From Verrucomicrobiales bacterium (lineage in GTDB: Bacteria; Verrucomicrobiota; Verrucomicrobiia; Verrucomicrobiales; DEV007): 60,755 nt of DNA. Positions 1-60,755 of this stretch are shown in pieces. Numbering within the stretch: the first letter of the stretch is position 1; the number at the start of each line of letters is the position of its first letter. The position numbers and the translations under genes were made by a program. The stretch lies in contig JARGOP010000026.1 in assembly GCA_029233965.1 (NCBI GenBank), forward strand, positions 1 through 60,755. The letters are read 5' to 3'. Under the pieces are notes generated by a model that had not been told where the DNA came from, did no database searches, and saw only the letters and a list, made by a program, of their open reading frames with translations.

Positions 1-44
1 TTCCCTCTCTGGTCCACATGGGAACGCTGAGGGCCGACATTTAT

Positions 45-71
45 TGTAGACGTATCTTTCATACGCCTACA
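45..71. repeat. Imperfect inverted repeat, 11-bp arms
   Basis: Arms at 45-55 and 61-71 pair at 10 of 11 positions around a 5-nt loop. It sits downstream of the orphan minus-strand gene at 142-843. No clear T-tract follows on either strand, so an intrinsic terminator is not proven. Function unknown. Confidence 0.5.
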
Positions 72-92
72 GTTTCGACCAAAAACTGATTT

Positions 93-131
93 CACGTGTT
101 CACCACTTTCACTGAGAAACGTGAACACGTG
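93..131. repeat. Perfect 11-bp inverted repeat
   Basis: CACGTGTTCAC at 93-103 is matched exactly by its reverse complement GTGAACACGTG at 121-131, with a 17-nt loop. It begins about 10 nt past the stop codon of the minus-strand gene at 142-843. It could form a transcript-end hairpin or be a protein or recombinase site. No T-run follows on the minus strand, which weakens the terminator reading. Confidence 0.6.
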
Positions 132-141
132 GACTGCTCGT

Positions 142-843
142 CTAAACGGAGTAGCCCGTTCGTGCAGAGGAGGCGTTCGGAATCCGGTCGCTCAACCCAG
201 TTTTTTCAAGAACCTTTGAGAACTGGGTTTTGCTGATTTCGTTTCCTCCAGTAACTTCATTGAGCTTCTTTAGAAGGCTTCTCTTATAAAGCGGGCCATC
301 CCGATTCTCGTCCCACTGGTGAGCGATGAATAGAGTTCGAAATGCTCTACCCTCCCCGACCGCGCAATCGCTACTTTCAATCCGCGCTTTTCGGAGGAAT
401 TCTGAGGCTCCCTCGATCAACGCAAAAAGGTCCCCGAATCCCTCACCGTTATGGTGCATTCTTCGAAACAAGCGGCAGAAGCCCAGTTCAGCCCGTTTGA
501 GGATTGGCTCCGTAAATCCGCCCTCTTCAGCGTATGGGTTCTCTACGAATCCCGGGTCCAGAACCTGGCAGATTCGAATGAAAATCGGGAAATATTCGCC
601 CCTGGCCAGTTTAGGGATCTCGCGCTCAAAAAGAACTTTTTCGATGTAAGCCTTGAGTCGTATTGGCTCCACCTCCTCCTTGTAGAATCTTTCCAGCACT
701 TCTCTGAGCTTTTCGGGTGGAGTCTCCTTCAGAAGGTATTCGTTTCTTTCCAAAACGCGGGCGGCAGATGGAACGCCGTGATAATCCCGAATGAATACCG
801 CGAGTTCCGGAGGACAAATCTGGGAATCGGACTCTGATTTCAT
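142..843 (-). CDS. Hypothetical protein, 233 aa, unrecognised
   Basis: An open frame of 233 codons starting at ATG 843. I recognise no family. The product is soluble-looking and rich in charged residues, with no signal peptide or membrane segment. The middle (about residues 60-150) is a helix-like mix of hydrophobic and charged residues. Base composition is visibly more AT-rich than the rest of the window. It stands alone, flanked by inverted repeats and by the 3' end of tRNA-Asn, and has no operon partner here. That setting suggests accessory DNA, but no integrase or toxin-antitoxin partner is visible. It is called because the frame is long and uninterrupted; overlapping plus-strand frames are shorter. 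Confidence 0.65.
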   Translation of the reverse strand: MKSESDSQICPPELAVFIRDYHGVPSAARVLERNEYLLKETPPEKLREVLERFYKEEVEPIRLKAYIEKVLFEREIPKLARGEYFPIFIRICQVLDPGFVENPYAEEGGFTEPILKRAELGFCRLFRRMHHNGEGFGDLFALIEGASEFLRKARIESSDCAVGEGRAFRTLFIAHQWDENRDGPLYKRSLLKKLNEVTGGNEISKTQFSKVLEKTGLSDRIPNASSARTGYSV

Positions 844-913
844 GCCCCACTTAATGGGAGAAGTGAGCTAAAATAAAATGGAGAACCGGAAAAATCGGGA
901 GCTTCTTATAGTT

Positions 914-935
914 GTCACTGCCTGTTGTCAGTGAC
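914..935. repeat. 7-bp inverted repeat downstream of tRNA-Asn
   Basis: GTCACTG (914-920) and CAGTGAC (929-935) are perfect complements around an 8-nt loop. The hairpin lies about 45 nt past the 3' end of the minus-strand tRNA-Asn and could help end its transcript. No T-tract follows it on the minus strand. Confidence 0.4.
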
Positions 936-978
936 CCAAAACGAGCCGATCGAACTTTTGTAACTCGTTGTGCCTCAA

Positions 979-1053
979 TGGCTCCTCCGGTTGGGTTCGA
1001 ACCAACGACCTAGTGGTTAACAGCCACCCGCTCTACCGCTGAGCTACAGAGGA
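979..1053 (-). tRNA. tRNA-Asn (anticodon GTT)
   Basis: The minus strand folds into a full cloverleaf. The acceptor stem TCCTCTG pairs with CGGAGGA, the D stem is GCTC/GAGC, the anticodon stem is GGTGG/CCACT with loop CTGTTAA (anticodon GTT), and the T arm carries GGTTCGAACC. The 3' CCA is encoded (979-981). The 3' end points toward the AT-rich left edge of the window, the orientation used by many tRNA-targeting integrative elements. Confidence 0.96.
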
Positions 1054-1229
1054 ATTTGAATTTCGCCCTTTCCGGAGGTGCTTTGCGACACTCCGGCGAG
1101 GGGACGGCGAACTTGCGCGACCACGGGGTGGTTTTCAAGAGGAAAATGGGGAAAAATTGACAAAAGCGTAAGATTTCCCTCCGGAACGGAGTCCTTCTTT
1201 GCAACCCTGCACTCCCTGCTCCCAACCCC

Positions 1230-1784
1230 ATGGTTTCCCCGGTGAAAAACTCTGACTCCCCCGAGCGTGACTCGTCCCACTTTGCTGACCTCATGGCCGG
1301 GAACCAGCCTCGCCTTGCCGGTTACATCCGGGCGCTGATTGGCGATGATCAGGCGGCGAAAGATGTGTTGCAGGAGACCAACGTGACCCTGTTGAAAAAA
1401 TCGCGGGATTTCACGGTCGGCACGAACTTCATGGCCTGGGCCTTTCGGATTGCCTATTTCGAAGTGCTGACCTGGAGACGCAGCCGCGGCAGAGACCGGC
1501 TCTCTTTCAACAACGAGATCGTCGAATCTCTCGCAGAAACGATCGAAGAAATTTCGCCCGAATACGAAGACCGTCTCGCGGCCTTGCGAAACTGCCTCCC
1601 CCTGCTCCCGGAACGACAACGGGAGATCGTGGAACGACGCTACCTCAGGGCGGAGTCCGTGCAGGAGATTGCGAAAGACCTCGGATTCAAGGCCAACGCC
1701 GCCTCCCAGCTGCTTTTCCGCGCCCGTCTCAATTTGCTCAAGTGCATCAATCAATCCACTCTGTCCTCTGAAAGTCTCTCATGA
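1230..1784 (+). CDS. ECF sigma-70 factor, Rhodopirellula/Verrucomicrobium family
   Basis: An ECF-type sigma factor of 184 aa. Region 2 (about residues 17-85) carries the helix ending in WAFRIAYFEVLTWRR, typical of the planctomycete/verrucomicrobial sigma family. Region 4 (about 117-172) has the helix-turn-helix PERQREIVERRY...VQEIAKDLG. Regions 1.1 and 3 are absent, as expected for ECF factors. Its stop overlaps the start of the next gene (ATGA at 1781-1784), so the two are translationally coupled. The partner begins with an anti-sigma-like cytoplasmic domain and then crosses the membrane, so it probably controls this sigma factor. Target promoters are unknown. The ATG at 1230 is the first in frame after the tRNA region. 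Confidence 0.93.
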   Translation: MVSPVKNSDSPERDSSHFADLMAGNQPRLAGYIRALIGDDQAAKDVLQETNVTLLKKSRDFTVGTNFMAWAFRIAYFEVLTWRRSRGRDRLSFNNEIVESLAETIEEISPEYEDRLAALRNCLPLLPERQREIVERRYLRAESVQEIAKDLGFKANAASQLLFRARLNLLKCINQSTLSSESLS

Positions 1785-4700
1785 ACTCCCCTTTTGATTC
1801 CCATCCGGATCTGGAAGCGCTCATCAACCGGTTCCTCGAAGATCAGTTGTCACCCGCCGGGTTTGAAAGACTCTCGGAACTTCTCGTCGAGTCTCCTGCG
1901 GCGCGAACCGCGTTTGTCCAGCTCTGCGAACTCAACGCGATGCTTGATTCAGAATCCACGATTCAGGCCGCGATGGCCGAGGATTGGCTTCCGGAGAATG
2001 TCGTTTCACTCCGCGAAGGGGAACCGGTCGGACTCTCCGGAGAGTCCTGCGGGAAACGATCTCCGGCAGTCCTGATGTGGACCGCTGTTGCTGTCCTTGC
2101 CCTGGGTTTCGCCGCCTGGTGGCTTTCCCCGCAGTCGCCTGAGGCAGTTCCCGCTTCCGATTTTGTGGAGATTGTCCCGGAGGAGCCGAGAATACCTGTC
2201 GCGCAGATCTCCGATGAATCCGATCCTGAAACCCAATACGAAAGGGCGGTTCTTGCCTCATTGGGGTCAGGTTCCCAGCAGCGCCCTCCGACGAATTTTT
2301 CGGTCGAGCCCTCTCTCGCGGATGATGAAATCTCCTACAATCGTCACATTCGCCCCATTCTGTCGGACAACTGTTTTTCGTGTCACGGTCCGGATGAGCA
2401 CGGGCGCAAAGCCGACTTGAGACTCGACACTTTTGAGGGAGCGACGAATCCGGAACTTGCCTCCGTCGTTCCGGGTGATCCAAGTGCGAGTGAGTTGGTG
2501 GCGAGGATTCTCTCCAGGGACGAAGACGACATCATGCCTCCGCCGGAGTCTCACAAGACGCTCACTCCCGCGCAAATTGACCTGCTTACGCGGTGGGTTG
2601 AATCGGGTGCGGAATACGAAGAGCACTGGGCATTTCTTCCGGTGAAGAAGGATGAAACGGGGAAGGCGGACATCGATTCCATCGTTTCAAAAGAACTCGA
2701 GAGAAACGGACTGGTACGCTCCCCCGGAGCGCGGCCCGAAATCCTGGCGCGGCGTCTCTTTCTCGATCTGACCGGACTCCCTCCCTCACCTCGGGAAATC
2801 GAATCCTTTGTCACGAGCGACGATCCCGACGCCTATGCAAAACTCGTCGATGAACTTCTCGATCGGACTGCCTTCGGCGAACACCGCGCCCGCTACTGGC
2901 TCGATGCGGCCCGTTATGCCGACACCCATGGCCTCCACCTCGACAACTACCGCGAGATGTGGCCCTACCGTGACTGGGTCATTCAGGCTTTTAACGAAAA
3001 CAAGCCCTTCGACGAGTTCACAATCGAGCAGATCGCGGGTGACCTTCTCCCCGGCGCAACGCCGGATCAACAAATTGCGACCGGATTCAATCGCTGCAAT
3101 GTCACAACCTCGGAAGGCGGGGCGATTGAGGAGGAATTTCTCGTCCGCTACGCAGTCGACCGGGTCGCGACGACATCGACGGTCTGGATGGGTCTGACGA
3201 CGGGATGCGCGCAGTGTCACGATCACAAATTTGACCCGATCACGATGAAGGATTTTTACAGTCTCTTCGCGTTTTTCAACAACACGACCCAGCCGGGGAT
3301 GGATGGAAACGCGAAGGACTCACCGCCGGTGATCCGGATTTACCCAACCCACGATGACGAAGAGCGGGCCGCGACACTTCAGCAGCAGATCACCGCAAAG
3401 CAGAAGGAAGCCAACGCTCTGCTTGCCGCTGCCGATATCACGGAACTGACTGTCGCGGGAGTTCGCCCCGACCTCGCCTTTGCCGCAGGCAAATCGATGG
3501 AAGAGAAAAGAGCGGGAGACTTCCAAAAAGAAAAACCCTTCACGATTTCATTCCGCTACAAGCTTCCCGACACTGCATCCCGGGTCCCGCTTCTGAGCCG
3601 GGTCGATCCGGAGAATTCGAATCGCGGATGGCGCGTCTACTGGGAAGACAAAAGCGTTTTCATCGAGCTGATTGAAGCCGACCCTAACAAGCGCCTGAAA
3701 ACCGGCCTGACCCGCCGGGTCAACCAGGGCTCGGGAGGACACTTTGCGATCACCTACGATGGTTCCGGGGCCTCGGACGGCATCCGTCTTTTCATGAACG
3801 GAACTTTGATCAGCAGCCGGTTTCAGAACAGCTGGCTCGATACGATGGAGGGCGACTTCTCGCTTGAAGGCGCTCCTGTTACTGTCGCCGGTGCCGTCGA
3901 GGGAAGTGAAGAGAAAGCCGTCATTACCGAGCTGATTCTCGACGACCGGCTCTTCAATGACCGTGAAATCAAACTGCTTTCCGATATTCCGGCACTTCTG
4001 AAGATTGAAAAGACTCCCCCGGAGAAGCGGAAAGAAGCAGAGTCGAAAGACCTTCGGGAGTTTCTTGCCGGTCACAGTGACGGTCCCTACCGGGAAAGCC
4101 TGATCGCTCTCGGTGAACTTCGGACTGAGCTGCAGCAGATTGAGTCCGTTTCCCCCACGACGCTGGTCATGGCGGAAAAGGAAGATACGATGCCGACCGC
4201 GAATCTTCTTCTCCGCGGTGAGTATGACCAGAAAGGTGACGAAGTTCAGGCCGCCTTTCCCGCCTTTCTCCCCGCGCTCGATGAGTCCCTTCCCAAAAAC
4301 CGGCTCGGTCTCGCGAAGTGGCTCGTGCACCCCGACCACCCGCTCACCGCACGGGTGACGGTGAATCGCATCTGGCAGGAGATGTTCGGAACCGGTCTCG
4401 TGAAAACCTCGGAGGATTTCGGAACCCAGGGAGAGAATCCCAGTCACCCGGAACTGCTCGATTTCCTTGCCGCCAGCTTTGTCGAAAGTGGCTGGGATGT
4501 GAAGGCGCTCTATCGCCGGATCGTTCTCTCCGACACCTACCGGCAGTCCTCGGCGATTCCGGAAGGCATGACTAAACGCGACCCGGAGAACCGCCTCCTT
4601 GCGAGAGGACCCCGGTTCCGCCTCGACGCCGAAGTAATCCGGGATCAGGCCCTGCATGCCAGCGGTCTCCTCGACGAGACTCCGGGCGGCGAGGCGGTAC

Positions 4701-5263
4701 GCCCCTACCAACCGGCCGGGATCTGGGAAACGGTGGGCTACAGCAACTCGAACACCCAGACGTTCTTTCAGGACTACGGTTCAAAAGCAGAGAGTCGCCG
4801 CTCTATCTACACCTTCTGGAAGCGGACCGCTCATTCCCCCACCCTGGCGATCTTTGATGCTCCGAACCGCGAAATTTGCATCATGCGCCGTGAGCGGACG
4901 AACACGCCCTTGCAGGCGCTCGTGATGATGAATGACCCGCAGTTTGTTCGCGCGGCACGCTATCTCGCGAAGCGGGTTCTCGAGGAAGCGCAGGATCGCG
5001 ACGAGAGATTTGATCTCATCGCCACCCTCCTCCGGGGGCATCCTCTTACCGCCGGGGAGCGCCAGGTCGTGACCAACTCTTTCGATCAATTCCGCAACAT
5101 CTACGAAAGCGACGAGGCAGCGGCGGCACTTCTCCTCGTCGATGAATCCAACCCCGCTTTTTCGATCCCGGCCGAAGAGGTGGGCTCGGTGCCGGAGTTT
5201 GCCGCCTACACTATGGTGGCCAACCAACTCCTGAATCTCGACGAATCCCTGAACAAAAACTAG
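1781..5263 (+). CDS. Anti-sigma-like N-terminus fused to PSCyt1/DUF1549/LamG/DUF1553 protein
   Basis: A protein of 1160 aa. Residues 1-65 form an anti-sigma/FecR-like helical module. One membrane span lies at about 95-115 (start [10 protein letters not shown]). The rest should be periplasmic: a planctomycete cytochrome C domain with haem motif CFSCH at 198-202, DUF1549 from about 295 to 500 including a second CxxCH (CAQCH, about 476-480), a LamG/concanavalin-like insert at about 560-730, and DUF1553 from about 830 to 1110. Such proteins accompany DUF1501 proteins and are thought to act in oxidative polysaccharide breakdown; the reaction is unproven. Coupling to the upstream ECF sigma factor and the anti-sigma-like head suggest the enzyme itself is the membrane sensor. 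Domain limits are read by eye. Confidence 0.88.
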
Positions 5264-5282
5264 ACCTCGACCCGGATTTCCC

Positions 5283-6734
5283 ATGAATACGCTCAACGAC
5301 TATCTCACCTCCGAAACACGACGCCAGTTTTTCGGCAAAACGGCGGCAGGACTCGGCGGAGCTGCTCTTTCCTCCCTGCTCGGCTCCGACATCGCTAATG
5401 CCGCCGGAGCCGGAATGGCCGGCCAGCGCTTTCATCATGCCCCGAGAGCGAAGCGCGCCATTTATCTATTTATGTCAGGAGCGCCTTCCCAGATCGACCT
5501 CTGGGATCACAAGCCGAAGATGAAGGAATGGTTCGACAAGGACCTGCCTGACGAAATTCGCGACGGTCAGCGCCTCACGACGATGACATCGAAGCAGGCG
5601 CGTTTTCCGATCGCCCCATCGATTTACGAGTTTGAAAAGCACGGCCAATGCGGAACCGAAGTCAGCGAACTGCTCCCTCACACAGCCAAAATGGTGGATG
5701 ATATTGCGGTGATTCGCAGCATGTGGACCGAGGCGATCAACCACGACCCCGCGATCACCTATATCCAGACCGGCAACCAGATCCCCGGCCACCCGAGCCT
5801 TGGCGCCTGGCTCAGCTATGGCCTCGGGAGTGAGAACGAGAACCTGCCCTCCTTTGTCGTTCTGAATTCCAAGTGGTCTGCGAAGCGGGATGCCCAGGCG
5901 CTTTATCAGCGGCTTTGGGGAGCGGGTTTCCTTCCCTCGAAGCACCAGGGTGTCGCCCTGCGTTCGCAGGGTGATCCGGTTCTTTATCTCTCCGACCCCC
6001 GGGGGGTGAATCGCGATGTGAGACGCTCCATGCTCGACGGGCTCAGCCAGCTGAATCAAAAGCACTTTGAGGAGGTCGGAGACCCTGAGACCAACGCGCG
6101 CATCGCCCAGTATGAGATGGCTTTCCGGATGCAGTCCTCGGTGCCGGACCTGACGGATCTTTCCTCCGAGCCGAAACACATTCTCGACATGTATGGTCCT
6201 GACGTTCACACGCCGGGGACTTTTGCCTACAACTGTCTCCTCGCCCGCCGCATGGCCGAGCGCGGGGTTCGTTTCAGCCAGATCTTTCACCGCGGCTGGG
6301 ATCAGCACGGCAACCTCACCGGCGACCTTCCTCTCCAATGCGGCGATGTCGATCAGCCGAGTTGGGCGCTCGTTCAGGATCTGAAGATGCGGGGAATGCT
6401 CGACGACACCCTCGTGGTCTGGGGCGGTGAATTCGGAAGAACGATCTACAGCCAGGGTCGGCTCACCGAAACGAACTACGGTCGCGACCACCACCCGCGC
6501 TGCTTCAGCGTCTGGATGGCCGGTGCCGGAGTCAAAGGCGGCACAGTCCATGGAACGACGGATGACTTCTGCTACAACATCGTCGACAAGCCGGTCCACA
6601 TCCGTGATCTCAATGCAACGATCCTGCATCTCCTCGGAATCAATCACGAGCGCCTCACCCTGAAGCACCAGGGTCTCGATGTCCGTCTCACCGGTGTCGA
6701 GAAGGCCCATGTCGTGAACGATATTTTGAGCTGA
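5283..6734 (+). CDS. DUF1501 domain protein, Tat-exported
   Basis: A protein of 483 aa of the DUF1501 family, related in fold to alkaline phosphatases and sulfatases. The N terminus has a twin-arginine signal (RRQFFGK, arginines 13-14) followed by a hydrophobic Gly/Ala stretch, so it is probably exported folded. The motifs [28 protein letters not shown] and WGGEFGRT are characteristic of the family. It starts 19 nt after the PSCyt1/DUF1553 gene, the usual pairing in planctomycetes and verrucomicrobia, so the two products probably work together on an extracellular polymer. Exact activity is not known. Confidence 0.93.
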
Positions 6735-6747
6735 TCAACCGTTGATC
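6733..6747. repeat. 15-bp palindrome overlapping the DUF1501 stop codon
   Basis: GATCAAC and GTTGATC flank a single C. The left arm overlaps the TGA stop of the DUF1501 gene (6732-6734), and the 5-oxoprolinase start is 30 nt downstream. It may be chance, an operator for the following gene, or a weak RNA stem. No T-tract follows. Confidence 0.3.
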
Positions 6748-6776
6748 CCGGGGCGCAGAACGGCCAACTTACGGGC

Positions 6777-9700
6777 ATGTTCAAACTTCGGGTCGATACG
6801 GGCGGCACATTTACCGATTGCTGGGGGCTTGCCGATGGCGAAACGACCCCGCGTCTCGCCAAAGTCCTGTCCTCCGGTCGCCTTCGTGTTCCGGTGGAGA
6901 AATGGCTGAGTCCGAACACCCTCGAGATTGAGGTTCCTCCTTCGTGGCAGATCAAAGACGCCTTTTTCACGGGGTATAAACTCGGCACCGCAGAGGAGTC
7001 GGCGCTGGTCCTTTCCTTCGATGCGGAAAGGCGAAGAATCACCCTGTCCCGCGACCTTCCTCCCGCCGCTTCGGTCGATCTTTTCACCCGCGAAGAAGCG
7101 CCTGTCCTCGGCGCGCGCCTCCTCACCGGGACGTCGCTCGACGAAGACTTCCCTGCCCTGGATTTCCGACTCGCAACAACTCGCGGAACCAATGCCCTCC
7201 TCGAACGGAAAGGAGCAAAGGTAGCCTTTTTCACGACCGAGGGGTTTGCCGATCTTCTCACGATCCGGGATCAGCGCCGGCCCGATCTTTTCGCATTACA
7301 ACACGAGCGTCCCCGACCGCTCTACACCGCAGTCGAAGAAATCCCGGGACGTCTCGATGCCGGTGGCCGGGAACTCGAGCCGTTGGAACTCGATGAAGCC
7401 TTCGACGACCGGGCCCGCACCCTCCTCGACTCGGGAATCGAGGTCGCCGCCGTGGCGCTCCTGCACAGCTATCACAATCCGGCTCATGAGGAGGCGGTAA
7501 AGAGTCGGCTCCTCGGTCTCGGATTCTCCCATGTCTCGACCAGTGCGGATCTCGCGCCCCTCATCAAGCTGCTCCCCCGCGCCGAAACCTGCGTCGCGAA
7601 TGCTTATCTGCAGCCGGTGATGCAGAGCTTCCTCGATCATATCGCCGGACGGATGGGAGACGAAGGTCAGCTTCTCACGATGACGTCGGCGGGAGGTCTT
7701 GAGCCGATCACGACCTATTGCCCTAAGGACTCGCTCCTCTCCGGACCGGCAGGTGGCGTCTCCGGGGCGGCCGCGATTGCCGAATCCCTCGGCTTCCAGC
7801 GCATCCTCACCTTCGACATGGGCGGCACGAGCACCGACGTCGCGCGCTACGATGGAAATTTCCAGTATCGCTTCGAACAGCTCGTGGGCGACGCACATCT
7901 TCTTTCCCCCGCCCTGAAAATTGAAACCGTCGCTGCCGGTGGAGGATCCATTTGCCAATGGAAAAACGGAGGCTTGTTAGTAGGCCCGGAATCCGCAGGT
8001 GCCGATCCCGGACCGGCCTGCTATGGGCGCGGAGGCCCGCTCACGGTGACAGATGTGAACCTCCTCCTGGGACGTATCGATCCCGATAATTTCGGAATCC
8101 CCCTGACGCGGGAAAACCTCGAAGCAGCGGGAAAGGCCGCTCTGCAACTTCAGGAGGCCGCCGGAATCGAATCGACAATTCTCGACCGCTCATTTCTCCA
8201 TGGTTTGCTCGACATCGCGATCGAACAGATGGCCGACGCGATCCGGTCCATTTCCATCCGCGACGGCGCCGACCCGTCGGAATACGCCCTCCTCGCGTTC
8301 GGCGGCGCCGGCCCGCTCCATGCCTGCGACATCGCCGGGCGTCTCGATATTGATACCGTCATCATTCCCGCAGAGGCAGGACTCCTCAGCGCCTACGGCC
8401 TGGATTGTGCCAGCGTCGAGCGCTTTGCGGAGACTCAGATGAACCGGGAAACCGGCGACCCCGTACTGGAGCGCCTCTTTTCGGAAATCGAGACAGAAGC
8501 CCTCGACGCCCTTCGCGCGACCGGCTTCGAGGGAAGCATCACGCAACGCCTTGCCGAGCTGAGACTCGTCGGGCAGGACGCCACCCTTTCGATCCGGTTG
8601 GAAAAGGATCGTTCCCTCGATGAGTTGTTCACCGATGAATATCGGTCCACTTTCGGCTACGACCCGCCAACGGACCGTGCTGTCGAAGTGGTCAGTTACC
8701 GGGCCGTGGCCGGGACGGCGCGCCGGACCGGCTCCGCTTCCCTGCCCGGGCCGGAAGACTCAACAGGGTTCAGTCCGGCACCGAGCCCTGTTCCATGGAT
8801 CGACCGGAGTGCCCTGAAACCGGGCCACACCGTCAAGGGAACTGTCGTGATCCAGGACCCTTACAGCACGTTCTTCCTCAAGGAAGCATGGGAGACAACG
8901 GTCGCGGAAAACGGATCCCTCGTCGCGAAGCGGAATGCGGTCACGACGACGAACCAGCCGGAACGACCTCCCCAGATCGTGCAGGAACTGTTCCGCCATC
9001 GCTTCGATCAAATGGTCATAGAAATGGGAACCATGCTCCAACGCTCCGCAATTTCGACGAACGTGAAGGAGCGGGCCGACTTTTCCTGCGCCCTTCTCAA
9101 CGGCAACGGGGAACTGATCACGAGCGCACCTCACATTCCGGTGCACCTTGGTGCTTTGGGTGTTTGTGTCAGGATAGTGAACGAAGCCATCGAGATGGGG
9201 CCCGGCGACACCATCGTGACCAATCATCCCGCGGTGGGCGGCTCACACCTTCCCGACGTGACTCTCATCACCCCGGTTTTCACCGCAGGGATCGACAAGC
9301 CAGTCGCGTTCATTGCGAACCGGGCCCATCATGCCGAAATCGGGGGCATCACTCCCGGCTCGATGCCGCCGCATGCGAAATCGCTCGCGGAGGAAGGCGT
9401 CGTGATCCCACCGACTCACCTCATGCGCGCCCACGAATCATGCTTTGATCAGGTCAGTGAGCTCTTGACCTCCGGCCCCTATCCGACGCGCAATTTGAAG
9501 GACAACCTCGCCGATCTCAATGCCCAACTCGCCGCGAACCGTCGCGGGGCGGCGCTCCTCGGGCAAATGATCACGGACAACGGTCCCGGCGAAGTGGACG
9601 CCCAAATGCAGCACTTGAAAGATCGCAGTCGGGAGGCGTTTGCAGCCCGGCTTGAGAAGGCGACAATCCCGAATGCCACGGCGACGGAACGACTCGACGA

Positions 9701-10496
9701 CGGTCATTGCATCACCGTGACGGCCGGAACTTCAGAAGGGAAACTGAAGCTCGATTTCACCGGGACTTCGCTTCAGCATGCCGGCAATTTCAACGCCACC
9801 CCGGCGATCATTCAGAGTGCCGTGCTCTATGTCCTGCGACTCTGGACGCGGACAGAGGTTCCGCTTAATGAAGGAATGTTAGACCTGGTCGAAATCGTTC
9901 TGCCGGAGTGTTTTCTGAACCCGGCTTTCGATCCGGACCCAACCCGATGTCCCGCCGTCGTCGGTGGAAATGTCGAGACGAGCCAGCGGGTCGTCGATAC
10001 GCTGATCCGCGCCCTGAAAATCCAGGCATGCTCACAGGGCACGATGAATAATTTTCTCTTCGGCGACGAAAACTTCGGGTACTACGAAACGATCTGCGGC
10101 GGCACCGGAGCCGGCGAGGGCTACGCGGGAACGTCCGGGATCCACTCGCACATGACGAACACCGCGATCACCGACCCCGAGATTCTCGAGTATCGCTACC
10201 CGGTCCGTCTCCGCCGTTTTTCGATCCGGCGCGGCTCGGGAGGCCGGGGCAAATGGACCGGTGGTGATGGCATTGTCAGGGAAATCGAATTTCTGAAACC
10301 CCTCCAGGTTTCACTCCTGACCCAGCATCGCCTTGAAGCCCCCTACGGTCTCTCCGGAGGAAATGACGGGCAATGCGGAAGGCAAACGCTGAACGGCAGC
10401 GAACTGCCGGGAAGCGCAAGTTTCGCCGCCGCCCCCGGCGACGTTCTCATGATCGAAACGCCCGGCGGCGGCGGATACGGCCCCGATGGAACCTAA
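6777..10496 (+). CDS. 5-oxoprolinase / hydantoinase A-B fusion
   Basis: A protein of 1239 aa combining hydantoinase A (about residues 4-680) and hydantoinase B (about 720-1235), the layout of ATP-dependent 5-oxoprolinase, which opens 5-oxo-L-proline to glutamate. The ATP-binding motif DTGGTFTD is at residues 7-14, a second actin/hsp70-like motif FDMGGTSTDV lies near 345, and the HyuB half carries NHPAVGGSHLPDVT and a glycine-rich C terminus. Length matches full-length OPLAH-type enzymes. It starts 42 nt after the DUF1501 gene on the same strand and may share its transcript, though no link to polymer degradation is obvious. Hydantoinase or acetone carboxylase relatives normally split A and B, which favours 5-oxoprolinase. 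Confidence 0.92.
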   Translation: MFKLRVDTGGTFTDCWGLADGETTPRLAKVLSSGRLRVPVEKWLSPNTLEIEVPPSWQIKDAFFTGYKLGTAEESALVLSFDAERRRITLSRDLPPAASVDLFTREEAPVLGARLLTGTSLDEDFPALDFRLATTRGTNALLERKGAKVAFFTTEGFADLLTIRDQRRPDLFALQHERPRPLYTAVEEIPGRLDAGGRELEPLELDEAFDDRARTLLDSGIEVAAVALLHSYHNPAHEEAVKSRLLGLGFSHVSTSADLAPLIKLLPRAETCVANAYLQPVMQSFLDHIAGRMGDEGQLLTMTSAGGLEPITTYCPKDSLLSGPAGGVSGAAAIAESLGFQRILTFDMGGTSTDVARYDGNFQYRFEQLVGDAHLLSPALKIETVAAGGGSICQWKNGGLLVGPESAGADPGPACYGRGGPLTVTDVNLLLGRIDPDNFGIPLTRENLEAAGKAALQLQEAAGIESTILDRSFLHGLLDIAIEQMADAIRSISIRDGADPSEYALLAFGGAGPLHACDIAGRLDIDTVIIPAEAGLLSAYGLDCASVERFAETQMNRETGDPVLERLFSEIETEALDALRATGFEGSITQRLAELRLVGQDATLSIRLEKDRSLDELFTDEYRSTFGYDPPTDRAVEVVSYRAVAGTARRTGSASLPGPEDSTGFSPAPSPVPWIDRSALKPGHTVKGTVVIQDPYSTFFLKEAWETTVAENGSLVAKRNAVTTTNQPERPPQIVQELFRHRFDQMVIEMGTMLQRSAISTNVKERADFSCALLNGNGELITSAPHIPVHLGALGVCVRIVNEAIEMGPGDTIVTNHPAVGGSHLPDVTLITPVFTAGIDKPVAFIANRAHHAEIGGITPGSMPPHAKSLAEEGVVIPPTHLMRAHESCFDQVSELLTSGPYPTRNLKDNLADLNAQLAANRRGAALLGQMITDNGPGEVDAQMQHLKDRSREAFAARLEKATIPNATATERLDDGHCITVTAGTSEGKLKLDFTGTSLQHAGNFNATPAIIQSAVLYVLRLWTRTEVPLNEGMLDLVEIVLPECFLNPAFDPDPTRCPAVVGGNVETSQRVVDTLIRALKIQACSQGTMNNFLFGDENFGYYETICGGTGAGEGYAGTSGIHSHMTNTAITDPEILEYRYPVRLRRFSIRRGSGGRGKWTGGDGIVREIEFLKPLQVSLLTQHRLEAPYGLSGGNDGQCGRQTLNGSELPGSASFAAAPGDVLMIETPGGGGYGPDGT

Positions 10497-10574
10497 CATT
10501 CAACGCTCAAGGCCGGGCCACTTGCACACTGGAAGTTTGACGTTCGACCTTGCACCTTGTCATCGCAGACGATG

Positions 10575-11855
10575 CTACACTTCCCAACCGGCGCGATAGC
10601 TTTCGCGGCTCCACAATTTCTCCCCGGCAGGATTTTCGACCAGCTTTCCGGTGGCCGAATCGACCTCGACGGCGCCGTTGGTGCGATAGGCGATGTTTCC
10701 GAGGTGGCATAGCATCGCACTGATCTGACCATCCTTGATCGGCTGGTTCAGGGTCTCCCCTTCCCGGATCGCATTCGCGAAGTTCGTGAAATGGGGAATG
10801 TCGCTCGGCGGATCGACGTTTTTCCCGATCTCTTTGCCGTTCAGATCAAAAATCGTGTAGTTCGCGCTGCTGAAGTCGAGCTTGCCTCCTTCGCCATAGA
10901 TGGAAACGAAGCTCTGCTCTTCGGGCTTACGTCGATGGCAGGAGCTTCCCTCCCAACTCATGCCGACGTCACCGTAATCGTAGATCGCCGATGCCGTGTC
11001 CGGAGTCTCCTGGTCATCATCAAAGTGATAGCGCCCCCCATTGCAGGTGATGCGATCGGGGTAATCGATTCCCATCGCCCAGCGCGCCACGTCAAGGGAA
11101 TGGACTCCGTTGTTCGCCAGTTCGCCCCCTCCATAGAGCCAGTGCCAGTGCCAGTTGTAATGAACGAGATTGTCCTTGTAAGGCTGATCCGGAACCGGTC
11201 CCTGCCACATTTCCCAATCCAGTCCCGCAGGAGGATCAACGAGTTTTCCCTTTCCGATCGAAGGCCTCGTGCTGCTGTAAAAACAACGGGCATACTTGAG
11301 CTTCCCGATGACGCCCTCCCGCAGTTTCTGAACCGCCTCGATCATGGCCGGGTAGGAGCGCCGCTGAGTTCCCATCTGCACCTGGCGTCCGGTTTCCCCC
11401 GCGACCTCAACGAGTTTCATGGCCTCGTGCGCGTCGTAGCTGCCCGGCTTTTCCACGTAGACATGCTTGCCGGCGCGACAGGCGAGGATCGCTGCCGGAG
11501 TGTGCCAGAAGTTGGGGGCGGCAATTGAAATCGCGTCGATGTCCGGATCATCGAGAATGCGCCGGAAATCGGTGACCTTCTGAGGCTCTTTGGCCTGACG
11601 ATCTTTCATCGTGTTGGCTCCGGTAAGCAAACGGGCGTCATCCACGTCGCAGACGTAGGCAATCTCCGTGTTCGGCACATCGAGATACGCCTTGATATGT
11701 CCTTTTCCCCGACTCAACCCCATGACGCCGACGCGCAATCTTGAATTGGCTCCTTTTGCCTGCCCGAGAAGAAGATTGGGAGCAGCGATGGCGGCGGTAG
11801 CGGCTATGCTGCCGGCAGTGACGAAAGTACGGCGGGAGATATTTTCCTGACTCAT
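10575..11855 (-). CDS. Gfo/Idh/MocA oxidoreductase with Tat signal
   Basis: A protein of 426 aa. A twin-arginine signal (RRTF, arginines 8-9, then an Ala-rich segment) precedes a Rossmann NAD(P)-binding domain from about residue 40 (RVGVMGLSRGKGH) and the catalytic-type EKP motif at 135-137. The C-terminal half is the usual alpha/beta substrate domain. Family members oxidise or reduce sugars and inositols, often with bound cofactor when exported. The substrate cannot be told from sequence. It is monocistronic and diverges from the glycosyltransferase at 11988 across 132 bp that must hold both promoters. The intergenic stretch at its 3' end (10497-10574) holds no gene. Confidence 0.93.
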   Translation of the reverse strand: MSQENISRRTFVTAGSIAATAAIAAPNLLLGQAKGANSRLRVGVMGLSRGKGHIKAYLDVPNTEIAYVCDVDDARLLTGANTMKDRQAKEPQKVTDFRRILDDPDIDAISIAAPNFWHTPAAILACRAGKHVYVEKPGSYDAHEAMKLVEVAGETGRQVQMGTQRRSYPAMIEAVQKLREGVIGKLKYARCFYSSTRPSIGKGKLVDPPAGLDWEMWQGPVPDQPYKDNLVHYNWHWHWLYGGGELANNGVHSLDVARWAMGIDYPDRITCNGGRYHFDDDQETPDTASAIYDYGDVGMSWEGSSCHRRKPEEQSFVSIYGEGGKLDFSSANYTIFDLNGKEIGKNVDPPSDIPHFTNFANAIREGETLNQPIKDGQISAMLCHLGNIAYRTNGAVEVDSATGKLVENPAGEKLWSRESYRAGWEV

Positions 11856-11987
11856 GAATTTCAGCGTAACTAAGCCTCAGGCAGTTTCGCAATCTTCTTG
11901 AGAGGCGCAACTGCGGTCGATCTGATCGGGCGAAACCGAAATTTGGTTGCGTCACCACCCTCCTTCCCGTAAACCAGCGTCTCACAA

Positions 11988-13613
11988 ATGAAACCACTCT
12001 TTGCCATCAGCCTGATTCTGATGACCTGGTCCCTGATTTATTTCAGCTTTCTCGGCGAGAGGGAACTCAGGGGAGAGGAGGGCCGTCGTATCATACCGGC
12101 GCAGGAGATGATCCAAAACGATCAGTGGGTCGTGCCAACGCTCGCGGGAGAGGCCTACGGCAATAAACCACCTCTCATCAACTGGGTCATCGCCGGGTCT
12201 TTCCTCCTCACCGGATCTCAAAGTGAATTAGCGGCAAGACTTCCCTCTGTTCTGAGCCTTCTCGCTCTTGCTCTGGCGACTTTTTTCACCCTGCAAACTC
12301 ACTACGGGGTCAAGAGGGCCGTTTCCGTCGCCTTAATTATCCTGACGGCAGGATCGATGATCGAAAAGTGTCGCATGGCGGAGATCGAATCGGTCTTCAT
12401 CATGCTCTTCGGCTTCGCCTGTCTTTCCTGGATCACTCTCTGGACTTCCGGAAAATCCCCCTGGCTCATCTGGACGGTTCCTTATCTCTTTATTGGCATC
12501 GGCTCTCTTGCCAAAGGGCCGGTTCACCTGATCTTCTGGATTCTCTTTCTCATCCCCGTCCTGCGTTCCGCCCGTTCGCTGCGGGAACTCTTCCATCCCG
12601 CCCATCTCGTCGGTCTTTTTATCATGGCCGCTGTCGCGCTGCCGTGGGTGTTTGCCAATCTCGCTGCCGTCGAAAAACCGGATGATTCCGTGGGAAACTG
12701 GATCAACGAAATCACGAAGCGGGCCGATTTTTCGCCGGAGGCCCTCAAGGGATGGATGACTCACCCCCTTGAAATTCTCATCAACTTTTTCCCGTGGACC
12801 ATCCCTCTGCTTTTCTCACTCTGGTGCCTGCGTAAGAAGGAAAAACCAAGTCTTCCACTCCCGAAATGGGATGCGGTCGCGCGGGGATGCTTCTGGAGCG
12901 GCATCCTGACTGCGCTCGCTTTGCTTTCAATCCCCGGCGGGCTCCCCCGCTATCTTCTCCCGCTCTACGTCCCGGTTGCGATTGCCGTTGTGACACTCTA
13001 TTTCAAGGTCGATGAAAAGCCCCGCGCTGCTTACGAAAGATTCGTTTACCGGTCGCTCCTCATCCTGACTGTGATCCTCTTTCTCGTAATGACAGGAGGC
13101 ACTGTGGTCTCGATCCAACGGGGCCTGAATCCGATGTGGTTTCCGCTGGTACTCTCCGTGGTGCTCCTCGCGGGTTTCATGGTTTGGATTTTCAAAGAGA
13201 AAACGAAGCCCGGAGTGTTTATTTCAACTCCATTGGCCATGGCCATCGCCTACTTTTTCATCAGCTCCGTCTCGCTCCCCTTCGAACGCGAGCACTACCA
13301 GTTCCGTTCCGGAGCGGCTGAAATCCGGGATCTCACTGCCGAAATCGAAGGGAAGCGAGTGTTTTACGCAGACTCCGAGTATCGCAACAGCCACCCGAAA
13401 CACCTCCGCCTCCTCTATTACCTCGGAGATGATTTTGTCGATCAGGGAGAGTCAAAGCAACTTCCGGATGAGACCCGCTTTCTGATCGGGAGGAAAGGCT
13501 CCGCCGCAGCCATGGAAACCCTGGCCGCGAGATTCGGGATTCAACGGAAAGTCGAGCTGGAGGTGGACGGGCTTACCCTCACCGCACTCTTTCTGGGACC
13601 GGGGGAAAGCTGA
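11988..13613 (+). CDS. ArnT-like glycosyltransferase family 39 membrane protein
   Basis: An integral membrane protein of 541 aa with about ten or more hydrophobic spans. The first periplasmic loop carries GERELRGEEGRR, matching the GT39/ArnT/PMT pattern in which an acidic pair binds the polyprenyl-phosphate sugar donor, followed by YGNKPPLINWVIA. The C-terminal part (about residues 430-541) is soluble. Family members move a sugar from an undecaprenyl or dolichyl carrier to lipid A or protein. Acceptor unknown. Its stop codon directly abuts the stop of the convergent gene at 13614, leaving no spacer for a dedicated terminator. Confidence 0.87.
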   Translation: MKPLFAISLILMTWSLIYFSFLGERELRGEEGRRIIPAQEMIQNDQWVVPTLAGEAYGNKPPLINWVIAGSFLLTGSQSELAARLPSVLSLLALALATFFTLQTHYGVKRAVSVALIILTAGSMIEKCRMAEIESVFIMLFGFACLSWITLWTSGKSPWLIWTVPYLFIGIGSLAKGPVHLIFWILFLIPVLRSARSLRELFHPAHLVGLFIMAAVALPWVFANLAAVEKPDDSVGNWINEITKRADFSPEALKGWMTHPLEILINFFPWTIPLLFSLWCLRKKEKPSLPLPKWDAVARGCFWSGILTALALLSIPGGLPRYLLPLYVPVAIAVVTLYFKVDEKPRAAYERFVYRSLLILTVILFLVMTGGTVVSIQRGLNPMWFPLVLSVVLLAGFMVWIFKEKTKPGVFISTPLAMAIAYFFISSVSLPFEREHYQFRSGAAEIRDLTAEIEGKRVFYADSEYRNSHPKHLRLLYYLGDDFVDQGESKQLPDETRFLIGRKGSAAAMETLAARFGIQRKVELEVDGLTLTALFLGPGES

Positions 13614-14108
13614 TTACATCCCCGATTCCTGGATCGTGCGCTGGAGCGCCATCTGGAAAGATCTCATCTCGCTCTCACTGGGACGAAAGCCCGGCTCAGA
13701 CGGATCCATCCCGAGGCGGCCCATTTGATCCAGCCACCAGGCTGCGGTCTGACCGCCACTGAAGGTCGCCTGCCCACTGATCAACGCATCGGGCCTGAGC
13801 ACGGTATCGACTGTGACCATAACCTCTTCCCCGCCTGCAGGCATCTCCGACCCCGGAGGAGCTTCGGCCTCTTCCGAAGCCTCATCGCCTTCGACCTCAG
13901 GCTCCTCTTCTTTCTCAGGCTCGGGCACCTCAATGGGCTTCAGCTCAATCCTCAAGTCCTCGAGGAGAAACCGGGTTTCGAGATAAGTTACCTTGATCTC
14001 AAACTCGCTCGTGAGGCGTTGTTGAATCTCGGAAAGCTCTGCGCCTTCCTCCGCCCATTGCCGGATGATCTCAATCTGTTCGTCGGTCAGGGATTTCGCA
14101 GTGCTCAT
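13614..14108 (-). CDS. Conserved hypothetical protein, 164 aa
   Basis: A small soluble protein without signal peptide. Residues 1-55 look like a helical, helix-turn-helix-like module (LTDEQIEIIRQWAEEGAELS). A Glu/Pro-rich acidic linker follows (about 60-90), then a beta-rich C-terminal part (VTVDTVLRPDALISG). The modular look suggests a DNA- or protein-binding head joined to a separate domain, but I do not recognise a named family. I chose ATG 14108; a GTG at 14126 would add six residues and place the start inside the upstream region shared with the divergent methyltransferase. Confidence 0.75.
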   Translation of the reverse strand: MSTAKSLTDEQIEIIRQWAEEGAELSEIQQRLTSEFEIKVTYLETRFLLEDLRIELKPIEVPEPEKEEEPEVEGDEASEEAEAPPGSEMPAGGEEVMVTVDTVLRPDALISGQATFSGGQTAAWWLDQMGRLGMDPSEPGFRPSESEMRSFQMALQRTIQESGM

Positions 14109-14191
14109 TGTCGAAGAAGCTGTCACCGTCTGCGAAAAGGTCCAGTGCGAAATACGAGTTCGTGCGTATCGTTTCCCACACCGTAAAGAAC

Positions 14192-14794
14192 ATGGATTGG
14201 GAAAATCACTACCTCGACAACGACACTCCCTGGGATAAAGGAACCGCTGCCCCGCCCTTGCTGGAATGGATCAAAGCGAACCCCGGGATCATCTCCGGAA
14301 GGGTCCTGATTCCGGGATCAGGCAAGGGCCATGACGGCGTCGCGCTCGCTGAATTGACGGATGCCACGCAAGTGCTTGGTCTGGACATTTCACCCCGCGC
14401 GGTGGAGTTGGCCAATCTCGAAAACGGATCCGACCGCTTCCAATCCGAAGTCGGAGACCTCTTCGATCTGTCCGTCGTCCACCAGTCCGCATTCGATTGG
14501 GTCTGGGAGCACACCTGCTTCTGCGCGATCGATCCGGAGATGCGGGACGCCTATGTCGAAGCGGTTCATCTTGCCCTGAAACCGGAAGGGCAGCTTCTCG
14601 CGGTGTTCTATCGTGATCCTTACGATGAAGAGCACCGCCCCGGTGAAGGGCCGCCCCACGGCACCAGCCTGGAGGAACTCGTGGAACTCTTCGAGGGATC
14701 CGGTCGATTTCAGATTCTCGAAAGTTATGTCCCCGAGACCAGCTATGAGGGCCGCGAAGGACTCGAGCAGTTCATGCGCCTTCGCCCCTTGTAG
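14192..14794 (+). CDS. TPMT-superfamily SAM-dependent methyltransferase
   Basis: A protein of 200 aa in the thiopurine S-methyltransferase-like class. It opens with the family's substrate region (WENHYLDNDTPWDKGTAAPP), then the SAM-binding glycine loop VLIPGSGKGHDG, the acidic strand end LGLDISPRA, and WVWEHTCFCAI. Members methylate small thiols, thiocyanate, halides, tellurite or arsenicals; the substrate is not predictable here. The frame extends upstream to 14108, but ATG 14192 puts the WExxY motif near the N terminus as in homologues and clears the divergent gene. It is monocistronic. Confidence 0.88.
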   Translation: MDWENHYLDNDTPWDKGTAAPPLLEWIKANPGIISGRVLIPGSGKGHDGVALAELTDATQVLGLDISPRAVELANLENGSDRFQSEVGDLFDLSVVHQSAFDWVWEHTCFCAIDPEMRDAYVEAVHLALKPEGQLLAVFYRDPYDEEHRPGEGPPHGTSLEELVELFEGSGRFQILESYVPETSYEGREGLEQFMRLRPL

Positions 14795-14806
14795 CGAGGT
14801 TCGAGG

Positions 14807-14822
14807 CGGGTTTGGCAACCCG
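14807..14822 (+). terminator. Possible terminator hairpin
   Basis: CGGGTT and AACCCG form a 6-bp stem with a TGGC loop 13 nt after the methyltransferase stop, between convergent genes. The following bases are pyrimidine-rich (TCCTCCCTTC) but are not a true T-run, so this is weak. Confidence 0.3.
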
Positions 14823-14843
14823 TCCTCCCTTCAGCGAACTTTT

Positions 14844-15293
14844 CTAGAGTGCTTCAAATCGAGTGCCCGGACCTCCCTGTTCCGGCTCGATAATGGCTCC
14901 TGCCTCGTAGGTAACGACACAGTTGGTCGCCGGATGCGAGAAGCCGCGGAAGTGCCCCCCGGATTGAATTTTGAACGTGTTACTCTCCCCCGCATGAGCC
15001 GTGAGGGATCCTCCGGTCTGCACGATGTAGTGGCAATCCTTCCCGCCCGCACCAATCACCTGGGCACCCGTCGGAACGATAAACGTCGCGCCCACTTCGT
15101 CCGGATAGAACAGCGTTCCCTCGACCGTGATGGTGGGTCCCGAGACAGCCTCGCCGGTGTCCATGGTCTCGCATTGAGCCAGGATGAGGGCGAGGGCGAT
15201 CACACCGAGGCTTGCAAGGACCTTTTTCAGGGACCGGGAAAAGATTGAAGGTGGGGATTTCAATTTGATGCCCAAACTTGTTGCGATTACCAC
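14844..15293 (-). CDS. Small predicted lipoprotein
   Basis: A frame of up to 149 aa from GTG 15293; a TTG at 15263 is another possible start. A positively charged stretch (SRSLKKV) and hydrophobic run (GVIALALILAQC) end in a lipobox-like Cys at about residue 41, giving a mature lipoprotein of about 109 aa. The mature part is Gly/Thr-rich and beta-like with two remaining Cys, and resembles short repeats of a beta-helix or cupin-like sheet (GGSLTAHAGESNTFKIQSGG). No named family recognised. It is divergent from the alcohol dehydrogenase at 15319. Confidence 0.7.
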   Translation of the reverse strand: MVIATSLGIKLKSPPSIFSRSLKKVLASLGVIALALILAQCETMDTGEAVSGPTITVEGTLFYPDEVGATFIVPTGAQVIGAGGKDCHYIVQTGGSLTAHAGESNTFKIQSGGHFRGFSHPATNCVVTYEAGAIIEPEQGGPGTRFEAL

Positions 15294-15318
15294 TTGGCTT
15301 CAAGTCTCAAATTTTCCG

Positions 15319-16350
15319 ATGAAAGCTCTTACCCTGACCGCCTACAACCAGTTCGAATTCGGCGATGCCCCCGATCCTGAAATTGGGGAAAACGAAGTGC
15401 TCATCTCGGTGAAAGCCTGCGGCATCTGCGGTTCGGACATTCATGGCATGGATGGAAGCTCCGGACGGCGCATTCCTCCGATCATCATGGGGCATGAGGC
15501 TTCCGGCGAGATCACGGCAATGGGGTCCGCCGTTTCCGGATGGTCCCTCGGCGACCGCGTCACCTTCGATTCCACGGTGTACTGCGGCGAATGCGAATCC
15601 TGTAAGAGCGGTCAGATCAATCTCTGCCCGGATCGAAACGTGCTCGGCGTCTCCTGTGATGACTACCGCCGCCATGGAGCTTTCGCGGAGCTGGTCAAGG
15701 TCCCTCAGCACATTCTCTGCAAGATTCCCGAGTCAGTCAGCTACGAGCACGCCGCCTTCGCAGAGCCTGTCTCGATCGCCCTTCACGGGGTAAACCGGGT
15801 CCCCTTGAAACCGGGTGATTCCGCTGTCGTGATCGGGGCCGGCCTCATCGGCCTTCTCGTCGTTCAGGCGCTGAAAGCCAAAGGAGCGGGTATTGTCATT
15901 GCTGTCGACCTCGACGAAAAACGACTCGCTCTCGCCAAAGAACTCGGAGCCGACGCCGCTCTCCTTTCCAGTGATGAAGTGCCTGCGCAGGTTCGTGAGA
16001 TTGTGGGGAATGATGACGGTGCCGACGTCGCGATCGAGGTCGTTGGATTCGGTCCCACGATTCAGCTGGCGATCCATTCAGTCCGCAAAGGAGGCAGTAT
16101 CGGATGTGTCGGGAATCTCAAGGCGGAAGTCCCCTTTCCCCTCCAGGCGGTCGTGACCCGGGAGCTCAGTGTCTTCGGCAGCTGTGCCTCCGCCGGTGAA
16201 TATGCGGAAGCGGTCGAAGCCGTCGCGAATGGTTCGATCCAGGTTGAGCCGCTCATTTCCGCGACCGTCGATCTGGCGGAAGGCGGAGAGTGGTTTCACA
16301 AGCTTCACAAAAATGAGGAAGGCCTCATGAAGGTGATTTTGAAACCCTGA
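15319..16350 (+). CDS. Zinc-dependent medium-chain alcohol dehydrogenase
   Basis: A protein of 343 aa of the MDR superfamily, closest in style to polyol and sorbitol/galactitol-phosphate dehydrogenases. Catalytic zinc ligands are C37 (GICGSD) and H59/E60 (GHE). The structural zinc site is C89, C92, C95 and C103. The Rossmann motif VVIGAGLIGLL lies near 175. It oxidises an alcohol or sugar alcohol with NAD(P); substrate unknown. ATG 15319 is preferred because the family begins with MKAL; the frame upstream would run into the divergent lipoprotein. It converges on the AraC regulator with an 18-nt gap. Confidence 0.93.
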   Translation: MKALTLTAYNQFEFGDAPDPEIGENEVLISVKACGICGSDIHGMDGSSGRRIPPIIMGHEASGEITAMGSAVSGWSLGDRVTFDSTVYCGECESCKSGQINLCPDRNVLGVSCDDYRRHGAFAELVKVPQHILCKIPESVSYEHAAFAEPVSIALHGVNRVPLKPGDSAVVIGAGLIGLLVVQALKAKGAGIVIAVDLDEKRLALAKELGADAALLSSDEVPAQVREIVGNDDGADVAIEVVGFGPTIQLAIHSVRKGGSIGCVGNLKAEVPFPLQAVVTRELSVFGSCASAGEYAEAVEAVANGSIQVEPLISATVDLAEGGEWFHKLHKNEEGLMKVILKP

Positions 16351-16368
16351 TCCGGTTCGCGGAAATTC

Positions 16369-17112
16369 CTACCGGTATTCCTTGCGATAATACATCGGGG
16401 TCATTCCCATGTGTTTCCTGAACTGACGGGAAAACGCCGCCTGATCGTAGAAACCCAGATCCGTGGCGATGTCTGCGATCGGCTTCTTCGAACTCCGGAG
16501 TTCGTCACAAGCCGCGTGCACCCTCATTTTGATGATGTATTGCTGCGGCGGGGTCTTGAGATATTCCTTAAACTTCCGCTCAAACTGCCGGACCGATAAG
16601 CCGCATTTTTCGGCGAGCCGGGGAATCGGAATCTCCCGGTTGAAATTGGCTCCGATGAAATTCAACGCAGGCGAAATATCGGAATCGGCGGGGAGAAGTT
16701 CCCGCTGCTGATCGTAATCCTGAATCGTCCCCATCACTCCAATCGTTTTTCCCTCTTTCGAAAAGATGGGAATCTTGTTCGTCAGGAACCAGGCGGGAAT
16801 GCCCTGCCGACTGATGAACACCTCGACGATTTCCAGCATCGGCTCGCCGGATTCCGCGACATGGAGATCATCCTGACGAAACTTTTCGGCAAGACTTCGC
16901 GGAAGCAGCTCAAAGTCGGTAACCCCCCAGAAATCTTCCTCATTCTGATATCCATACAGGTCGAGGAGGGCACGATTGGCGGCCAGAAGCCGACCGTCGA
17001 GATCCTTGGCGAAGAAAAGGACTCCGGGAAGATGATCAAAAAGAAGCTGAAACGATAGATCCGGTCGGATCTCGTTCAGGAAGTGTTTTCTCAATTCCAG
17101 AGGATTCATCAT
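16369..17112 (-). CDS. AraC-family regulator with N-terminal PAS domain
   Basis: A protein of 247 aa. Residues 18-130 form a PAS/PAC sensor (DHLPGVLFFAKDLDGRLLAANRALLDLYGY...IGVMGTIQDYDQQ). Residues 145-245 form a two-helix-turn-helix AraC DNA-binding domain (LSVRQFERKFKEYLKTPPQQYI, DLGFYDQAAFSRQFRKHMGMTPMYYR). A PAS sensor is used in place of the more common cupin. It converges on the alcohol dehydrogenase, and its promoter lies in the 100-bp gap shared with the divergent gene at 17213. Ligand and targets unknown. Two consecutive ATG codons (17112, 17109) could serve as start. Confidence 0.92.
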   Translation of the reverse strand: MMNPLELRKHFLNEIRPDLSFQLLFDHLPGVLFFAKDLDGRLLAANRALLDLYGYQNEEDFWGVTDFELLPRSLAEKFRQDDLHVAESGEPMLEIVEVFISRQGIPAWFLTNKIPIFSKEGKTIGVMGTIQDYDQQRELLPADSDISPALNFIGANFNREIPIPRLAEKCGLSVRQFERKFKEYLKTPPQQYIIKMRVHAACDELRSSKKPIADIATDLGFYDQAAFSRQFRKHMGMTPMYYRKEYR

Positions 17113-17212
17113 CTCAATTGAAAGGAATTTACGCCCCGGATCGTAAAAATATGGTGCACGAATTCACGCCACCTGTGGAAAATTAAGAAAACCATTCTAA
17201 GATAAGGTCAAC

Positions 17213-18130
17213 ATGAGTGAGGAAAACAGCACAGAGGAAACCCTGGCGGAATATGGCTACGGCAGCGGAGGCGTAGGGCGGAAGATCGCAATTGTGATCC
17301 TGTCGGTCCTTTTCGTCGGCGCGGCCATTGCCGCGATCTGGCTCGGGCGCCTCTGGAGTGAATCACAGTCCAATGCCCTCACCATGGAGCAGCAGCTCAA
17401 CGATTTCTCGGGTCGGGTCAGCGAGCTGGAAAACAAGAACGCCGAGCTTTCCTCTCTTCTTGCCGACAAGCAGGCCGAAATGGAGCGCCTCCGCGAGGAG
17501 TGGATTTCGCAGGTCGAAACTCTCAAGGACCAACACAAAGAGCAGCTGCAGCGGACCTACGCGCAGATGAACGAAATCGTTTACGACAGCCGTAAGACGC
17601 TCAGCTACATCGGTGACATTGAGACCCGCCTCCGCGACGGCCAGAATCTTGACACGAAGGAAGCCGCTGAATTGCAAAGCGTCATCAACGGACTGGTCTT
17701 TCTCCACGAGCAATACAAAAAACCTCTCAATGAATTCCGGGAGCTGAATCGCTATTTCAATCAGCAGCTCGCTCAGATTCAGGCAGGGGAAGCCGACCCG
17801 ATCGAGACGACCCCGCTCGGAAAGCGCATCTTTCAGAACAAAAAGTTCAAAGAGGAGCGGAACCAGTACTTTGAGAACCAGGGTCGTCTCTCTGCTCTCA
17901 CGGAAGCCCGCAACCGGGTCGCCACCGCCTACAGCAACGCCCAGCGCCAGATGGCCGGGGTCTCTCTCGATATCAACCAATACCTCGCCCAGCTCGAATC
18001 AGTGGTCGATTCGAACGAGAGAAGCGCCGAAGACGTCACCGCCTTCTTCGAGAAATCGAAAGAGATCCTCAAAATTCATGACAAAATCCTGAGTATCGAG
18101 CCGCCGAAAACGCCGACAATTCAGCCATAG
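17213..18130 (+). CDS. Membrane-anchored coiled-coil protein, unknown function
   Basis: A protein of 305 aa. A short cytoplasmic tail (residues 1-24) is followed by one membrane span (about 25-45, start IAIVILSVLFVG), then a long helical region with strong heptad character at about 60-135 and more helices to the C terminus, which ends in a Pro/Thr tail. No enzymatic motif is visible. The layout recalls bacterial envelope scaffolds or septum-linked proteins, but I do not assign a family. It lies upstream of the efflux operon on the same strand, separated by 117 bp that contain the operator at 18197, so it is probably a separate transcription unit. AAGG precedes the ATG. Confidence 0.8.
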   Translation: MSEENSTEETLAEYGYGSGGVGRKIAIVILSVLFVGAAIAAIWLGRLWSESQSNALTMEQQLNDFSGRVSELENKNAELSSLLADKQAEMERLREEWISQVETLKDQHKEQLQRTYAQMNEIVYDSRKTLSYIGDIETRLRDGQNLDTKEAAELQSVINGLVFLHEQYKKPLNEFRELNRYFNQQLAQIQAGEADPIETTPLGKRIFQNKKFKEERNQYFENQGRLSALTEARNRVATAYSNAQRQMAGVSLDINQYLAQLESVVDSNERSAEDVTAFFEKSKEILKIHDKILSIEPPKTPTIQP

Positions 18131-18196
18131 ACGGTCCTTCCCGTTCTTCGTGGCGACGAGCTTTTTGACGATAAAAAACCTAATTTTTGCTTGCCG

Positions 18197-18218
18197 GTTT
18201 CAAACAACTGTTTGAAAC
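18197..18218. promoter_or_regulatory. Candidate TetR operator (22-bp inverted repeat)
   Basis: GTTTCAAACA and TGTTTGAAAC are perfect 10-bp arms separated by two bases. The site ends 29 nt before the ATG of the TetR-OMF fusion gene. Size and symmetry are typical for TetR-family repressors, and the neighbouring product carries a TetR DNA-binding domain, so autoregulation is the simple reading. A TTGACG element at 18165-18170 could be a -35 box, but I could not place a convincing -10. Confidence 0.75.
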
Positions 18219-18247
18219 GTCTGTTGGAGACAGTCGTCTCCCTTTCC

Positions 18248-20410
18248 ATGGCCAAGGCAAATCTGCAGCAATCTGAAACGAAGACCCGTATCCTCGATAC
18301 GGCGGAACAGCTGTTTTCAGATCACGGGTTCCGGGATGTTTCCCTGAGGCAAATCACCCGCGAAGCCGGGGTCAATATCGCTTCCGTGAATTATCATTTC
18401 GGTTCGAAAGAAGCCCTCATCGCCGAAGTACTTACTCAGGTTATCGCGCCGATCAATGAACAGCGTTTGCGCCTCCTCGACGAGGTCGAAGCGCGCTATG
18501 AAGGGCGTCCGGTTCCGATTGAGGAGATCCTCGAGTCGGTCCACCGCCCCGTCGTAAACCAGCTCACGGCATCCCCTCATCAGTCTTCAGTGTACCTCAA
18601 ACTCGCGGGCCGCTGTCTCGCGGAGCCAACTGAAAACTTTTCGGAGACGCTCGTGAATCTCTTCCGCGAAATGATCAGCCGCTTCATGAAGGCGGTTTCC
18701 TTTTCCCTCCCCCACGTGGCCGACACCGATCTCTTCTGGCGCATGCATTTCTCATTCGGGACGATGGTGTATGCACTCACGCATGGAGACCGGGTCACCC
18801 TCTTTTCGCAGGGACGGGTTCAGTCCACTGATCCGGAAGATATCCTGCGCCGCCTGATTGACTTCACCGCGGCCGGATTGCGGGCCGAATCCAGCGCGAT
18901 CGAAAAAGCACCGCCGAAAAAGACGCAGCCGAAAAAGAAGAAGGGAACCGCGGCTGCCGTCTCCGCCCTCGCTGCCCTCCTGCTTCTGAGCAGTTGCGAA
19001 TCCCTTTCCCCGCCCGACGCAAAGCACTTTGCTTCGGTGCAGGCCCCGGGGCACTGGATCGCCGGGAGTTCCTATCGTCCCGATACATTCCCCGACAGGC
19101 ACTGGATTGAAAACTTCTCGGATCCGAACCTTACGGCATTCGTCGATTCCGTCCTCGAAAACAACAAGGACCTCAAGGCGGCCCAGTCGAGAATCGAGAT
19201 CGCGAGGACCGCAGCCAACATCACGGCGGCCGATCTCTATCCACAGCTTCAGGGCGGTGGATCGGGCGCGCGGAACCTGCAGAACTTCATCGGGCTTCCG
19301 ATTCCGGGAACGCCTCCGGGGACCGTTCTCTCGACGCGGAACAATCAGTTCGGACTCTCCCTCGACCTGAGCTGGGAGATTGATCTCTGGGGCAGAATCC
19401 GTGCCGCGACGAAAGCTTCGGTCGCGGAGTTTGAAGCCTCTGAATATGATCGGGCCACGGCGGAACTTTCCCTCACGGGGCAGGCCGCGAAAGCCTGGTT
19501 CGCTCTGGCAGAAGCCAGGGATCAGGTCGCCCTCACGAAATCGACGATTCAAACTTTCTCGGGAACGGAAGCGCTTCTCCGCGACCGCTTTGAGTCCGGC
19601 ATCGAAGAGAACGGGAGAAACTTCGCCTCGGAGCTTCTTCTCGCCGCCGCCGACGTTTCGAGGGCTCAGGCATCGCTTCAGAACCAGCTCGATCTCGCCC
19701 AGCGGACCTCCCGCCAACTGGAAGTCCTGGCCGGCCGCTACCCCGCGGGCGAGGCCGGCAAGACGGCCGAACTGCACGGTTTTCCCGGCCGGGTTCCGGC
19801 AGATCTGCCATCCACCCTTCTTGAGCGACGCCCTGATCTGGCCGCCGCCGAACGCCGCATCGCGGCAGCGGACGAACGCGTCTTCGAAGCGAAACGTTCC
19901 CTGCTTCCGGCGATTGGCCTGACGAGCAGCTTTGGAACCTCGAGTGAAGATGTCAGTCAGCTCCTCGACAGCGGCTTCACGGTCTGGGGAGTGGCGGGAA
20001 ATCTCGCGCAACCGATTCTCCAGGGAGGTCGGCTCCGCGCCAACATCGCACGGCGTCAGGCTGAGTTGGAGCTGTCCGCCACGGAGTTCGAACAGGCGGC
20101 GCTGACCGCTTTCTCCGAAGTCGAAAACGCGCTCGCCTCGGAAGAGTTCCTCAGCAATCGCGTCACCGCGCTCATTCGCACGGCCCGCCTTTCGGCCGAA
20201 GCCTATGAACGTGCCCGCAGCGAATTTGAAAACGGCACCGGAGACATTCTCACGGTCCTGGCCTCCCAGCAGCAGGAATTCACGGCCCGTTCGCAGTTGC
20301 TCAGCGTCCGGCGACTGCGCCTCGAAAACCGGGTCGATCTCTATCTCGCACTCGGCGGAAGTTTCCGCCCTTACGATCCCCCTCCATCGACAAAGAAGAC
20401 TGAATCATGA
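18248..20410 (+). CDS. TetR regulator fused in frame to an outer membrane efflux factor
   Basis: One uninterrupted frame of 720 aa. Residues 12-60 are a TetR helix-turn-helix domain (FRDVSLRQITREAGVNIASVNYHFGSK), continuing to about 215 as a CecR/CerR-like C-terminal domain. A Lys/Pro-rich linker (about 216-231) runs into a hydrophobic stretch and lipobox LLLSSC with Cys250. Residues 251-720 are a TolC/NodT-type outer membrane factor with two OEP repeats (WWIE-like HWIENFSDPNL, LSWEIDLWGRI, LLERRPDLAAAERR). I found no ATG or stop at the junction; a TTG at the linker is the only weak internal start. The stop overlaps the adaptor gene (ATGA). Start ATG 18248 chosen over an upstream TTG at 18191 that would lie before the operator. 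Confidence 0.9.
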   Translation: MAKANLQQSETKTRILDTAEQLFSDHGFRDVSLRQITREAGVNIASVNYHFGSKEALIAEVLTQVIAPINEQRLRLLDEVEARYEGRPVPIEEILESVHRPVVNQLTASPHQSSVYLKLAGRCLAEPTENFSETLVNLFREMISRFMKAVSFSLPHVADTDLFWRMHFSFGTMVYALTHGDRVTLFSQGRVQSTDPEDILRRLIDFTAAGLRAESSAIEKAPPKKTQPKKKKGTAAAVSALAALLLLSSCESLSPPDAKHFASVQAPGHWIAGSSYRPDTFPDRHWIENFSDPNLTAFVDSVLENNKDLKAAQSRIEIARTAANITAADLYPQLQGGGSGARNLQNFIGLPIPGTPPGTVLSTRNNQFGLSLDLSWEIDLWGRIRAATKASVAEFEASEYDRATAELSLTGQAAKAWFALAEARDQVALTKSTIQTFSGTEALLRDRFESGIEENGRNFASELLLAAADVSRAQASLQNQLDLAQRTSRQLEVLAGRYPAGEAGKTAELHGFPGRVPADLPSTLLERRPDLAAAERRIAAADERVFEAKRSLLPAIGLTSSFGTSSEDVSQLLDSGFTVWGVAGNLAQPILQGGRLRANIARRQAELELSATEFEQAALTAFSEVENALASEEFLSNRVTALIRTARLSAEAYERARSEFENGTGDILTVLASQQQEFTARSQLLSVRRLRLENRVDLYLALGGSFRPYDPPPSTKKTES

Positions 20411-21582
20411 AACGTTTTGGCAAAGTCATCATTGGCCTCGCAATTTTCTTCGTCGGCATCGCCTTCTCTGTCCTCCTCTGGATCACCCGTCCGGAGGCGG
20501 CAAAGAAAGAGAATGTGGTGAACCTTCCGGTCGTGGAATACATGACGGTGAGCAAGGGCGAAGAAGTCTTCCAGCTTCCCTCCCAGGGCATCATTCAACC
20601 TGACAAGCGTACTCAACTCTCTGCGGAAGTGGGCGGAAAAGTGATTGAAGTCTCTCCCGCCTTCGAGGCGGGCATGCAGGTGGCGAAGGGCGATATCCTC
20701 ATCCGGATTGATAAGACCGACTATGAAGCAATCGAAGCCCAGGCGGCGAGCACCCTCGCGGAAGCAGAAGTGACCCTCGTTTCGGAGGAGGCAAAAGCGG
20801 ATCAGGCGATGCGAGACTGGAGGCGCCTCGGCAATCCGGGGGAACCGACCGAACTCCTTGCCCGGAAACCACAACTCAACAGTGCGCGTGCCCGTGTCGC
20901 CTCCGCCCGGGCCGCCCTCGCAAAGGCGAAGAATGACGTGGAGCGAACCACTGTTCGCGCCCCCTACGACGGAGTCATCGCCTCGACTTCGACCGAGCTG
21001 GGAAACTACCTTGCCCCCGCAGCTCCCGTTGCGGAAATCTACACAGCCTCCCCTTTTGAAGTCCGGCTTCCTTTGTCAGTGGACAGTGCCGCTTTTCTTC
21101 CCGGCAATGCGAAGGGGGAACCCACGGGAACCGCGAAAATTCAGGCCACCGCCGCCGGGAAGACACGACGATGGAAGGCCGAGATCGTTCGCAGCGAAGG
21201 TGAAATCGACCGCGCCACCCGGTCGCTCTATCTCATTGCCCGAATCGGTGCCCCGATTGACCCGGGCGGTATTGAGATGCGCCCCGGTCTCTACGTCGAC
21301 GCTTCCATTCCGAGCCGCCCCCTTCCTGACGTGGCCAAAATCCCTTTCCGTGCCTTTCGAGATCTGAACGAAGTCGTCATCATCACCGAAAGCAATCAAA
21401 TCGATTTCCGCAAGGTGACCGTAATCCACCGTGAGGGGGACTTCGTCTACGTCAGCGACGGGCTCAAAGAAGGCGAAAAAGTCACCCTGACGGAACTCCC
21501 CGATCTTGTCGCGGGGATGAAAGTGGATGCGTCACCGGCAAAAACCCCGACCGAAAAGTCAGCCACCTCTATCTCCGAATAA
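20407..21582 (+). CDS. RND efflux periplasmic adaptor (MFP)
   Basis: A membrane fusion protein of 391 aa that bridges the inner membrane pump to the outer membrane channel. One N-terminal anchor (start FGKVIIGLAIFFVGIAFSVL) is followed by the biotinyl/lipoyl half-motif GGKVIEVSPAFEAGMQVAKGD, a short helical hairpin (about 110-180), the second lipoyl half RAPYDGVIASTSTELGNYL, and a beta-barrel and proximal domain. It overlaps the fusion gene by 4 nt upstream and is followed one nt after its stop by the pump, so the three genes form one transcript. Confidence 0.94.
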   Translation: MKRFGKVIIGLAIFFVGIAFSVLLWITRPEAAKKENVVNLPVVEYMTVSKGEEVFQLPSQGIIQPDKRTQLSAEVGGKVIEVSPAFEAGMQVAKGDILIRIDKTDYEAIEAQAASTLAEAEVTLVSEEAKADQAMRDWRRLGNPGEPTELLARKPQLNSARARVASARAALAKAKNDVERTTVRAPYDGVIASTSTELGNYLAPAAPVAEIYTASPFEVRLPLSVDSAAFLPGNAKGEPTGTAKIQATAAGKTRRWKAEIVRSEGEIDRATRSLYLIARIGAPIDPGGIEMRPGLYVDASIPSRPLPDVAKIPFRAFRDLNEVVIITESNQIDFRKVTVIHREGDFVYVSDGLKEGEKVTLTELPDLVAGMKVDASPAKTPTEKSATSISE

Positions 21583-21583
21583 C

Positions 21584-24500
21584 GTGAGTGAAGAATACAA
21601 AGACTCCGGAGTGATTTACTGGTTCAGCCGCAACCATGTCGCGGCGAACTTTCTCATGCTCCTCATTGTCGTGATCGGACTCGGGACCTGGCCGTCGATC
21701 AAAAAAGAGATTTTCCCCGAGATCTCGATCGACGCAATCAACGTCACTGTCCCCTACCCGAACGCAACTCCGACCGAGGTGGAAAAGGGAATCATCGTGC
21801 CCATCGAAGAGGCGATCCAGGACGTCGACGGCATCGACACGATTCGGTCGTATGCGAATCAGGGAAACGCCACCGTCACCGTGGAAGTTGCGACCGGGTA
21901 CGATCCCCGCAACGTCATGGACGACGTGAAAACGCGCGTCGATGCAATTCAGAACATCGCGGAGGAAGCCGAGGAACCCATTCTCGAAGAGATCCTCATT
22001 AAGGCGCAGGTAATGAGCGTTTCCGTATCGGCCGACACCGACGAGCGAACCCTGCGTGAGCTCGCGGAACAGGTCCGCACCGGTCTCCTCACCTACAAAG
22101 GAACAGACCAGCCCGTGACCCAGGCGGCTCTCGCCGGGGTTCGCGAGTATGAAATCTCGATTGAGGTTTCGGAGCAGACCCTGCGACAGTACGGCCTCAC
22201 TTTCGATCAGGTTGCCGGAGCAGTGAGGCGCGCCTCACTCGACTTACCGGGCGGCTCCGTGAAAACCGAAGGCGGCGAAGTGCTATTGCGCACCGAGCAA
22301 AGACGATACTCCGCGGAGGAATTTCGTGACATCATCGTGATCACGCGCCCCGACGGCTCGCGAGTCGAGCTCGGTGATATCGCCACGATCATTGATGGAT
22401 TTGAAGAAGACTCCATTGAGACCCGGTTCGACGGAAGACCCTCCATCCTCATCAACGTCTTCCGCGTCGGCAATGAAGACACCATCAAAATCGCCGACAC
22501 CGTCAAAAAATATGTCTACGAAGTCGCGCCCGACGCCCTGCCCGAAGGCGTGACTCTTGAAATCTGGAAGGACGATTCACTCTATCTCTCCGGACGACTC
22601 AACCTCCTCGCGAAAAACGGAATCTTCGGACTCATCCTCGTCGCCCTGGTCCTGACCCTGTTCCTGCGCCCCAGCCTTGCACTGCTCGTCTCAATCGGCA
22701 TCCCCGTGTCCTTCGCCGGAGCGATTGCCTTGATGCCCTACACCGGGATTTCGATCAACATGATCTCCCTCTTCGCATTCATTCTTGTTCTCGGGATCGT
22801 GGTCGATGACGCGATTGTTGTCGGGGAAAATGTCTACAGCAGGATGCAGAGAGGGGAACCCCCCCGGGACGCAGCCCCGCGCGGAACTCATGAAGTCGGT
22901 ATCGTCGTCGTCTTCGGCATTCTTACGACGGCGATGGCCTTCACGCCGATGCTCGGGCTCAGCGGTGTGAGTGGCAAGATCTGGCCTAACATCCCCCTAA
23001 TCGTCATCCCCACCCTGCTCTTCTCGCTCCTTCAGTCCAAGCTCATCCTGCCGTCACACCTCGCCCTCCTGAAGCCCGTGAGTGAAGAAAAGGAACCCGG
23101 GCCCATCATTCGTTTTCAGCGTCTTTTCTCCCGCGGGCTTGAGGTTTTCATCGACCGGTATTTCCGTCCGGTGCTCTCCTTTTCCCTTCGGAATCGATAT
23201 CTCGTCCTCATCGCTTTCCTCTCCATTTTCGTGATCACGATCGGCACCGTCGGCTCGGGCCATATCAAGTTTGTTTTCTTTCCGGAAGTGGAGACCGACG
23301 TCATCAATGCGAAAATCAAGATGGCACAGGGAGTCTCCTTTGAGACCACCGAGGCAGCCGTCCGGAAGATTGAAAAAAACGCCTTCACCCTGAACGAAAA
23401 GTTCAAGGGACCGGACGGCGAAGGAGTCATCAAGCACATGTTGGCAAGCGTCGGCACACAACCCCTCCTCCAGGGAATGGGGGCCCCGGGAGGCATGATG
23501 CCGAAAGGCAACAACCTCGGTGAGGTGACGATCGAACTTCGCCCCTCCACCGAACGGGATGCCACGGGAGTTGAAATCGTCTCGGAGTGGCGGAAACTCG
23601 TCGGCCCGATTCCTGGCGCCGTCGAACTGACCTTCGCGACAGAATCGGCCGCCGGCGGTAACGCGATCGATCTCGAGATCGTCGGTGACAATCTGGATGA
23701 TCTCGAAAAGGCGACCGACGAAGCCAAGGCCGCTCTCGCCGAATTCTCCGGAGTGATCGACATTTCCGACTCCGATGTCGAAGGCAAAAGAGAGCTCAAG
23801 CTCAACATCCTGCCACGGGGAACCGCCCTCGGACTTCGGCTCGATGATGTGGCGCGTCAGGTGCGGCAGGGTTTCTACGGTGATCTCATCCAACGACTTC
23901 AGCGCGGCAAAAATGAGGTCGAGGTCTATGTCCGCTACCCTCTCACCGAACGCGCTTCCATTGCCGATCTGCAGAACATCAAAATTCGCACGCCGGACGG
24001 GGCCGAGGTCCCTTTTTCAGAAGTTGCCACCGTCGAGTTCGGCCGCAGCAACGCGACGATTCAACGCACCGACCAGCAGCGCGCGATCCGGATCACGGCG
24101 GACGTCGACAAGGCGCAGGGCACGAACGCGACTGAAGTGGTTCGCTCTTTAACGGCCGGCAGTGTAGAGAAAACGAAGTTCCAGCTTTGGCGGGAGAACA
24201 TTCAAAACCTGCTTCGCGAAAAAACAGGCCGGCCTCCCCTTCCGGAAGTCGACAAGGGAGCTCTCGAAAAAATCGTCGGGAAATATCCCGGTGTTCAATA
24301 CAGCTTCGAAGGCGAACAGAAAGATCAAAACGAATCAGTCAGCGAAATGGGGAGCAAGGCCGTTCTCGCCCTTCTCGGCATGTACATTCTCATGGCGATT
24401 CCCCTGCGATCCTACATTCAGCCGGTCATCGTCATGTCCGTGATCCCCTTCGGACTTGTCGGCGCTGTTTTCGGTCATCTCCTCATGGGATTCAATTTTT

Positions 24501-24874
24501 CGATCATGAGCATGTGCGGCATCGTCGCGCTCGCCGGAGTGGTCGTGAACGACAGTCTCGTCCTTGTCGATTATGTGAATCGCCACGTTAAAGACGGCCA
24601 GTCGATCCACGATGCCGCCTCGGAGGCCGGCGCAGCCCGCTTTCGACCGATTCTCCTCACCTCGCTGACGACCTTTGCCGGCCTCACGCCGATGCTTCTG
24701 GAAACAGATGTGCAGGCGAGATTCCTCATCCCCATGGCCGTCTCGCTCAGTTTCGGCATCCTTTTTGCCACGGTGATCACCCTGATCCTGGTGCCCTGCA
24801 TCTACCTGATGCTCGAGGATGTCGCCCGCCGTTTCGGTCATGACCGGGTTAAACACCTGCAATCCGGGGATTAA
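21584..24874 (+). CDS. RND-family efflux permease
   Basis: An inner membrane proton-driven pump of 1096 aa (AcrB/MMPL-superfamily). It has the usual 12-span duplicated layout with two large periplasmic loops. TM4 contains the proton-relay acidic pair in GIVVDDAIVVGENV, and the second half has GVVVNDSLVLVDYVNR. The porter region begins FPEISIDAINVTVPYPNATPTEVEKGI. Shape and motifs fit the HAE (drug) type rather than the heavy-metal type. The likely start is GTG 21584, one base after the adaptor stop, because the family N terminus (YWFSRNHVAANFLM) follows soon after. Substrate unknown. Confidence 0.94.
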   Translation: MSEEYKDSGVIYWFSRNHVAANFLMLLIVVIGLGTWPSIKKEIFPEISIDAINVTVPYPNATPTEVEKGIIVPIEEAIQDVDGIDTIRSYANQGNATVTVEVATGYDPRNVMDDVKTRVDAIQNIAEEAEEPILEEILIKAQVMSVSVSADTDERTLRELAEQVRTGLLTYKGTDQPVTQAALAGVREYEISIEVSEQTLRQYGLTFDQVAGAVRRASLDLPGGSVKTEGGEVLLRTEQRRYSAEEFRDIIVITRPDGSRVELGDIATIIDGFEEDSIETRFDGRPSILINVFRVGNEDTIKIADTVKKYVYEVAPDALPEGVTLEIWKDDSLYLSGRLNLLAKNGIFGLILVALVLTLFLRPSLALLVSIGIPVSFAGAIALMPYTGISINMISLFAFILVLGIVVDDAIVVGENVYSRMQRGEPPRDAAPRGTHEVGIVVVFGILTTAMAFTPMLGLSGVSGKIWPNIPLIVIPTLLFSLLQSKLILPSHLALLKPVSEEKEPGPIIRFQRLFSRGLEVFIDRYFRPVLSFSLRNRYLVLIAFLSIFVITIGTVGSGHIKFVFFPEVETDVINAKIKMAQGVSFETTEAAVRKIEKNAFTLNEKFKGPDGEGVIKHMLASVGTQPLLQGMGAPGGMMPKGNNLGEVTIELRPSTERDATGVEIVSEWRKLVGPIPGAVELTFATESAAGGNAIDLEIVGDNLDDLEKATDEAKAALAEFSGVIDISDSDVEGKRELKLNILPRGTALGLRLDDVARQVRQGFYGDLIQRLQRGKNEVEVYVRYPLTERASIADLQNIKIRTPDGAEVPFSEVATVEFGRSNATIQRTDQQRAIRITADVDKAQGTNATEVVRSLTAGSVEKTKFQLWRENIQNLLREKTGRPPLPEVDKGALEKIVGKYPGVQYSFEGEQKDQNESVSEMGSKAVLALLGMYILMAIPLRSYIQPVIVMSVIPFGLVGAVFGHLLMGFNFSIMSMCGIVALAGVVVNDSLVLVDYVNRHVKDGQSIHDAASEAGAARFRPILLTSLTTFAGLTPMLLETDVQARFLIPMAVSLSFGILFATVITLILVPCIYLMLEDVARRFGHDRVKHLQSGD

Positions 24875-24921
24875 GCATTGTCATGACCGCAGCCTGACCC
24901 AATATTGGAACCGACGTTTGT

Positions 24922-26748
24922 ATGAGGAGACGGAACCGCTGGCTGATAAGACGACTGGGGCACAGGATCGGGAGCTTTATCGGGGAAAACTCGATCGATT
25001 TCCTGCCCATCCGGAAGGGCTTTCAGGGCTATCAACCCGGGGATCTCCGGGCCGATGCACTCTCAGGCCTGAACGTCGCCCTGCTTGCCTTCCCTCAGGG
25101 CATGGCCTACGCCGTGATCGCCGATCTTCCGATCCAGTATGGCGTCGTTTCCGGAGCCATTGCCGCGATCATCGCCCCGCTCTTTGCCGGATCGAGGCAC
25201 ACCATTCTCGGTCCAACGAACGCGACCGCTTTCATGTTGTTCGCCAGTTTTGCCGCTTTTTCCTCGGCGGACCGGCTCTTTTATCTTCCCATGCTCGTTC
25301 TCCTCATCGGAGTCCTGCTTACGATCGGAGCCCTTTTCCGCGTTGCCGAGCTGGTTCAATACGTGAGCCGATCTGTCGTCGTCGGCTACATCACAGCGGC
25401 CGCAGTACTCATCATCGCCAATCAGATGCGGCATGTCCTCGGCGTGGAACTGCCCGATGCCATCTCTGAAGGACCGAAGACCTTTTTCACGATCATCCAG
25501 GGCACCGCTGCGGAGTTCACCCATCTGAAATGGCAACCCGTGACCCTTTCCGCGGCTACTTTTCTGATCTGGTTTTTCCTGAGGAAGAAACTGCCGAAAC
25601 TGCCGGTTTTTGCGATCACTCTGCTTCTCGTCTCGCTCGCCTACTATTTCCTCCATCGCTATGCACACTGGGAAGTCGCCACCTTTGAGGCCTTCGCGAT
25701 TTCTGATCTGAAACCCCGCCTTCCTGAAATCAGCAGCCGCGGAATTTTCACCGATCTCAGCCGCTTGATCGGACTCGCCTTTTCGATCGCTTTTCTCGCC
25801 GCACTGGAAAATTCCGTCATGTCGAAGACTCTTGCGAGTCGGGTCGGGGACCGGCCCGATGTGAATCAGGACATGCTGAGCGTTGGCCTCGCCAACCTCG
25901 CCGCTTCCGTGACCGGGGGAATGCCGGCCTCAGGATCACTGACCCGTTCGGCGCTCAATTTTTCAAGTGGTGCCGTATCCCGTCTTTCCAGCATTTTCAG
26001 CGGACTTCTCTGTATCGCAGGTCTGCTTCTCCTCGGCGACTACATGGTTCATGTTCCGAAATGCAGCCTTGCGATGCTGGTCATGTGTATTGCTGCTTCC
26101 GTGATCAACCAACACCACATTCGGATTTCGCTCTACGCGACGTCCTCTGACGCGGCGGTGCTTCTCACGACGTTTATCGCCGCTCTTGTGATGCCACTCA
26201 ACGTCGCAATCTTCCTTGGCGTCGGCATTTCGATCATGCTTTACCTGAGAGCAGCGAGTCGCCCCTACCTTACCGAGTATGAGTTCTCCGAACACGGTGA
26301 GCTGCGCGAGGCGGGTGAAAAACGAACCCGTCCCATGCCTGCGATTTCCATCGTGCACGTCGAGGGTGATCTTTTCTTCGGCGCCGCCGAGCTTTTTCGC
26401 ACGCAGATCCAGAAGACGTCACTGGATCCGGATCTCAGAGTCATCATTCTGAGACTGAAAAACGCCCGCCACCTCGATGCCACGAGCGTCGTTGCCCTCG
26501 AGGAGATGGTCCAGTTCCTCAACGCTCACGGCCGCCATGTCATCATCAGCGGGGCGACGAAGGAGGTCTATCGGGTCCTCAAGAACGCCGGAACCGTCGA
26601 GGTCATTGGCCGAAGCAACATTTTTGCGAACAATCCCAGGAATCCGAATCTCTCGACGAGAAACGCTTTGAAACGGGCGCAGGAGCTGCTGGGAACGACA
26701 GAGGCCGACATCCGGATTTTCTACGATCCGAACAAGGACAAAAAGTAA
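24922..26748 (+). CDS. SulP-family anion transporter with STAS domain
   Basis: A protein of 608 aa. Residues about 35-430 hold the 14-helix SulP transport core (DLRADALSGLNVALLAFPQGMAYAVIA, LGPTNATAFM, SVTGGMPASGSLTRSALNF). Residues about 470-590 form a cytoplasmic STAS domain with the DATS loop seen in anti-sigma antagonists and SulP proteins. SulP carriers move sulfate, bicarbonate or dicarboxylates. It lies 47 nt after the RND pump on the same strand and might be cotranscribed, but there is no overlap and no functional link is clear. Confidence 0.93.
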   Translation: MRRRNRWLIRRLGHRIGSFIGENSIDFLPIRKGFQGYQPGDLRADALSGLNVALLAFPQGMAYAVIADLPIQYGVVSGAIAAIIAPLFAGSRHTILGPTNATAFMLFASFAAFSSADRLFYLPMLVLLIGVLLTIGALFRVAELVQYVSRSVVVGYITAAAVLIIANQMRHVLGVELPDAISEGPKTFFTIIQGTAAEFTHLKWQPVTLSAATFLIWFFLRKKLPKLPVFAITLLLVSLAYYFLHRYAHWEVATFEAFAISDLKPRLPEISSRGIFTDLSRLIGLAFSIAFLAALENSVMSKTLASRVGDRPDVNQDMLSVGLANLAASVTGGMPASGSLTRSALNFSSGAVSRLSSIFSGLLCIAGLLLLGDYMVHVPKCSLAMLVMCIAASVINQHHIRISLYATSSDAAVLLTTFIAALVMPLNVAIFLGVGISIMLYLRAASRPYLTEYEFSEHGELREAGEKRTRPMPAISIVHVEGDLFFGAAELFRTQIQKTSLDPDLRVIILRLKNARHLDATSVVALEEMVQFLNAHGRHVIISGATKEVYRVLKNAGTVEVIGRSNIFANNPRNPNLSTRNALKRAQELLGTTEADIRIFYDPNKDKK

Positions 26749-26826
26749 TCGCGATGGTGAGTTCCTCGGACAGGGGAAACATCGCTTCAGTTGCGAATCA
26801 AAGGATGAGCGTTATTTTATTCTCCT

Positions 26827-27255
26827 ATGAAGCAGACGCGCCGACAGATATTTACTTCAATCCTGATCACCGTTGCCATGTTTGCCTCTGCGGTCGCTCT
26901 TTCGGCCGCCCCGCTGTTTGAGGATTCTTTCGAGGAAGCGAAGCAGAAAGCAAAGGCGGAGAATAAACCGCTCATCGTGATTTTTTCCGCGACCTGGTGC
27001 CCTCCCTGTCAGATCATGAAGCGGGCCGTTTATCCCAGCCCGGAAGTGGAACCTTTTCACGATCAGTTCGTCTGGGCCTACCTTGATGCGGATCAGTCGG
27101 AAAACCAGACCCTGATGATGAAGTATGGCGTCCAGGGTATCCCTCATATTGCGCTCCACAATTCCAACGGTCTCATCACTACTCAGCTTCGGGGAGCGAT
27201 GGGACCGGACCAGTTTGCGCTGGAACTCAGCAAGGCGATTTCCCCTTCGGAATAG
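26827..27255 (+). CDS. Secreted thioredoxin-like protein
   Basis: A protein of 142 aa. A signal peptide (about residues 1-28, ending ALSAAP) is followed by a thioredoxin fold with CxxC active site WCPPC at C58/C61 and the cis-proline segment GIPHIAL. It probably reduces or isomerises disulfides in the periplasm. The length and lack of extra insertions fit the thioredoxin_7/DsbD-gamma-like class. It is monocistronic. Confidence 0.92.
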   Translation: MKQTRRQIFTSILITVAMFASAVALSAAPLFEDSFEEAKQKAKAENKPLIVIFSATWCPPCQIMKRAVYPSPEVEPFHDQFVWAYLDADQSENQTLMMKYGVQGIPHIALHNSNGLITTQLRGAMGPDQFALELSKAISPSE

Positions 27256-27402
27256 CCTCTGCTCATCACTGATTCCATTCGCAAACGGCATCTTTTGTGC
27301 TGATCTTTGAGGCGTCGGGAAAAATGACCGGCGACCCAATAATTGAGCATCACCCGATTTGAATCTTCTTTCCTGAGTGATCCCCCTACCGGACTCCACG
27401 GC

Positions 27403-28437
27403 ATGTCAGGGTTTCTGGAAATCCTTCAGGCCCTTGTCCGTGAACCCTCGGTGGTCGGCACTGAGGATTCATTTTTCCGTGTCCTTCAGCGCGAATTGGA
27501 GGAAGTGAATGTCACCGTGGAGCGACATCTCGGCGTCCTCGTGGCACGGGGAACAAGGCCTGAAAGCATCATTCTCTCGGCTCATGTCGATCGGCACGGG
27601 CTTCTTTGTACCGGTCCAAATGAATTTCAATATGCGGCCTTCATTGCCGGGAACCAGGGTGAACTTTCGGGTGACTCTGCTTCCGAGCAGATGATGGCCA
27701 ACATTGCCGATCGCTTCGCAGGTCAACGCGTCCAGGCTCATATGCCCTACACCGGCACCTACCTGGGACAGGGAACGATATCGTCGGGAAGTCTCTGTGA
27801 GTATCGACGAAACCTCGTTTTTGAAATCGAAGGTCTCGAATTTCTCCAACCGGGAACACCTGTCTCGTTTCTTGATCGTCTTCAGGTTACCGAGTCGCAC
27901 CTCTTTGCTCAACTCGACAATGTCCTCAGTGTCGCTCTCATCGTCTACCTCTTCCGAAATGGATTTACCGGCACCGCCATTTTCACCGCACAGGAGGAAG
28001 CGGGACGGAGTTGGCGCTACGCGCTCTCCTGGTTTCTGAGGGAGGGAATCTCGACTTCGCGTCTTCTTGTCCTGGATACCAGTCCTTACCCGACTCCGGA
28101 AGCGGCATCCCGGCAGGATCTCGTTCTACGATTCAAGGATGCCTCCGCTTTATTCGATCTCCCCTTCACCCGGGAGATTGAAACCCGCTGCATGGACTTG
28201 GAGATCCCGGTGACATTTAAGGATCTCTGGATTGAAAACGAAAACCTCACCCGGCCCAGGCCCATGTCACTGGGAAGAACTGAATTGGGGAGACTCGTTT
28301 CCGCAACCAACGGCCGCATCAGTGGAACGACCCTGCAGATTCCAACGACCGGTTATCACACCGCTTCGGAAACCGCCTCACTCGCGTCGGTGAGGGCAGC
28401 AATCACATTGCTGCAAAGCCTTTCGACAAACCTGTGA
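27403..28437 (+). CDS. M42-like metallopeptidase
   Basis: A protein of 344 aa resembling M42/M20-clan aminopeptidases. Metal-site motifs are in the expected order: AHVDRHG (H61, D63), QLDNVLSV for the bridging Asp, TAQEEAG for catalytic and ligand Glu, VLDTSPYP for the Asp ligand, and GYHTASE for the last His. The gap between AHVD and LDN contains the dimerisation-type insert. The canonical LDDR is LDNV here, so substrate preference may differ. No signal peptide, hence cytoplasmic. The frame extends to a TTG at 27343; ATG 27403 gives the usual N terminus. Confidence 0.85.
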   Translation: MSGFLEILQALVREPSVVGTEDSFFRVLQRELEEVNVTVERHLGVLVARGTRPESIILSAHVDRHGLLCTGPNEFQYAAFIAGNQGELSGDSASEQMMANIADRFAGQRVQAHMPYTGTYLGQGTISSGSLCEYRRNLVFEIEGLEFLQPGTPVSFLDRLQVTESHLFAQLDNVLSVALIVYLFRNGFTGTAIFTAQEEAGRSWRYALSWFLREGISTSRLLVLDTSPYPTPEAASRQDLVLRFKDASALFDLPFTREIETRCMDLEIPVTFKDLWIENENLTRPRPMSLGRTELGRLVSATNGRISGTTLQIPTTGYHTASETASLASVRAAITLLQSLSTNL

Positions 28438-28591
28438 TCCCGAAATGGCAGGTTTTTCAAGGAGGCAGCCTGCAAAAAGCGGAACAGTCCCCAATCTTTG
28501 GTGGAGCCCCGGAGCCCCTCGAGACCCCAATCGGGAGAGGAAGAGACCCAGCATCTGGGCACCTATCTTCGGCGATGCTGAGGGAAAAAAA

Positions 28592-28663
28592 TGCGCGATA
28601 CTGGATTTGAACCAGTGACCCCATCGGTGTGAACGATGTGCTCTACCCCTGAGCTAACCGCGC
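28592..28663 (-). tRNA. tRNA-Val (anticodon CAC)
   Basis: The minus strand forms a cloverleaf: acceptor GCGCGGT/ATCGCGC, D stem GCTC/GAGC, anticodon stem CATCG/CGATG with loop TTCACAC (anticodon CAC), T stem ACTGG/CCAGT. No CCA is encoded; the discriminator A is followed by a run of seven T on the minus strand, which may end the transcript. The tRNA-Asn at 979 does encode CCA. The stretch 28438-28591 holds no gene I can support. Confidence 0.95.
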
Positions 28664-28776
28664 TTTTTCGGACGAGCGGGAGTCTAGTTCACCGACCGGT
28701 TTCGTTCAAGCGATCAATCGTTCAATTTAAGTATGGTAATTTTTATTTTTATATTAATTAAAAGTCTTAGAACGCG

Positions 28777-31283
28777 ATGTTACAGGGATACTTTTCCGTA
28801 GACCATCTCTTGGACTCACATTGCTCTGCGCCAGCCTGCTCATGGTTGCTGCCGGAGCGATCCCCGGGGTTGGGCATCACCTATCTGCACGAGGTAAAGA
28901 ACGAAAAGAGTAATCTCAATTCAGACTTCTCTTCAAAGGTTGCTGAATTCTCTCAGCGGATGACTCCGGCCCTCCTCAAACGTCTTGAAAAGGAGGAAAA
29001 AAATGCCCTCGAAGAAGTTGAGACCTACCTCAGCACTGTCAACTATACGCTCTAGGCAGAACCGGCCGCAAAAGTCAGAATCTTCAGTATCGACAAATCT
29101 ACCGGAAGTCCGAAAACCTCATTCACCTTCGAGACGCCTTCCTACGAAAGCGATGACGAAACCGCGCTCCCTTCGATTCTGATTGATGTCATTACCACGG
29201 ATCGACCGATCATTCGCGGCTTCGCCGGTGAACTTGAACATCCTGATGCAGCCACCAATGCCCTCCCCGCCAGCCTCGGCAATTCCAACGCCAAGTCCAT
29301 GTCACTCCGCGCAGTGTTTCCCACGCGGGTCGGTGATGAAACGATTTATGTGGCCACCGAGTCCGTAGTGAGTTCGCGGATCCTCCGCCTCACGAGCGTT
29401 CTCGACCTTCACCATCTTTACCCCCTCATTGGAATCGTTCCTCTCCTCCTCTCGCTCATTTTCATGGGCGCGTGATTCTCGTAGCGACTCAAAGGTCTCT
29501 CCGAAGGCATGAAGACTGTCAGTGAGGGCCGCTATGACTACCGGCTCAAAGAAGCAGGTCCACCGGAAATCGAACGCATCCAGGCGAGCTTCAACCTCAT
29601 GGCGGAGAGCTTGCGAAGAACCACATCGCAGATCGAGGAGTCGATCAAGGAGATTCAGATTGCAAAGCAGCAGGCGGAAGTCGCACAGGAAGCCAAATCG
29701 GACTTCCTTGCCAACATGAGCCCTGAGATCAGAACTCCGATGAACGGCATTATCGGAACGACAAGCCTTCTCATCGAAACTCCTCTCACGAGCGAACAGA
29801 AAGAACTCGTCCAGATCATGCGGTCGAGCGGACAATCGCTCGTTCACCTCATCAATGACGTTCTCGATTTTTCGAAACTTGAATCCGAGAAAATTGAGCT
29901 CGAAAACGAGCCTGTCGACCTCACCACACTCATTGAGGAAACCATTGAGATGTTCGCCTACTATGCGGCTGAGAGTCAGATCGAGCTGATTTACTTCATT
30001 GAAAAGCGGGTTCCGAGCATGGTTTTCGGTGACTGCGAACGCATCAAGCAGGTTCTCGTCAATCTCGTCGGCAACGCGATGAAATTCACTCACAAAGAAG
30101 AAGTGATCATCACGGCCAACCTGACTTCCCGCAAAACGAAATCGGGAAGCGAGGCTATGATCCTCGTATCCGTGAAGGACTCCGGCATCGGGATTGCCGA
30201 GGAAAATCTCGAACGAATTTTCGATGCATTCACCCAGGCTGACGCCTCCACGACGAGACGCTTCGGGGGCACCGGTCTCGGTCTTGCGATCAGCCGAAAG
30301 CTTTGCCAATACTTCGGCGGGTCGCTGAGTGTGAGAAGCGAACTGGGCGTCGGCTCTGAGTTTTTCTTCAACATCCCGGTCCGGGAAGTTCCGCTGCTGG
30401 GTGCGATCAAACCGCAGCATCAGATTGAGAATCAGAAGCCTTTGCACGGCGTGACCTGCGTCCTTCTGACCCGGTACGCCGCTTTGAACACGCTCTTACG
30501 AACCTACCTTGAATCCTGGCAGGTTGATGTGCACACCGCTAAACAGTTCACCCATGACCTCGCGGCCCATATCGCGGCCAAAGCTCCCGATCTCGTTATC
30601 GCCGATCCGATGGCGATGGAGCACGAAGAGAACATGAAAAGGTTCGCAGACGAGTTGATCCAACACGAGATCCCCTCCATTTTCCTCTCCAGCATCGGCG
30701 AAAGCAGCATTCGGATCGATGAGAACAAGCCCCCTCTCATCCGGACGCTCCACAAGCCTATCTCGGAACTCAAGCTTCTCAAAGATGCGGTCAGCATGGT
30801 TCAAAGAAAGCGGGGGATCGAAATCTCCGAGACCAAATTGAGAAGCCGGGCAACGTGACATCTCTGAAGGGAGACGCGTTTGCAAAGCGCTATCCCGCAA
30901 GAATTCTCATCGTCGAGGACGTCAGCATGAACCAGAAGATTGCCGGCATGGTGCTCGAGAAGCTCGGATATGAGAACATTGAGTTCGCCAACAACGGCGC
31001 CAAAGGGGTCGAGCGGGTCTCCAACGGCGACATTGACCTCGTCTTCATGGATCTTCAAATGCCGGTCATGGGTGGACTCGATGCAACGGAAGCGATTCGA
31101 CAGGACTTCGGACTCGCCCGTCAGCCATTCATCGTGGCAATGAGAGGCCACGCACTCGCCGGGGTCAGAGACTCCTGCCTCTCCGGTGGAATGAACGGCT
31201 TTGTCGCCAAACCGATTTCCGTCGATGATGTGAAACAGGCTATTGTCGATGCGGTCGAAGATGCCGCCGGGGCTCTCACCTGA
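28777..31283 (+). pseudogene. Decayed hybrid sensor histidine kinase
   Basis: Remnant of an HK-REC-REC hybrid kinase of about 830 codons. In order: a hydrophobic signal/TM segment (LGLTLLCASLLMVAAGAIPG) present only in the frame of 28797; a periplasmic sensor in the frame of 28777; TAG at 29053; TGA at 29473 and TAG at 29482 in the second TM/HAMP region; HisKA with phosphoacceptor His changed to Pro ([12 protein letters not shown]); an intact HATPase (N box [18 protein letters not shown]); a degenerate receiver; a frame change at 30855-30858; and a receiver with Asp intact (FMDLQMPVMGG) but the conserved Thr changed to Arg (VAMRGHA). Pieces 29509-30858 and 30855-31283 (GTGA overlap) could still be made as separate proteins, but signalling seems lost. 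Its end overlaps the convergent D,D-carboxypeptidase by 8 nt. Confidence 0.85.
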
Positions 31284-32586
31284 CCAGAGCGAGATCTTCC
31301 AGTGGTCCCTTCATCTCAAGACCGAGCGACCACTGAAGCAATTTCTTACTGTCGTCCCAGACCTGAGGTCTTGCGCTCTTGATGACCACGGAAATTCGAT
31401 CGTTCCCATTCACGCTGGCACTGGAGACGAGGCAGTTCCCGGCCGCGTAGGTGAATCCGGTCTTCATGCCGTTGCACCCTTCGAACGAGGTGAGCACTTT
31501 GTTCGTGTTGTAGAGCATGCGGACATCCCCACTGTTGAACACGAATTCGTAGACCGGTTTGTTCACCATTTCGCGAATGTCCGGCACCTGGTAAGCCTCG
31601 TAGGCGGCAATCGCGATATCCCTCGCCGTTGAATATTGCCCCTCCGCCGGGAGGCCATGGGGATTCACAAAATTCGAATCCGTCATCCCGATGTACTTTG
31701 CAAAGGTATTCATCTTCTCAGCGAAAGCTTCAATCGATCCCGCGTTATCGATCGCCAGAGTCGCGGCAATATCATTTCCGCTTTTGACGAGAAGCGAAGT
31801 CAGCATTTGGCGTCTCGTGTATTTCTCGCCCGGCTTCACTCCGACCACCGTCGGCTCAACGTCATAAACCTCGCGCGGCACCTCAACGAGGCGGTCGAGG
31901 TCCCCGTCATGACAGACCACCAAAGCCGTGACGAGCTTCTGGGTGCTCGCTACGGGGGTTCGGGACTCGGCATTTTTCCTGTGATAAAACTGCATCGTCC
32001 GCCCGTCCAGCACCGCGGCGTATCGCCCATAGACCGCAGGGGCCTCGGGACCTTTCCAGGATTGCGGTGGAGGAAGTTTCTCACGACGCTTGATCACTTC
32101 CTCGCGCAACTGCATCAACTCCTCCATCGATCCGAGCATACGCTCGCGATCCCCCAGCGCCTCTTCGCGATCACCGAGCGCTCTCTCCCTCACCTCGAGA
32201 GCCCTCTCACGCTCTTTCAGGGACTTCATCCGTTTCGACATCTGATCGGCAAGCCGTTCGAGCATCTCCTCTCTGATTCCCTCCGCCGTCTTTGCTTCGA
32301 CCGGTTTCTTTTCCCCGGAGTCAGTCGCAGTGGCCTCGTCGGAAACTGCCACCGCCTCATCGTCAGCTGCCACCGCTTCAACATCCTCTGCCTCCGGAGT
32401 TGGCTCGGCGGGTCCTTCTTCCTGAGCCCGGGAACCCTGGATCAGACCGCAAAGAAACAACGTAACTCCCCCCACAGCGCAGAAGCGTCGAAAGGTCTCG
32501 GAAAAGGAACGCTGGAATCTTCTTTTCAGTAGGATCACTACACCAAAGGCCCATTCTGATTGCAAGTCGGGAATTCCATCCCGCAA
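31276..32586 (-). CDS. D-alanyl-D-alanine carboxypeptidase (S11) with coiled-coil N-terminus
   Basis: A protein of 436 aa from ATG 32586; GTG 32538 is a plausible later start that puts the signal peptide (RFCAVGGVTLFLCGLIQGSRAQ) nearer the N terminus. The C-terminal half is a penicillin-binding peptidase with STQK (SxxK nucleophile), SGN and KTGFT motifs, which trims the terminal D-Ala of peptidoglycan stem peptides. Between them lie an acidic Ala/Glu/Asp-rich segment and a coiled coil with four near-identical heptads (RERALEV, RERALGD, REEALGD, RERMLGS). Usual PBP5/6-type enzymes lack this stalk and carry a C-terminal domain that is short or missing here. Confidence 0.92.
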   Translation of the reverse strand: MRDGIPDLQSEWAFGVVILLKRRFQRSFSETFRRFCAVGGVTLFLCGLIQGSRAQEEGPAEPTPEAEDVEAVAADDEAVAVSDEATATDSGEKKPVEAKTAEGIREEMLERLADQMSKRMKSLKERERALEVRERALGDREEALGDRERMLGSMEELMQLREEVIKRREKLPPPQSWKGPEAPAVYGRYAAVLDGRTMQFYHRKNAESRTPVASTQKLVTALVVCHDGDLDRLVEVPREVYDVEPTVVGVKPGEKYTRRQMLTSLLVKSGNDIAATLAIDNAGSIEAFAEKMNTFAKYIGMTDSNFVNPHGLPAEGQYSTARDIAIAAYEAYQVPDIREMVNKPVYEFVFNSGDVRMLYNTNKVLTSFEGCNGMKTGFTYAAGNCLVSSASVNGNDRISVVIKSARPQVWDDSKKLLQWSLGLEMKGPLEDLALVR

Positions 32587-32694
32587 GCCTCATTCTCCGC
32601 AAAAAACTTTTCCAGAATGCGGCCCTTTTTTCCTTTCCCCAGGCTCAGGATCGGGCAACTTTCACGCCCATCTTGTTTCCAGCATTTCCCTCTC

Positions 32695-33462
32695 ATGAAA
32701 ACCATCGCCATCGCCAACCAAAAAGGAGGCGTGGGAAAAACCACGACTTCCGTGAATCTTGGTGCCTGCCTCGCAGAACGCGGCGTGAAGGTCATCGTCC
32801 TCGATCTTGACCCCCAGGCAAACACGACGAGTGCACTCGATTTCACCCCGGGCGACCATCCCAGCATCTATCAGCATCTCATCGGTGGAGGTGATGTCTC
32901 GGAACTTGTTCTCAAGACCAAATACGAGAACCTTTCCCTGATTCCCTGCGACATGGATCTCGCCGGCTGTGAAATCGAAATGGCACGGGAGGATGATCAC
33001 CTCGTCCGGCTCAAGAACCTGCTTGAGCCCTTCAAACAGTCGAATCCCGCCGATTACCTTCTCATGGACTGCCCCCCTTCCCTCGGCGTCCTCATGACTT
33101 CAGCGCTCGCCGCAGCCGACGAACTCATCGTTCCTCTCCAGTGCGAGTATTTCGGTCTCGAGGGACTTTCGAAGATTGTGGGCGTTCATCAGCAGATCAA
33201 GGAATCGGGGGCGAATTCCAAGGTCGTTCTCGAAGGCATCGTCATGACCATGGCCGACAGCCGGACGAATCTCTCCGCGATGGTCATCAACGACGTGCGC
33301 GAGTATTTTCCCGAAGTGACCTACGAAACGATCATTCCGCGGAACATTCGCCTCGGCGAGGCCCCCAGCTACGGGCAGACCATCATCGACTACGCGCCCT
33401 CCTGCTCCGGATCGGTCGCCTATCGCGCCCTCGCCGACGAATTTCTCCGCCGCCATTCGTAA
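32695..33462 (+). CDS. parA: ParA/Soj-family ATPase
   Basis: A protein of 255 aa of the Soj type. The deviant Walker A KGGVGKTT is at residues 10-17 with the signature Lys, followed by DLDPQANTT and the switch VPLQCEYFGLEGL. Its length matches chromosomal ParA. No ParB gene follows and I saw no full parS site, so a segregation role is inferred only. ATG 32695 is chosen over an upstream start at 32560 because the family N terminus is MKTIAIANQKGG. The ATPase lies between the divergent carboxypeptidase and secA. Confidence 0.93.
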   Translation: MKTIAIANQKGGVGKTTTSVNLGACLAERGVKVIVLDLDPQANTTSALDFTPGDHPSIYQHLIGGGDVSELVLKTKYENLSLIPCDMDLAGCEIEMAREDDHLVRLKNLLEPFKQSNPADYLLMDCPPSLGVLMTSALAAADELIVPLQCEYFGLEGLSKIVGVHQQIKESGANSKVVLEGIVMTMADSRTNLSAMVINDVREYFPEVTYETIIPRNIRLGEAPSYGQTIIDYAPSCSGSVAYRALADEFLRRHS

Positions 33463-33562
33463 GTGCGCCCTCCACCCCTTCTTCCCACGAGGCAAAAGTG
33501 ACTGAAAAAAGTCTGAAATACCGTATGCTTCACCTCCCTTAATCTTTTCCCGACCCCAGACC

Positions 33563-36739
<3,177 letters not shown>

Positions 36740-36800
36740 TCAATTCGTTCAGGAACCGGCGGAAGACGTAACGTAGCATGAACCAAGGAACGCCTTCCCC

Positions 36801-37265
36801 ATGACCCTGATCATCACCCTCGTTGTCATTGGACTCATTGCCATCCTCGCGGAACTCGTCCTTCCCGGTGGACTTCTCGGCGTCGTAGGCGCACTCTGCC
36901 TCCTCGGAGCGGTCATCACCACTTTCGTGGAATACGGCGCGACCGCCGGTGTGATCGGACTGTTTCTCCTCATCGCCCTCGGCATCGCAACGATCGGCTG
37001 GTGGATGAAGTATTTTCACAAACTTCCGGGCACGAAGCAGCTCATCCTGCACAATGAATCGGGGAAAGCTGACCGGGCCGCAGAAGAGCTGGTCGGGCAA
37101 CCCGGAGTGGCGCTGACCGATCTGGTTCCCTCGGGACATGCCAGGATCGATGGCCGGAAATACGACGTCATTGCCGAAAGCGGCAGCGTCAGGAAGGACG
37201 CGGAAATCGTCGTGATCGCGAAGCGCGGCCCCAGCCTCATCGTGAGACTGGCGGAAAATTCCTGA
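36801..37265 (+). CDS. NfeD-like membrane protein
   Basis: A protein of 154 aa. Three hydrophobic spans (residues about 2-75) precede an OB-fold NfeD C-terminal domain (ELVGQPGVALTDLVPSGHARIDGRKYDV). NfeD proteins usually pair with an SPFH/flotillin-like protein; no such gene is adjacent here. It starts 62 nt after secA and is followed 15 nt after its stop by hemW, so it may belong to one transcript with them. Confidence 0.88.
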   Translation: MTLIITLVVIGLIAILAELVLPGGLLGVVGALCLLGAVITTFVEYGATAGVIGLFLLIALGIATIGWWMKYFHKLPGTKQLILHNESGKADRAAEELVGQPGVALTDLVPSGHARIDGRKYDVIAESGSVRKDAEIVVIAKRGPSLIVRLAENS

Positions 37266-37279
37266 ACCTGAGAGGGACC

Positions 37280-38368
37280 GTGCATCTCTACGTCCACATC
37301 CCTTTCTGTCATCACATCTGCCCCTACTGCGGATTCTACAAGCACAAGCCCGGCAAACTCGCGAATGCTGAATTTGTCGAGGCCATTCTCGCAGAAGCGG
37401 CGAAGCGGGGACAGCACCTCGCCAGCCCCTTCAAAACCATCTTCTTCGGCGGTGGCACCCCCACTCTCCTTTCCCCCACGCATCTCGAAACACTCTGTCG
37501 CGGCTTGTCGGAAAAACTGGATCTCAGTCAGGTCGCCGAGTGGACGATCGAAGCCAACCCCGCCACCTACGATCTCAGCAAAGGCCGATTGATGAAAGAG
37601 CTGGGCATCAACCGGGTCAGCCTCGGAGTTCAGTCTTTCCAGCCTGACACGCTCACCACCCTGGGAAGAGACCACACGCCGGACGATGCCGTCGCCGCCT
37701 TCGAAACCCTTCGTGAGGCCGATTTTGAGAATATCAGCGTTGATCTCATGTTTTCGATCCCCGGTCAGGATCTCACCTCATGGCAGGCCGACCTTGCGCA
37801 GGCGATCGCCCTGAAACCGGATCACATTTCCGCCTACAACCTCACCTACGAGGAAGACACCGAGTTTCTCGAACGACATGAATCCGGGGAACTCGACACC
37901 AACGAAGACCGCGACGCCGATCTCTTTTACGAGGCCATCGACATGCTCGAGGGCCGGGGTTTCCAGCAGTACGAAATCTCCAACTACGCCAGGCCCGGTT
38001 TCGAATCGCTTCACAATCAGGCCTACTGGGCCGGCGCCGACTACCTTGGCCTCGGACCCGGCGCCGTCTCCACTCTCGACAACGAACGCTCCACAAGCCT
38101 CCCTGACACAGCCGCCTACGTCAAAGCCGCGCTCGGCGGTTTCGACACCCGTCGTGACATCGAGATCCTCAGCGAAGAGGACAAGCGACTGGAGCGACTC
38201 GCGCTGCAACTGAGAACCCGGGAAGGCATTCCCCTCGAGCTGATCTCCTCACCCAACCCTGTTGCCTCACTGACCCACCAGGGGCTGATCATCGAGAAAA
38301 ACGGTCGATTGCAACTGACCCGTGACGGCAAAGCACTTGCCGACCCCGTGGCCGCTGCGTTAGTCTGA
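37280..38368 (+). CDS. hemW: Radical SAM heme chaperone HemW
   Basis: A protein of 362 aa starting at GTG 37280. The radical SAM cluster cysteines are C10, C14 and C17 (CHHICPYC), with GGGTPTLL and the family-specific EANP and SLGVQSF motifs. HemW delivers haem to respiratory enzymes and was formerly annotated as oxygen-independent coproporphyrinogen oxidase. The CxxxCxxC start and HIPFCHHICPYC spacing match HemW rather than HemN. GTG is the only start in place 14 nt after the NfeD gene. Confidence 0.94.
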   Translation: MHLYVHIPFCHHICPYCGFYKHKPGKLANAEFVEAILAEAAKRGQHLASPFKTIFFGGGTPTLLSPTHLETLCRGLSEKLDLSQVAEWTIEANPATYDLSKGRLMKELGINRVSLGVQSFQPDTLTTLGRDHTPDDAVAAFETLREADFENISVDLMFSIPGQDLTSWQADLAQAIALKPDHISAYNLTYEEDTEFLERHESGELDTNEDRDADLFYEAIDMLEGRGFQQYEISNYARPGFESLHNQAYWAGADYLGLGPGAVSTLDNERSTSLPDTAAYVKAALGGFDTRRDIEILSEEDKRLERLALQLRTREGIPLELISSPNPVASLTHQGLIIEKNGRLQLTRDGKALADPVAAALV

Positions 38369-38372
38369 GCAC

Positions 38373-39200
38373 ATGTCTGACATCCCTCTTTCTCAGCACC
38401 CTTTCCGCGTTTACCCCGGCCAGTCGGTCGATTTGAGCCAGTGGCCAACCACCGATGAAGAGTTCTTCCCGGTCAATAAAACAAGGGGAAAAGATCTTCT
38501 CAAGCAGATGAATCTGCAGATCGATGCATTGCAGACGCTGTTCTATGCCGAGGGAAAACACCGCCTTCTCGTTGTCTTTCAGGCCATGGACACCGGTGGA
38601 AAGGACGGAACGATCCGGAGTGTCTTCGAAAAGATGGACCCGCAGGGAGTTCGCTGCGCCCCCTTCAAGAAACCAAGCAGTCTCGAGCTGGCGCACGACT
38701 ACCTCTGGCGCATTCATCAGCAGGTCCCGCAGAACGGCGAGGTCGTGATTTTCAACCGGAGCCACTACGAAGATATTCTCGCCGTGAGGGTTCGTGAAAT
38801 TTTTCCGGAGTCCGTCTGGAGCAAGCGCTACGACCACATCGTCAACTTCGAGCAGATGCTCACTGATGAAGGCACGACGATCGTGAAAATCTTTCTTCAC
38901 ATCTCGCGAGAGGAGCAGAAAGAGCGCCTCCAGGCGCGGCTTGATGAACCCGATAAGCACTGGAAGTTCAATCCGGGGGACCTGCACGACCGGGCCCTCT
39001 GGTCGAATTTTATGACTGCCTACGAGGATATCTTCGCGAAGACCAGCACGAATGCTGCGCCCTGGTATCTCGTCCCCGCTGACCGGAAGTGGTATCGAAA
39101 CCTCATCGTCGCCGACATCATCATCAAAACGATGCGGGGTCTCGGCATGAGCTACCCGAAAATTGATTTTGATCCTGCCGAAATCACCATCGCAGACTAA
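38373..39200 (+). CDS. Polyphosphate kinase 2 family protein
   Basis: A single-domain PPK2 of 275 aa, matching the polyphosphate:nucleotide phosphotransferase subgroup. The P-loop-like GGKDG is at 75-79, the lid Arg segment is in [10 protein letters not shown], and the family tail [24 protein letters not shown] is present. It moves phosphate between polyphosphate and nucleotides. It begins 4 nt after the hemW stop, suggesting cotranscription. Confidence 0.93.
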
Positions 39201-39270
39201 AGCGGAAGCGAATTCGTGTTTTGTTCGCATTCCAACTCCCCCTTCGACAACCCGAAGAATACCCGTTCCG

Positions 39271-40836
39271 ATGAAACTCCTTTTTCTTTGCGCGACTGCG
39301 CTCTTCTGCGCGAGCTCTCTCCACGCCGCCGACCGGCCGAATATCCTCTTCGCGATTTCGGACGATCAATCATGGCCCCACGCCGGAGCTTATGGAACCG
39401 AATGGGTCAAGACTCCGGGCTTCGATCGCGTCGCCCGTGAAGGACTCCTCTTCCACAAGGCCTACACACCCAATGCAAAGTGTGCCCCGAGTCGTGCTGC
39501 GATCCTGACCGGAAGACCCTCCTGGCAGCTGGAGGAGGCGGCGAATCACATGCCGTTTTTTCCGACCAAATTCACCTCTTACGTCGAAGCCCTCGATCGC
39601 AAAGGAGGCTATTTTGTCGGCAGCACCGGCAAAGGGTGGGCACCCGGCATCGCGAACGATGCGTCCGGAACACCACGACAGCTCGTCGGCAAGTCTTTCA
39701 ACAGGCGCAAGACAACCCCGCCCGCAGCGAAGATCTCAAACAACGACTATGCGGGAAACTTCGCTGACTTCCTTGCCGAAGCCGAAGCCTCAGGGAAACC
39801 ATGGGCGTTCTGGTATGGATCGACCGAGCCTCACCGCGCCTACGAGTATGAAGCAGGAGTGAAAATCGGAGGCAAGAAGCTCAGCGACATTGACCGTGTT
39901 CCCGCCTTCTGGCCCGATAACGAAATCGTCCGCAATGACATGCTCGACTACGCGTTTGAGATCGAACACTTCGACACTCACCTCGTTCGCATCATCGAAC
40001 AGCTCGAAGCCGCCGGGGAGCTGGAAAATACCCTCATCGTCGTCACTTCAGACAACGGCATGCCCTTTCCCCGCGTGAAGGGGAACGAATACGAATTCTC
40101 CAACCACCTCCCGCTCGCGATGATGTGGCCTAACGGGATTAAAAAACCCGGGCGCGAGATTACCGACTTTGTGAGTTTTATTGATCTCGCGCCGACCTTC
40201 CTCGAAGTCGCCCGGCTCGCGCCGGAAAATTCCACGATGGCTTCGCTCACCGGCCAAAGTCTCGTCCCGATTTTCGAATCGGAGAAGGGTGGCCGCGTCC
40301 TTGAAAGTCGCGACCATGTCCTCATCGGAAAGGAACGTCACGATGCCGGGCGCCCCAATGACGAGGGCTACCCGATCCGTGGCATCGTCACCGACGAATG
40401 GCTCTACCTGCGCAACTTCGAGCCCGACCGCTGGCCCGCCGGAGACCCTGTGACCGGTTACCTCAACACCGACGGGAGCCCCACCAAAACCTGGATTCTC
40501 GATGCAAGGCGCAGCGGCGAGAACACCGAATACTGGGACCTGAATTTCGGAAAACTTCCCGGCGAAGAACTCTATCATGTCGCCAATGACCCTGACTGCA
40601 TCACCAATCTCGCGGAAAGTGAAGCCCATCAGGAAATCAAAGAGAAACTCGCGGAACGCATGAAGTCGGAGCTTCTTGAACAGGAGGATCCGCGGATGCA
40701 GGGCCAAGGCGCGATCTTCGATCAATATCCCATCGCAACGGACTCCGCGAACTTCTACGAACGATTCATGAAGGGCGAACCGACCCGTGCCGGGTGGGTC
40801 AATCCGGGTGATTTCGAGAAAGAGAATCCGGAGTGA
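39271..40836 (+). CDS. Secreted type I sulfatase
   Basis: A protein of 521 aa with a signal peptide (residues 1-19, ending SLHAA). The formylglycine site is C71 in CAPSR, followed by AAILTGR, with metal-binding DD at 31-32 in ISDDQS. A C-type sulfatase needs a formylglycine-generating enzyme or an anaerobic maturase, not seen here. It probably hydrolyses sulfate esters on an algal or host polysaccharide. ATG 39271 is preferred over the upstream frame because it starts the signal peptide. The stop is 64 nt before the PHP gene. Confidence 0.95.
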
Positions 40837-40900
40837 CCCCCTCGAAAGCGCCATTCATTTCGGTGGACGAGAGTTGTGGAAGCATCTCAGAATCAGAGAG

Positions 40901-42136
40901 ATGAATCGCTTCCTCACCATTGCTCTCCTGCTGCTCGCCGCCTCACCGCTATCGGCCTTCGACTACGACACCCGTGCCTGGTTTAAGGGCAATACTCACA
41001 CGCATTCCCTCTGGAGTGACGGCAATGACTTCCCGGAGATGATTTTCGATTGGTACAAGCAGCGGGGCTATCACTTCGTCGCGATGAGTGATCACAATAT
41101 TCTTCAGGAGGGGGAAAAATGGATGTCAGTCCCTGACATTCGAAAAAGACAACGTGCGCTGGGACGGGATGCCATGAGCAAATGCGTGGCCCGTTTTGGC
41201 AATGAATGGATCGTCAGCGAAACCCGCGAGGGCGTCGAAACAATCAAACTGAAGACGCTCGATGAGTGTCGTGCCGAGCTCGAAGTCCCCGGCGAGTTTC
41301 TCCTTCTCCCCGCTGAAGAGGTTTCGAACAGCGCGCAGAAGAAACCCGTTCACATCAATGCGCTCAATGTCAGTGCGGTGATCCCGGCAGTCAAAGATGA
41401 TGACGCCCCGGCGAGGGACGTGATGCAACGTTCTCTCAAGGATATCGCCGAACACGGGGAAACGAGCGGCAAGCCTGTCCTCGCCCATCTCAACCACCCG
41501 AATTTCCAATGGGCGATCACCGCTGAGGATCTCGCCGCCGTCGCCGAAGGGCGCTTCTTCGAAATCTACAACGGCCACCCGGGGATCAATCATCCCGGCG
41601 ATGACAAACGCCCCGGGGATCAGGAAATCTGGGACATCGCCAACACGATCCGGATTGCGGAAATGGATGCCCCGCCCCTTCTCGGAGTCGCCACAGACGA
41701 TTCGCACACCTACCACGGCGGCGACGTTTCCCCCGGGCGGGGCTGGATCCACGTCGGATCCGAAACACTCAATGGTGATGAACTCATCGAAGCGATGCAG
41801 GCCGGTAAATTCTACGCCAGCTCCGGGGTGACCCTCGAGCGAATTCACTTCGATGAAAAGAGCGGGACTTTAACGATCGAGATCGCGCCCCGGGACGGCG
41901 TGGAATACGAAACCCATTTCATCGGCACCCGCAGCAGTTACGATGCGACCGCTTCCGAAACCGGCATCGGCGAGGTTTTTTCCACCCGGGCGGGAACCAG
42001 CGTTTCTTTCACGATGCCCGAAGATGCGCTCTACCTCAGAGCGACGATCAACTCGAGCGCCAACCACCCCAACCGCTCGTTTCCAGGGCAAAAAGAGCAG
42101 GCCTGGGTCCAACCGGTGGGCTGGGCGAAACATTGA
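40901..42136 (+). CDS. Secreted PHP-domain metal-dependent hydrolase
   Basis: A protein of 411 aa with a signal peptide (residues 1-19, ending SPLSA). PHP metal ligands are visible: H33 and H35 in GNTHTHSLWSDG, D64/H65 in MSDHN, and later EIYNGHPG and ATDDSHTYHGGD. Substrates are usually phosphoesters, but exported members are found with carbohydrate-active genes. It sits between a sulfatase and a secreted lectin-fold protein. Start ATG 40901 chosen for the signal peptide; the upstream frame overlaps the sulfatase gene. Confidence 0.9.
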   Translation: MNRFLTIALLLLAASPLSAFDYDTRAWFKGNTHTHSLWSDGNDFPEMIFDWYKQRGYHFVAMSDHNILQEGEKWMSVPDIRKRQRALGRDAMSKCVARFGNEWIVSETREGVETIKLKTLDECRAELEVPGEFLLLPAEEVSNSAQKKPVHINALNVSAVIPAVKDDDAPARDVMQRSLKDIAEHGETSGKPVLAHLNHPNFQWAITAEDLAAVAEGRFFEIYNGHPGINHPGDDKRPGDQEIWDIANTIRIAEMDAPPLLGVATDDSHTYHGGDVSPGRGWIHVGSETLNGDELIEAMQAGKFYASSGVTLERIHFDEKSGTLTIEIAPRDGVEYETHFIGTRSSYDATASETGIGEVFSTRAGTSVSFTMPEDALYLRATINSSANHPNRSFPGQKEQAWVQPVGWAKH

Positions 42137-42168
42137 GCCGCCTCCCTCTCCCTAATCCCCCCAATCCG

Positions 42169-42768
42169 ATGAAATCTCTTCTCGCTATCTCCGTCCTCGC
42201 GCTCATTATCCCTTCCCTGCTCCATGCCGGCGAAGCGATTTTTTCCGATCCGTTCACCGGCGGTGACAAGGTCCCGGAACGCCGGGCGATGCGCGGCGAC
42301 TGGCAGATCGAGGGCGGCGTTGCCAGCGTCACCCAGGACGATGAACTCTACAAAAAATACAAGGACCACGGGCCGATCCTTTTTTACGACCTGCCCACCA
42401 CCAACGCGACGTTTCACTACGCAGTGAAACCGGCGGGATGCAAGAGCGTCGTCTTCACTCTGAATGCGGAAGCGGGACACGTCTTCCGCTTTGTCAGCGC
42501 CGCAGCCGGCACGAACTTCCGCGCCTTCCCGCCGGAGGGTGAGGAAAAGTCCATCGCAACCGGCCGGGAAACCGAATGGGTGCTTCCTGAGAACGAATGG
42601 ACTTCCGTCAAAGTGCTGATCGAAGGCTCCCGCGCCACGGTCACGATGGGTGACCATCCCTCCGTCGAGGTTGAACACGCAAGCTATGATCGCGCGAAGA
42701 CGAACTTCAGCATCGGCTTTGCTTATGGGAGTCTCTCGGTCAAAGACGTTCGTGTCACGACGGAGTAA
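42169..42768 (+). CDS. Secreted protein with DUF1080/lectin-like fold
   Basis: A protein of 199 aa from ATG 42169. A signal peptide (about residues 1-20, SVLALIIPSLLHAGEA) is followed by a beta-rich domain reading like a concanavalin or DUF1080 fold (IFSDPFTGGD, GDWQIEGGVASVTQ, LYKKYKDHGPILFYDL). No catalytic motif is evident. It closes the sulfatase-PHP group, 32 nt after the PHP stop. Family assignment is weak. Confidence 0.75.
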   Translation: MKSLLAISVLALIIPSLLHAGEAIFSDPFTGGDKVPERRAMRGDWQIEGGVASVTQDDELYKKYKDHGPILFYDLPTTNATFHYAVKPAGCKSVVFTLNAEAGHVFRFVSAAAGTNFRAFPPEGEEKSIATGRETEWVLPENEWTSVKVLIEGSRATVTMGDHPSVEVEHASYDRAKTNFSIGFAYGSLSVKDVRVTTE

Positions 42769-43882
42769 GTGAATCCCGCAGCGCGGCGCGATCAATCTTG
42801 CCGAGATCCGTCCGCGGGAGTTCTTCCACGGCGAGAATCTGATCGAGGCGCTCCAATCCAGTCAAGGTGTCGCTGAGAAGTTTGCGACACTCGCGGCTTT
42901 CGTCGTTCGTCTCGAGCAAGGCAACCAACACGTGCCCCCTGCGATCTTCCGGCATCGCGACGACGGTTGAGGCCAGTCCGTATCGCGCTGCAATTTCGCT
43001 GACTCGTGATTCCACTGCCGAGACGGAAACGAGTTCTCCCAACACCTTCACCAAATCGTCAGCCCGCCCGCAGTGCCGGAGCTTTCCCTCTCTGAGTTCG
43101 CACCGGTCACCGGTGATGAACCAGCCCTCCCTGTCTTTGTCCCCGTCAAAACTCCAGCCGCCATCTTTCGGCATCGCATACCCCGAGAACAAGGCCTCCC
43201 CTCGGATCCTCAACCGACCATCCATGGCGAGTTCCGTTTCCCATCCCGGAAGGATCGGCAACCAGGTCGATTCACCCGGAGATCCGGTTGCGATCTGCGA
43301 ACAGGCCTCCGTCATTCCATAGCTGGCATGCACCGGCCACCCCCGACTCATGGCCTCATCGACGAGAACCGGATCGATGCGCCCCCCACCCAGCAGCACC
43401 CCTCTCAGCGAGGCCGGCGCCGGCACTTTGTGGATGACGAGATCATGCAGGTGCGTTGGGGTCAGGGAAGTCCACCGCGCTTCGCAATCCCTCAGAGCCC
43501 TGACAAAACTCCCTCCGTCACGTTCCCAGGTCGCACGCTCAAATTGAGTCACCGCAGCTCCGGTGACGTAAGCGCGGGCAAACATCCCGAGTCCACCGAC
43601 ATGAAAGTCGGAGAGTCCAGCGAGCCAACTGTCTTCCGCACTCAGGTCAAGATGCGCTGCGACCGCTCTGGCTGAGGCAAGCAGCGCCTCTTTCGACAAG
43701 ACGACGAACTTCGGATCGCCGGAGGAGCCTGAAGTCGCCATCACGACAGAATGCCGGATCCCGACTTCCTCCGAGAGAAATTCGAGGAGTCCTCCCGCGG
43801 CAAACTCCCTTCGCGGATTGAGCCTCAGATCAATTTTCCCCGACTCCCAGTACGAAGCGGTCGCTAGTTGAGCGGTTTCCAT
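42755..43882 (-). CDS. menE: o-Succinylbenzoate-CoA ligase MenE
   Basis: An acyl-AMP ligase of 375 aa, the shortened form typical of MenE, which activates o-succinylbenzoate to its CoA thioester. The P-loop TSGSSGDPK is at 50-58; ASYGMTEACSQIA and WFITGDR follow, and the C-terminal Lys lies in RTDLGKIDR. It is last in the men operon, overlapping menC by 19 nt. Its 3' end overlaps the convergent gene at 42169-42768 by 14 nt. Confidence 0.93.
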   Translation of the reverse strand: METAQLATASYWESGKIDLRLNPRREFAAGGLLEFLSEEVGIRHSVVMATSGSSGDPKFVVLSKEALLASARAVAAHLDLSAEDSWLAGLSDFHVGGLGMFARAYVTGAAVTQFERATWERDGGSFVRALRDCEARWTSLTPTHLHDLVIHKVPAPASLRGVLLGGGRIDPVLVDEAMSRGWPVHASYGMTEACSQIATGSPGESTWLPILPGWETELAMDGRLRIRGEALFSGYAMPKDGGWSFDGDKDREGWFITGDRCELREGKLRHCGRADDLVKVLGELVSVSAVESRVSEIAARYGLASTVVAMPEDRRGHVLVALLETNDESRECRKLLSDTLTGLERLDQILAVEELPRTDLGKIDRAALRDSLTPS

Positions 43883-44781
43883 GGCAGGGCTTCCAGCAGT
43901 TCATCAAAGCCCAGCCCCGTTCCTCCGGGACTCAATAAGCGCGGGCCGTCGGTTTGGATTTGATCGAAGAACTCATCTGTCTCGAAACAACGATGCGTCA
44001 GGAGCCCGGCTCCGAGGAAACGGTTCCCCTCTTCTTTCGCGAGCCGTGCCGCCTCGACTGCGGCCCAGCATTGGCCAATCGCATGATCCATATACGAGGT
44101 CACGAGAAAACGGGCATCACCCGGCGGCAACCAGTTCGAGGTCGCCGGTTTGATCACAGCAATCTCACCGGGATGAAAGCGTTCTTCCGCGTCCCGATCC
44201 ACGGCCACAGGAACTTCAATCTCCCTGAGAACCCGCCAACTCTCCGGATCCCACTTCACCGGGTCCTCAATCAACTGAACCGATTTCTTCATCTCTCCAA
44301 GATCCTCCCAAAATTCGAGAAAGGTCGAAAGCGATAGCGTCTCATTGCAGTCGAGGCGGAGCCGGAATCCGGCATCCGACCAGGAAGACATCATCTCCAA
44401 CTCCGGCCCGATGTCCCGTCCGAATTTCAGCTTCACGGTATCGAAGCCCAGCTTCTTTACTGCCATCGGCTCATCGCCGGGCAGCGCAAGCCAATGACTC
44501 TCCGGAACCGCGTCTTCAAAAAGGGACCGCCCTGCGATCCGGGCCGCCCCATCGGCGGCAGCACAGCGCAACGCCCCATCGATGAGCGGGGATCGCCCTC
44601 CCTGCGCCAGAGTCTGAAGCTGTTCCTCAATCGCATCGTCGCCCAGATCCGGCCATGGATGCAAACACCCATAGCCACTCCCGACCCGGATCAGGGCGCC
44701 TTCATGAGTCGTTCTGGCACTGGCTGCATTGAGAGCGCCCGCACTCGTCAAAGCATACCGGTGATAGAAAATGGCGGACAT
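43864..44781 (-). CDS. menC: o-Succinylbenzoate synthase MenC
   Basis: An enolase-superfamily enzyme of 305 aa that dehydrates SHCHC to o-succinylbenzoate. Expected catalytic residues are present: the Lys pair in KLKFG, metal ligands in RLDCNE, IEDP and VDRDAEE, and a final Lys in VIKPATS. ATG 44781 is 2 nt from the menA stop; the frame extends further upstream inside menA and is not used. The order menA-menC-menE is tightly packed. Confidence 0.93.
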   Translation of the reverse strand: MSAIFYHRYALTSAGALNAASARTTHEGALIRVGSGYGCLHPWPDLGDDAIEEQLQTLAQGGRSPLIDGALRCAAADGAARIAGRSLFEDAVPESHWLALPGDEPMAVKKLGFDTVKLKFGRDIGPELEMMSSWSDAGFRLRLDCNETLSLSTFLEFWEDLGEMKKSVQLIEDPVKWDPESWRVLREIEVPVAVDRDAEERFHPGEIAVIKPATSNWLPPGDARFLVTSYMDHAIGQCWAAVEAARLAKEEGNRFLGAGLLTHRCFETDEFFDQIQTDGPRLLSPGGTGLGFDELLEALPWKPLN

Positions 44782-44783
44782 TC

Positions 44784-45653
44784 TTAAAGACTCTGCAGGA
44801 CGGCAAAAAGGATCAACTGAACCGCGCCGAGCGCAAGAAATCGATTGTAGACCGGTCCGGGCGGGGTGCGGAAAACGAGGCCTGAGATCACCAATCCGAT
44901 CACCAGCATCGGGACCCATTGGGCGAGGATCGACAATCCATCAGGCATAGTGAGCATTCCGAGGATGACCGGAGCCAAACAGAAAAAGGCGATCTCAAAT
45001 TTGGCGAAGCGTTCGCCAAACCGGACGGCGAGGGTTCGCTTCCCGGTCCCGCCGTCTTCGATGCGATCCCGCAGATTGTTGATCGCGATGAGGACGCAGG
45101 AATAGAAACCGCATTGCAGTGCCGTGACCCAGATCGCAGCCCCGCCAATCTCCCCCGTCTGCACGTACCAAGATCCCGCCACCGCCACCAAACCAAAGAA
45201 TAGAATCACGAACAGTTCCCCCATCCCGCGATACGCGAGCGGAAACGGCCCCCCGGTGTACCCGTAGGCGAAGTAGAGGGAGACCAAACCGACGACGATG
45301 ACAGGCCACCCGCGTGCCTGCACCATGGGAATTGAGACGAGCACTGCAAGAAGGCAGAACGCGAGCGCTCCCCCCATGACGAGACGAGGTGAGATCAACC
45401 CGGAAGAGGTCACCCGCGTCGGTCCGAGACGCTTCTCCGTGTCGGCTCCCTTCTCGTGGTCAATCGCATCATTGAAGAGATTCGTCGCGATTTGGATGCA
45501 GACACAACTGACGAGAGTACACCAGAAGAGCAGCCACGAGCCGACCGCAGGATCAGGATTCAAGAGCGCCGGTGATGAACCGACCCAAACCGGCACGATG
45601 GCGGCGGGGAGGGTCTTGGGACGGGCTGCCAGGATCCAGGCGGAGATGCTCAT
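44784..45653 (-). CDS. menA: 1,4-Dihydroxy-2-naphthoate polyprenyltransferase MenA
   Basis: A UbiA-superfamily integral membrane protein of 289 aa with about eight spans. The first Asp-rich motif is NLFNDAIDHEKGAD, and the second is NNLRDRIEDGGTGKRT. It joins a prenyl chain to DHNA, giving demethylmenaquinone. It lies 111 nt after menB and directly before menC. The gap holds no other gene I can see. Confidence 0.94.
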   Translation of the reverse strand: MSISAWILAARPKTLPAAIVPVWVGSSPALLNPDPAVGSWLLFWCTLVSCVCIQIATNLFNDAIDHEKGADTEKRLGPTRVTSSGLISPRLVMGGALAFCLLAVLVSIPMVQARGWPVIVVGLVSLYFAYGYTGGPFPLAYRGMGELFVILFFGLVAVAGSWYVQTGEIGGAAIWVTALQCGFYSCVLIAINNLRDRIEDGGTGKRTLAVRFGERFAKFEIAFFCLAPVILGMLTMPDGLSILAQWVPMLVIGLVISGLVFRTPPGPVYNRFLALGAVQLILFAVLQSL

Positions 45654-45764
45654 TTCATTCGCAGTGAAAGGTGAAAAGCGGGACGGTAAAAGGTTTTCTA
45701 CGTTGTTCGCGTGCGGTCCTGGAACTCTTCACCTTCCCATCTTTTTCCGGCAGGCCCCGCCCGC

Positions 45765-46583
45765 CTACGGAACCCGCGGAAATTTCGAAAAGTCCGGCTT
45801 CCGCTTCTCGACGAAGGCATTCTTCCCTTCTTTTGCTTCTTCACTCATGTAGTAGAGCAGGGTCGCATTCCCGGCGAGATCGAGGAGGCCCATCTGTCCG
45901 TCGCAGTCGGCATTGAGTGCCGTCTTCAAACAACGCAGCGCCATCGGGGAATGATCGAGCATTTCGCGGCACCATTGCACTGTCTCTTTCTCAAGATCAG
46001 CGAGAGGGACCACGGTATTCACCAATCCCATGTCGAGGGCCTGCTGCGCATCGTATTGACGGCAGAGATACCAGATTTCCCGGGCCTTCTTCTGTCCGAC
46101 GATTCTCGCGAGGTAGCTCGACCCGAGCCCGCCGTCGAAGGAACCCACTTTCGGTCCGGTCTGTCCGAACCGTGCATTGTCGGCGGCGATGGTGAGGTCA
46201 CAGACGACATGGAGAACATGCCCGCCTCCGATCGCATAACCGGCTACCATCGCGACGACCGGCTTGGGCAGTCCACGGATCTTTTTCTGCACGTCGAGAA
46301 TGTTGAGTCTCGGAACACCATCGTCCCCGATATAACCGGCATGACCGCGAACCTTCTGGTCCCCGCCGGAGCAAAAAGCGAGGTCACCCTCTCCTGTCAG
46401 GATGACGACACCAACCGTCGGATCTTCGTGCGCGAGATCAAAAGCGACGAGCATTTCCCGAACTGTCTGCGGCCGAAAGGCATTCCGCACCTCGGGCCGA
46501 TTGATCGTGATCTTGGCGATCTGTCCGTCCTCCGAGGTTTCATATCGGAGGTCTTCAAATTCGTGAGCGGAAATCCAGTTCAT
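45765..46583 (-). CDS. menB: DHNA-CoA synthase MenB
   Basis: A crotonase-fold enzyme of 272 aa closing the second ring to form 1,4-dihydroxy-2-naphthoyl-CoA. [24 protein letters not shown] and [13 protein letters not shown] match E. coli-type (bicarbonate-dependent) MenB, including the Gly after QT. The C terminus [11 protein letters not shown] is also typical. It is 42 nt downstream of menH. Confidence 0.97.
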
Positions 46584-46625
46584 GGGTGCAAGAGCCTAGC
46601 GAGGAAGCGTATCAACGCAAAGGGA

Positions 46626-47339
46626 TTACGCTGAGAACTCCTTCTTAGCCGATGAAAGCCACTTCGAAATGATTTCCCCCGCGCCCTCACCCAAAACCCG
46701 ATGCCCCGCGCCGGGAATCGTCGCCCGCTGAAACCTCGGAAACACCTCACCCATGCCTTCCGCGAGCACCGTGAACTTCGAGTCCGTCTCCCCCGTGATC
46801 CACAGGACCGGCGCGTGAAAACGGCGAAGCTGCGAGCGAAGGTTTTCCTGACGACCGAGCGACCAGGTTTCAAAGGCGAGAGCGATCTCTCCGCGCCTCG
46901 AAGCAAGTCCGGTCTGCTCATCAGAAACCGGGGAGTCGGCGAGGACGCCCTGCTCATTCCAGGCGGCAAGAAATTTCTCCCATGGCAACTCACGGGCGCG
47001 TCCCGCCCACACTTCGTCGGAAATCCGGCGGGCCATGCGATCCTCGACACAATCCAACCCCGGATGCGCCGAAAGGATCACGGCTCCGCCCCATCGCTCG
47101 GGATGGATCGCCATGGCATGCAAAGCGAGGCGACCTCCGAGAGAGTATCCCGCGATGACAGGCCGTTCCATGCCGCGGCTCAGATCCGTCGCGAGCCGGT
47201 GCGCCATTTCAAAGAAGTCCAGCTCCGTATACTCCCACAAATCCACCGCGGTCAGATTCGACAGGCAGGTTGACTCCCAATCTTGAGAGGAACCCAGATT
47301 CCCGTGGAGCGCGAGGATGGGAGGAGAACTCATTTCCAA
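46626..47339 (-). CDS. menH: MenH-like alpha/beta hydrolase
   Basis: A protein of 237 aa with nucleophile Ser66 in GYSLGGR, oxyanion region HGNLGSS, an acid in TGETDSKF and the last His in GAGHRV. MenH makes 2-succinyl-6-hydroxy-2,4-cyclohexadiene-1-carboxylate (SHCHC) from the MenD product. Assignment rests on fold and position between menD and menB. It overlaps menD by 10 nt. Confidence 0.85.
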   Translation of the reverse strand: MEMSSPPILALHGNLGSSQDWESTCLSNLTAVDLWEYTELDFFEMAHRLATDLSRGMERPVIAGYSLGGRLALHAMAIHPERWGGAVILSAHPGLDCVEDRMARRISDEVWAGRARELPWEKFLAAWNEQGVLADSPVSDEQTGLASRRGEIALAFETWSLGRQENLRSQLRRFHAPVLWITGETDSKFTVLAEGMGEVFPRFQRATIPGAGHRVLGEGAGEIISKWLSSAKKEFSA

Positions 47340-48901
47340 TCACTCCAGAAGGCTTCCGTGGCATCACCATCCACGCAGACTTCAATGACAACACCGGCTC
47401 CATCGATCTTCGGCTTTTCCTCTCCCGCCTGCCACTTCACGTAATCCAGATTCCACATCGCAGCCCAGTGCTCGAAGCTCTGCCGGTGATGATTCTCCGT
47501 GACCTGTTTTCCGCTCCGGGTGAGCCCGGAGAGACTGGGGAGACGGGAGAAAATTTTACCCCCTCCGTTGTTGAGGATCACGATGCGGCGACGGGCCCCG
47601 GGCAGTTGCCTGAGCAGGGCGGGAGCGTTGAGGTCATAGAGAGCCGTGAGATCGCCGAAGATCCCCCAGCTTTCCTCCTCCGTTTCAGACAGGCCGAGAA
47701 AGGTCGCGATCTGACCATCGATGCCATTCGCTCCGCGACTGGCATAGCAGCGCGGATGACGAGGCTGAATCGACGCTGCGAGATTCCATTCGCGAATCGG
47801 GAGACTGTTGCCGAGATAGACGAGTGCCTCTTCCGGAATCAGTTCCGAAACGGCACGCATCATTGCCGGCTCCGATCCGGGGTGGTTTTCCAGACATCGC
47901 CGGAGTGAGGTCCTTAGGCCTTTGTGCAGAGAAGCAGACTCGATCTTTCGCAAAGGGCTGAAGCCCTCACTCCAGCGGGGAAACTCTGCGAGAACCAGAA
48001 TCCGGGAGAGCCGGGCCAACCCTGAGAAAGGACGCCGTGTCACCGAAAGCACGGAGATTTCCTCGAGGCTTTCAAGGTCACGCCAGAAGCGCAGACTCGG
48101 CACGCCGCCAATCCGGAGAATTTCACGGGGCGAGAGTTGATCCACCTCCCTCTCAGCTCGAATCAGCAAAGGCGCCAACTGCTCACTTTCCCTCAGCCCG
48201 CTCGTCGCCTCCGCCCAGACCGGCACACCGAGGGCGACGAGAAAATCCTGAACGGGTTGGTGCCACGAAGGCGGCAGTTCACCTACCAGAACCACAAGAC
48301 CGTTTGGATTCGCGACGAAAGTCTCGATCGTGAGCACGTGATCATCACCGCAGTGCTTCACGGCATGAAGCAGGGTGATGGGATCAAAATCACGGATCGT
48401 GTCGTCCGGGGTCGGTTCTTCAAAACACACATTGAGGTGGAGCGGCACATCGCGATTCCATTTTACGACCTCGCTGAGATCGAGGCCACCGGTGACATCG
48501 AGAGCGACCGGCGCATAGGGGCCGAAGATACCGACCTGCTCAATCGCCTGCGGGGCCCCGCTCCCGCGATAGGTGGCAGGGCGGTCTGCGGTGACGAGAA
48601 CGAGAGGCACCCCCGAATAGAAAGCCTCGATCACCGCAGGGAGGAGTTCCGCAACCGCCGTTCCCGAGGTGGTCACAACCGCGACCGGCTCCCACGACTT
48701 CTTTGACATTCCGAGGGCAAAGAAGGCGGCGGATCGCTCATCAAAATGGTGCCAGATGCGCCAGTCCGCCTTTCCTTCCGTCGCGAGCAGGGAAGTCACC
48801 AGGGGCGCGTTGCGCGCCCCCGCGCATACCACGACGTGTTTCACGCCCAGTCCGGCGAGATGGGCGAGAGTCGCGCCGGCCAACTCCCCGTTCTGATTCA
48901 T
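47330..48901 (-). CDS. menD: SEPHCHC synthase MenD
   Basis: A thiamine diphosphate enzyme of 523 aa joining isochorismate and 2-oxoglutarate. The N-terminal pattern VVVCAGARNAPLVTSL and HHFDERSAAFFALGMSKKS is characteristic; the canonical start motif is SPGSR, here CAGAR. ThDP contacts lie in the C-terminal part (ANGIDGQIATFLGLS, ILNNGGGKIFS). ATG 48901 overlaps the menF stop (ATGA). Confidence 0.95.
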   Translation of the reverse strand: MNQNGELAGATLAHLAGLGVKHVVVCAGARNAPLVTSLLATEGKADWRIWHHFDERSAAFFALGMSKKSWEPVAVVTTSGTAVAELLPAVIEAFYSGVPLVLVTADRPATYRGSGAPQAIEQVGIFGPYAPVALDVTGGLDLSEVVKWNRDVPLHLNVCFEEPTPDDTIRDFDPITLLHAVKHCGDDHVLTIETFVANPNGLVVLVGELPPSWHQPVQDFLVALGVPVWAEATSGLRESEQLAPLLIRAEREVDQLSPREILRIGGVPSLRFWRDLESLEEISVLSVTRRPFSGLARLSRILVLAEFPRWSEGFSPLRKIESASLHKGLRTSLRRCLENHPGSEPAMMRAVSELIPEEALVYLGNSLPIREWNLAASIQPRHPRCYASRGANGIDGQIATFLGLSETEEESWGIFGDLTALYDLNAPALLRQLPGARRRIVILNNGGGKIFSRLPSLSGLTRSGKQVTENHHRQSFEHWAAMWNLDYVKWQAGEEKPKIDGAGVVIEVCVDGDATEAFWSDWK

Positions 48902-49911
48902 ACTCCGAGAAGAGACTTCACTGAATTGCGCTTCAGGGCAAGCTCTCTCCACTCCCGGTCGAAGCGGCTCCCCTCGACAAGACCCACTCCGCTCGGCAGA
49001 AAAACATCGCGTCCGTTCCAGGAGACATTCCGAATCGCGACGAGGACTTGAAAAAATCCTTCATGAATCGCCCCGAAGGGGGCACCAAACTCCGGCGGCA
49101 CACCGAGCTGATCCCGATAGTCGACGAGCTGTCTCAAGGCCCCGTCTCCCCGCGGACAGGCCCCCAGCGCGGGAGTGGGATGAAGACTCTTCACGAGTTC
49201 GTTCAGATTGGGATCCCCTTCCCCCAGATTCACGCGCAAACGGGTCAGAAAGTGGACGATCGAACCAAGGTCCATGAGCGTGCGCTCTTCGCGGGCCACC
49301 TCTCCGAGTGGCGTCAGCAGTTCCTCCAGATAGTCGGCAACCAACTCATGCTCGCGGATCTCCTTCGGATCGGTCGGAAAGTCGTCGACCTCATGGCGGG
49401 GAGCCGTTCCGGCCAGCGCCATCGTTTCGAGAACCCCCTCTTTCACCGTGAACAACTGCTCCGGTGTCGCACCAATCATCCCGGCACCGCCTTCGCGGTA
49501 GCCGTAGCCCCACAAAGTCTCCGGGGCCGCAATGATCGCTTTGACCAGCGCGGCCGGCTCACCGCGATGCAAAATGCCGCGCTCCGCCAGGACTGGAACC
49601 GACTTTTTGAGCTCCCCCCGTTCGATCTGGCCGAGAATCGCATCGAAAATACTTCTCACATCACCATCACCGAGACCGGACCAGGCAATCTCCGGCAGCG
49701 GCGTGGCCCCGTTCTCCGAAAGAAGAATCCGCAGATCGGCAGTCTCAAAGACCCTTGCCGGAATCTTCCAGGGTTCCGGGTCGGAAAGGTCGAAATTGTT
49801 TCGATAAAAAGCAGTCGCACCGTCCGCAGGAGGATTTGCCGAAGTCCGGAAAGGACCGACACCACAAAGATAACGCTGCGGGGCGAGTTTGACGAAGGCG
49901 AAATCTTCCAT
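48898..49911 (-). CDS. menF: Isochorismate synthase MenF
   Basis: A chorismate-binding enzyme of 337 aa that converts chorismate to isochorismate, the first committed step. Family signatures ETMALAGTAPRHE, REHELVADYLEELL, LNELVKSLHPTPALGACPR and REWRELALKRNS appear in order. It is shorter than E. coli MenF at the N terminus, as in many bacteria. ATG 49911 preferred; a GTG at 49947 would add twelve residues. It heads the men operon and is divergent from argA. Confidence 0.92.
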   Translation of the reverse strand: MEDFAFVKLAPQRYLCGVGPFRTSANPPADGATAFYRNNFDLSDPEPWKIPARVFETADLRILLSENGATPLPEIAWSGLGDGDVRSIFDAILGQIERGELKKSVPVLAERGILHRGEPAALVKAIIAAPETLWGYGYREGGAGMIGATPEQLFTVKEGVLETMALAGTAPRHEVDDFPTDPKEIREHELVADYLEELLTPLGEVAREERTLMDLGSIVHFLTRLRVNLGEGDPNLNELVKSLHPTPALGACPRGDGALRQLVDYRDQLGVPPEFGAPFGAIHEGFFQVLVAIRNVSWNGRDVFLPSGVGLVEGSRFDREWRELALKRNSVKSLLGV

Positions 49912-50062
49912 GAAAGACGGGGACGAAAGCGGGAGCGGCAACTGCACTCCCTACCAACTCATTACGAAAATCGCAAATGGTGAGATTCGCTGCTGGAAAC
50001 TTAGCTCTTCTCACCCTTTATTTAAGGACCGCTAAGAAAACGGCCTTTGTCGCCTTTTTTCG

Positions 50063-51337
50063 ATGAATTTCAACGATCTCAGAGCCATTTTGCAGTATGT
50101 GCCGCAGTTTCGCGGGCGCACTTTTGTCATTGCTCTGGATGGAGCCGTGATCGATTCGCCGGATTTTTCCAACATCCTCCTCGATCTCGCCGTCCTGCGG
50201 TCGCTGAATATTCGCGTTGTTCTCGTCTACGGCGCAGCTGCCCAGATCACCGCTCTCGGGGCCAGGCGAAACATACCTCTCTCGAACGTCGATGGTACTG
50301 GAGTCACGGATGAAGCCACGCTCGAAGTGAGCATTGACGCAATTTCCCGCCTCAGCAACGCCCTCATGCAAAGCCTCACGACCGTGAAGCTGAAGGCCGC
50401 GTCCGCAAATGCGATCCACGCCCACCCCGCCGGAATCGTCAAAGGGGTCGACGCCCAATTTACCGGAACGATCGAGCGCATTGATGCCGGAGTGCTCCAA
50501 AGCTTTCTCGATCAGGACATTCTCCCGGTGGTCCCTCCTCTCGGATTTGATGCCGACGGGAAGACCCTGCGGGTGAACTCCGACTCCGTTGCCCGCGAAG
50601 TGGCGACCGCTCTCGGGGCCGCCAAAATCCTGTTTCTTTCCTGCGACGATCCGAGGGCGACGCTCCAGGCAGGTGAGCGAAACTGGTCGAGCGAGAGCAT
50701 TCTTGAATTTCTCAGCGCCCACCCGGAACTCCCCATCGGGATCGCGTCCAAGCTGAAAAACGGATCCATCGCGACCCGGGACGGAGTGAAACGGGTCCAT
50801 CTCATCGGAAGCCGCAACGACGACGCCATTCTCGCCGAACTCTTCAGCAACGAAGGGGTCGGCGTCATGGTGTATTCCGACGCCTACCAGAAAGTCCGCC
50901 CCGCGATCCGCGAAGATGTCGATGAAATCCACCTCCTCATTCATCGCGCAGTCGAGGACGAGCAGCTCATCGAGCGCAGCCGTTCCGAGATTCTGGAAAC
51001 GATCGATGACTACATCGTCGTGGAAATTGACCGGAACGTGGTCGGCTGTGTTGCGGTGCACCCCTACGCAGAAGAGAAAAAGGCGGAACTCGCCTGCCTG
51101 TTTGTGAAAAAAGGCCACACTGATCAGGGATACGGGCGGCTCCTCATCGAAGCCGCGACGAACCGGGCCAGAGAACTGGGGGCCCCCACCCTTTTTGCCC
51201 TCTCCACTCAGGCCGCCGGCTACCTGCAGAGAGAAGGCTTCAGCGTGACGGACGAACTGTCCGAACTCCCGAACAGCCGTCGGAAAAAGTGGCAGACCAA
51301 CGGACGCAACGCGCTCGTCCTGACCCGTAAGGTTTAG
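50063..51337 (+). CDS. argA: N-acetylglutamate synthase ArgA
   Basis: A protein of 424 aa with an amino-acid-kinase domain (residues about 20-270, VVLVYGAAAQI) followed by a GNAT acetyltransferase domain (about 285-420, CLFVKKGHTDQGYGRLL). It acetylates glutamate at the start of arginine synthesis. The AAK part usually carries arginine feedback. The 151-bp gap to menF holds both divergent promoters. Confidence 0.94.
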   Translation: MNFNDLRAILQYVPQFRGRTFVIALDGAVIDSPDFSNILLDLAVLRSLNIRVVLVYGAAAQITALGARRNIPLSNVDGTGVTDEATLEVSIDAISRLSNALMQSLTTVKLKAASANAIHAHPAGIVKGVDAQFTGTIERIDAGVLQSFLDQDILPVVPPLGFDADGKTLRVNSDSVAREVATALGAAKILFLSCDDPRATLQAGERNWSSESILEFLSAHPELPIGIASKLKNGSIATRDGVKRVHLIGSRNDDAILAELFSNEGVGVMVYSDAYQKVRPAIREDVDEIHLLIHRAVEDEQLIERSRSEILETIDDYIVVEIDRNVVGCVAVHPYAEEKKAELACLFVKKGHTDQGYGRLLIEAATNRARELGAPTLFALSTQAAGYLQREGFSVTDELSELPNSRRKKWQTNGRNALVLTRKV

Positions 51338-51391
51338 GCGACGGGACGGGGCGCAACTGGAGAATGGAAGGGTGGCGTTCCGCCTCGACCG

Positions 51392-51408
51392 CGGAGGATA
51401 GACCTCCG
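51392..51408. terminator. Possible bidirectional terminator hairpin
   Basis: CGGAGG and CCTCCG form a 6-bp stem around ATAGA between the convergent argA and kinase-PP2C genes. A second GC stem (GGCAG/CTGCC) follows at 51426-51439. Neither has a T-run, so any terminator here is not of the classic type. Confidence 0.3.
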
Positions 51409-51455
51409 GAGACTTGGTTTCTGCGGGCAGGGTGCTGCCGTGCCGCTTGTGTCCA

Positions 51456-52673
51456 CTACTCGACTTTCACGACAAAAAAGGTGGTGTCATCCATCCCGGA
51501 CTCTCGATAGGCCCACTCAAGAATTCTCTCAGCGACTTCCTCCACGGACTGATTCTTCTCGTCCGCCTCCGCAAAGCAGGAGGCGATGTTTTTGTTCCAC
51601 AACCCGTCAATGACACCATCCGAACAGATCAGGAACCAGTCTCCGTGCCGCAAATCAGCCGAATCAACCTGGGGCCGGACAATCTGACAGCCACCTCCGA
51701 TCGCCTGACTCAGGATATTTTTCCGTGGATGCATCCGCATCTCCCGCTCATTCATTTTTCCGGAACGGAACAGGCTCCCGATGTGAGAATGATCATGCGT
51801 CAATTGCTCGATCTCCCCTTTGCGGAATCGGTAGAAACGGCTGTCTCCGACATGTCCGAAGAAGACCTTGGTCCGGTAAAAGAGACCGCAAACCACGGTC
51901 GCGCCCATACCCTTCAGTTCGGGCTTCCGCTCCCCGGTCTTCGTCACGTAGTCATGAAGAGAACTCACCGCTTTTTCGAGCAGTCCCTCCGGATCCCCGG
52001 CGCCGTGAAAATCTCCCATCATGGCTGGAAGGAAGCGGCGCAGTTCCCGAACCACGAGGGAACTCGCGACAGCCCCCCCGGCCGGTCCGCCCATGCCGTC
52101 GCTCACCGCAAAGATCAGTCCATTGTCATCGATCGATTGCGTCCCGGAGAGTTCGACATCATTCGCCCAGCCCTTTTCGGAGGAAAATACCGAGAGCGCA
52201 TCCTGGTTTTCCGCCTTCCGTCTTCCGCTGCGAGTCAGTCCGGCCCAGGTGAGCACCCGATGCGGCTCGGTTTCGTCGCACTGATGTTGCGGATCTTCCT
52301 TCACTTCCGCCAATTCGAAATCGATGATACAAAACCGCCCCATTCGCGCGCTGTAGGTGATATTCCGCGGAAACGGATCATCATGAACCACTCCGTAATC
52401 CGCCTCCAACTCGGCAAACAACTCCGCGGCCCTTCCTTCACTGATCGAGTTCTCGGCAGGGGCCCCGCAGTTCGTCGTCACAATCGTGAGCGTCTCCGGA
52501 TCCTGATTGAGAAGTCTCGGGACATAATCACAACCCCGCGCCTCAAGGGCATTCAGAACGCGCACTTCGTTGGCGAAACGCTCCTCCTTGCCGGTCCCCC
52601 GGAAGGTCTTGTGAACGCGGCCATCGTAGCCGACTTTGACAATGGAGCGGATTCCGTCCTTCGCAATTTTCAT
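51456..52673 (-). CDS. Minimal protein kinase fused to PP2C phosphatase
   Basis: A protein of 405 aa from ATG 52673. Residues about 10-130 read like a compact Bud32/RIO-style kinase: the ATP Lys in VHKTF (residue 22), the helix-C Glu in FANEVRVL, the catalytic loop HDDPFPRN (97-104) and the metal motif as DFE in IIDFELAEV (118-120). Residues about 145-405 are a PP2C phosphatase with GRRKAENQDA, SDGMGG (191-196), GHVGDSRFYR and CSDGVIDGLW, and metal Asp residues are present. Opposing activities in one chain suggest a self-contained switch. The kinase half lacks a glycine-rich loop and may be inactive. Not obviously operonic. Confidence 0.82.
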   Translation of the reverse strand: MKIAKDGIRSIVKVGYDGRVHKTFRGTGKEERFANEVRVLNALEARGCDYVPRLLNQDPETLTIVTTNCGAPAENSISEGRAAELFAELEADYGVVHDDPFPRNITYSARMGRFCIIDFELAEVKEDPQHQCDETEPHRVLTWAGLTRSGRRKAENQDALSVFSSEKGWANDVELSGTQSIDDNGLIFAVSDGMGGPAGGAVASSLVVRELRRFLPAMMGDFHGAGDPEGLLEKAVSSLHDYVTKTGERKPELKGMGATVVCGLFYRTKVFFGHVGDSRFYRFRKGEIEQLTHDHSHIGSLFRSGKMNEREMRMHPRKNILSQAIGGGCQIVRPQVDSADLRHGDWFLICSDGVIDGLWNKNIASCFAEADEKNQSVEEVAERILEWAYRESGMDDTTFFVVKVE

Positions 52674-52725
52674 GGGCGTGAAGGTGAGCGAGTTCCGACA
52701 GAAATCAAAACTCAATTCACCTTAA

Positions 52726-53499
52726 CTAGCTCTCTTCACGGAAGTAAGCCTCAAGGAATTCGTAGAGAGACTCCTGATTGAACCGGTCCTCATGAGGGCG
52801 CATCTCATCGAATCGGGGGTCCTTCGCGTCAGGCGTAGGCAGAAACCCCCATGGCCCGGGTTTGCCCGCATAGACTACGGTTCGATTTGCATCAATGACG
52901 AACATTCTCACCGGCCACCCCGCCCACCGGGTCGCAGCACGATCATCGAGACTGTCCACAAGGACGCGCAGGTTCAAGTTTTGCTCCTGCTGAAATTTCG
53001 CGGCACCGGCAACTCTCTCCGCAATGGTTTTCGGCTCGGAAATGACAGGAGGCTCCGCCGGATCCCCGGGTCCCCCCCGCGACTCGATAGAGTGCGCTTC
53101 CCGAACGTAGACGAAAATAAACTCGGCCTGATCTCCAAACTTTTCCGCACATCGTTTCACCGCTCCTCCGGCTTTGTAAAAAGTGTCACAACCGTAGCTC
53201 CCAAAAACCAGGACCACCGGTTTTTCCCCGAGCAACGATTCCAATTCCACCTCTTTTCCCGCAACGGGATCGAAGAGCGTCAGCTCCGGGGCTTTGCTGT
53301 TTTTCACAGGAGCATTGTAGAACCGCGAAAGAATGATCCGGTATCCATCGTCGTGAGACATGACGGTTTTCCCCGAATTTTCATCCCGGGAAAAAGGCGC
53401 TGCATCGGGATCCGGATCAGCATACGCGGGAGCGCAGGCCAGCCCCATGGCTCCCGCCGTGAGAGCAACTTTTACCAGAAACGAGTCAACCCTGTTCAT
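52726..53499 (-). CDS. Exported deiodinase-like thioredoxin-fold protein
   Basis: A protein of 257 aa from ATG 53499, with signal peptide (about residues 1-27, ending APAYA). The core FGSYGCDTFYK and VYVREAHSIE match the iodothyronine-deiodinase/redoxin family, whose members use Cys or Sec; here it is Cys. The following W-x-x-W motif and VRMFVIDANRTVVYAG complete the fold. Reductive dehalogenation is not implied; most bacterial relatives are uncharacterised. It lies 52 nt from the kinase-PP2C start on the same strand. Confidence 0.85.
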   Translation of the reverse strand: MNRVDSFLVKVALTAGAMGLACAPAYADPDPDAAPFSRDENSGKTVMSHDDGYRIILSRFYNAPVKNSKAPELTLFDPVAGKEVELESLLGEKPVVLVFGSYGCDTFYKAGGAVKRCAEKFGDQAEFIFVYVREAHSIESRGGPGDPAEPPVISEPKTIAERVAGAAKFQQEQNLNLRVLVDSLDDRAATRWAGWPVRMFVIDANRTVVYAGKPGPWGFLPTPDAKDPRFDEMRPHEDRFNQESLYEFLEAYFREES

Positions 53500-53561
53500 T
53501 CCCTGACCATACCCTGTTGCCTCGCCCTTCGCCACGTGCTAATCATGCCACCTTTCATTTT

Positions 53562-53867
53562 ATGACCGGCATCAAAGATATCCAGCTGATCGGAAACGAA
53601 GTCGCCATCAAGTGGGATGATGACTCCGAAGATTTCTATCCCATGGACAAGCTTCGGGCCGCTTCACCAAGTGCCGAAACCGCCGGGGAACGCGATCTTC
53701 TCGGGGTGAAAATCGGCGGCGGCGAAGAAGGTCGCGATTTCACAGGGATCACTGTGACCGGCTGGAATCCCGTCGGCGGCTACGGCATCCAGTTTCATTT
53801 TTCAGACGGTCACAACACCGGCATTTACACCTTCGAGTTCCTCAAAGAACTCACGAATCATCTCTAA
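53562..53867 (+). CDS. DUF971 protein
   Basis: A protein of 101 aa in the DUF971 (gamma-butyrobetaine hydroxylase-like N-terminal) family, with W-DDDSEDFYPMDKLRAASPSA and GYGIQFHFSDGHNTGIYTFEFL. Such small proteins often lie near iron-sulfur or P-loop carrier genes; the function is unsettled. ATG 53562 chosen; the upstream frame crosses the divergent gene start. It may be cotranscribed with purB, 59 nt downstream. Confidence 0.9.
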   Translation: MTGIKDIQLIGNEVAIKWDDDSEDFYPMDKLRAASPSAETAGERDLLGVKIGGGEEGRDFTGITVTGWNPVGGYGIQFHFSDGHNTGIYTFEFLKELTNHL

Positions 53868-53926
53868 CTGCGGGCAGGCCCACCTCTTCTGCTTCTCTAC
53901 TACTCGACTCCTCTTCTTCTCCCAAC

Positions 53927-55345
53927 ATGATCCCCAACGTCCTCGCCGAACGCTATGCCACCGATGCCATGAAGGCAGTCTGGTCCCCCGAAGGGAAAGT
54001 CCGCCTCGAGCGGGAACTCTGGGTGGCCGTGATGAAAGCCCAGCGCGAGCTTGGTCTCGACATCCCCGAAGAGGCGATCGCTGCCTACGAGTCAGTCATC
54101 GATCAGATCAATCTGGAGTCGATCGACGCCCGTGAGCGGGTCACCCGCCACGATGTAAAAGCACGCATCGAGGAGTTCTGCGATCTCGCCGGTCATGAGC
54201 ACATTCACAAAGGCATGACGAGCCGCGACCTCACCGAGAATGTCGAGCAGCTTCAGGTCTACCGGGCCCTCGAAGTCACCCATTTCAAGACCGCCGTCGT
54301 TCTCCACCGCCTCGCGCTGAAAGCGGACCAGTATCGCGACCTCGTCATCACGGCGCGGACCCACAACGTCGCCGCCCAGATCACGACCTTCGGCAAGCGC
54401 CTCGCGATGTTCGGGGAGGAAATTCTCTTCGCCGCCCAGGAACTCAGCGAGCTCATCGCCGACTATCCGGCGCGCGGGCTCAAGGGTGCTGTGGGAACGC
54501 AGCTCGACCAGCTCAGTCTCTTCGAGGGGGACGCCGACAAGGTCATGAAACTGGAGAACAGCGTCGCCGCCCACCTCGGCATTCATCGCATTTTTAACAA
54601 TGTCGGTCAGGTCTATCCCCGCAGCCTCGACCTCAAGGTCATCGCCGCCTTGAACGGGATCGCTTCGGGACCTTCCAGTTTCGCCAAAACGATCCGACTC
54701 ATGGCCGGTCATGAACTCGCGAGCGAAGGCTTTGCGAAAGGACAGGTCGGCTCCTCCGCGATGCCGCACAAAATGAACAGCCGCAGCTGCGAACGGATCA
54801 ATGGCTTCAAAACGATTCTCGGTGGCTATCTCACGATGGCCTCCTCCCTCGCCGGTGACCAGTGGAACGAAGGCGACGTCTCCTGCTCTGTGGTGCGGCG
54901 GGTCATGCTTCCGGATGCCTTCTACGCAATCGACGGCCTTCTTGAAACGATGGTGACGATTCTCGACCAGATGGACGCCTATCCGGCGGTGATCGAGCGC
55001 GAAAATCAGCACTACCTTCCCTTTCTCCTCAGCACCACCATGATGATGACCGCTCTGAAGCGCGGGGTCGGACGCGAGACCGCTCACGAGGTCATCAAGG
55101 AACACGCCGTCGCTGCCGCGAAGGCTTACCGGAGCGGTGCGTCCGACCGGAACGATCTCGTCGACCGCCTCGCTGAAGATGGCGGCCTCGGCATGAACCG
55201 TGAGGAACTTCAGGCCTGCCTCGAAGAAGGCAAAGCCAACGCCGGCGCGGTGCAGACCCAGATTGACCGGTTCATTTCCGAAGCAAGCGCCTACGCGGAC
55301 AACATCGATGGATCCGGGAGCTATGCCCCGGGAAGCATTCTTTGA
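53927..55345 (+). CDS. purB: Adenylosuccinate lyase PurB
   Basis: A fumarase/aspartase-superfamily lyase of 472 aa acting twice in purine synthesis, on SAICAR and on adenylosuccinate. The signature loop GSSAMPHKMNS carries the catalytic Ser, with GHEHIHKGMTSRDLTEN and TRTHNVAAQITTFGKRL also present. It is monocistronic or in a pair with the DUF971 gene. The 30-nt gap to the convergent FkbM gene is short. Confidence 0.97.
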   Translation: MIPNVLAERYATDAMKAVWSPEGKVRLERELWVAVMKAQRELGLDIPEEAIAAYESVIDQINLESIDARERVTRHDVKARIEEFCDLAGHEHIHKGMTSRDLTENVEQLQVYRALEVTHFKTAVVLHRLALKADQYRDLVITARTHNVAAQITTFGKRLAMFGEEILFAAQELSELIADYPARGLKGAVGTQLDQLSLFEGDADKVMKLENSVAAHLGIHRIFNNVGQVYPRSLDLKVIAALNGIASGPSSFAKTIRLMAGHELASEGFAKGQVGSSAMPHKMNSRSCERINGFKTILGGYLTMASSLAGDQWNEGDVSCSVVRRVMLPDAFYAIDGLLETMVTILDQMDAYPAVIERENQHYLPFLLSTTMMMTALKRGVGRETAHEVIKEHAVAAAKAYRSGASDRNDLVDRLAEDGGLGMNREELQACLEEGKANAGAVQTQIDRFISEASAYADNIDGSGSYAPGSIL

Positions 55346-55375
55346 GTCGCGGCAGCCCGTTGGGACGGGATCGAT

Positions 55376-56179
55376 CTAAGAAATCGGGTCCTTGGACCAG
55401 ACCACATCGATTGCCTCACTCACTTTTGAGAGATCATCCCTGTTGATCACTTCAATTCCCTCTTCGTCGATTTTGTAGGCAGAGAATCCATTGCCGAACA
55501 TCATCTCGAGGTAGTCGGGAATGGAAATGCCGCCTTTCTCCATGTACTCCGGAGCATACTCGCTCAAGATCAGGGGATTCGCTTTCAGGATCTCCGAAGC
55601 CCCTTTCAAGGCGATCGGTTCAAAGCCTTCGACATCTATTTTGACGAAGCGCACCAGCGCGGGATCGATTTCGAGTGAGCGGCAGTAGTCATCAAGAGAC
55701 ACCGCCTCAACTTCGACCTTTTCCCCGTCATTGATGGGCAGAATGGAGTGTCGTCCGCGATTTTTATCCGGGTAAAGATGAAGCGTAAGTGTTCCAGGAG
55801 TTTCTCCTACAGCCGCCTGGTTTGTCTTTACCCGCCCGGCATGGTTCATTTCCAGATTCTCCGATAGGAGTGAAAAATTCATCGGATCAGGTTCAAAAGA
55901 GTGAATATTTCCCTGACCTTGTGAATTCAACAGGAGTGAATACCAGCCAAGATGGGCACCCACATCAAATGCATGATCCTCACTCCAGAGAGAAACGTGT
56001 TCGTTTACAAAGCGAGTTAGATGAGGCTCGTAATTCCCACGACGATACATTCGGCGACCTGCCGCGTCCTCAGTTTTGAATCGTATTTTAAGCCTCGGAC
56101 TTTCTATTTCGGCGACAAGAAAAGTTCGCCTTAGAACATGCCGACTGAAGAGATAATTAAGGTCACTGATGAGGCCCAT
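55376..56179 (-). CDS. FkbM-family methyltransferase
   Basis: A protein of 267 aa from ATG 56179. The SAM site is in AFDVGAHLGWYSLLL and FEPDPMN, and the family-specific KIDVEGFE is present. Members methylate sugars or polyketides. Base composition is more AT-rich than neighbours, and it is a lone gene between purB and a dipeptidase gene, so transfer is possible. A GTG at 56200 would add seven residues that repeat the first ones (ISDL), because a 21-bp direct repeat covers this start. Confidence 0.88.
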   Translation of the reverse strand: MGLISDLNYLFSRHVLRRTFLVAEIESPRLKIRFKTEDAAGRRMYRRGNYEPHLTRFVNEHVSLWSEDHAFDVGAHLGWYSLLLNSQGQGNIHSFEPDPMNFSLLSENLEMNHAGRVKTNQAAVGETPGTLTLHLYPDKNRGRHSILPINDGEKVEVEAVSLDDYCRSLEIDPALVRFVKIDVEGFEPIALKGASEILKANPLILSEYAPEYMEKGGISIPDYLEMMFGNGFSAYKIDEEGIEVINRDDLSKVSEAIDVVWSKDPIS

Positions 56180-56193
56180 AAGGTCACTGATGA
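56158..56193. repeat. 15-bp direct repeat with 21-bp period at FkbM start
   Basis: TAAGGTCACTGATGA occurs at 56158-56172 and again at 56179-56193. The period is seven codons, so the encoded peptide repeats ISDL in frame. It adds a second potential start upstream of the ATG at 56179. Confidence 0.7.
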
Positions 56194-56391
56194 AGACCAC
56201 GGTGCATGATGGCCTCCGGTCCGTCGATAATCAAGGTACTGAATTCGCCAAAAAGAGAAAAGTGCAACCAAGCTGTCGCGATGCGGTGTTGCTGTAAATT
56301 AAGAAAATTTCAGTCGAATCTCATAAAATCGCGCTTTCAACCGGGCTTCTCATCGTAGATCATCGAGTAGTCACTCTCTTATCGCCCCCCC

Positions 56392-57720
56392 ATGACTCCG
56401 CAACTCACCGAATTTTTCGAATTCCTCCGTTTCCCCAGCATCTCGACGGACAGTCGTCATAAGGATGACGTCCGCGCCTGCGCCGACTACCTCATGCAGA
56501 AATTCACGGGAATGGGACTGAAGCCGGAACTTCACGAGACGCCCGGCCACCCCATCGTCATCGCCCGGAGCGAGGTCAAAGCAGGGCGCCCCACCGTTCT
56601 CATCTACGGGCACTACGATGTCCAACCGGTCGATCCGGTTGATGAGTGGGCCACGCCTCCTTTCGAGCCGACCTTGAAAGGCGATAAAATCTTCTGCCGC
56701 GGCGCGACAGACAACAAGGGTCAGCATTTTTCCCACATGCTGGGTGTGGAGGAGACGATCCGGGAAAACGGCGAATTGCCGGTGAATGTGATTTTTCTCC
56801 TCGAAGGTGAAGAGGAAATCGGGAGCCCGAACCTGGCACCGTTTCTCAAAGCGCATCAGGATGAATTGAAATGCGACATCTGCGCGGTCTCCGATACCGG
56901 GATGATCGGCCCCGGCATTCCCACGATGACCTATGGCCTCCGCGGCATCGCCTGCCTCGATTTCAAGATTCACGGACCGACGCTCGATCTTCATTCCGGC
57001 GTGTATGGAGGCGCGGTTCCCAATCCGGCGACGATCGTCTCACGAATTGTTGCCTCGCTTCATAACCCAGAGGGCGTCGTCCGGATTCGCGGCTTCTATG
57101 ACAAAGTTGTTCCCCTTGAGCAGTGGGAGCGTGACATGTGGGGTTCTCTCCCTGACGGAAATGCCGCCACCCTCGCCGAGACCGGAGCCCCCGGACTGTG
57201 GGGCGAAGCCGGTTACACTGCTCTCGAGCAACGATGGGGCCGGCCGACCGCGGAAGTGAACGGCATTGGCGGCGGCTATCAGGGGGAAGGATCCAAAACC
57301 GTGATCCCCCGCGAAGCGATGGCCAAGCTGAGTTTCCGCCTCGTTCCGGATCAGGATCCGGCGGAGATCCTGCAACTGGCTAAGGCACATCTGGAGGCCA
57401 CCTGCCCCGACTCCTGTCGCATCGAAGTCGAACTCGGCCACGATGGTCCGGCCTATGTCATGGATCCTCATTCCTCCTACGGAAAAGCGGCACAGAACGC
57501 TCTGCGAATCGCCTTTTCAGACGAGCCCCGCCTCATTCGGGAAGGGGGAAGCATTCCCATCATTCAGTCGATCAAGGACATCCTCGGAGTGGACACGCTC
57601 CTCCTCGGGCTCGCCCTTCCCGACTGCCAGATCCACGCTCCGAACGAAAGCTTCACCGTTTCCAATTTTGAAGCCGGAATCCGCCTGAATCGGGCCTTGC
57701 TGGAAGAACTTGCGAAGTGA
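56392..57720 (+). CDS. M20 family dipeptidase
   Basis: A zinc peptidase of 442 aa resembling carnosinase/CNDP-like dipeptidases. GHYDVQP supplies the first metal His and Asp, RGATDNKGQ the bridging Asp, EGEEEIGS the catalytic and ligand Glu, and DLHSGVYGGAV lies at the dimer lid. No signal peptide, so cytoplasmic. It starts after a 191-nt gap from the FkbM gene with no visible feature, and ends 12 nt before the DUF1080 gene. Confidence 0.93.
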   Translation: MTPQLTEFFEFLRFPSISTDSRHKDDVRACADYLMQKFTGMGLKPELHETPGHPIVIARSEVKAGRPTVLIYGHYDVQPVDPVDEWATPPFEPTLKGDKIFCRGATDNKGQHFSHMLGVEETIRENGELPVNVIFLLEGEEEIGSPNLAPFLKAHQDELKCDICAVSDTGMIGPGIPTMTYGLRGIACLDFKIHGPTLDLHSGVYGGAVPNPATIVSRIVASLHNPEGVVRIRGFYDKVVPLEQWERDMWGSLPDGNAATLAETGAPGLWGEAGYTALEQRWGRPTAEVNGIGGGYQGEGSKTVIPREAMAKLSFRLVPDQDPAEILQLAKAHLEATCPDSCRIEVELGHDGPAYVMDPHSSYGKAAQNALRIAFSDEPRLIREGGSIPIIQSIKDILGVDTLLLGLALPDCQIHAPNESFTVSNFEAGIRLNRALLEELAK

Positions 57721-57732
57721 TAGCATCATCCG

Positions 57733-58872
57733 ATGCGCGCCTCCTGCTGCCTCCTGACATTCGCACTCCTCTTCTTCACCGTTTCCGCGCGGACCGGTAA
57801 CGGTGAGGAGGGATTCGTGCCTTTATTCAACGGAAAAGACCTCAGTGGCTGGGTGAATGTCAGCTGCGCTCCATCGACATGGAGCTTTAACGAAGAAGGC
57901 CTCCTTGTCTGCACCGGCATTCCGACCGGCGAAATCCGGACCGAACGGATGTATCAGAATTTCATCCTCGAACTGGAATGGAGACATCTGGTTCCGAAGG
58001 GAAATGCCGGTGTCTTTGTCTGGGCGGATGACATCAATGCGCGCGGCACCCCTTTCATCCGCGGCATCGAAATCCAGGTCCTGGAGAACGCCTACGGCAA
58101 CACAAAGAATTACAGCACGCACGGCGATATCTTCCCGATCCAGGGAGCGACCATGAAACCCACCAACGGCCGCGGCGGGATGCGCTCGTTTCCAACCGGG
58201 TTGCTTTCGAAGCCTTCACCGGAATGGAATCACTACCGCATCGAATGTCAGGACGGCACCGTGAAACTGTGGGTCAACGGCACGAAAGTGAACGAAGGTC
58301 GGGAATCCGTCCCCCGAAAAGGCTACCTCTGCCTCGAGTCGGAAGGGGGCGTTGTCCATTACCGAAACGTGAGGATCAAAGAGCTGCCTGAATCTCCCGT
58401 CGATCCCGCCCACGTCGCGATTGCTGACCGTGGATTTCAAAACCTCTACACCGGAGTGGATCTATCGGGCTGGAAGCCGTCCGGAGGATGGATCGCCCGC
58501 GACTGGATTCTGGCGCACGAAGGGAGCGGCCCGGAAACCAGTTTCCTCGAGACCGGGGCATCCTATGAGGCGATCGGTTTTGTCTTTGACTTCTCTTTCT
58601 CCGAAGAGTCCACCGGTGTCAGTTTCTTTCCCCGCGGTCCAAAGGGACCCTCGATCATTTTTGAACGAGGCTCAGACAAGCTCGAAAAAACCGGTCAATG
58701 GAATCGGATTGAGGGGGAAATCCGCGATGGAAAGCTCTCCTATTCGATCAACGGAAAGGCCGTGGAAGAGCCGCTCATCGATCTCGCCGAACAAGGTCCC
58801 CTCGCCTTCTCCACGAGCGGAAACCTGGAAATGTCGAACCTCTATGTGAGAACTCTCCCTGTCGAAAACTGA
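57733..58872 (+). CDS. Secreted DUF1080 protein with two domains
   Basis: A protein of 379 aa with signal peptide (about 1-19). The first DUF1080/3-keto-disaccharide-hydrolase domain (about 27-218) starts FVPLFNGKDLSGW and contains RGIEIQVLENAYG and GTVKLWVNGTKVNEG; a second weaker copy (about 232-379) starts FQNLYTGVDLSGWKPSGGW. Its role is probably glycan binding or cleavage outside the cell. It lies 12 nt after the dipeptidase stop. Confidence 0.9.
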   Translation: MRASCCLLTFALLFFTVSARTGNGEEGFVPLFNGKDLSGWVNVSCAPSTWSFNEEGLLVCTGIPTGEIRTERMYQNFILELEWRHLVPKGNAGVFVWADDINARGTPFIRGIEIQVLENAYGNTKNYSTHGDIFPIQGATMKPTNGRGGMRSFPTGLLSKPSPEWNHYRIECQDGTVKLWVNGTKVNEGRESVPRKGYLCLESEGGVVHYRNVRIKELPESPVDPAHVAIADRGFQNLYTGVDLSGWKPSGGWIARDWILAHEGSGPETSFLETGASYEAIGFVFDFSFSEESTGVSFFPRGPKGPSIIFERGSDKLEKTGQWNRIEGEIRDGKLSYSINGKAVEEPLIDLAEQGPLAFSTSGNLEMSNLYVRTLPVEN

Positions 58873-58925
58873 TTCCTACCCGCAGTTGAATCCGGCCCGA
58901 TCCAAGGCCATCTTGGAAAAAGAGA

Positions 58926-59876
58926 ATGTCTGTTCAATATCGAGATTACTACGAAATCCTCGGCGTCGAAAAATCGGCGTCGCAGGATGAGATCAAGAAG
59001 GCTTTCAAGAAACTGGCCCGGAAATATCATCCCGATGTGGCCAAGGACCTTCCGGACGCCGAGGATAAGTTCAAAGAAGTGAATGAGGCCTACGAGGTTC
59101 TGAGCGATCCGACAAAGAGAAAAAAATACGACACCCTCGGAGCCAACTGGGAGCACGGTCAGGATTTCTCCGGCGGTCCCGGCGGATTCTATGGAGGCGG
59201 CGGAAGCGGTGGGTCCTACGAGTATAATTTCGGCGGGAGCACCGGCTTCAGTGATTTCTTCGAATCCATGTTCGGTGGCGGCGGTCGGGGTGGCGATCCT
59301 TTCGGTGCCTACGGTGCACGGCAGGCACGCTCCACCCGTCCCATGGCCGGCCAGGATATCGAAGCCGATCTCCTCGTCAGCATTGAAGAGGTCATGACGG
59401 GCTCCTCCCGCGAACTTCGTCTTTCGCGCCCTTCCGGTGAAACAACCATCCGCGTCAAGGTTCCCAAAGGCATTGGTGAAGGACAGAAAATTCGCTGTGC
59501 AAACATGGGTCACCCGGGGGCGAACGGCGGGCCGAACGGGGATCTCTTTCTCCGGGTTAGATTCGAACGTCACCCCATCTATCGGGCAAGCGGGAAAGAT
59601 CTCATCAGTGAATTGATTCTTGCCCCGTGGGAACTCGTCCTGGGAACTTCGGTGACCGCAAAAACGCCTCACGGAAATGTGAAGATGACCGTGAAACCGG
59701 ACACTTCCCCCGGAACGAGGATGCGGCTTAAGGGGAAAGGACTCCCGAAAGGGGCCTCTGATTTCGGGGATCTCTATCTCGATGTCACAGTTGAGTTCCC
59801 GGAAAAGAGCACCGAAGAGGAACAGGCCCTCTGGCGGCAGCTTGCGGAGAAAAGCTCATTCAAGCCCCGCGGCTAA
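58926..59876 (+). CDS. DnaJ/CbpA-type J-domain chaperone
   Basis: A type II J protein of 316 aa. The J domain (residues about 6-72) has HPD at 35-37, then a Gly/Phe-rich stretch (about 80-130), then two beta-sandwich substrate domains with [19 protein letters not shown] and KGKGLPKG. The zinc-finger CXXCXGXG repeats are absent, which points to CbpA/DnaJ class B. It stimulates DnaK. The stop lies 19 nt before the transglutaminase start. Confidence 0.95.
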
Positions 59877-59895
59877 GCCCGTTTTTCCCCTCCCC

Positions 59896-60755
59896 ATGCG
59901 CCTGTCCATTTCGCATCTCACGCGATATCTCTATACCGCCCCGGCGCGCTCGAATATCAACGAACTCCGGCTCACGCCCGAGGAGAACCTCCGTCAAAAA
60001 CCGGGTGCCCTTACGATCTCGGTTGATCCCGTGGCGGAACTCCGTGAAATGCGCGACCTCTTCGGCAATCTCGTGCACCACTTTGAAGTCGAGGACAGGC
60101 ACGAACAACTCACAATCCAGTCAAGAGCCGAAGTCGAAACGCGCAGCTCTCTCGATCTGGCAATGCGCTCGATGTCGGTCCCGCTTCGAGAGTTCCTCAG
60201 CGGTGACGAGGAATCCCTCTACGAGTTCACGACCGACAGCAATTTCGTCTTCAAGAATCCCGCGACATGGAGAGAGGCCGTCGATGTCCATCTCTCCTGC
60301 GAAAAGACCTGGGGAGCACTCATCCAGGGCCTCAGCGACTATGTTTTCGAATACTGTCAGTATCAGGACCAGGCTATTCACCGAATGGCAACCTCGGCGG
60401 AAATTCAGGAGTGCAAGACCGGCACCTGCCAGGATTTTTCGCATCTCCTGATCAGCTACTGCCGCGCCCTCGGAATGCCGGCACGCTATCTGAGCGGCTA
60501 CCTCTATGACCCGGGGCTCGACGATTCGAAAGATGCGGAGTTCATCGGTTCCGGCGCAACGCACGCGTGGGTCGAGGTGCATGTGCCGACGATCGGCTGG
60601 GTCGGAATCGATCCAACGAATCGTCGCTGGGTCGATGAGCACTACGTATCGGTATCTTCCGGGCGCGACTATCACGATGTCGCTCCGGTCCGGGGCAGCC
60701 TGATCGGCGGAGGCACGGACCGGTCTCTGGAGGTTGAGGTCATGGTCCGCGCAAT
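59896..60755 (+). CDS. Transglutaminase-like protein, cut by window end
   Basis: An open frame from ATG 59896 that runs off the window at 60755 with 286 codons and no stop. It begins with the bacterial transglutaminase-like N-terminal domain (SISHLTRYLYTAPARSNINELRLTP) and continues into the core with Cys178 (CKTGTCQDFSHLL), His223 (GATHAWVEVHVP) and Asp239 (GIDPTN), the papain-like triad. The usual length is about 290-300 aa, so only a few residues are missing. No signal peptide, so probably a cytoplasmic protease or amidase. Confidence 0.92.
   Translation, partial: MRLSISHLTRYLYTAPARSNINELRLTPEENLRQKPGALTISVDPVAELREMRDLFGNLVHHFEVEDRHEQLTIQSRAEVETRSSLDLAMRSMSVPLREFLSGDEESLYEFTTDSNFVFKNPATWREAVDVHLSCEKTWGALIQGLSDYVFEYCQYQDQAIHRMATSAEIQECKTGTCQDFSHLLISYCRALGMPARYLSGYLYDPGLDDSKDAEFIGSGATHAWVEVHVPTIGWVGIDPTNRRWVDEHYVSVSSGRDYHDVAPVRGSLIGGGTDRSLEVEVMVRA

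Follow-up and report, generated by a model that had tools for sequence, protein, structure and literature searches.

Why should a repressor that binds DNA and a channel destined for the outer membrane be made as a single polypeptide? The question is raised by a gene of the window analysed here, that is, the whole stretch of 60,755 nucleotides, which is one entire contig among the 151 that make up the genome of a bacterium of the order Verrucomicrobiales. A first-pass annotation had proposed that one frame of 720 codons joins a TetR repressor to an outer membrane factor (OMF), and that the life of the regulator would be bound to that of its own channel. The observation is confirmed: TetR-OMF fusions are found in a group of uncultured Verrucomicrobiota. 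Judged by comparison of sequences, the fusion is genuine, conserved and recurrent. The mechanism that we propose for it is plausible, and the gene switch that it contains probably controls an efflux pump.

Domains and junction of the fused protein

The frame runs on the forward strand from an ATG at 18248 to a stop at 20408-20410, and encodes 720 amino acids; it is already open from an in-frame TTG located upstream, at 18191. Its N-terminal half (residues 1-215; 18248-18892, forward strand) is a TetR-family regulator, with a helix-turn-helix domain, TetR_N (residues 15-61, 58.1 bits for a Pfam cut-off of 24), and an all-helical ligand domain, TetR_C_30 (residues 100-210, 90.1 bits for a cut-off of 26.3). 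Its best solved relative, over residues 6-215, is the structure 2fbq, described as PA3006 of Pseudomonas, a protein named PsrA in an excerpt of PMC10304680. PsrA is a TetR-family, fatty-acid-responsive autorepressor, and the likeness extends over the full length of the TetR half. It goes no further than likeness: the half scores 150 bits on the PsrA equivalog model NF053516, under the cut-off of 300, so that we can only call it PsrA-like, and PsrA is a single-gene regulator, devoid of a channel part.

The C-terminal half, the mature part of which would begin at Cys250 (18995-20410, forward strand, stop included), is a NodT-type outer membrane factor, of the kind also represented by OprM and CusC. 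The NCBIfam model TIGR01845 (NodT) matches residues 242-704 along positions 2-459 of its 460, with 295.4 bits for a cut-off of 210.05, while the Pfam model OEP matches this part of the protein in two stretches. The closest solved relative is OprM by sequence, and OprN, CusC or OprM by fold (Foldseek); 2fbq comes up in the same fold search against the other part of the model (rank 44, TMt 0.80). With these members of the NodT family the OMF half shares a whole-model match, a lipobox-type cysteine and the fold. By contrast, its signal is internal, more than 230 residues away from the N-terminus and behind a DNA-binding protein. The AlphaFold2 model of the fused protein (alignment of 34 rows, mostly single-domain; pTM 0.60) has a confident TetR domain, with block pLDDT mostly between 77 and 98, and an OMF that is mostly confident, apart from a weak stretch at residues 564-581; pLDDT falls below 50 over residues 218-254, at the junction.

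There, a basic linker (residues 216-232; 18893-18943, forward strand) would be the n-region of the internal signal. It is followed by a hydrophobic stretch ending with the lipobox LSS-C (residues 233-250; 18944-18997, forward strand), where Cys250 is encoded at 18995-18997. In an alignment of 12 fused proteins Cys250 is invariant and the letters of the linker vary. More widely, in all of the 27 fused proteins described below a cysteine, defined by our script as the last one near the start of the OMF, stands 27-38 residues past the TetR domain. The best hydropathy over 11 residues at this place ranges from 1.95 to 2.95, and at least one lysine or arginine separates the TetR domain from the hydrophobic stretch in every case. 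Basic n-region, hydrophobic stretch and cysteine compose the pattern of a predicted lipoprotein signal, and the genome encodes Lgt and LspA. Two relatives are peculiar: in L007 asparagine precedes the cysteine, which is unusual for a lipobox, and the n-region of L163 has a single basic residue. TetR_N and a segment that is hydrophobic according to hydropathy (residues 233-249) belong to one chain, which is the architecture of a transmembrane regulator, with a segment expected here to be cleavable. A programmed frameshift yielding free TetR was also considered, and rejected: an in-register canonical slippery heptamer is present at the junction in none of the 27 frames. Judged from the sequence, one frame thus encodes a PsrA-like TetR repressor and the precursor of an OMF of the lipoprotein type, both of them intact, and the ligand domain, lysine-rich linker, Cys250 and full OMF that the first-pass annotation had read in it are all present.

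Conservation, repeated joining and loss

The fused frame is unbroken in 27 distinct genomes, that of the window included, the relatives being from 90% down to 39% identical (two frames, in G144 and G128, are cut by contig ends, and locus L052 is a duplicate of L006). Counted from a protein-search table at E 1e-80 or better, 25 of the 288 genomes searched from the order, again with the window, have one stop-free frame extending from query residue 10 or earlier to residue 705 or later, at identities of 100 down to 40%. Across the phylum, a strict threshold of E 1e-100 left three matches in 387 genomes: the window, G046, with a fused gene, and G406, where a stop separates the halves. The earlier reading had it that the linker contains neither a stop nor a good internal start; across the 27 frames the linker is free of stops and frameshifts, and none of the internal start codons recurs at a conserved position. 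A frameshift of the sort that resequencing might reveal, from an error of sequencing or assembly, is ruled out by the same open frame in so many genomes. The gene is real because it is kept across many species, and translation of TetR and OMF as a single chain is well supported by the sequences.

Both halves are under similar and strong purifying constraint. Between the window and L003, dN is 0.042 for TetR, 0.057 for the OMF and 0.405 for linker and signal, with dN/dS of 0.030, 0.031 and 0.168, respectively, at dS above 1. Ten pairs were compared: five gave a value for both halves (window-L003, and four between 0.068 and 0.167), two gave a value for TetR alone (0.144 and 0.152) and three gave none for either half, owing to saturation at synonymous sites. 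The long frames L164-L168, also around OMFs, were considered as further fusions and dismissed, for they had no TetR hit; their extra residues, as printed, read like the arginine- and glycine-rich translation of a non-coding frame.

A search for homologues with both domains in one chain, suggested by the earlier reading, thus returned many, but it also revealed that elsewhere the two proteins are split neighbours. Among the best 80 loci of a longer list from our scan of named genomes, 35 are TetR-OMF pairs, 34 of them split and one fused (L052). Split pairs come from Verrucomicrobiota, Planctomycetota, Acidobacteriota, Latescibacterota, Gemmatimonadota and others. Their TetR and OMF are homologous to the two halves and follow one another as in the fusion, but as two genes. 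In the 20 junctions that we read (18 from Verrucomicrobiota, one from Acidobacteriota and one from Latescibacterota), the OMF frame is offset by 2 in 12 cases and by 1 in one case, while in seven both genes use one frame and a stop separates them. Eleven of the 20, all among the 12 with an offset of 2 and two of them outside Verrucomicrobiota, have a 4-base NTGA overlap between the OMF start and the TetR stop. With such a geometry, joining requires only an indel or the loss of a stop, and the fusion would have originated from two neighbouring genes, in many cases overlapping, whose frames became joined.

The phylogenetic tree suggests that this took place at least twice. The tree (67 rows, midpoint root, several forks open) took 11 of 50 TetR-less OMF frames, and omitted 18 of 47 split pairs, weaker or truncated, as well as the duplicate L052. 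Among its fused and split rows, two changes account for the fused state: the first fused clade lies in the family of the window, the second in another family, with the addition of G128, a member of the window's family whose placement hints at transfer or misplacement. A single origin was rejected: constraining the 27 fused rows against the 29 split ones lowered the log-likelihood by 179.8 (p-AU 1.8e-94; LG+G4 model, run after the tree had been seen). When TetR-less rows are counted too, the fused label needs seven changes (L038, labelled 'omfonly', is actually a gene cut by a contig end). This is because TetR-less OMFs nest among fused ones, a sign of repeated loss of the TetR half.

The genus of the window, with 33 of the 74 genomes tallied, illustrates this variety. 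The gene is fused in 17 (16 whole, G144 cut), and an OMF without TetR is found in eight (G008, G077, G010, G022, G001, G013, G166 and G044, of which G044, at only 43% identity, may not be an orthologue). Four genomes have pieces at contig ends (G014, G125, G207, G002) and four have no clear orthologue (G003, G009, G018, G020). In G008 (L013/L177) the TetR half is reduced to scraps before an intact OMF, the pump genes are missing and the palindrome described below is altered in one half: this reads as a fusion undone by decay. The idea of a regulator bound to its own OMF therefore needs nuance. The link is lasting, but it is not obligate, given those eight genomes and the separate neighbour genes seen elsewhere.

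The pump operon and a candidate operator

What would the switch control? The fused gene overlaps by four bases (ATGA) the gene of a periplasmic adaptor, or membrane fusion protein (20407-21582, forward strand; TIGR01730 above cut-off), which is followed by an RND permease (21527-24874, forward strand; ACR_tran, 578 bits). With adaptor and permease beside the OMF, this is a tripartite RND pump operon. The permease frame as given overlaps the adaptor gene by 56 bases; homology in relatives starts mostly at residue 15-30, so that the true start is probably later. Neighbours are a 305-residue protein upstream (17213-18130), which had no Pfam hit at E 0.001, and a sulfate permease family protein after the RND permease (24922-26748). 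In most fused relatives the adaptor is some 40-55% identical, against some 54-81% for the N-terminal piece of the RND permease in view, and within the genus its identity is also under that of the OMF half. Downstream sequence is in view for 25 fused loci, and in 24 of them adaptor and RND genes come next; the pump genes follow three of the eight TetR-less OMFs of the genus and are gone in the other five, counts which are not phylogenetically independent. The one exception among fused loci, L007 (in G019), retains the fused gene but shows neither adaptor nor RND gene behind it; a relative of the sulfate permease lies directly downstream.

Ahead of the gene, a perfect palindrome, GTTTCAAACA-AC-TGTTTGAAAC (18197-18218), with arms of 10 nucleotides that are 100% complementary, ends 29 bases before the ATG at 18248 and is the likely operator of the TetR half. 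It fits the consensus of the PsrA site, G/CAAAC(N2-4)GTTTG/C, as published in the excerpt of PMC10304680, an operator type common to PsrA and the window. We scanned for [CT]AAAC N2-4 GTTT[GA] from 150 bases before the start of the TetR domain to 15 bases into it. The pattern is present upstream of 24 of the 27 fused genes, for 0.09 expected after first-order Markov resampling; the three without a match are L010, L125 and L040, the latter with only 43 bases in view. It occurs in 14 of the 47 split pairs, for 0.15 expected. In two members of the second fused clade, L044 and L157, two tandem sites of this type, 30 bases apart, precede the gene. A sigma-70-like promoter was looked for at the palindrome of the window, and none was found.

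Within the genome of the window, the exact sequence CAAACNNNTGTTTG is found at this site alone. With one mismatch it has 21 hits per strand against 17 for the control, hardly above; of the 42 strand hits, two are the exact site and 40 carry one mismatch. One of these copies, CTAACAACTGTTTG, is at G000:C119:39315-39328. TetR_C_30, likewise, occurs once in the genome at E 0.001 or better, so that the genome shows no separate paralogue of that family. Exact site and ligand domain being both unique, the TetR half most likely acts on its own operon, through this putative operator.

A bifunctional precursor and its rivals

These observations suggest to us, with somewhat more confidence than doubt, that the gene encodes a bifunctional precursor, cleaved on export, whose TetR part represses its own operon in a 1:1 ratio with the channel. 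While still the N-terminal part of a nascent chain, TetR would fold and dimerise in the cytoplasm, and the internal signal would insert with its N-terminal side in. Lgt would then lipidate Cys250, signal peptidase II (LspA) would cut before it, and the OMF would travel to the outer membrane. The TetR fragment would retain the signal peptide as a membrane anchor, unless later proteolysis frees it, and it would repress the operon from the site at 18197-18218 until it binds a ligand, which would be hydrophobic and might resemble a fatty acid. Since each channel subunit would come with one repressor, the pump would be placed under negative feedback at a fixed 1:1 ratio. Export, cleavage, tethering, repression and ligand are all inferred here. 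A bolder version, which we put forward tentatively and believe somewhat less than we doubt it, makes the repressor the cytoplasmic pro-piece of the channel: signal peptidase II would mature the channel and leave a repressor tethered to the membrane on the spent signal peptide, so that the cell would count exported channels one by one, repressing the pump operon from the membrane, near hydrophobic ligands.

In favour of a precursor speak the fused frame of 27 genomes, the operator-like site before 24 of them, the adaptor and RND genes after 24 of 25, and the Lgt and LspA encoded in the genome. Against it we must place the close relatives that keep an OMF without TetR, as well as L007, where the fused gene survives the loss of the pump with asparagine before the cysteine, and L163 with its single basic residue. 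The promoter missing from our scan of the palindrome, and the operator pattern found in just 14 of 47 split pairs, point in the same direction.

Several other explanations must be weighed. A cytosolic protease could cut the exposed basic linker before export, giving soluble TetR and a normal OMF precursor, in which case fusion would merely replace translational coupling. The linker is indeed basic, variable and predicted with low confidence, and split relatives make the halves as separate proteins; yet no shared motif is apparent by eye in the 27 linkers, and LspA, which the genome encodes, should need no more than the signal and the cysteine to make its cut. We consider this account unlikely. 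Alternatively, there would be two products by initiation, the full chain for TetR and most of the OMF from internal start codons. At least one ATG, GTG or TTG lies between codons -45 and -11 before the cysteine in 21 of the 27 frames (an ATG in 11), so that some OMF could arise separately. A Shine-Dalgarno-like stretch accompanies some of these codons, as in L003, where GAGG stands ahead of an ATG at -16; L008 has an ATG at -7, and in L013 the OMF probably starts inside the TetR remnant. But six frames are without any such codon, positions differ from one frame to another, and the window has just a TTG at -39 (18878), before which the scan found no Shine-Dalgarno-like match. Extra internal initiation is thus possible in some relatives, L003 for example, while as a general explanation we think it quite improbable.

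There remains the idea that the halves share a frame through an artefact or by neutral accident, be it a sequencing frameshift or the recent loss of a stop with one half dead. It might draw on the split state of relatives outside the fused clades, and on the errors that metagenome-assembled genomes can contain. It is contradicted by the conservation of the frame in 27 distinct genomes, by the strong constraint apparent on both halves and by at least two origins on the tree, and we give it hardly any credence.

Is there anything comparable to the precursor that we favour? ToxR, CadC and ChiS are transmembrane transcription regulators whose membrane segment connects to a sensor domain. Like the fused protein, they combine, within one chain, a domain that binds DNA with a membrane segment, and the fused protein would, if our model is right, also act from the membrane; its segment, by contrast, would be the cleavable signal of an exported channel. 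Membrane regulators, counted widely in a survey (PMC10269533), bind DNA while anchored, as reported in an excerpt of PMC11856585. There, a full TetR replacing the DNA-binding domain of the membrane protein ChiS partially restored tetO-dependent induction. The words 'TetR', 'lipoprotein' and 'signal peptide' are absent from the main text of the survey. A search of the titles and abstract openings of open-licence papers, which is weak evidence of absence, named no TetR-OMF fusion. TetR-controlled RND operons and membrane-bound regulators are already known, and we see the fusion as a new variant of both.

In this natural case a single polypeptide comprises a gene switch and the export product that the switch probably controls; selection has maintained the arrangement in a clade, and on the tree it arose at least two times. 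If the cleavage model holds true, a spent signal peptide acquires a role as the anchor of a repressor, and the supply of repressor is coupled 1:1 to the export of channels. The fusion also makes a clean genetic system for asking how Sec, Lgt and LspA tolerate a folded DNA-binding domain before an internal lipoprotein signal, and the relatives that lost the TetR half or the pump provide its natural controls.
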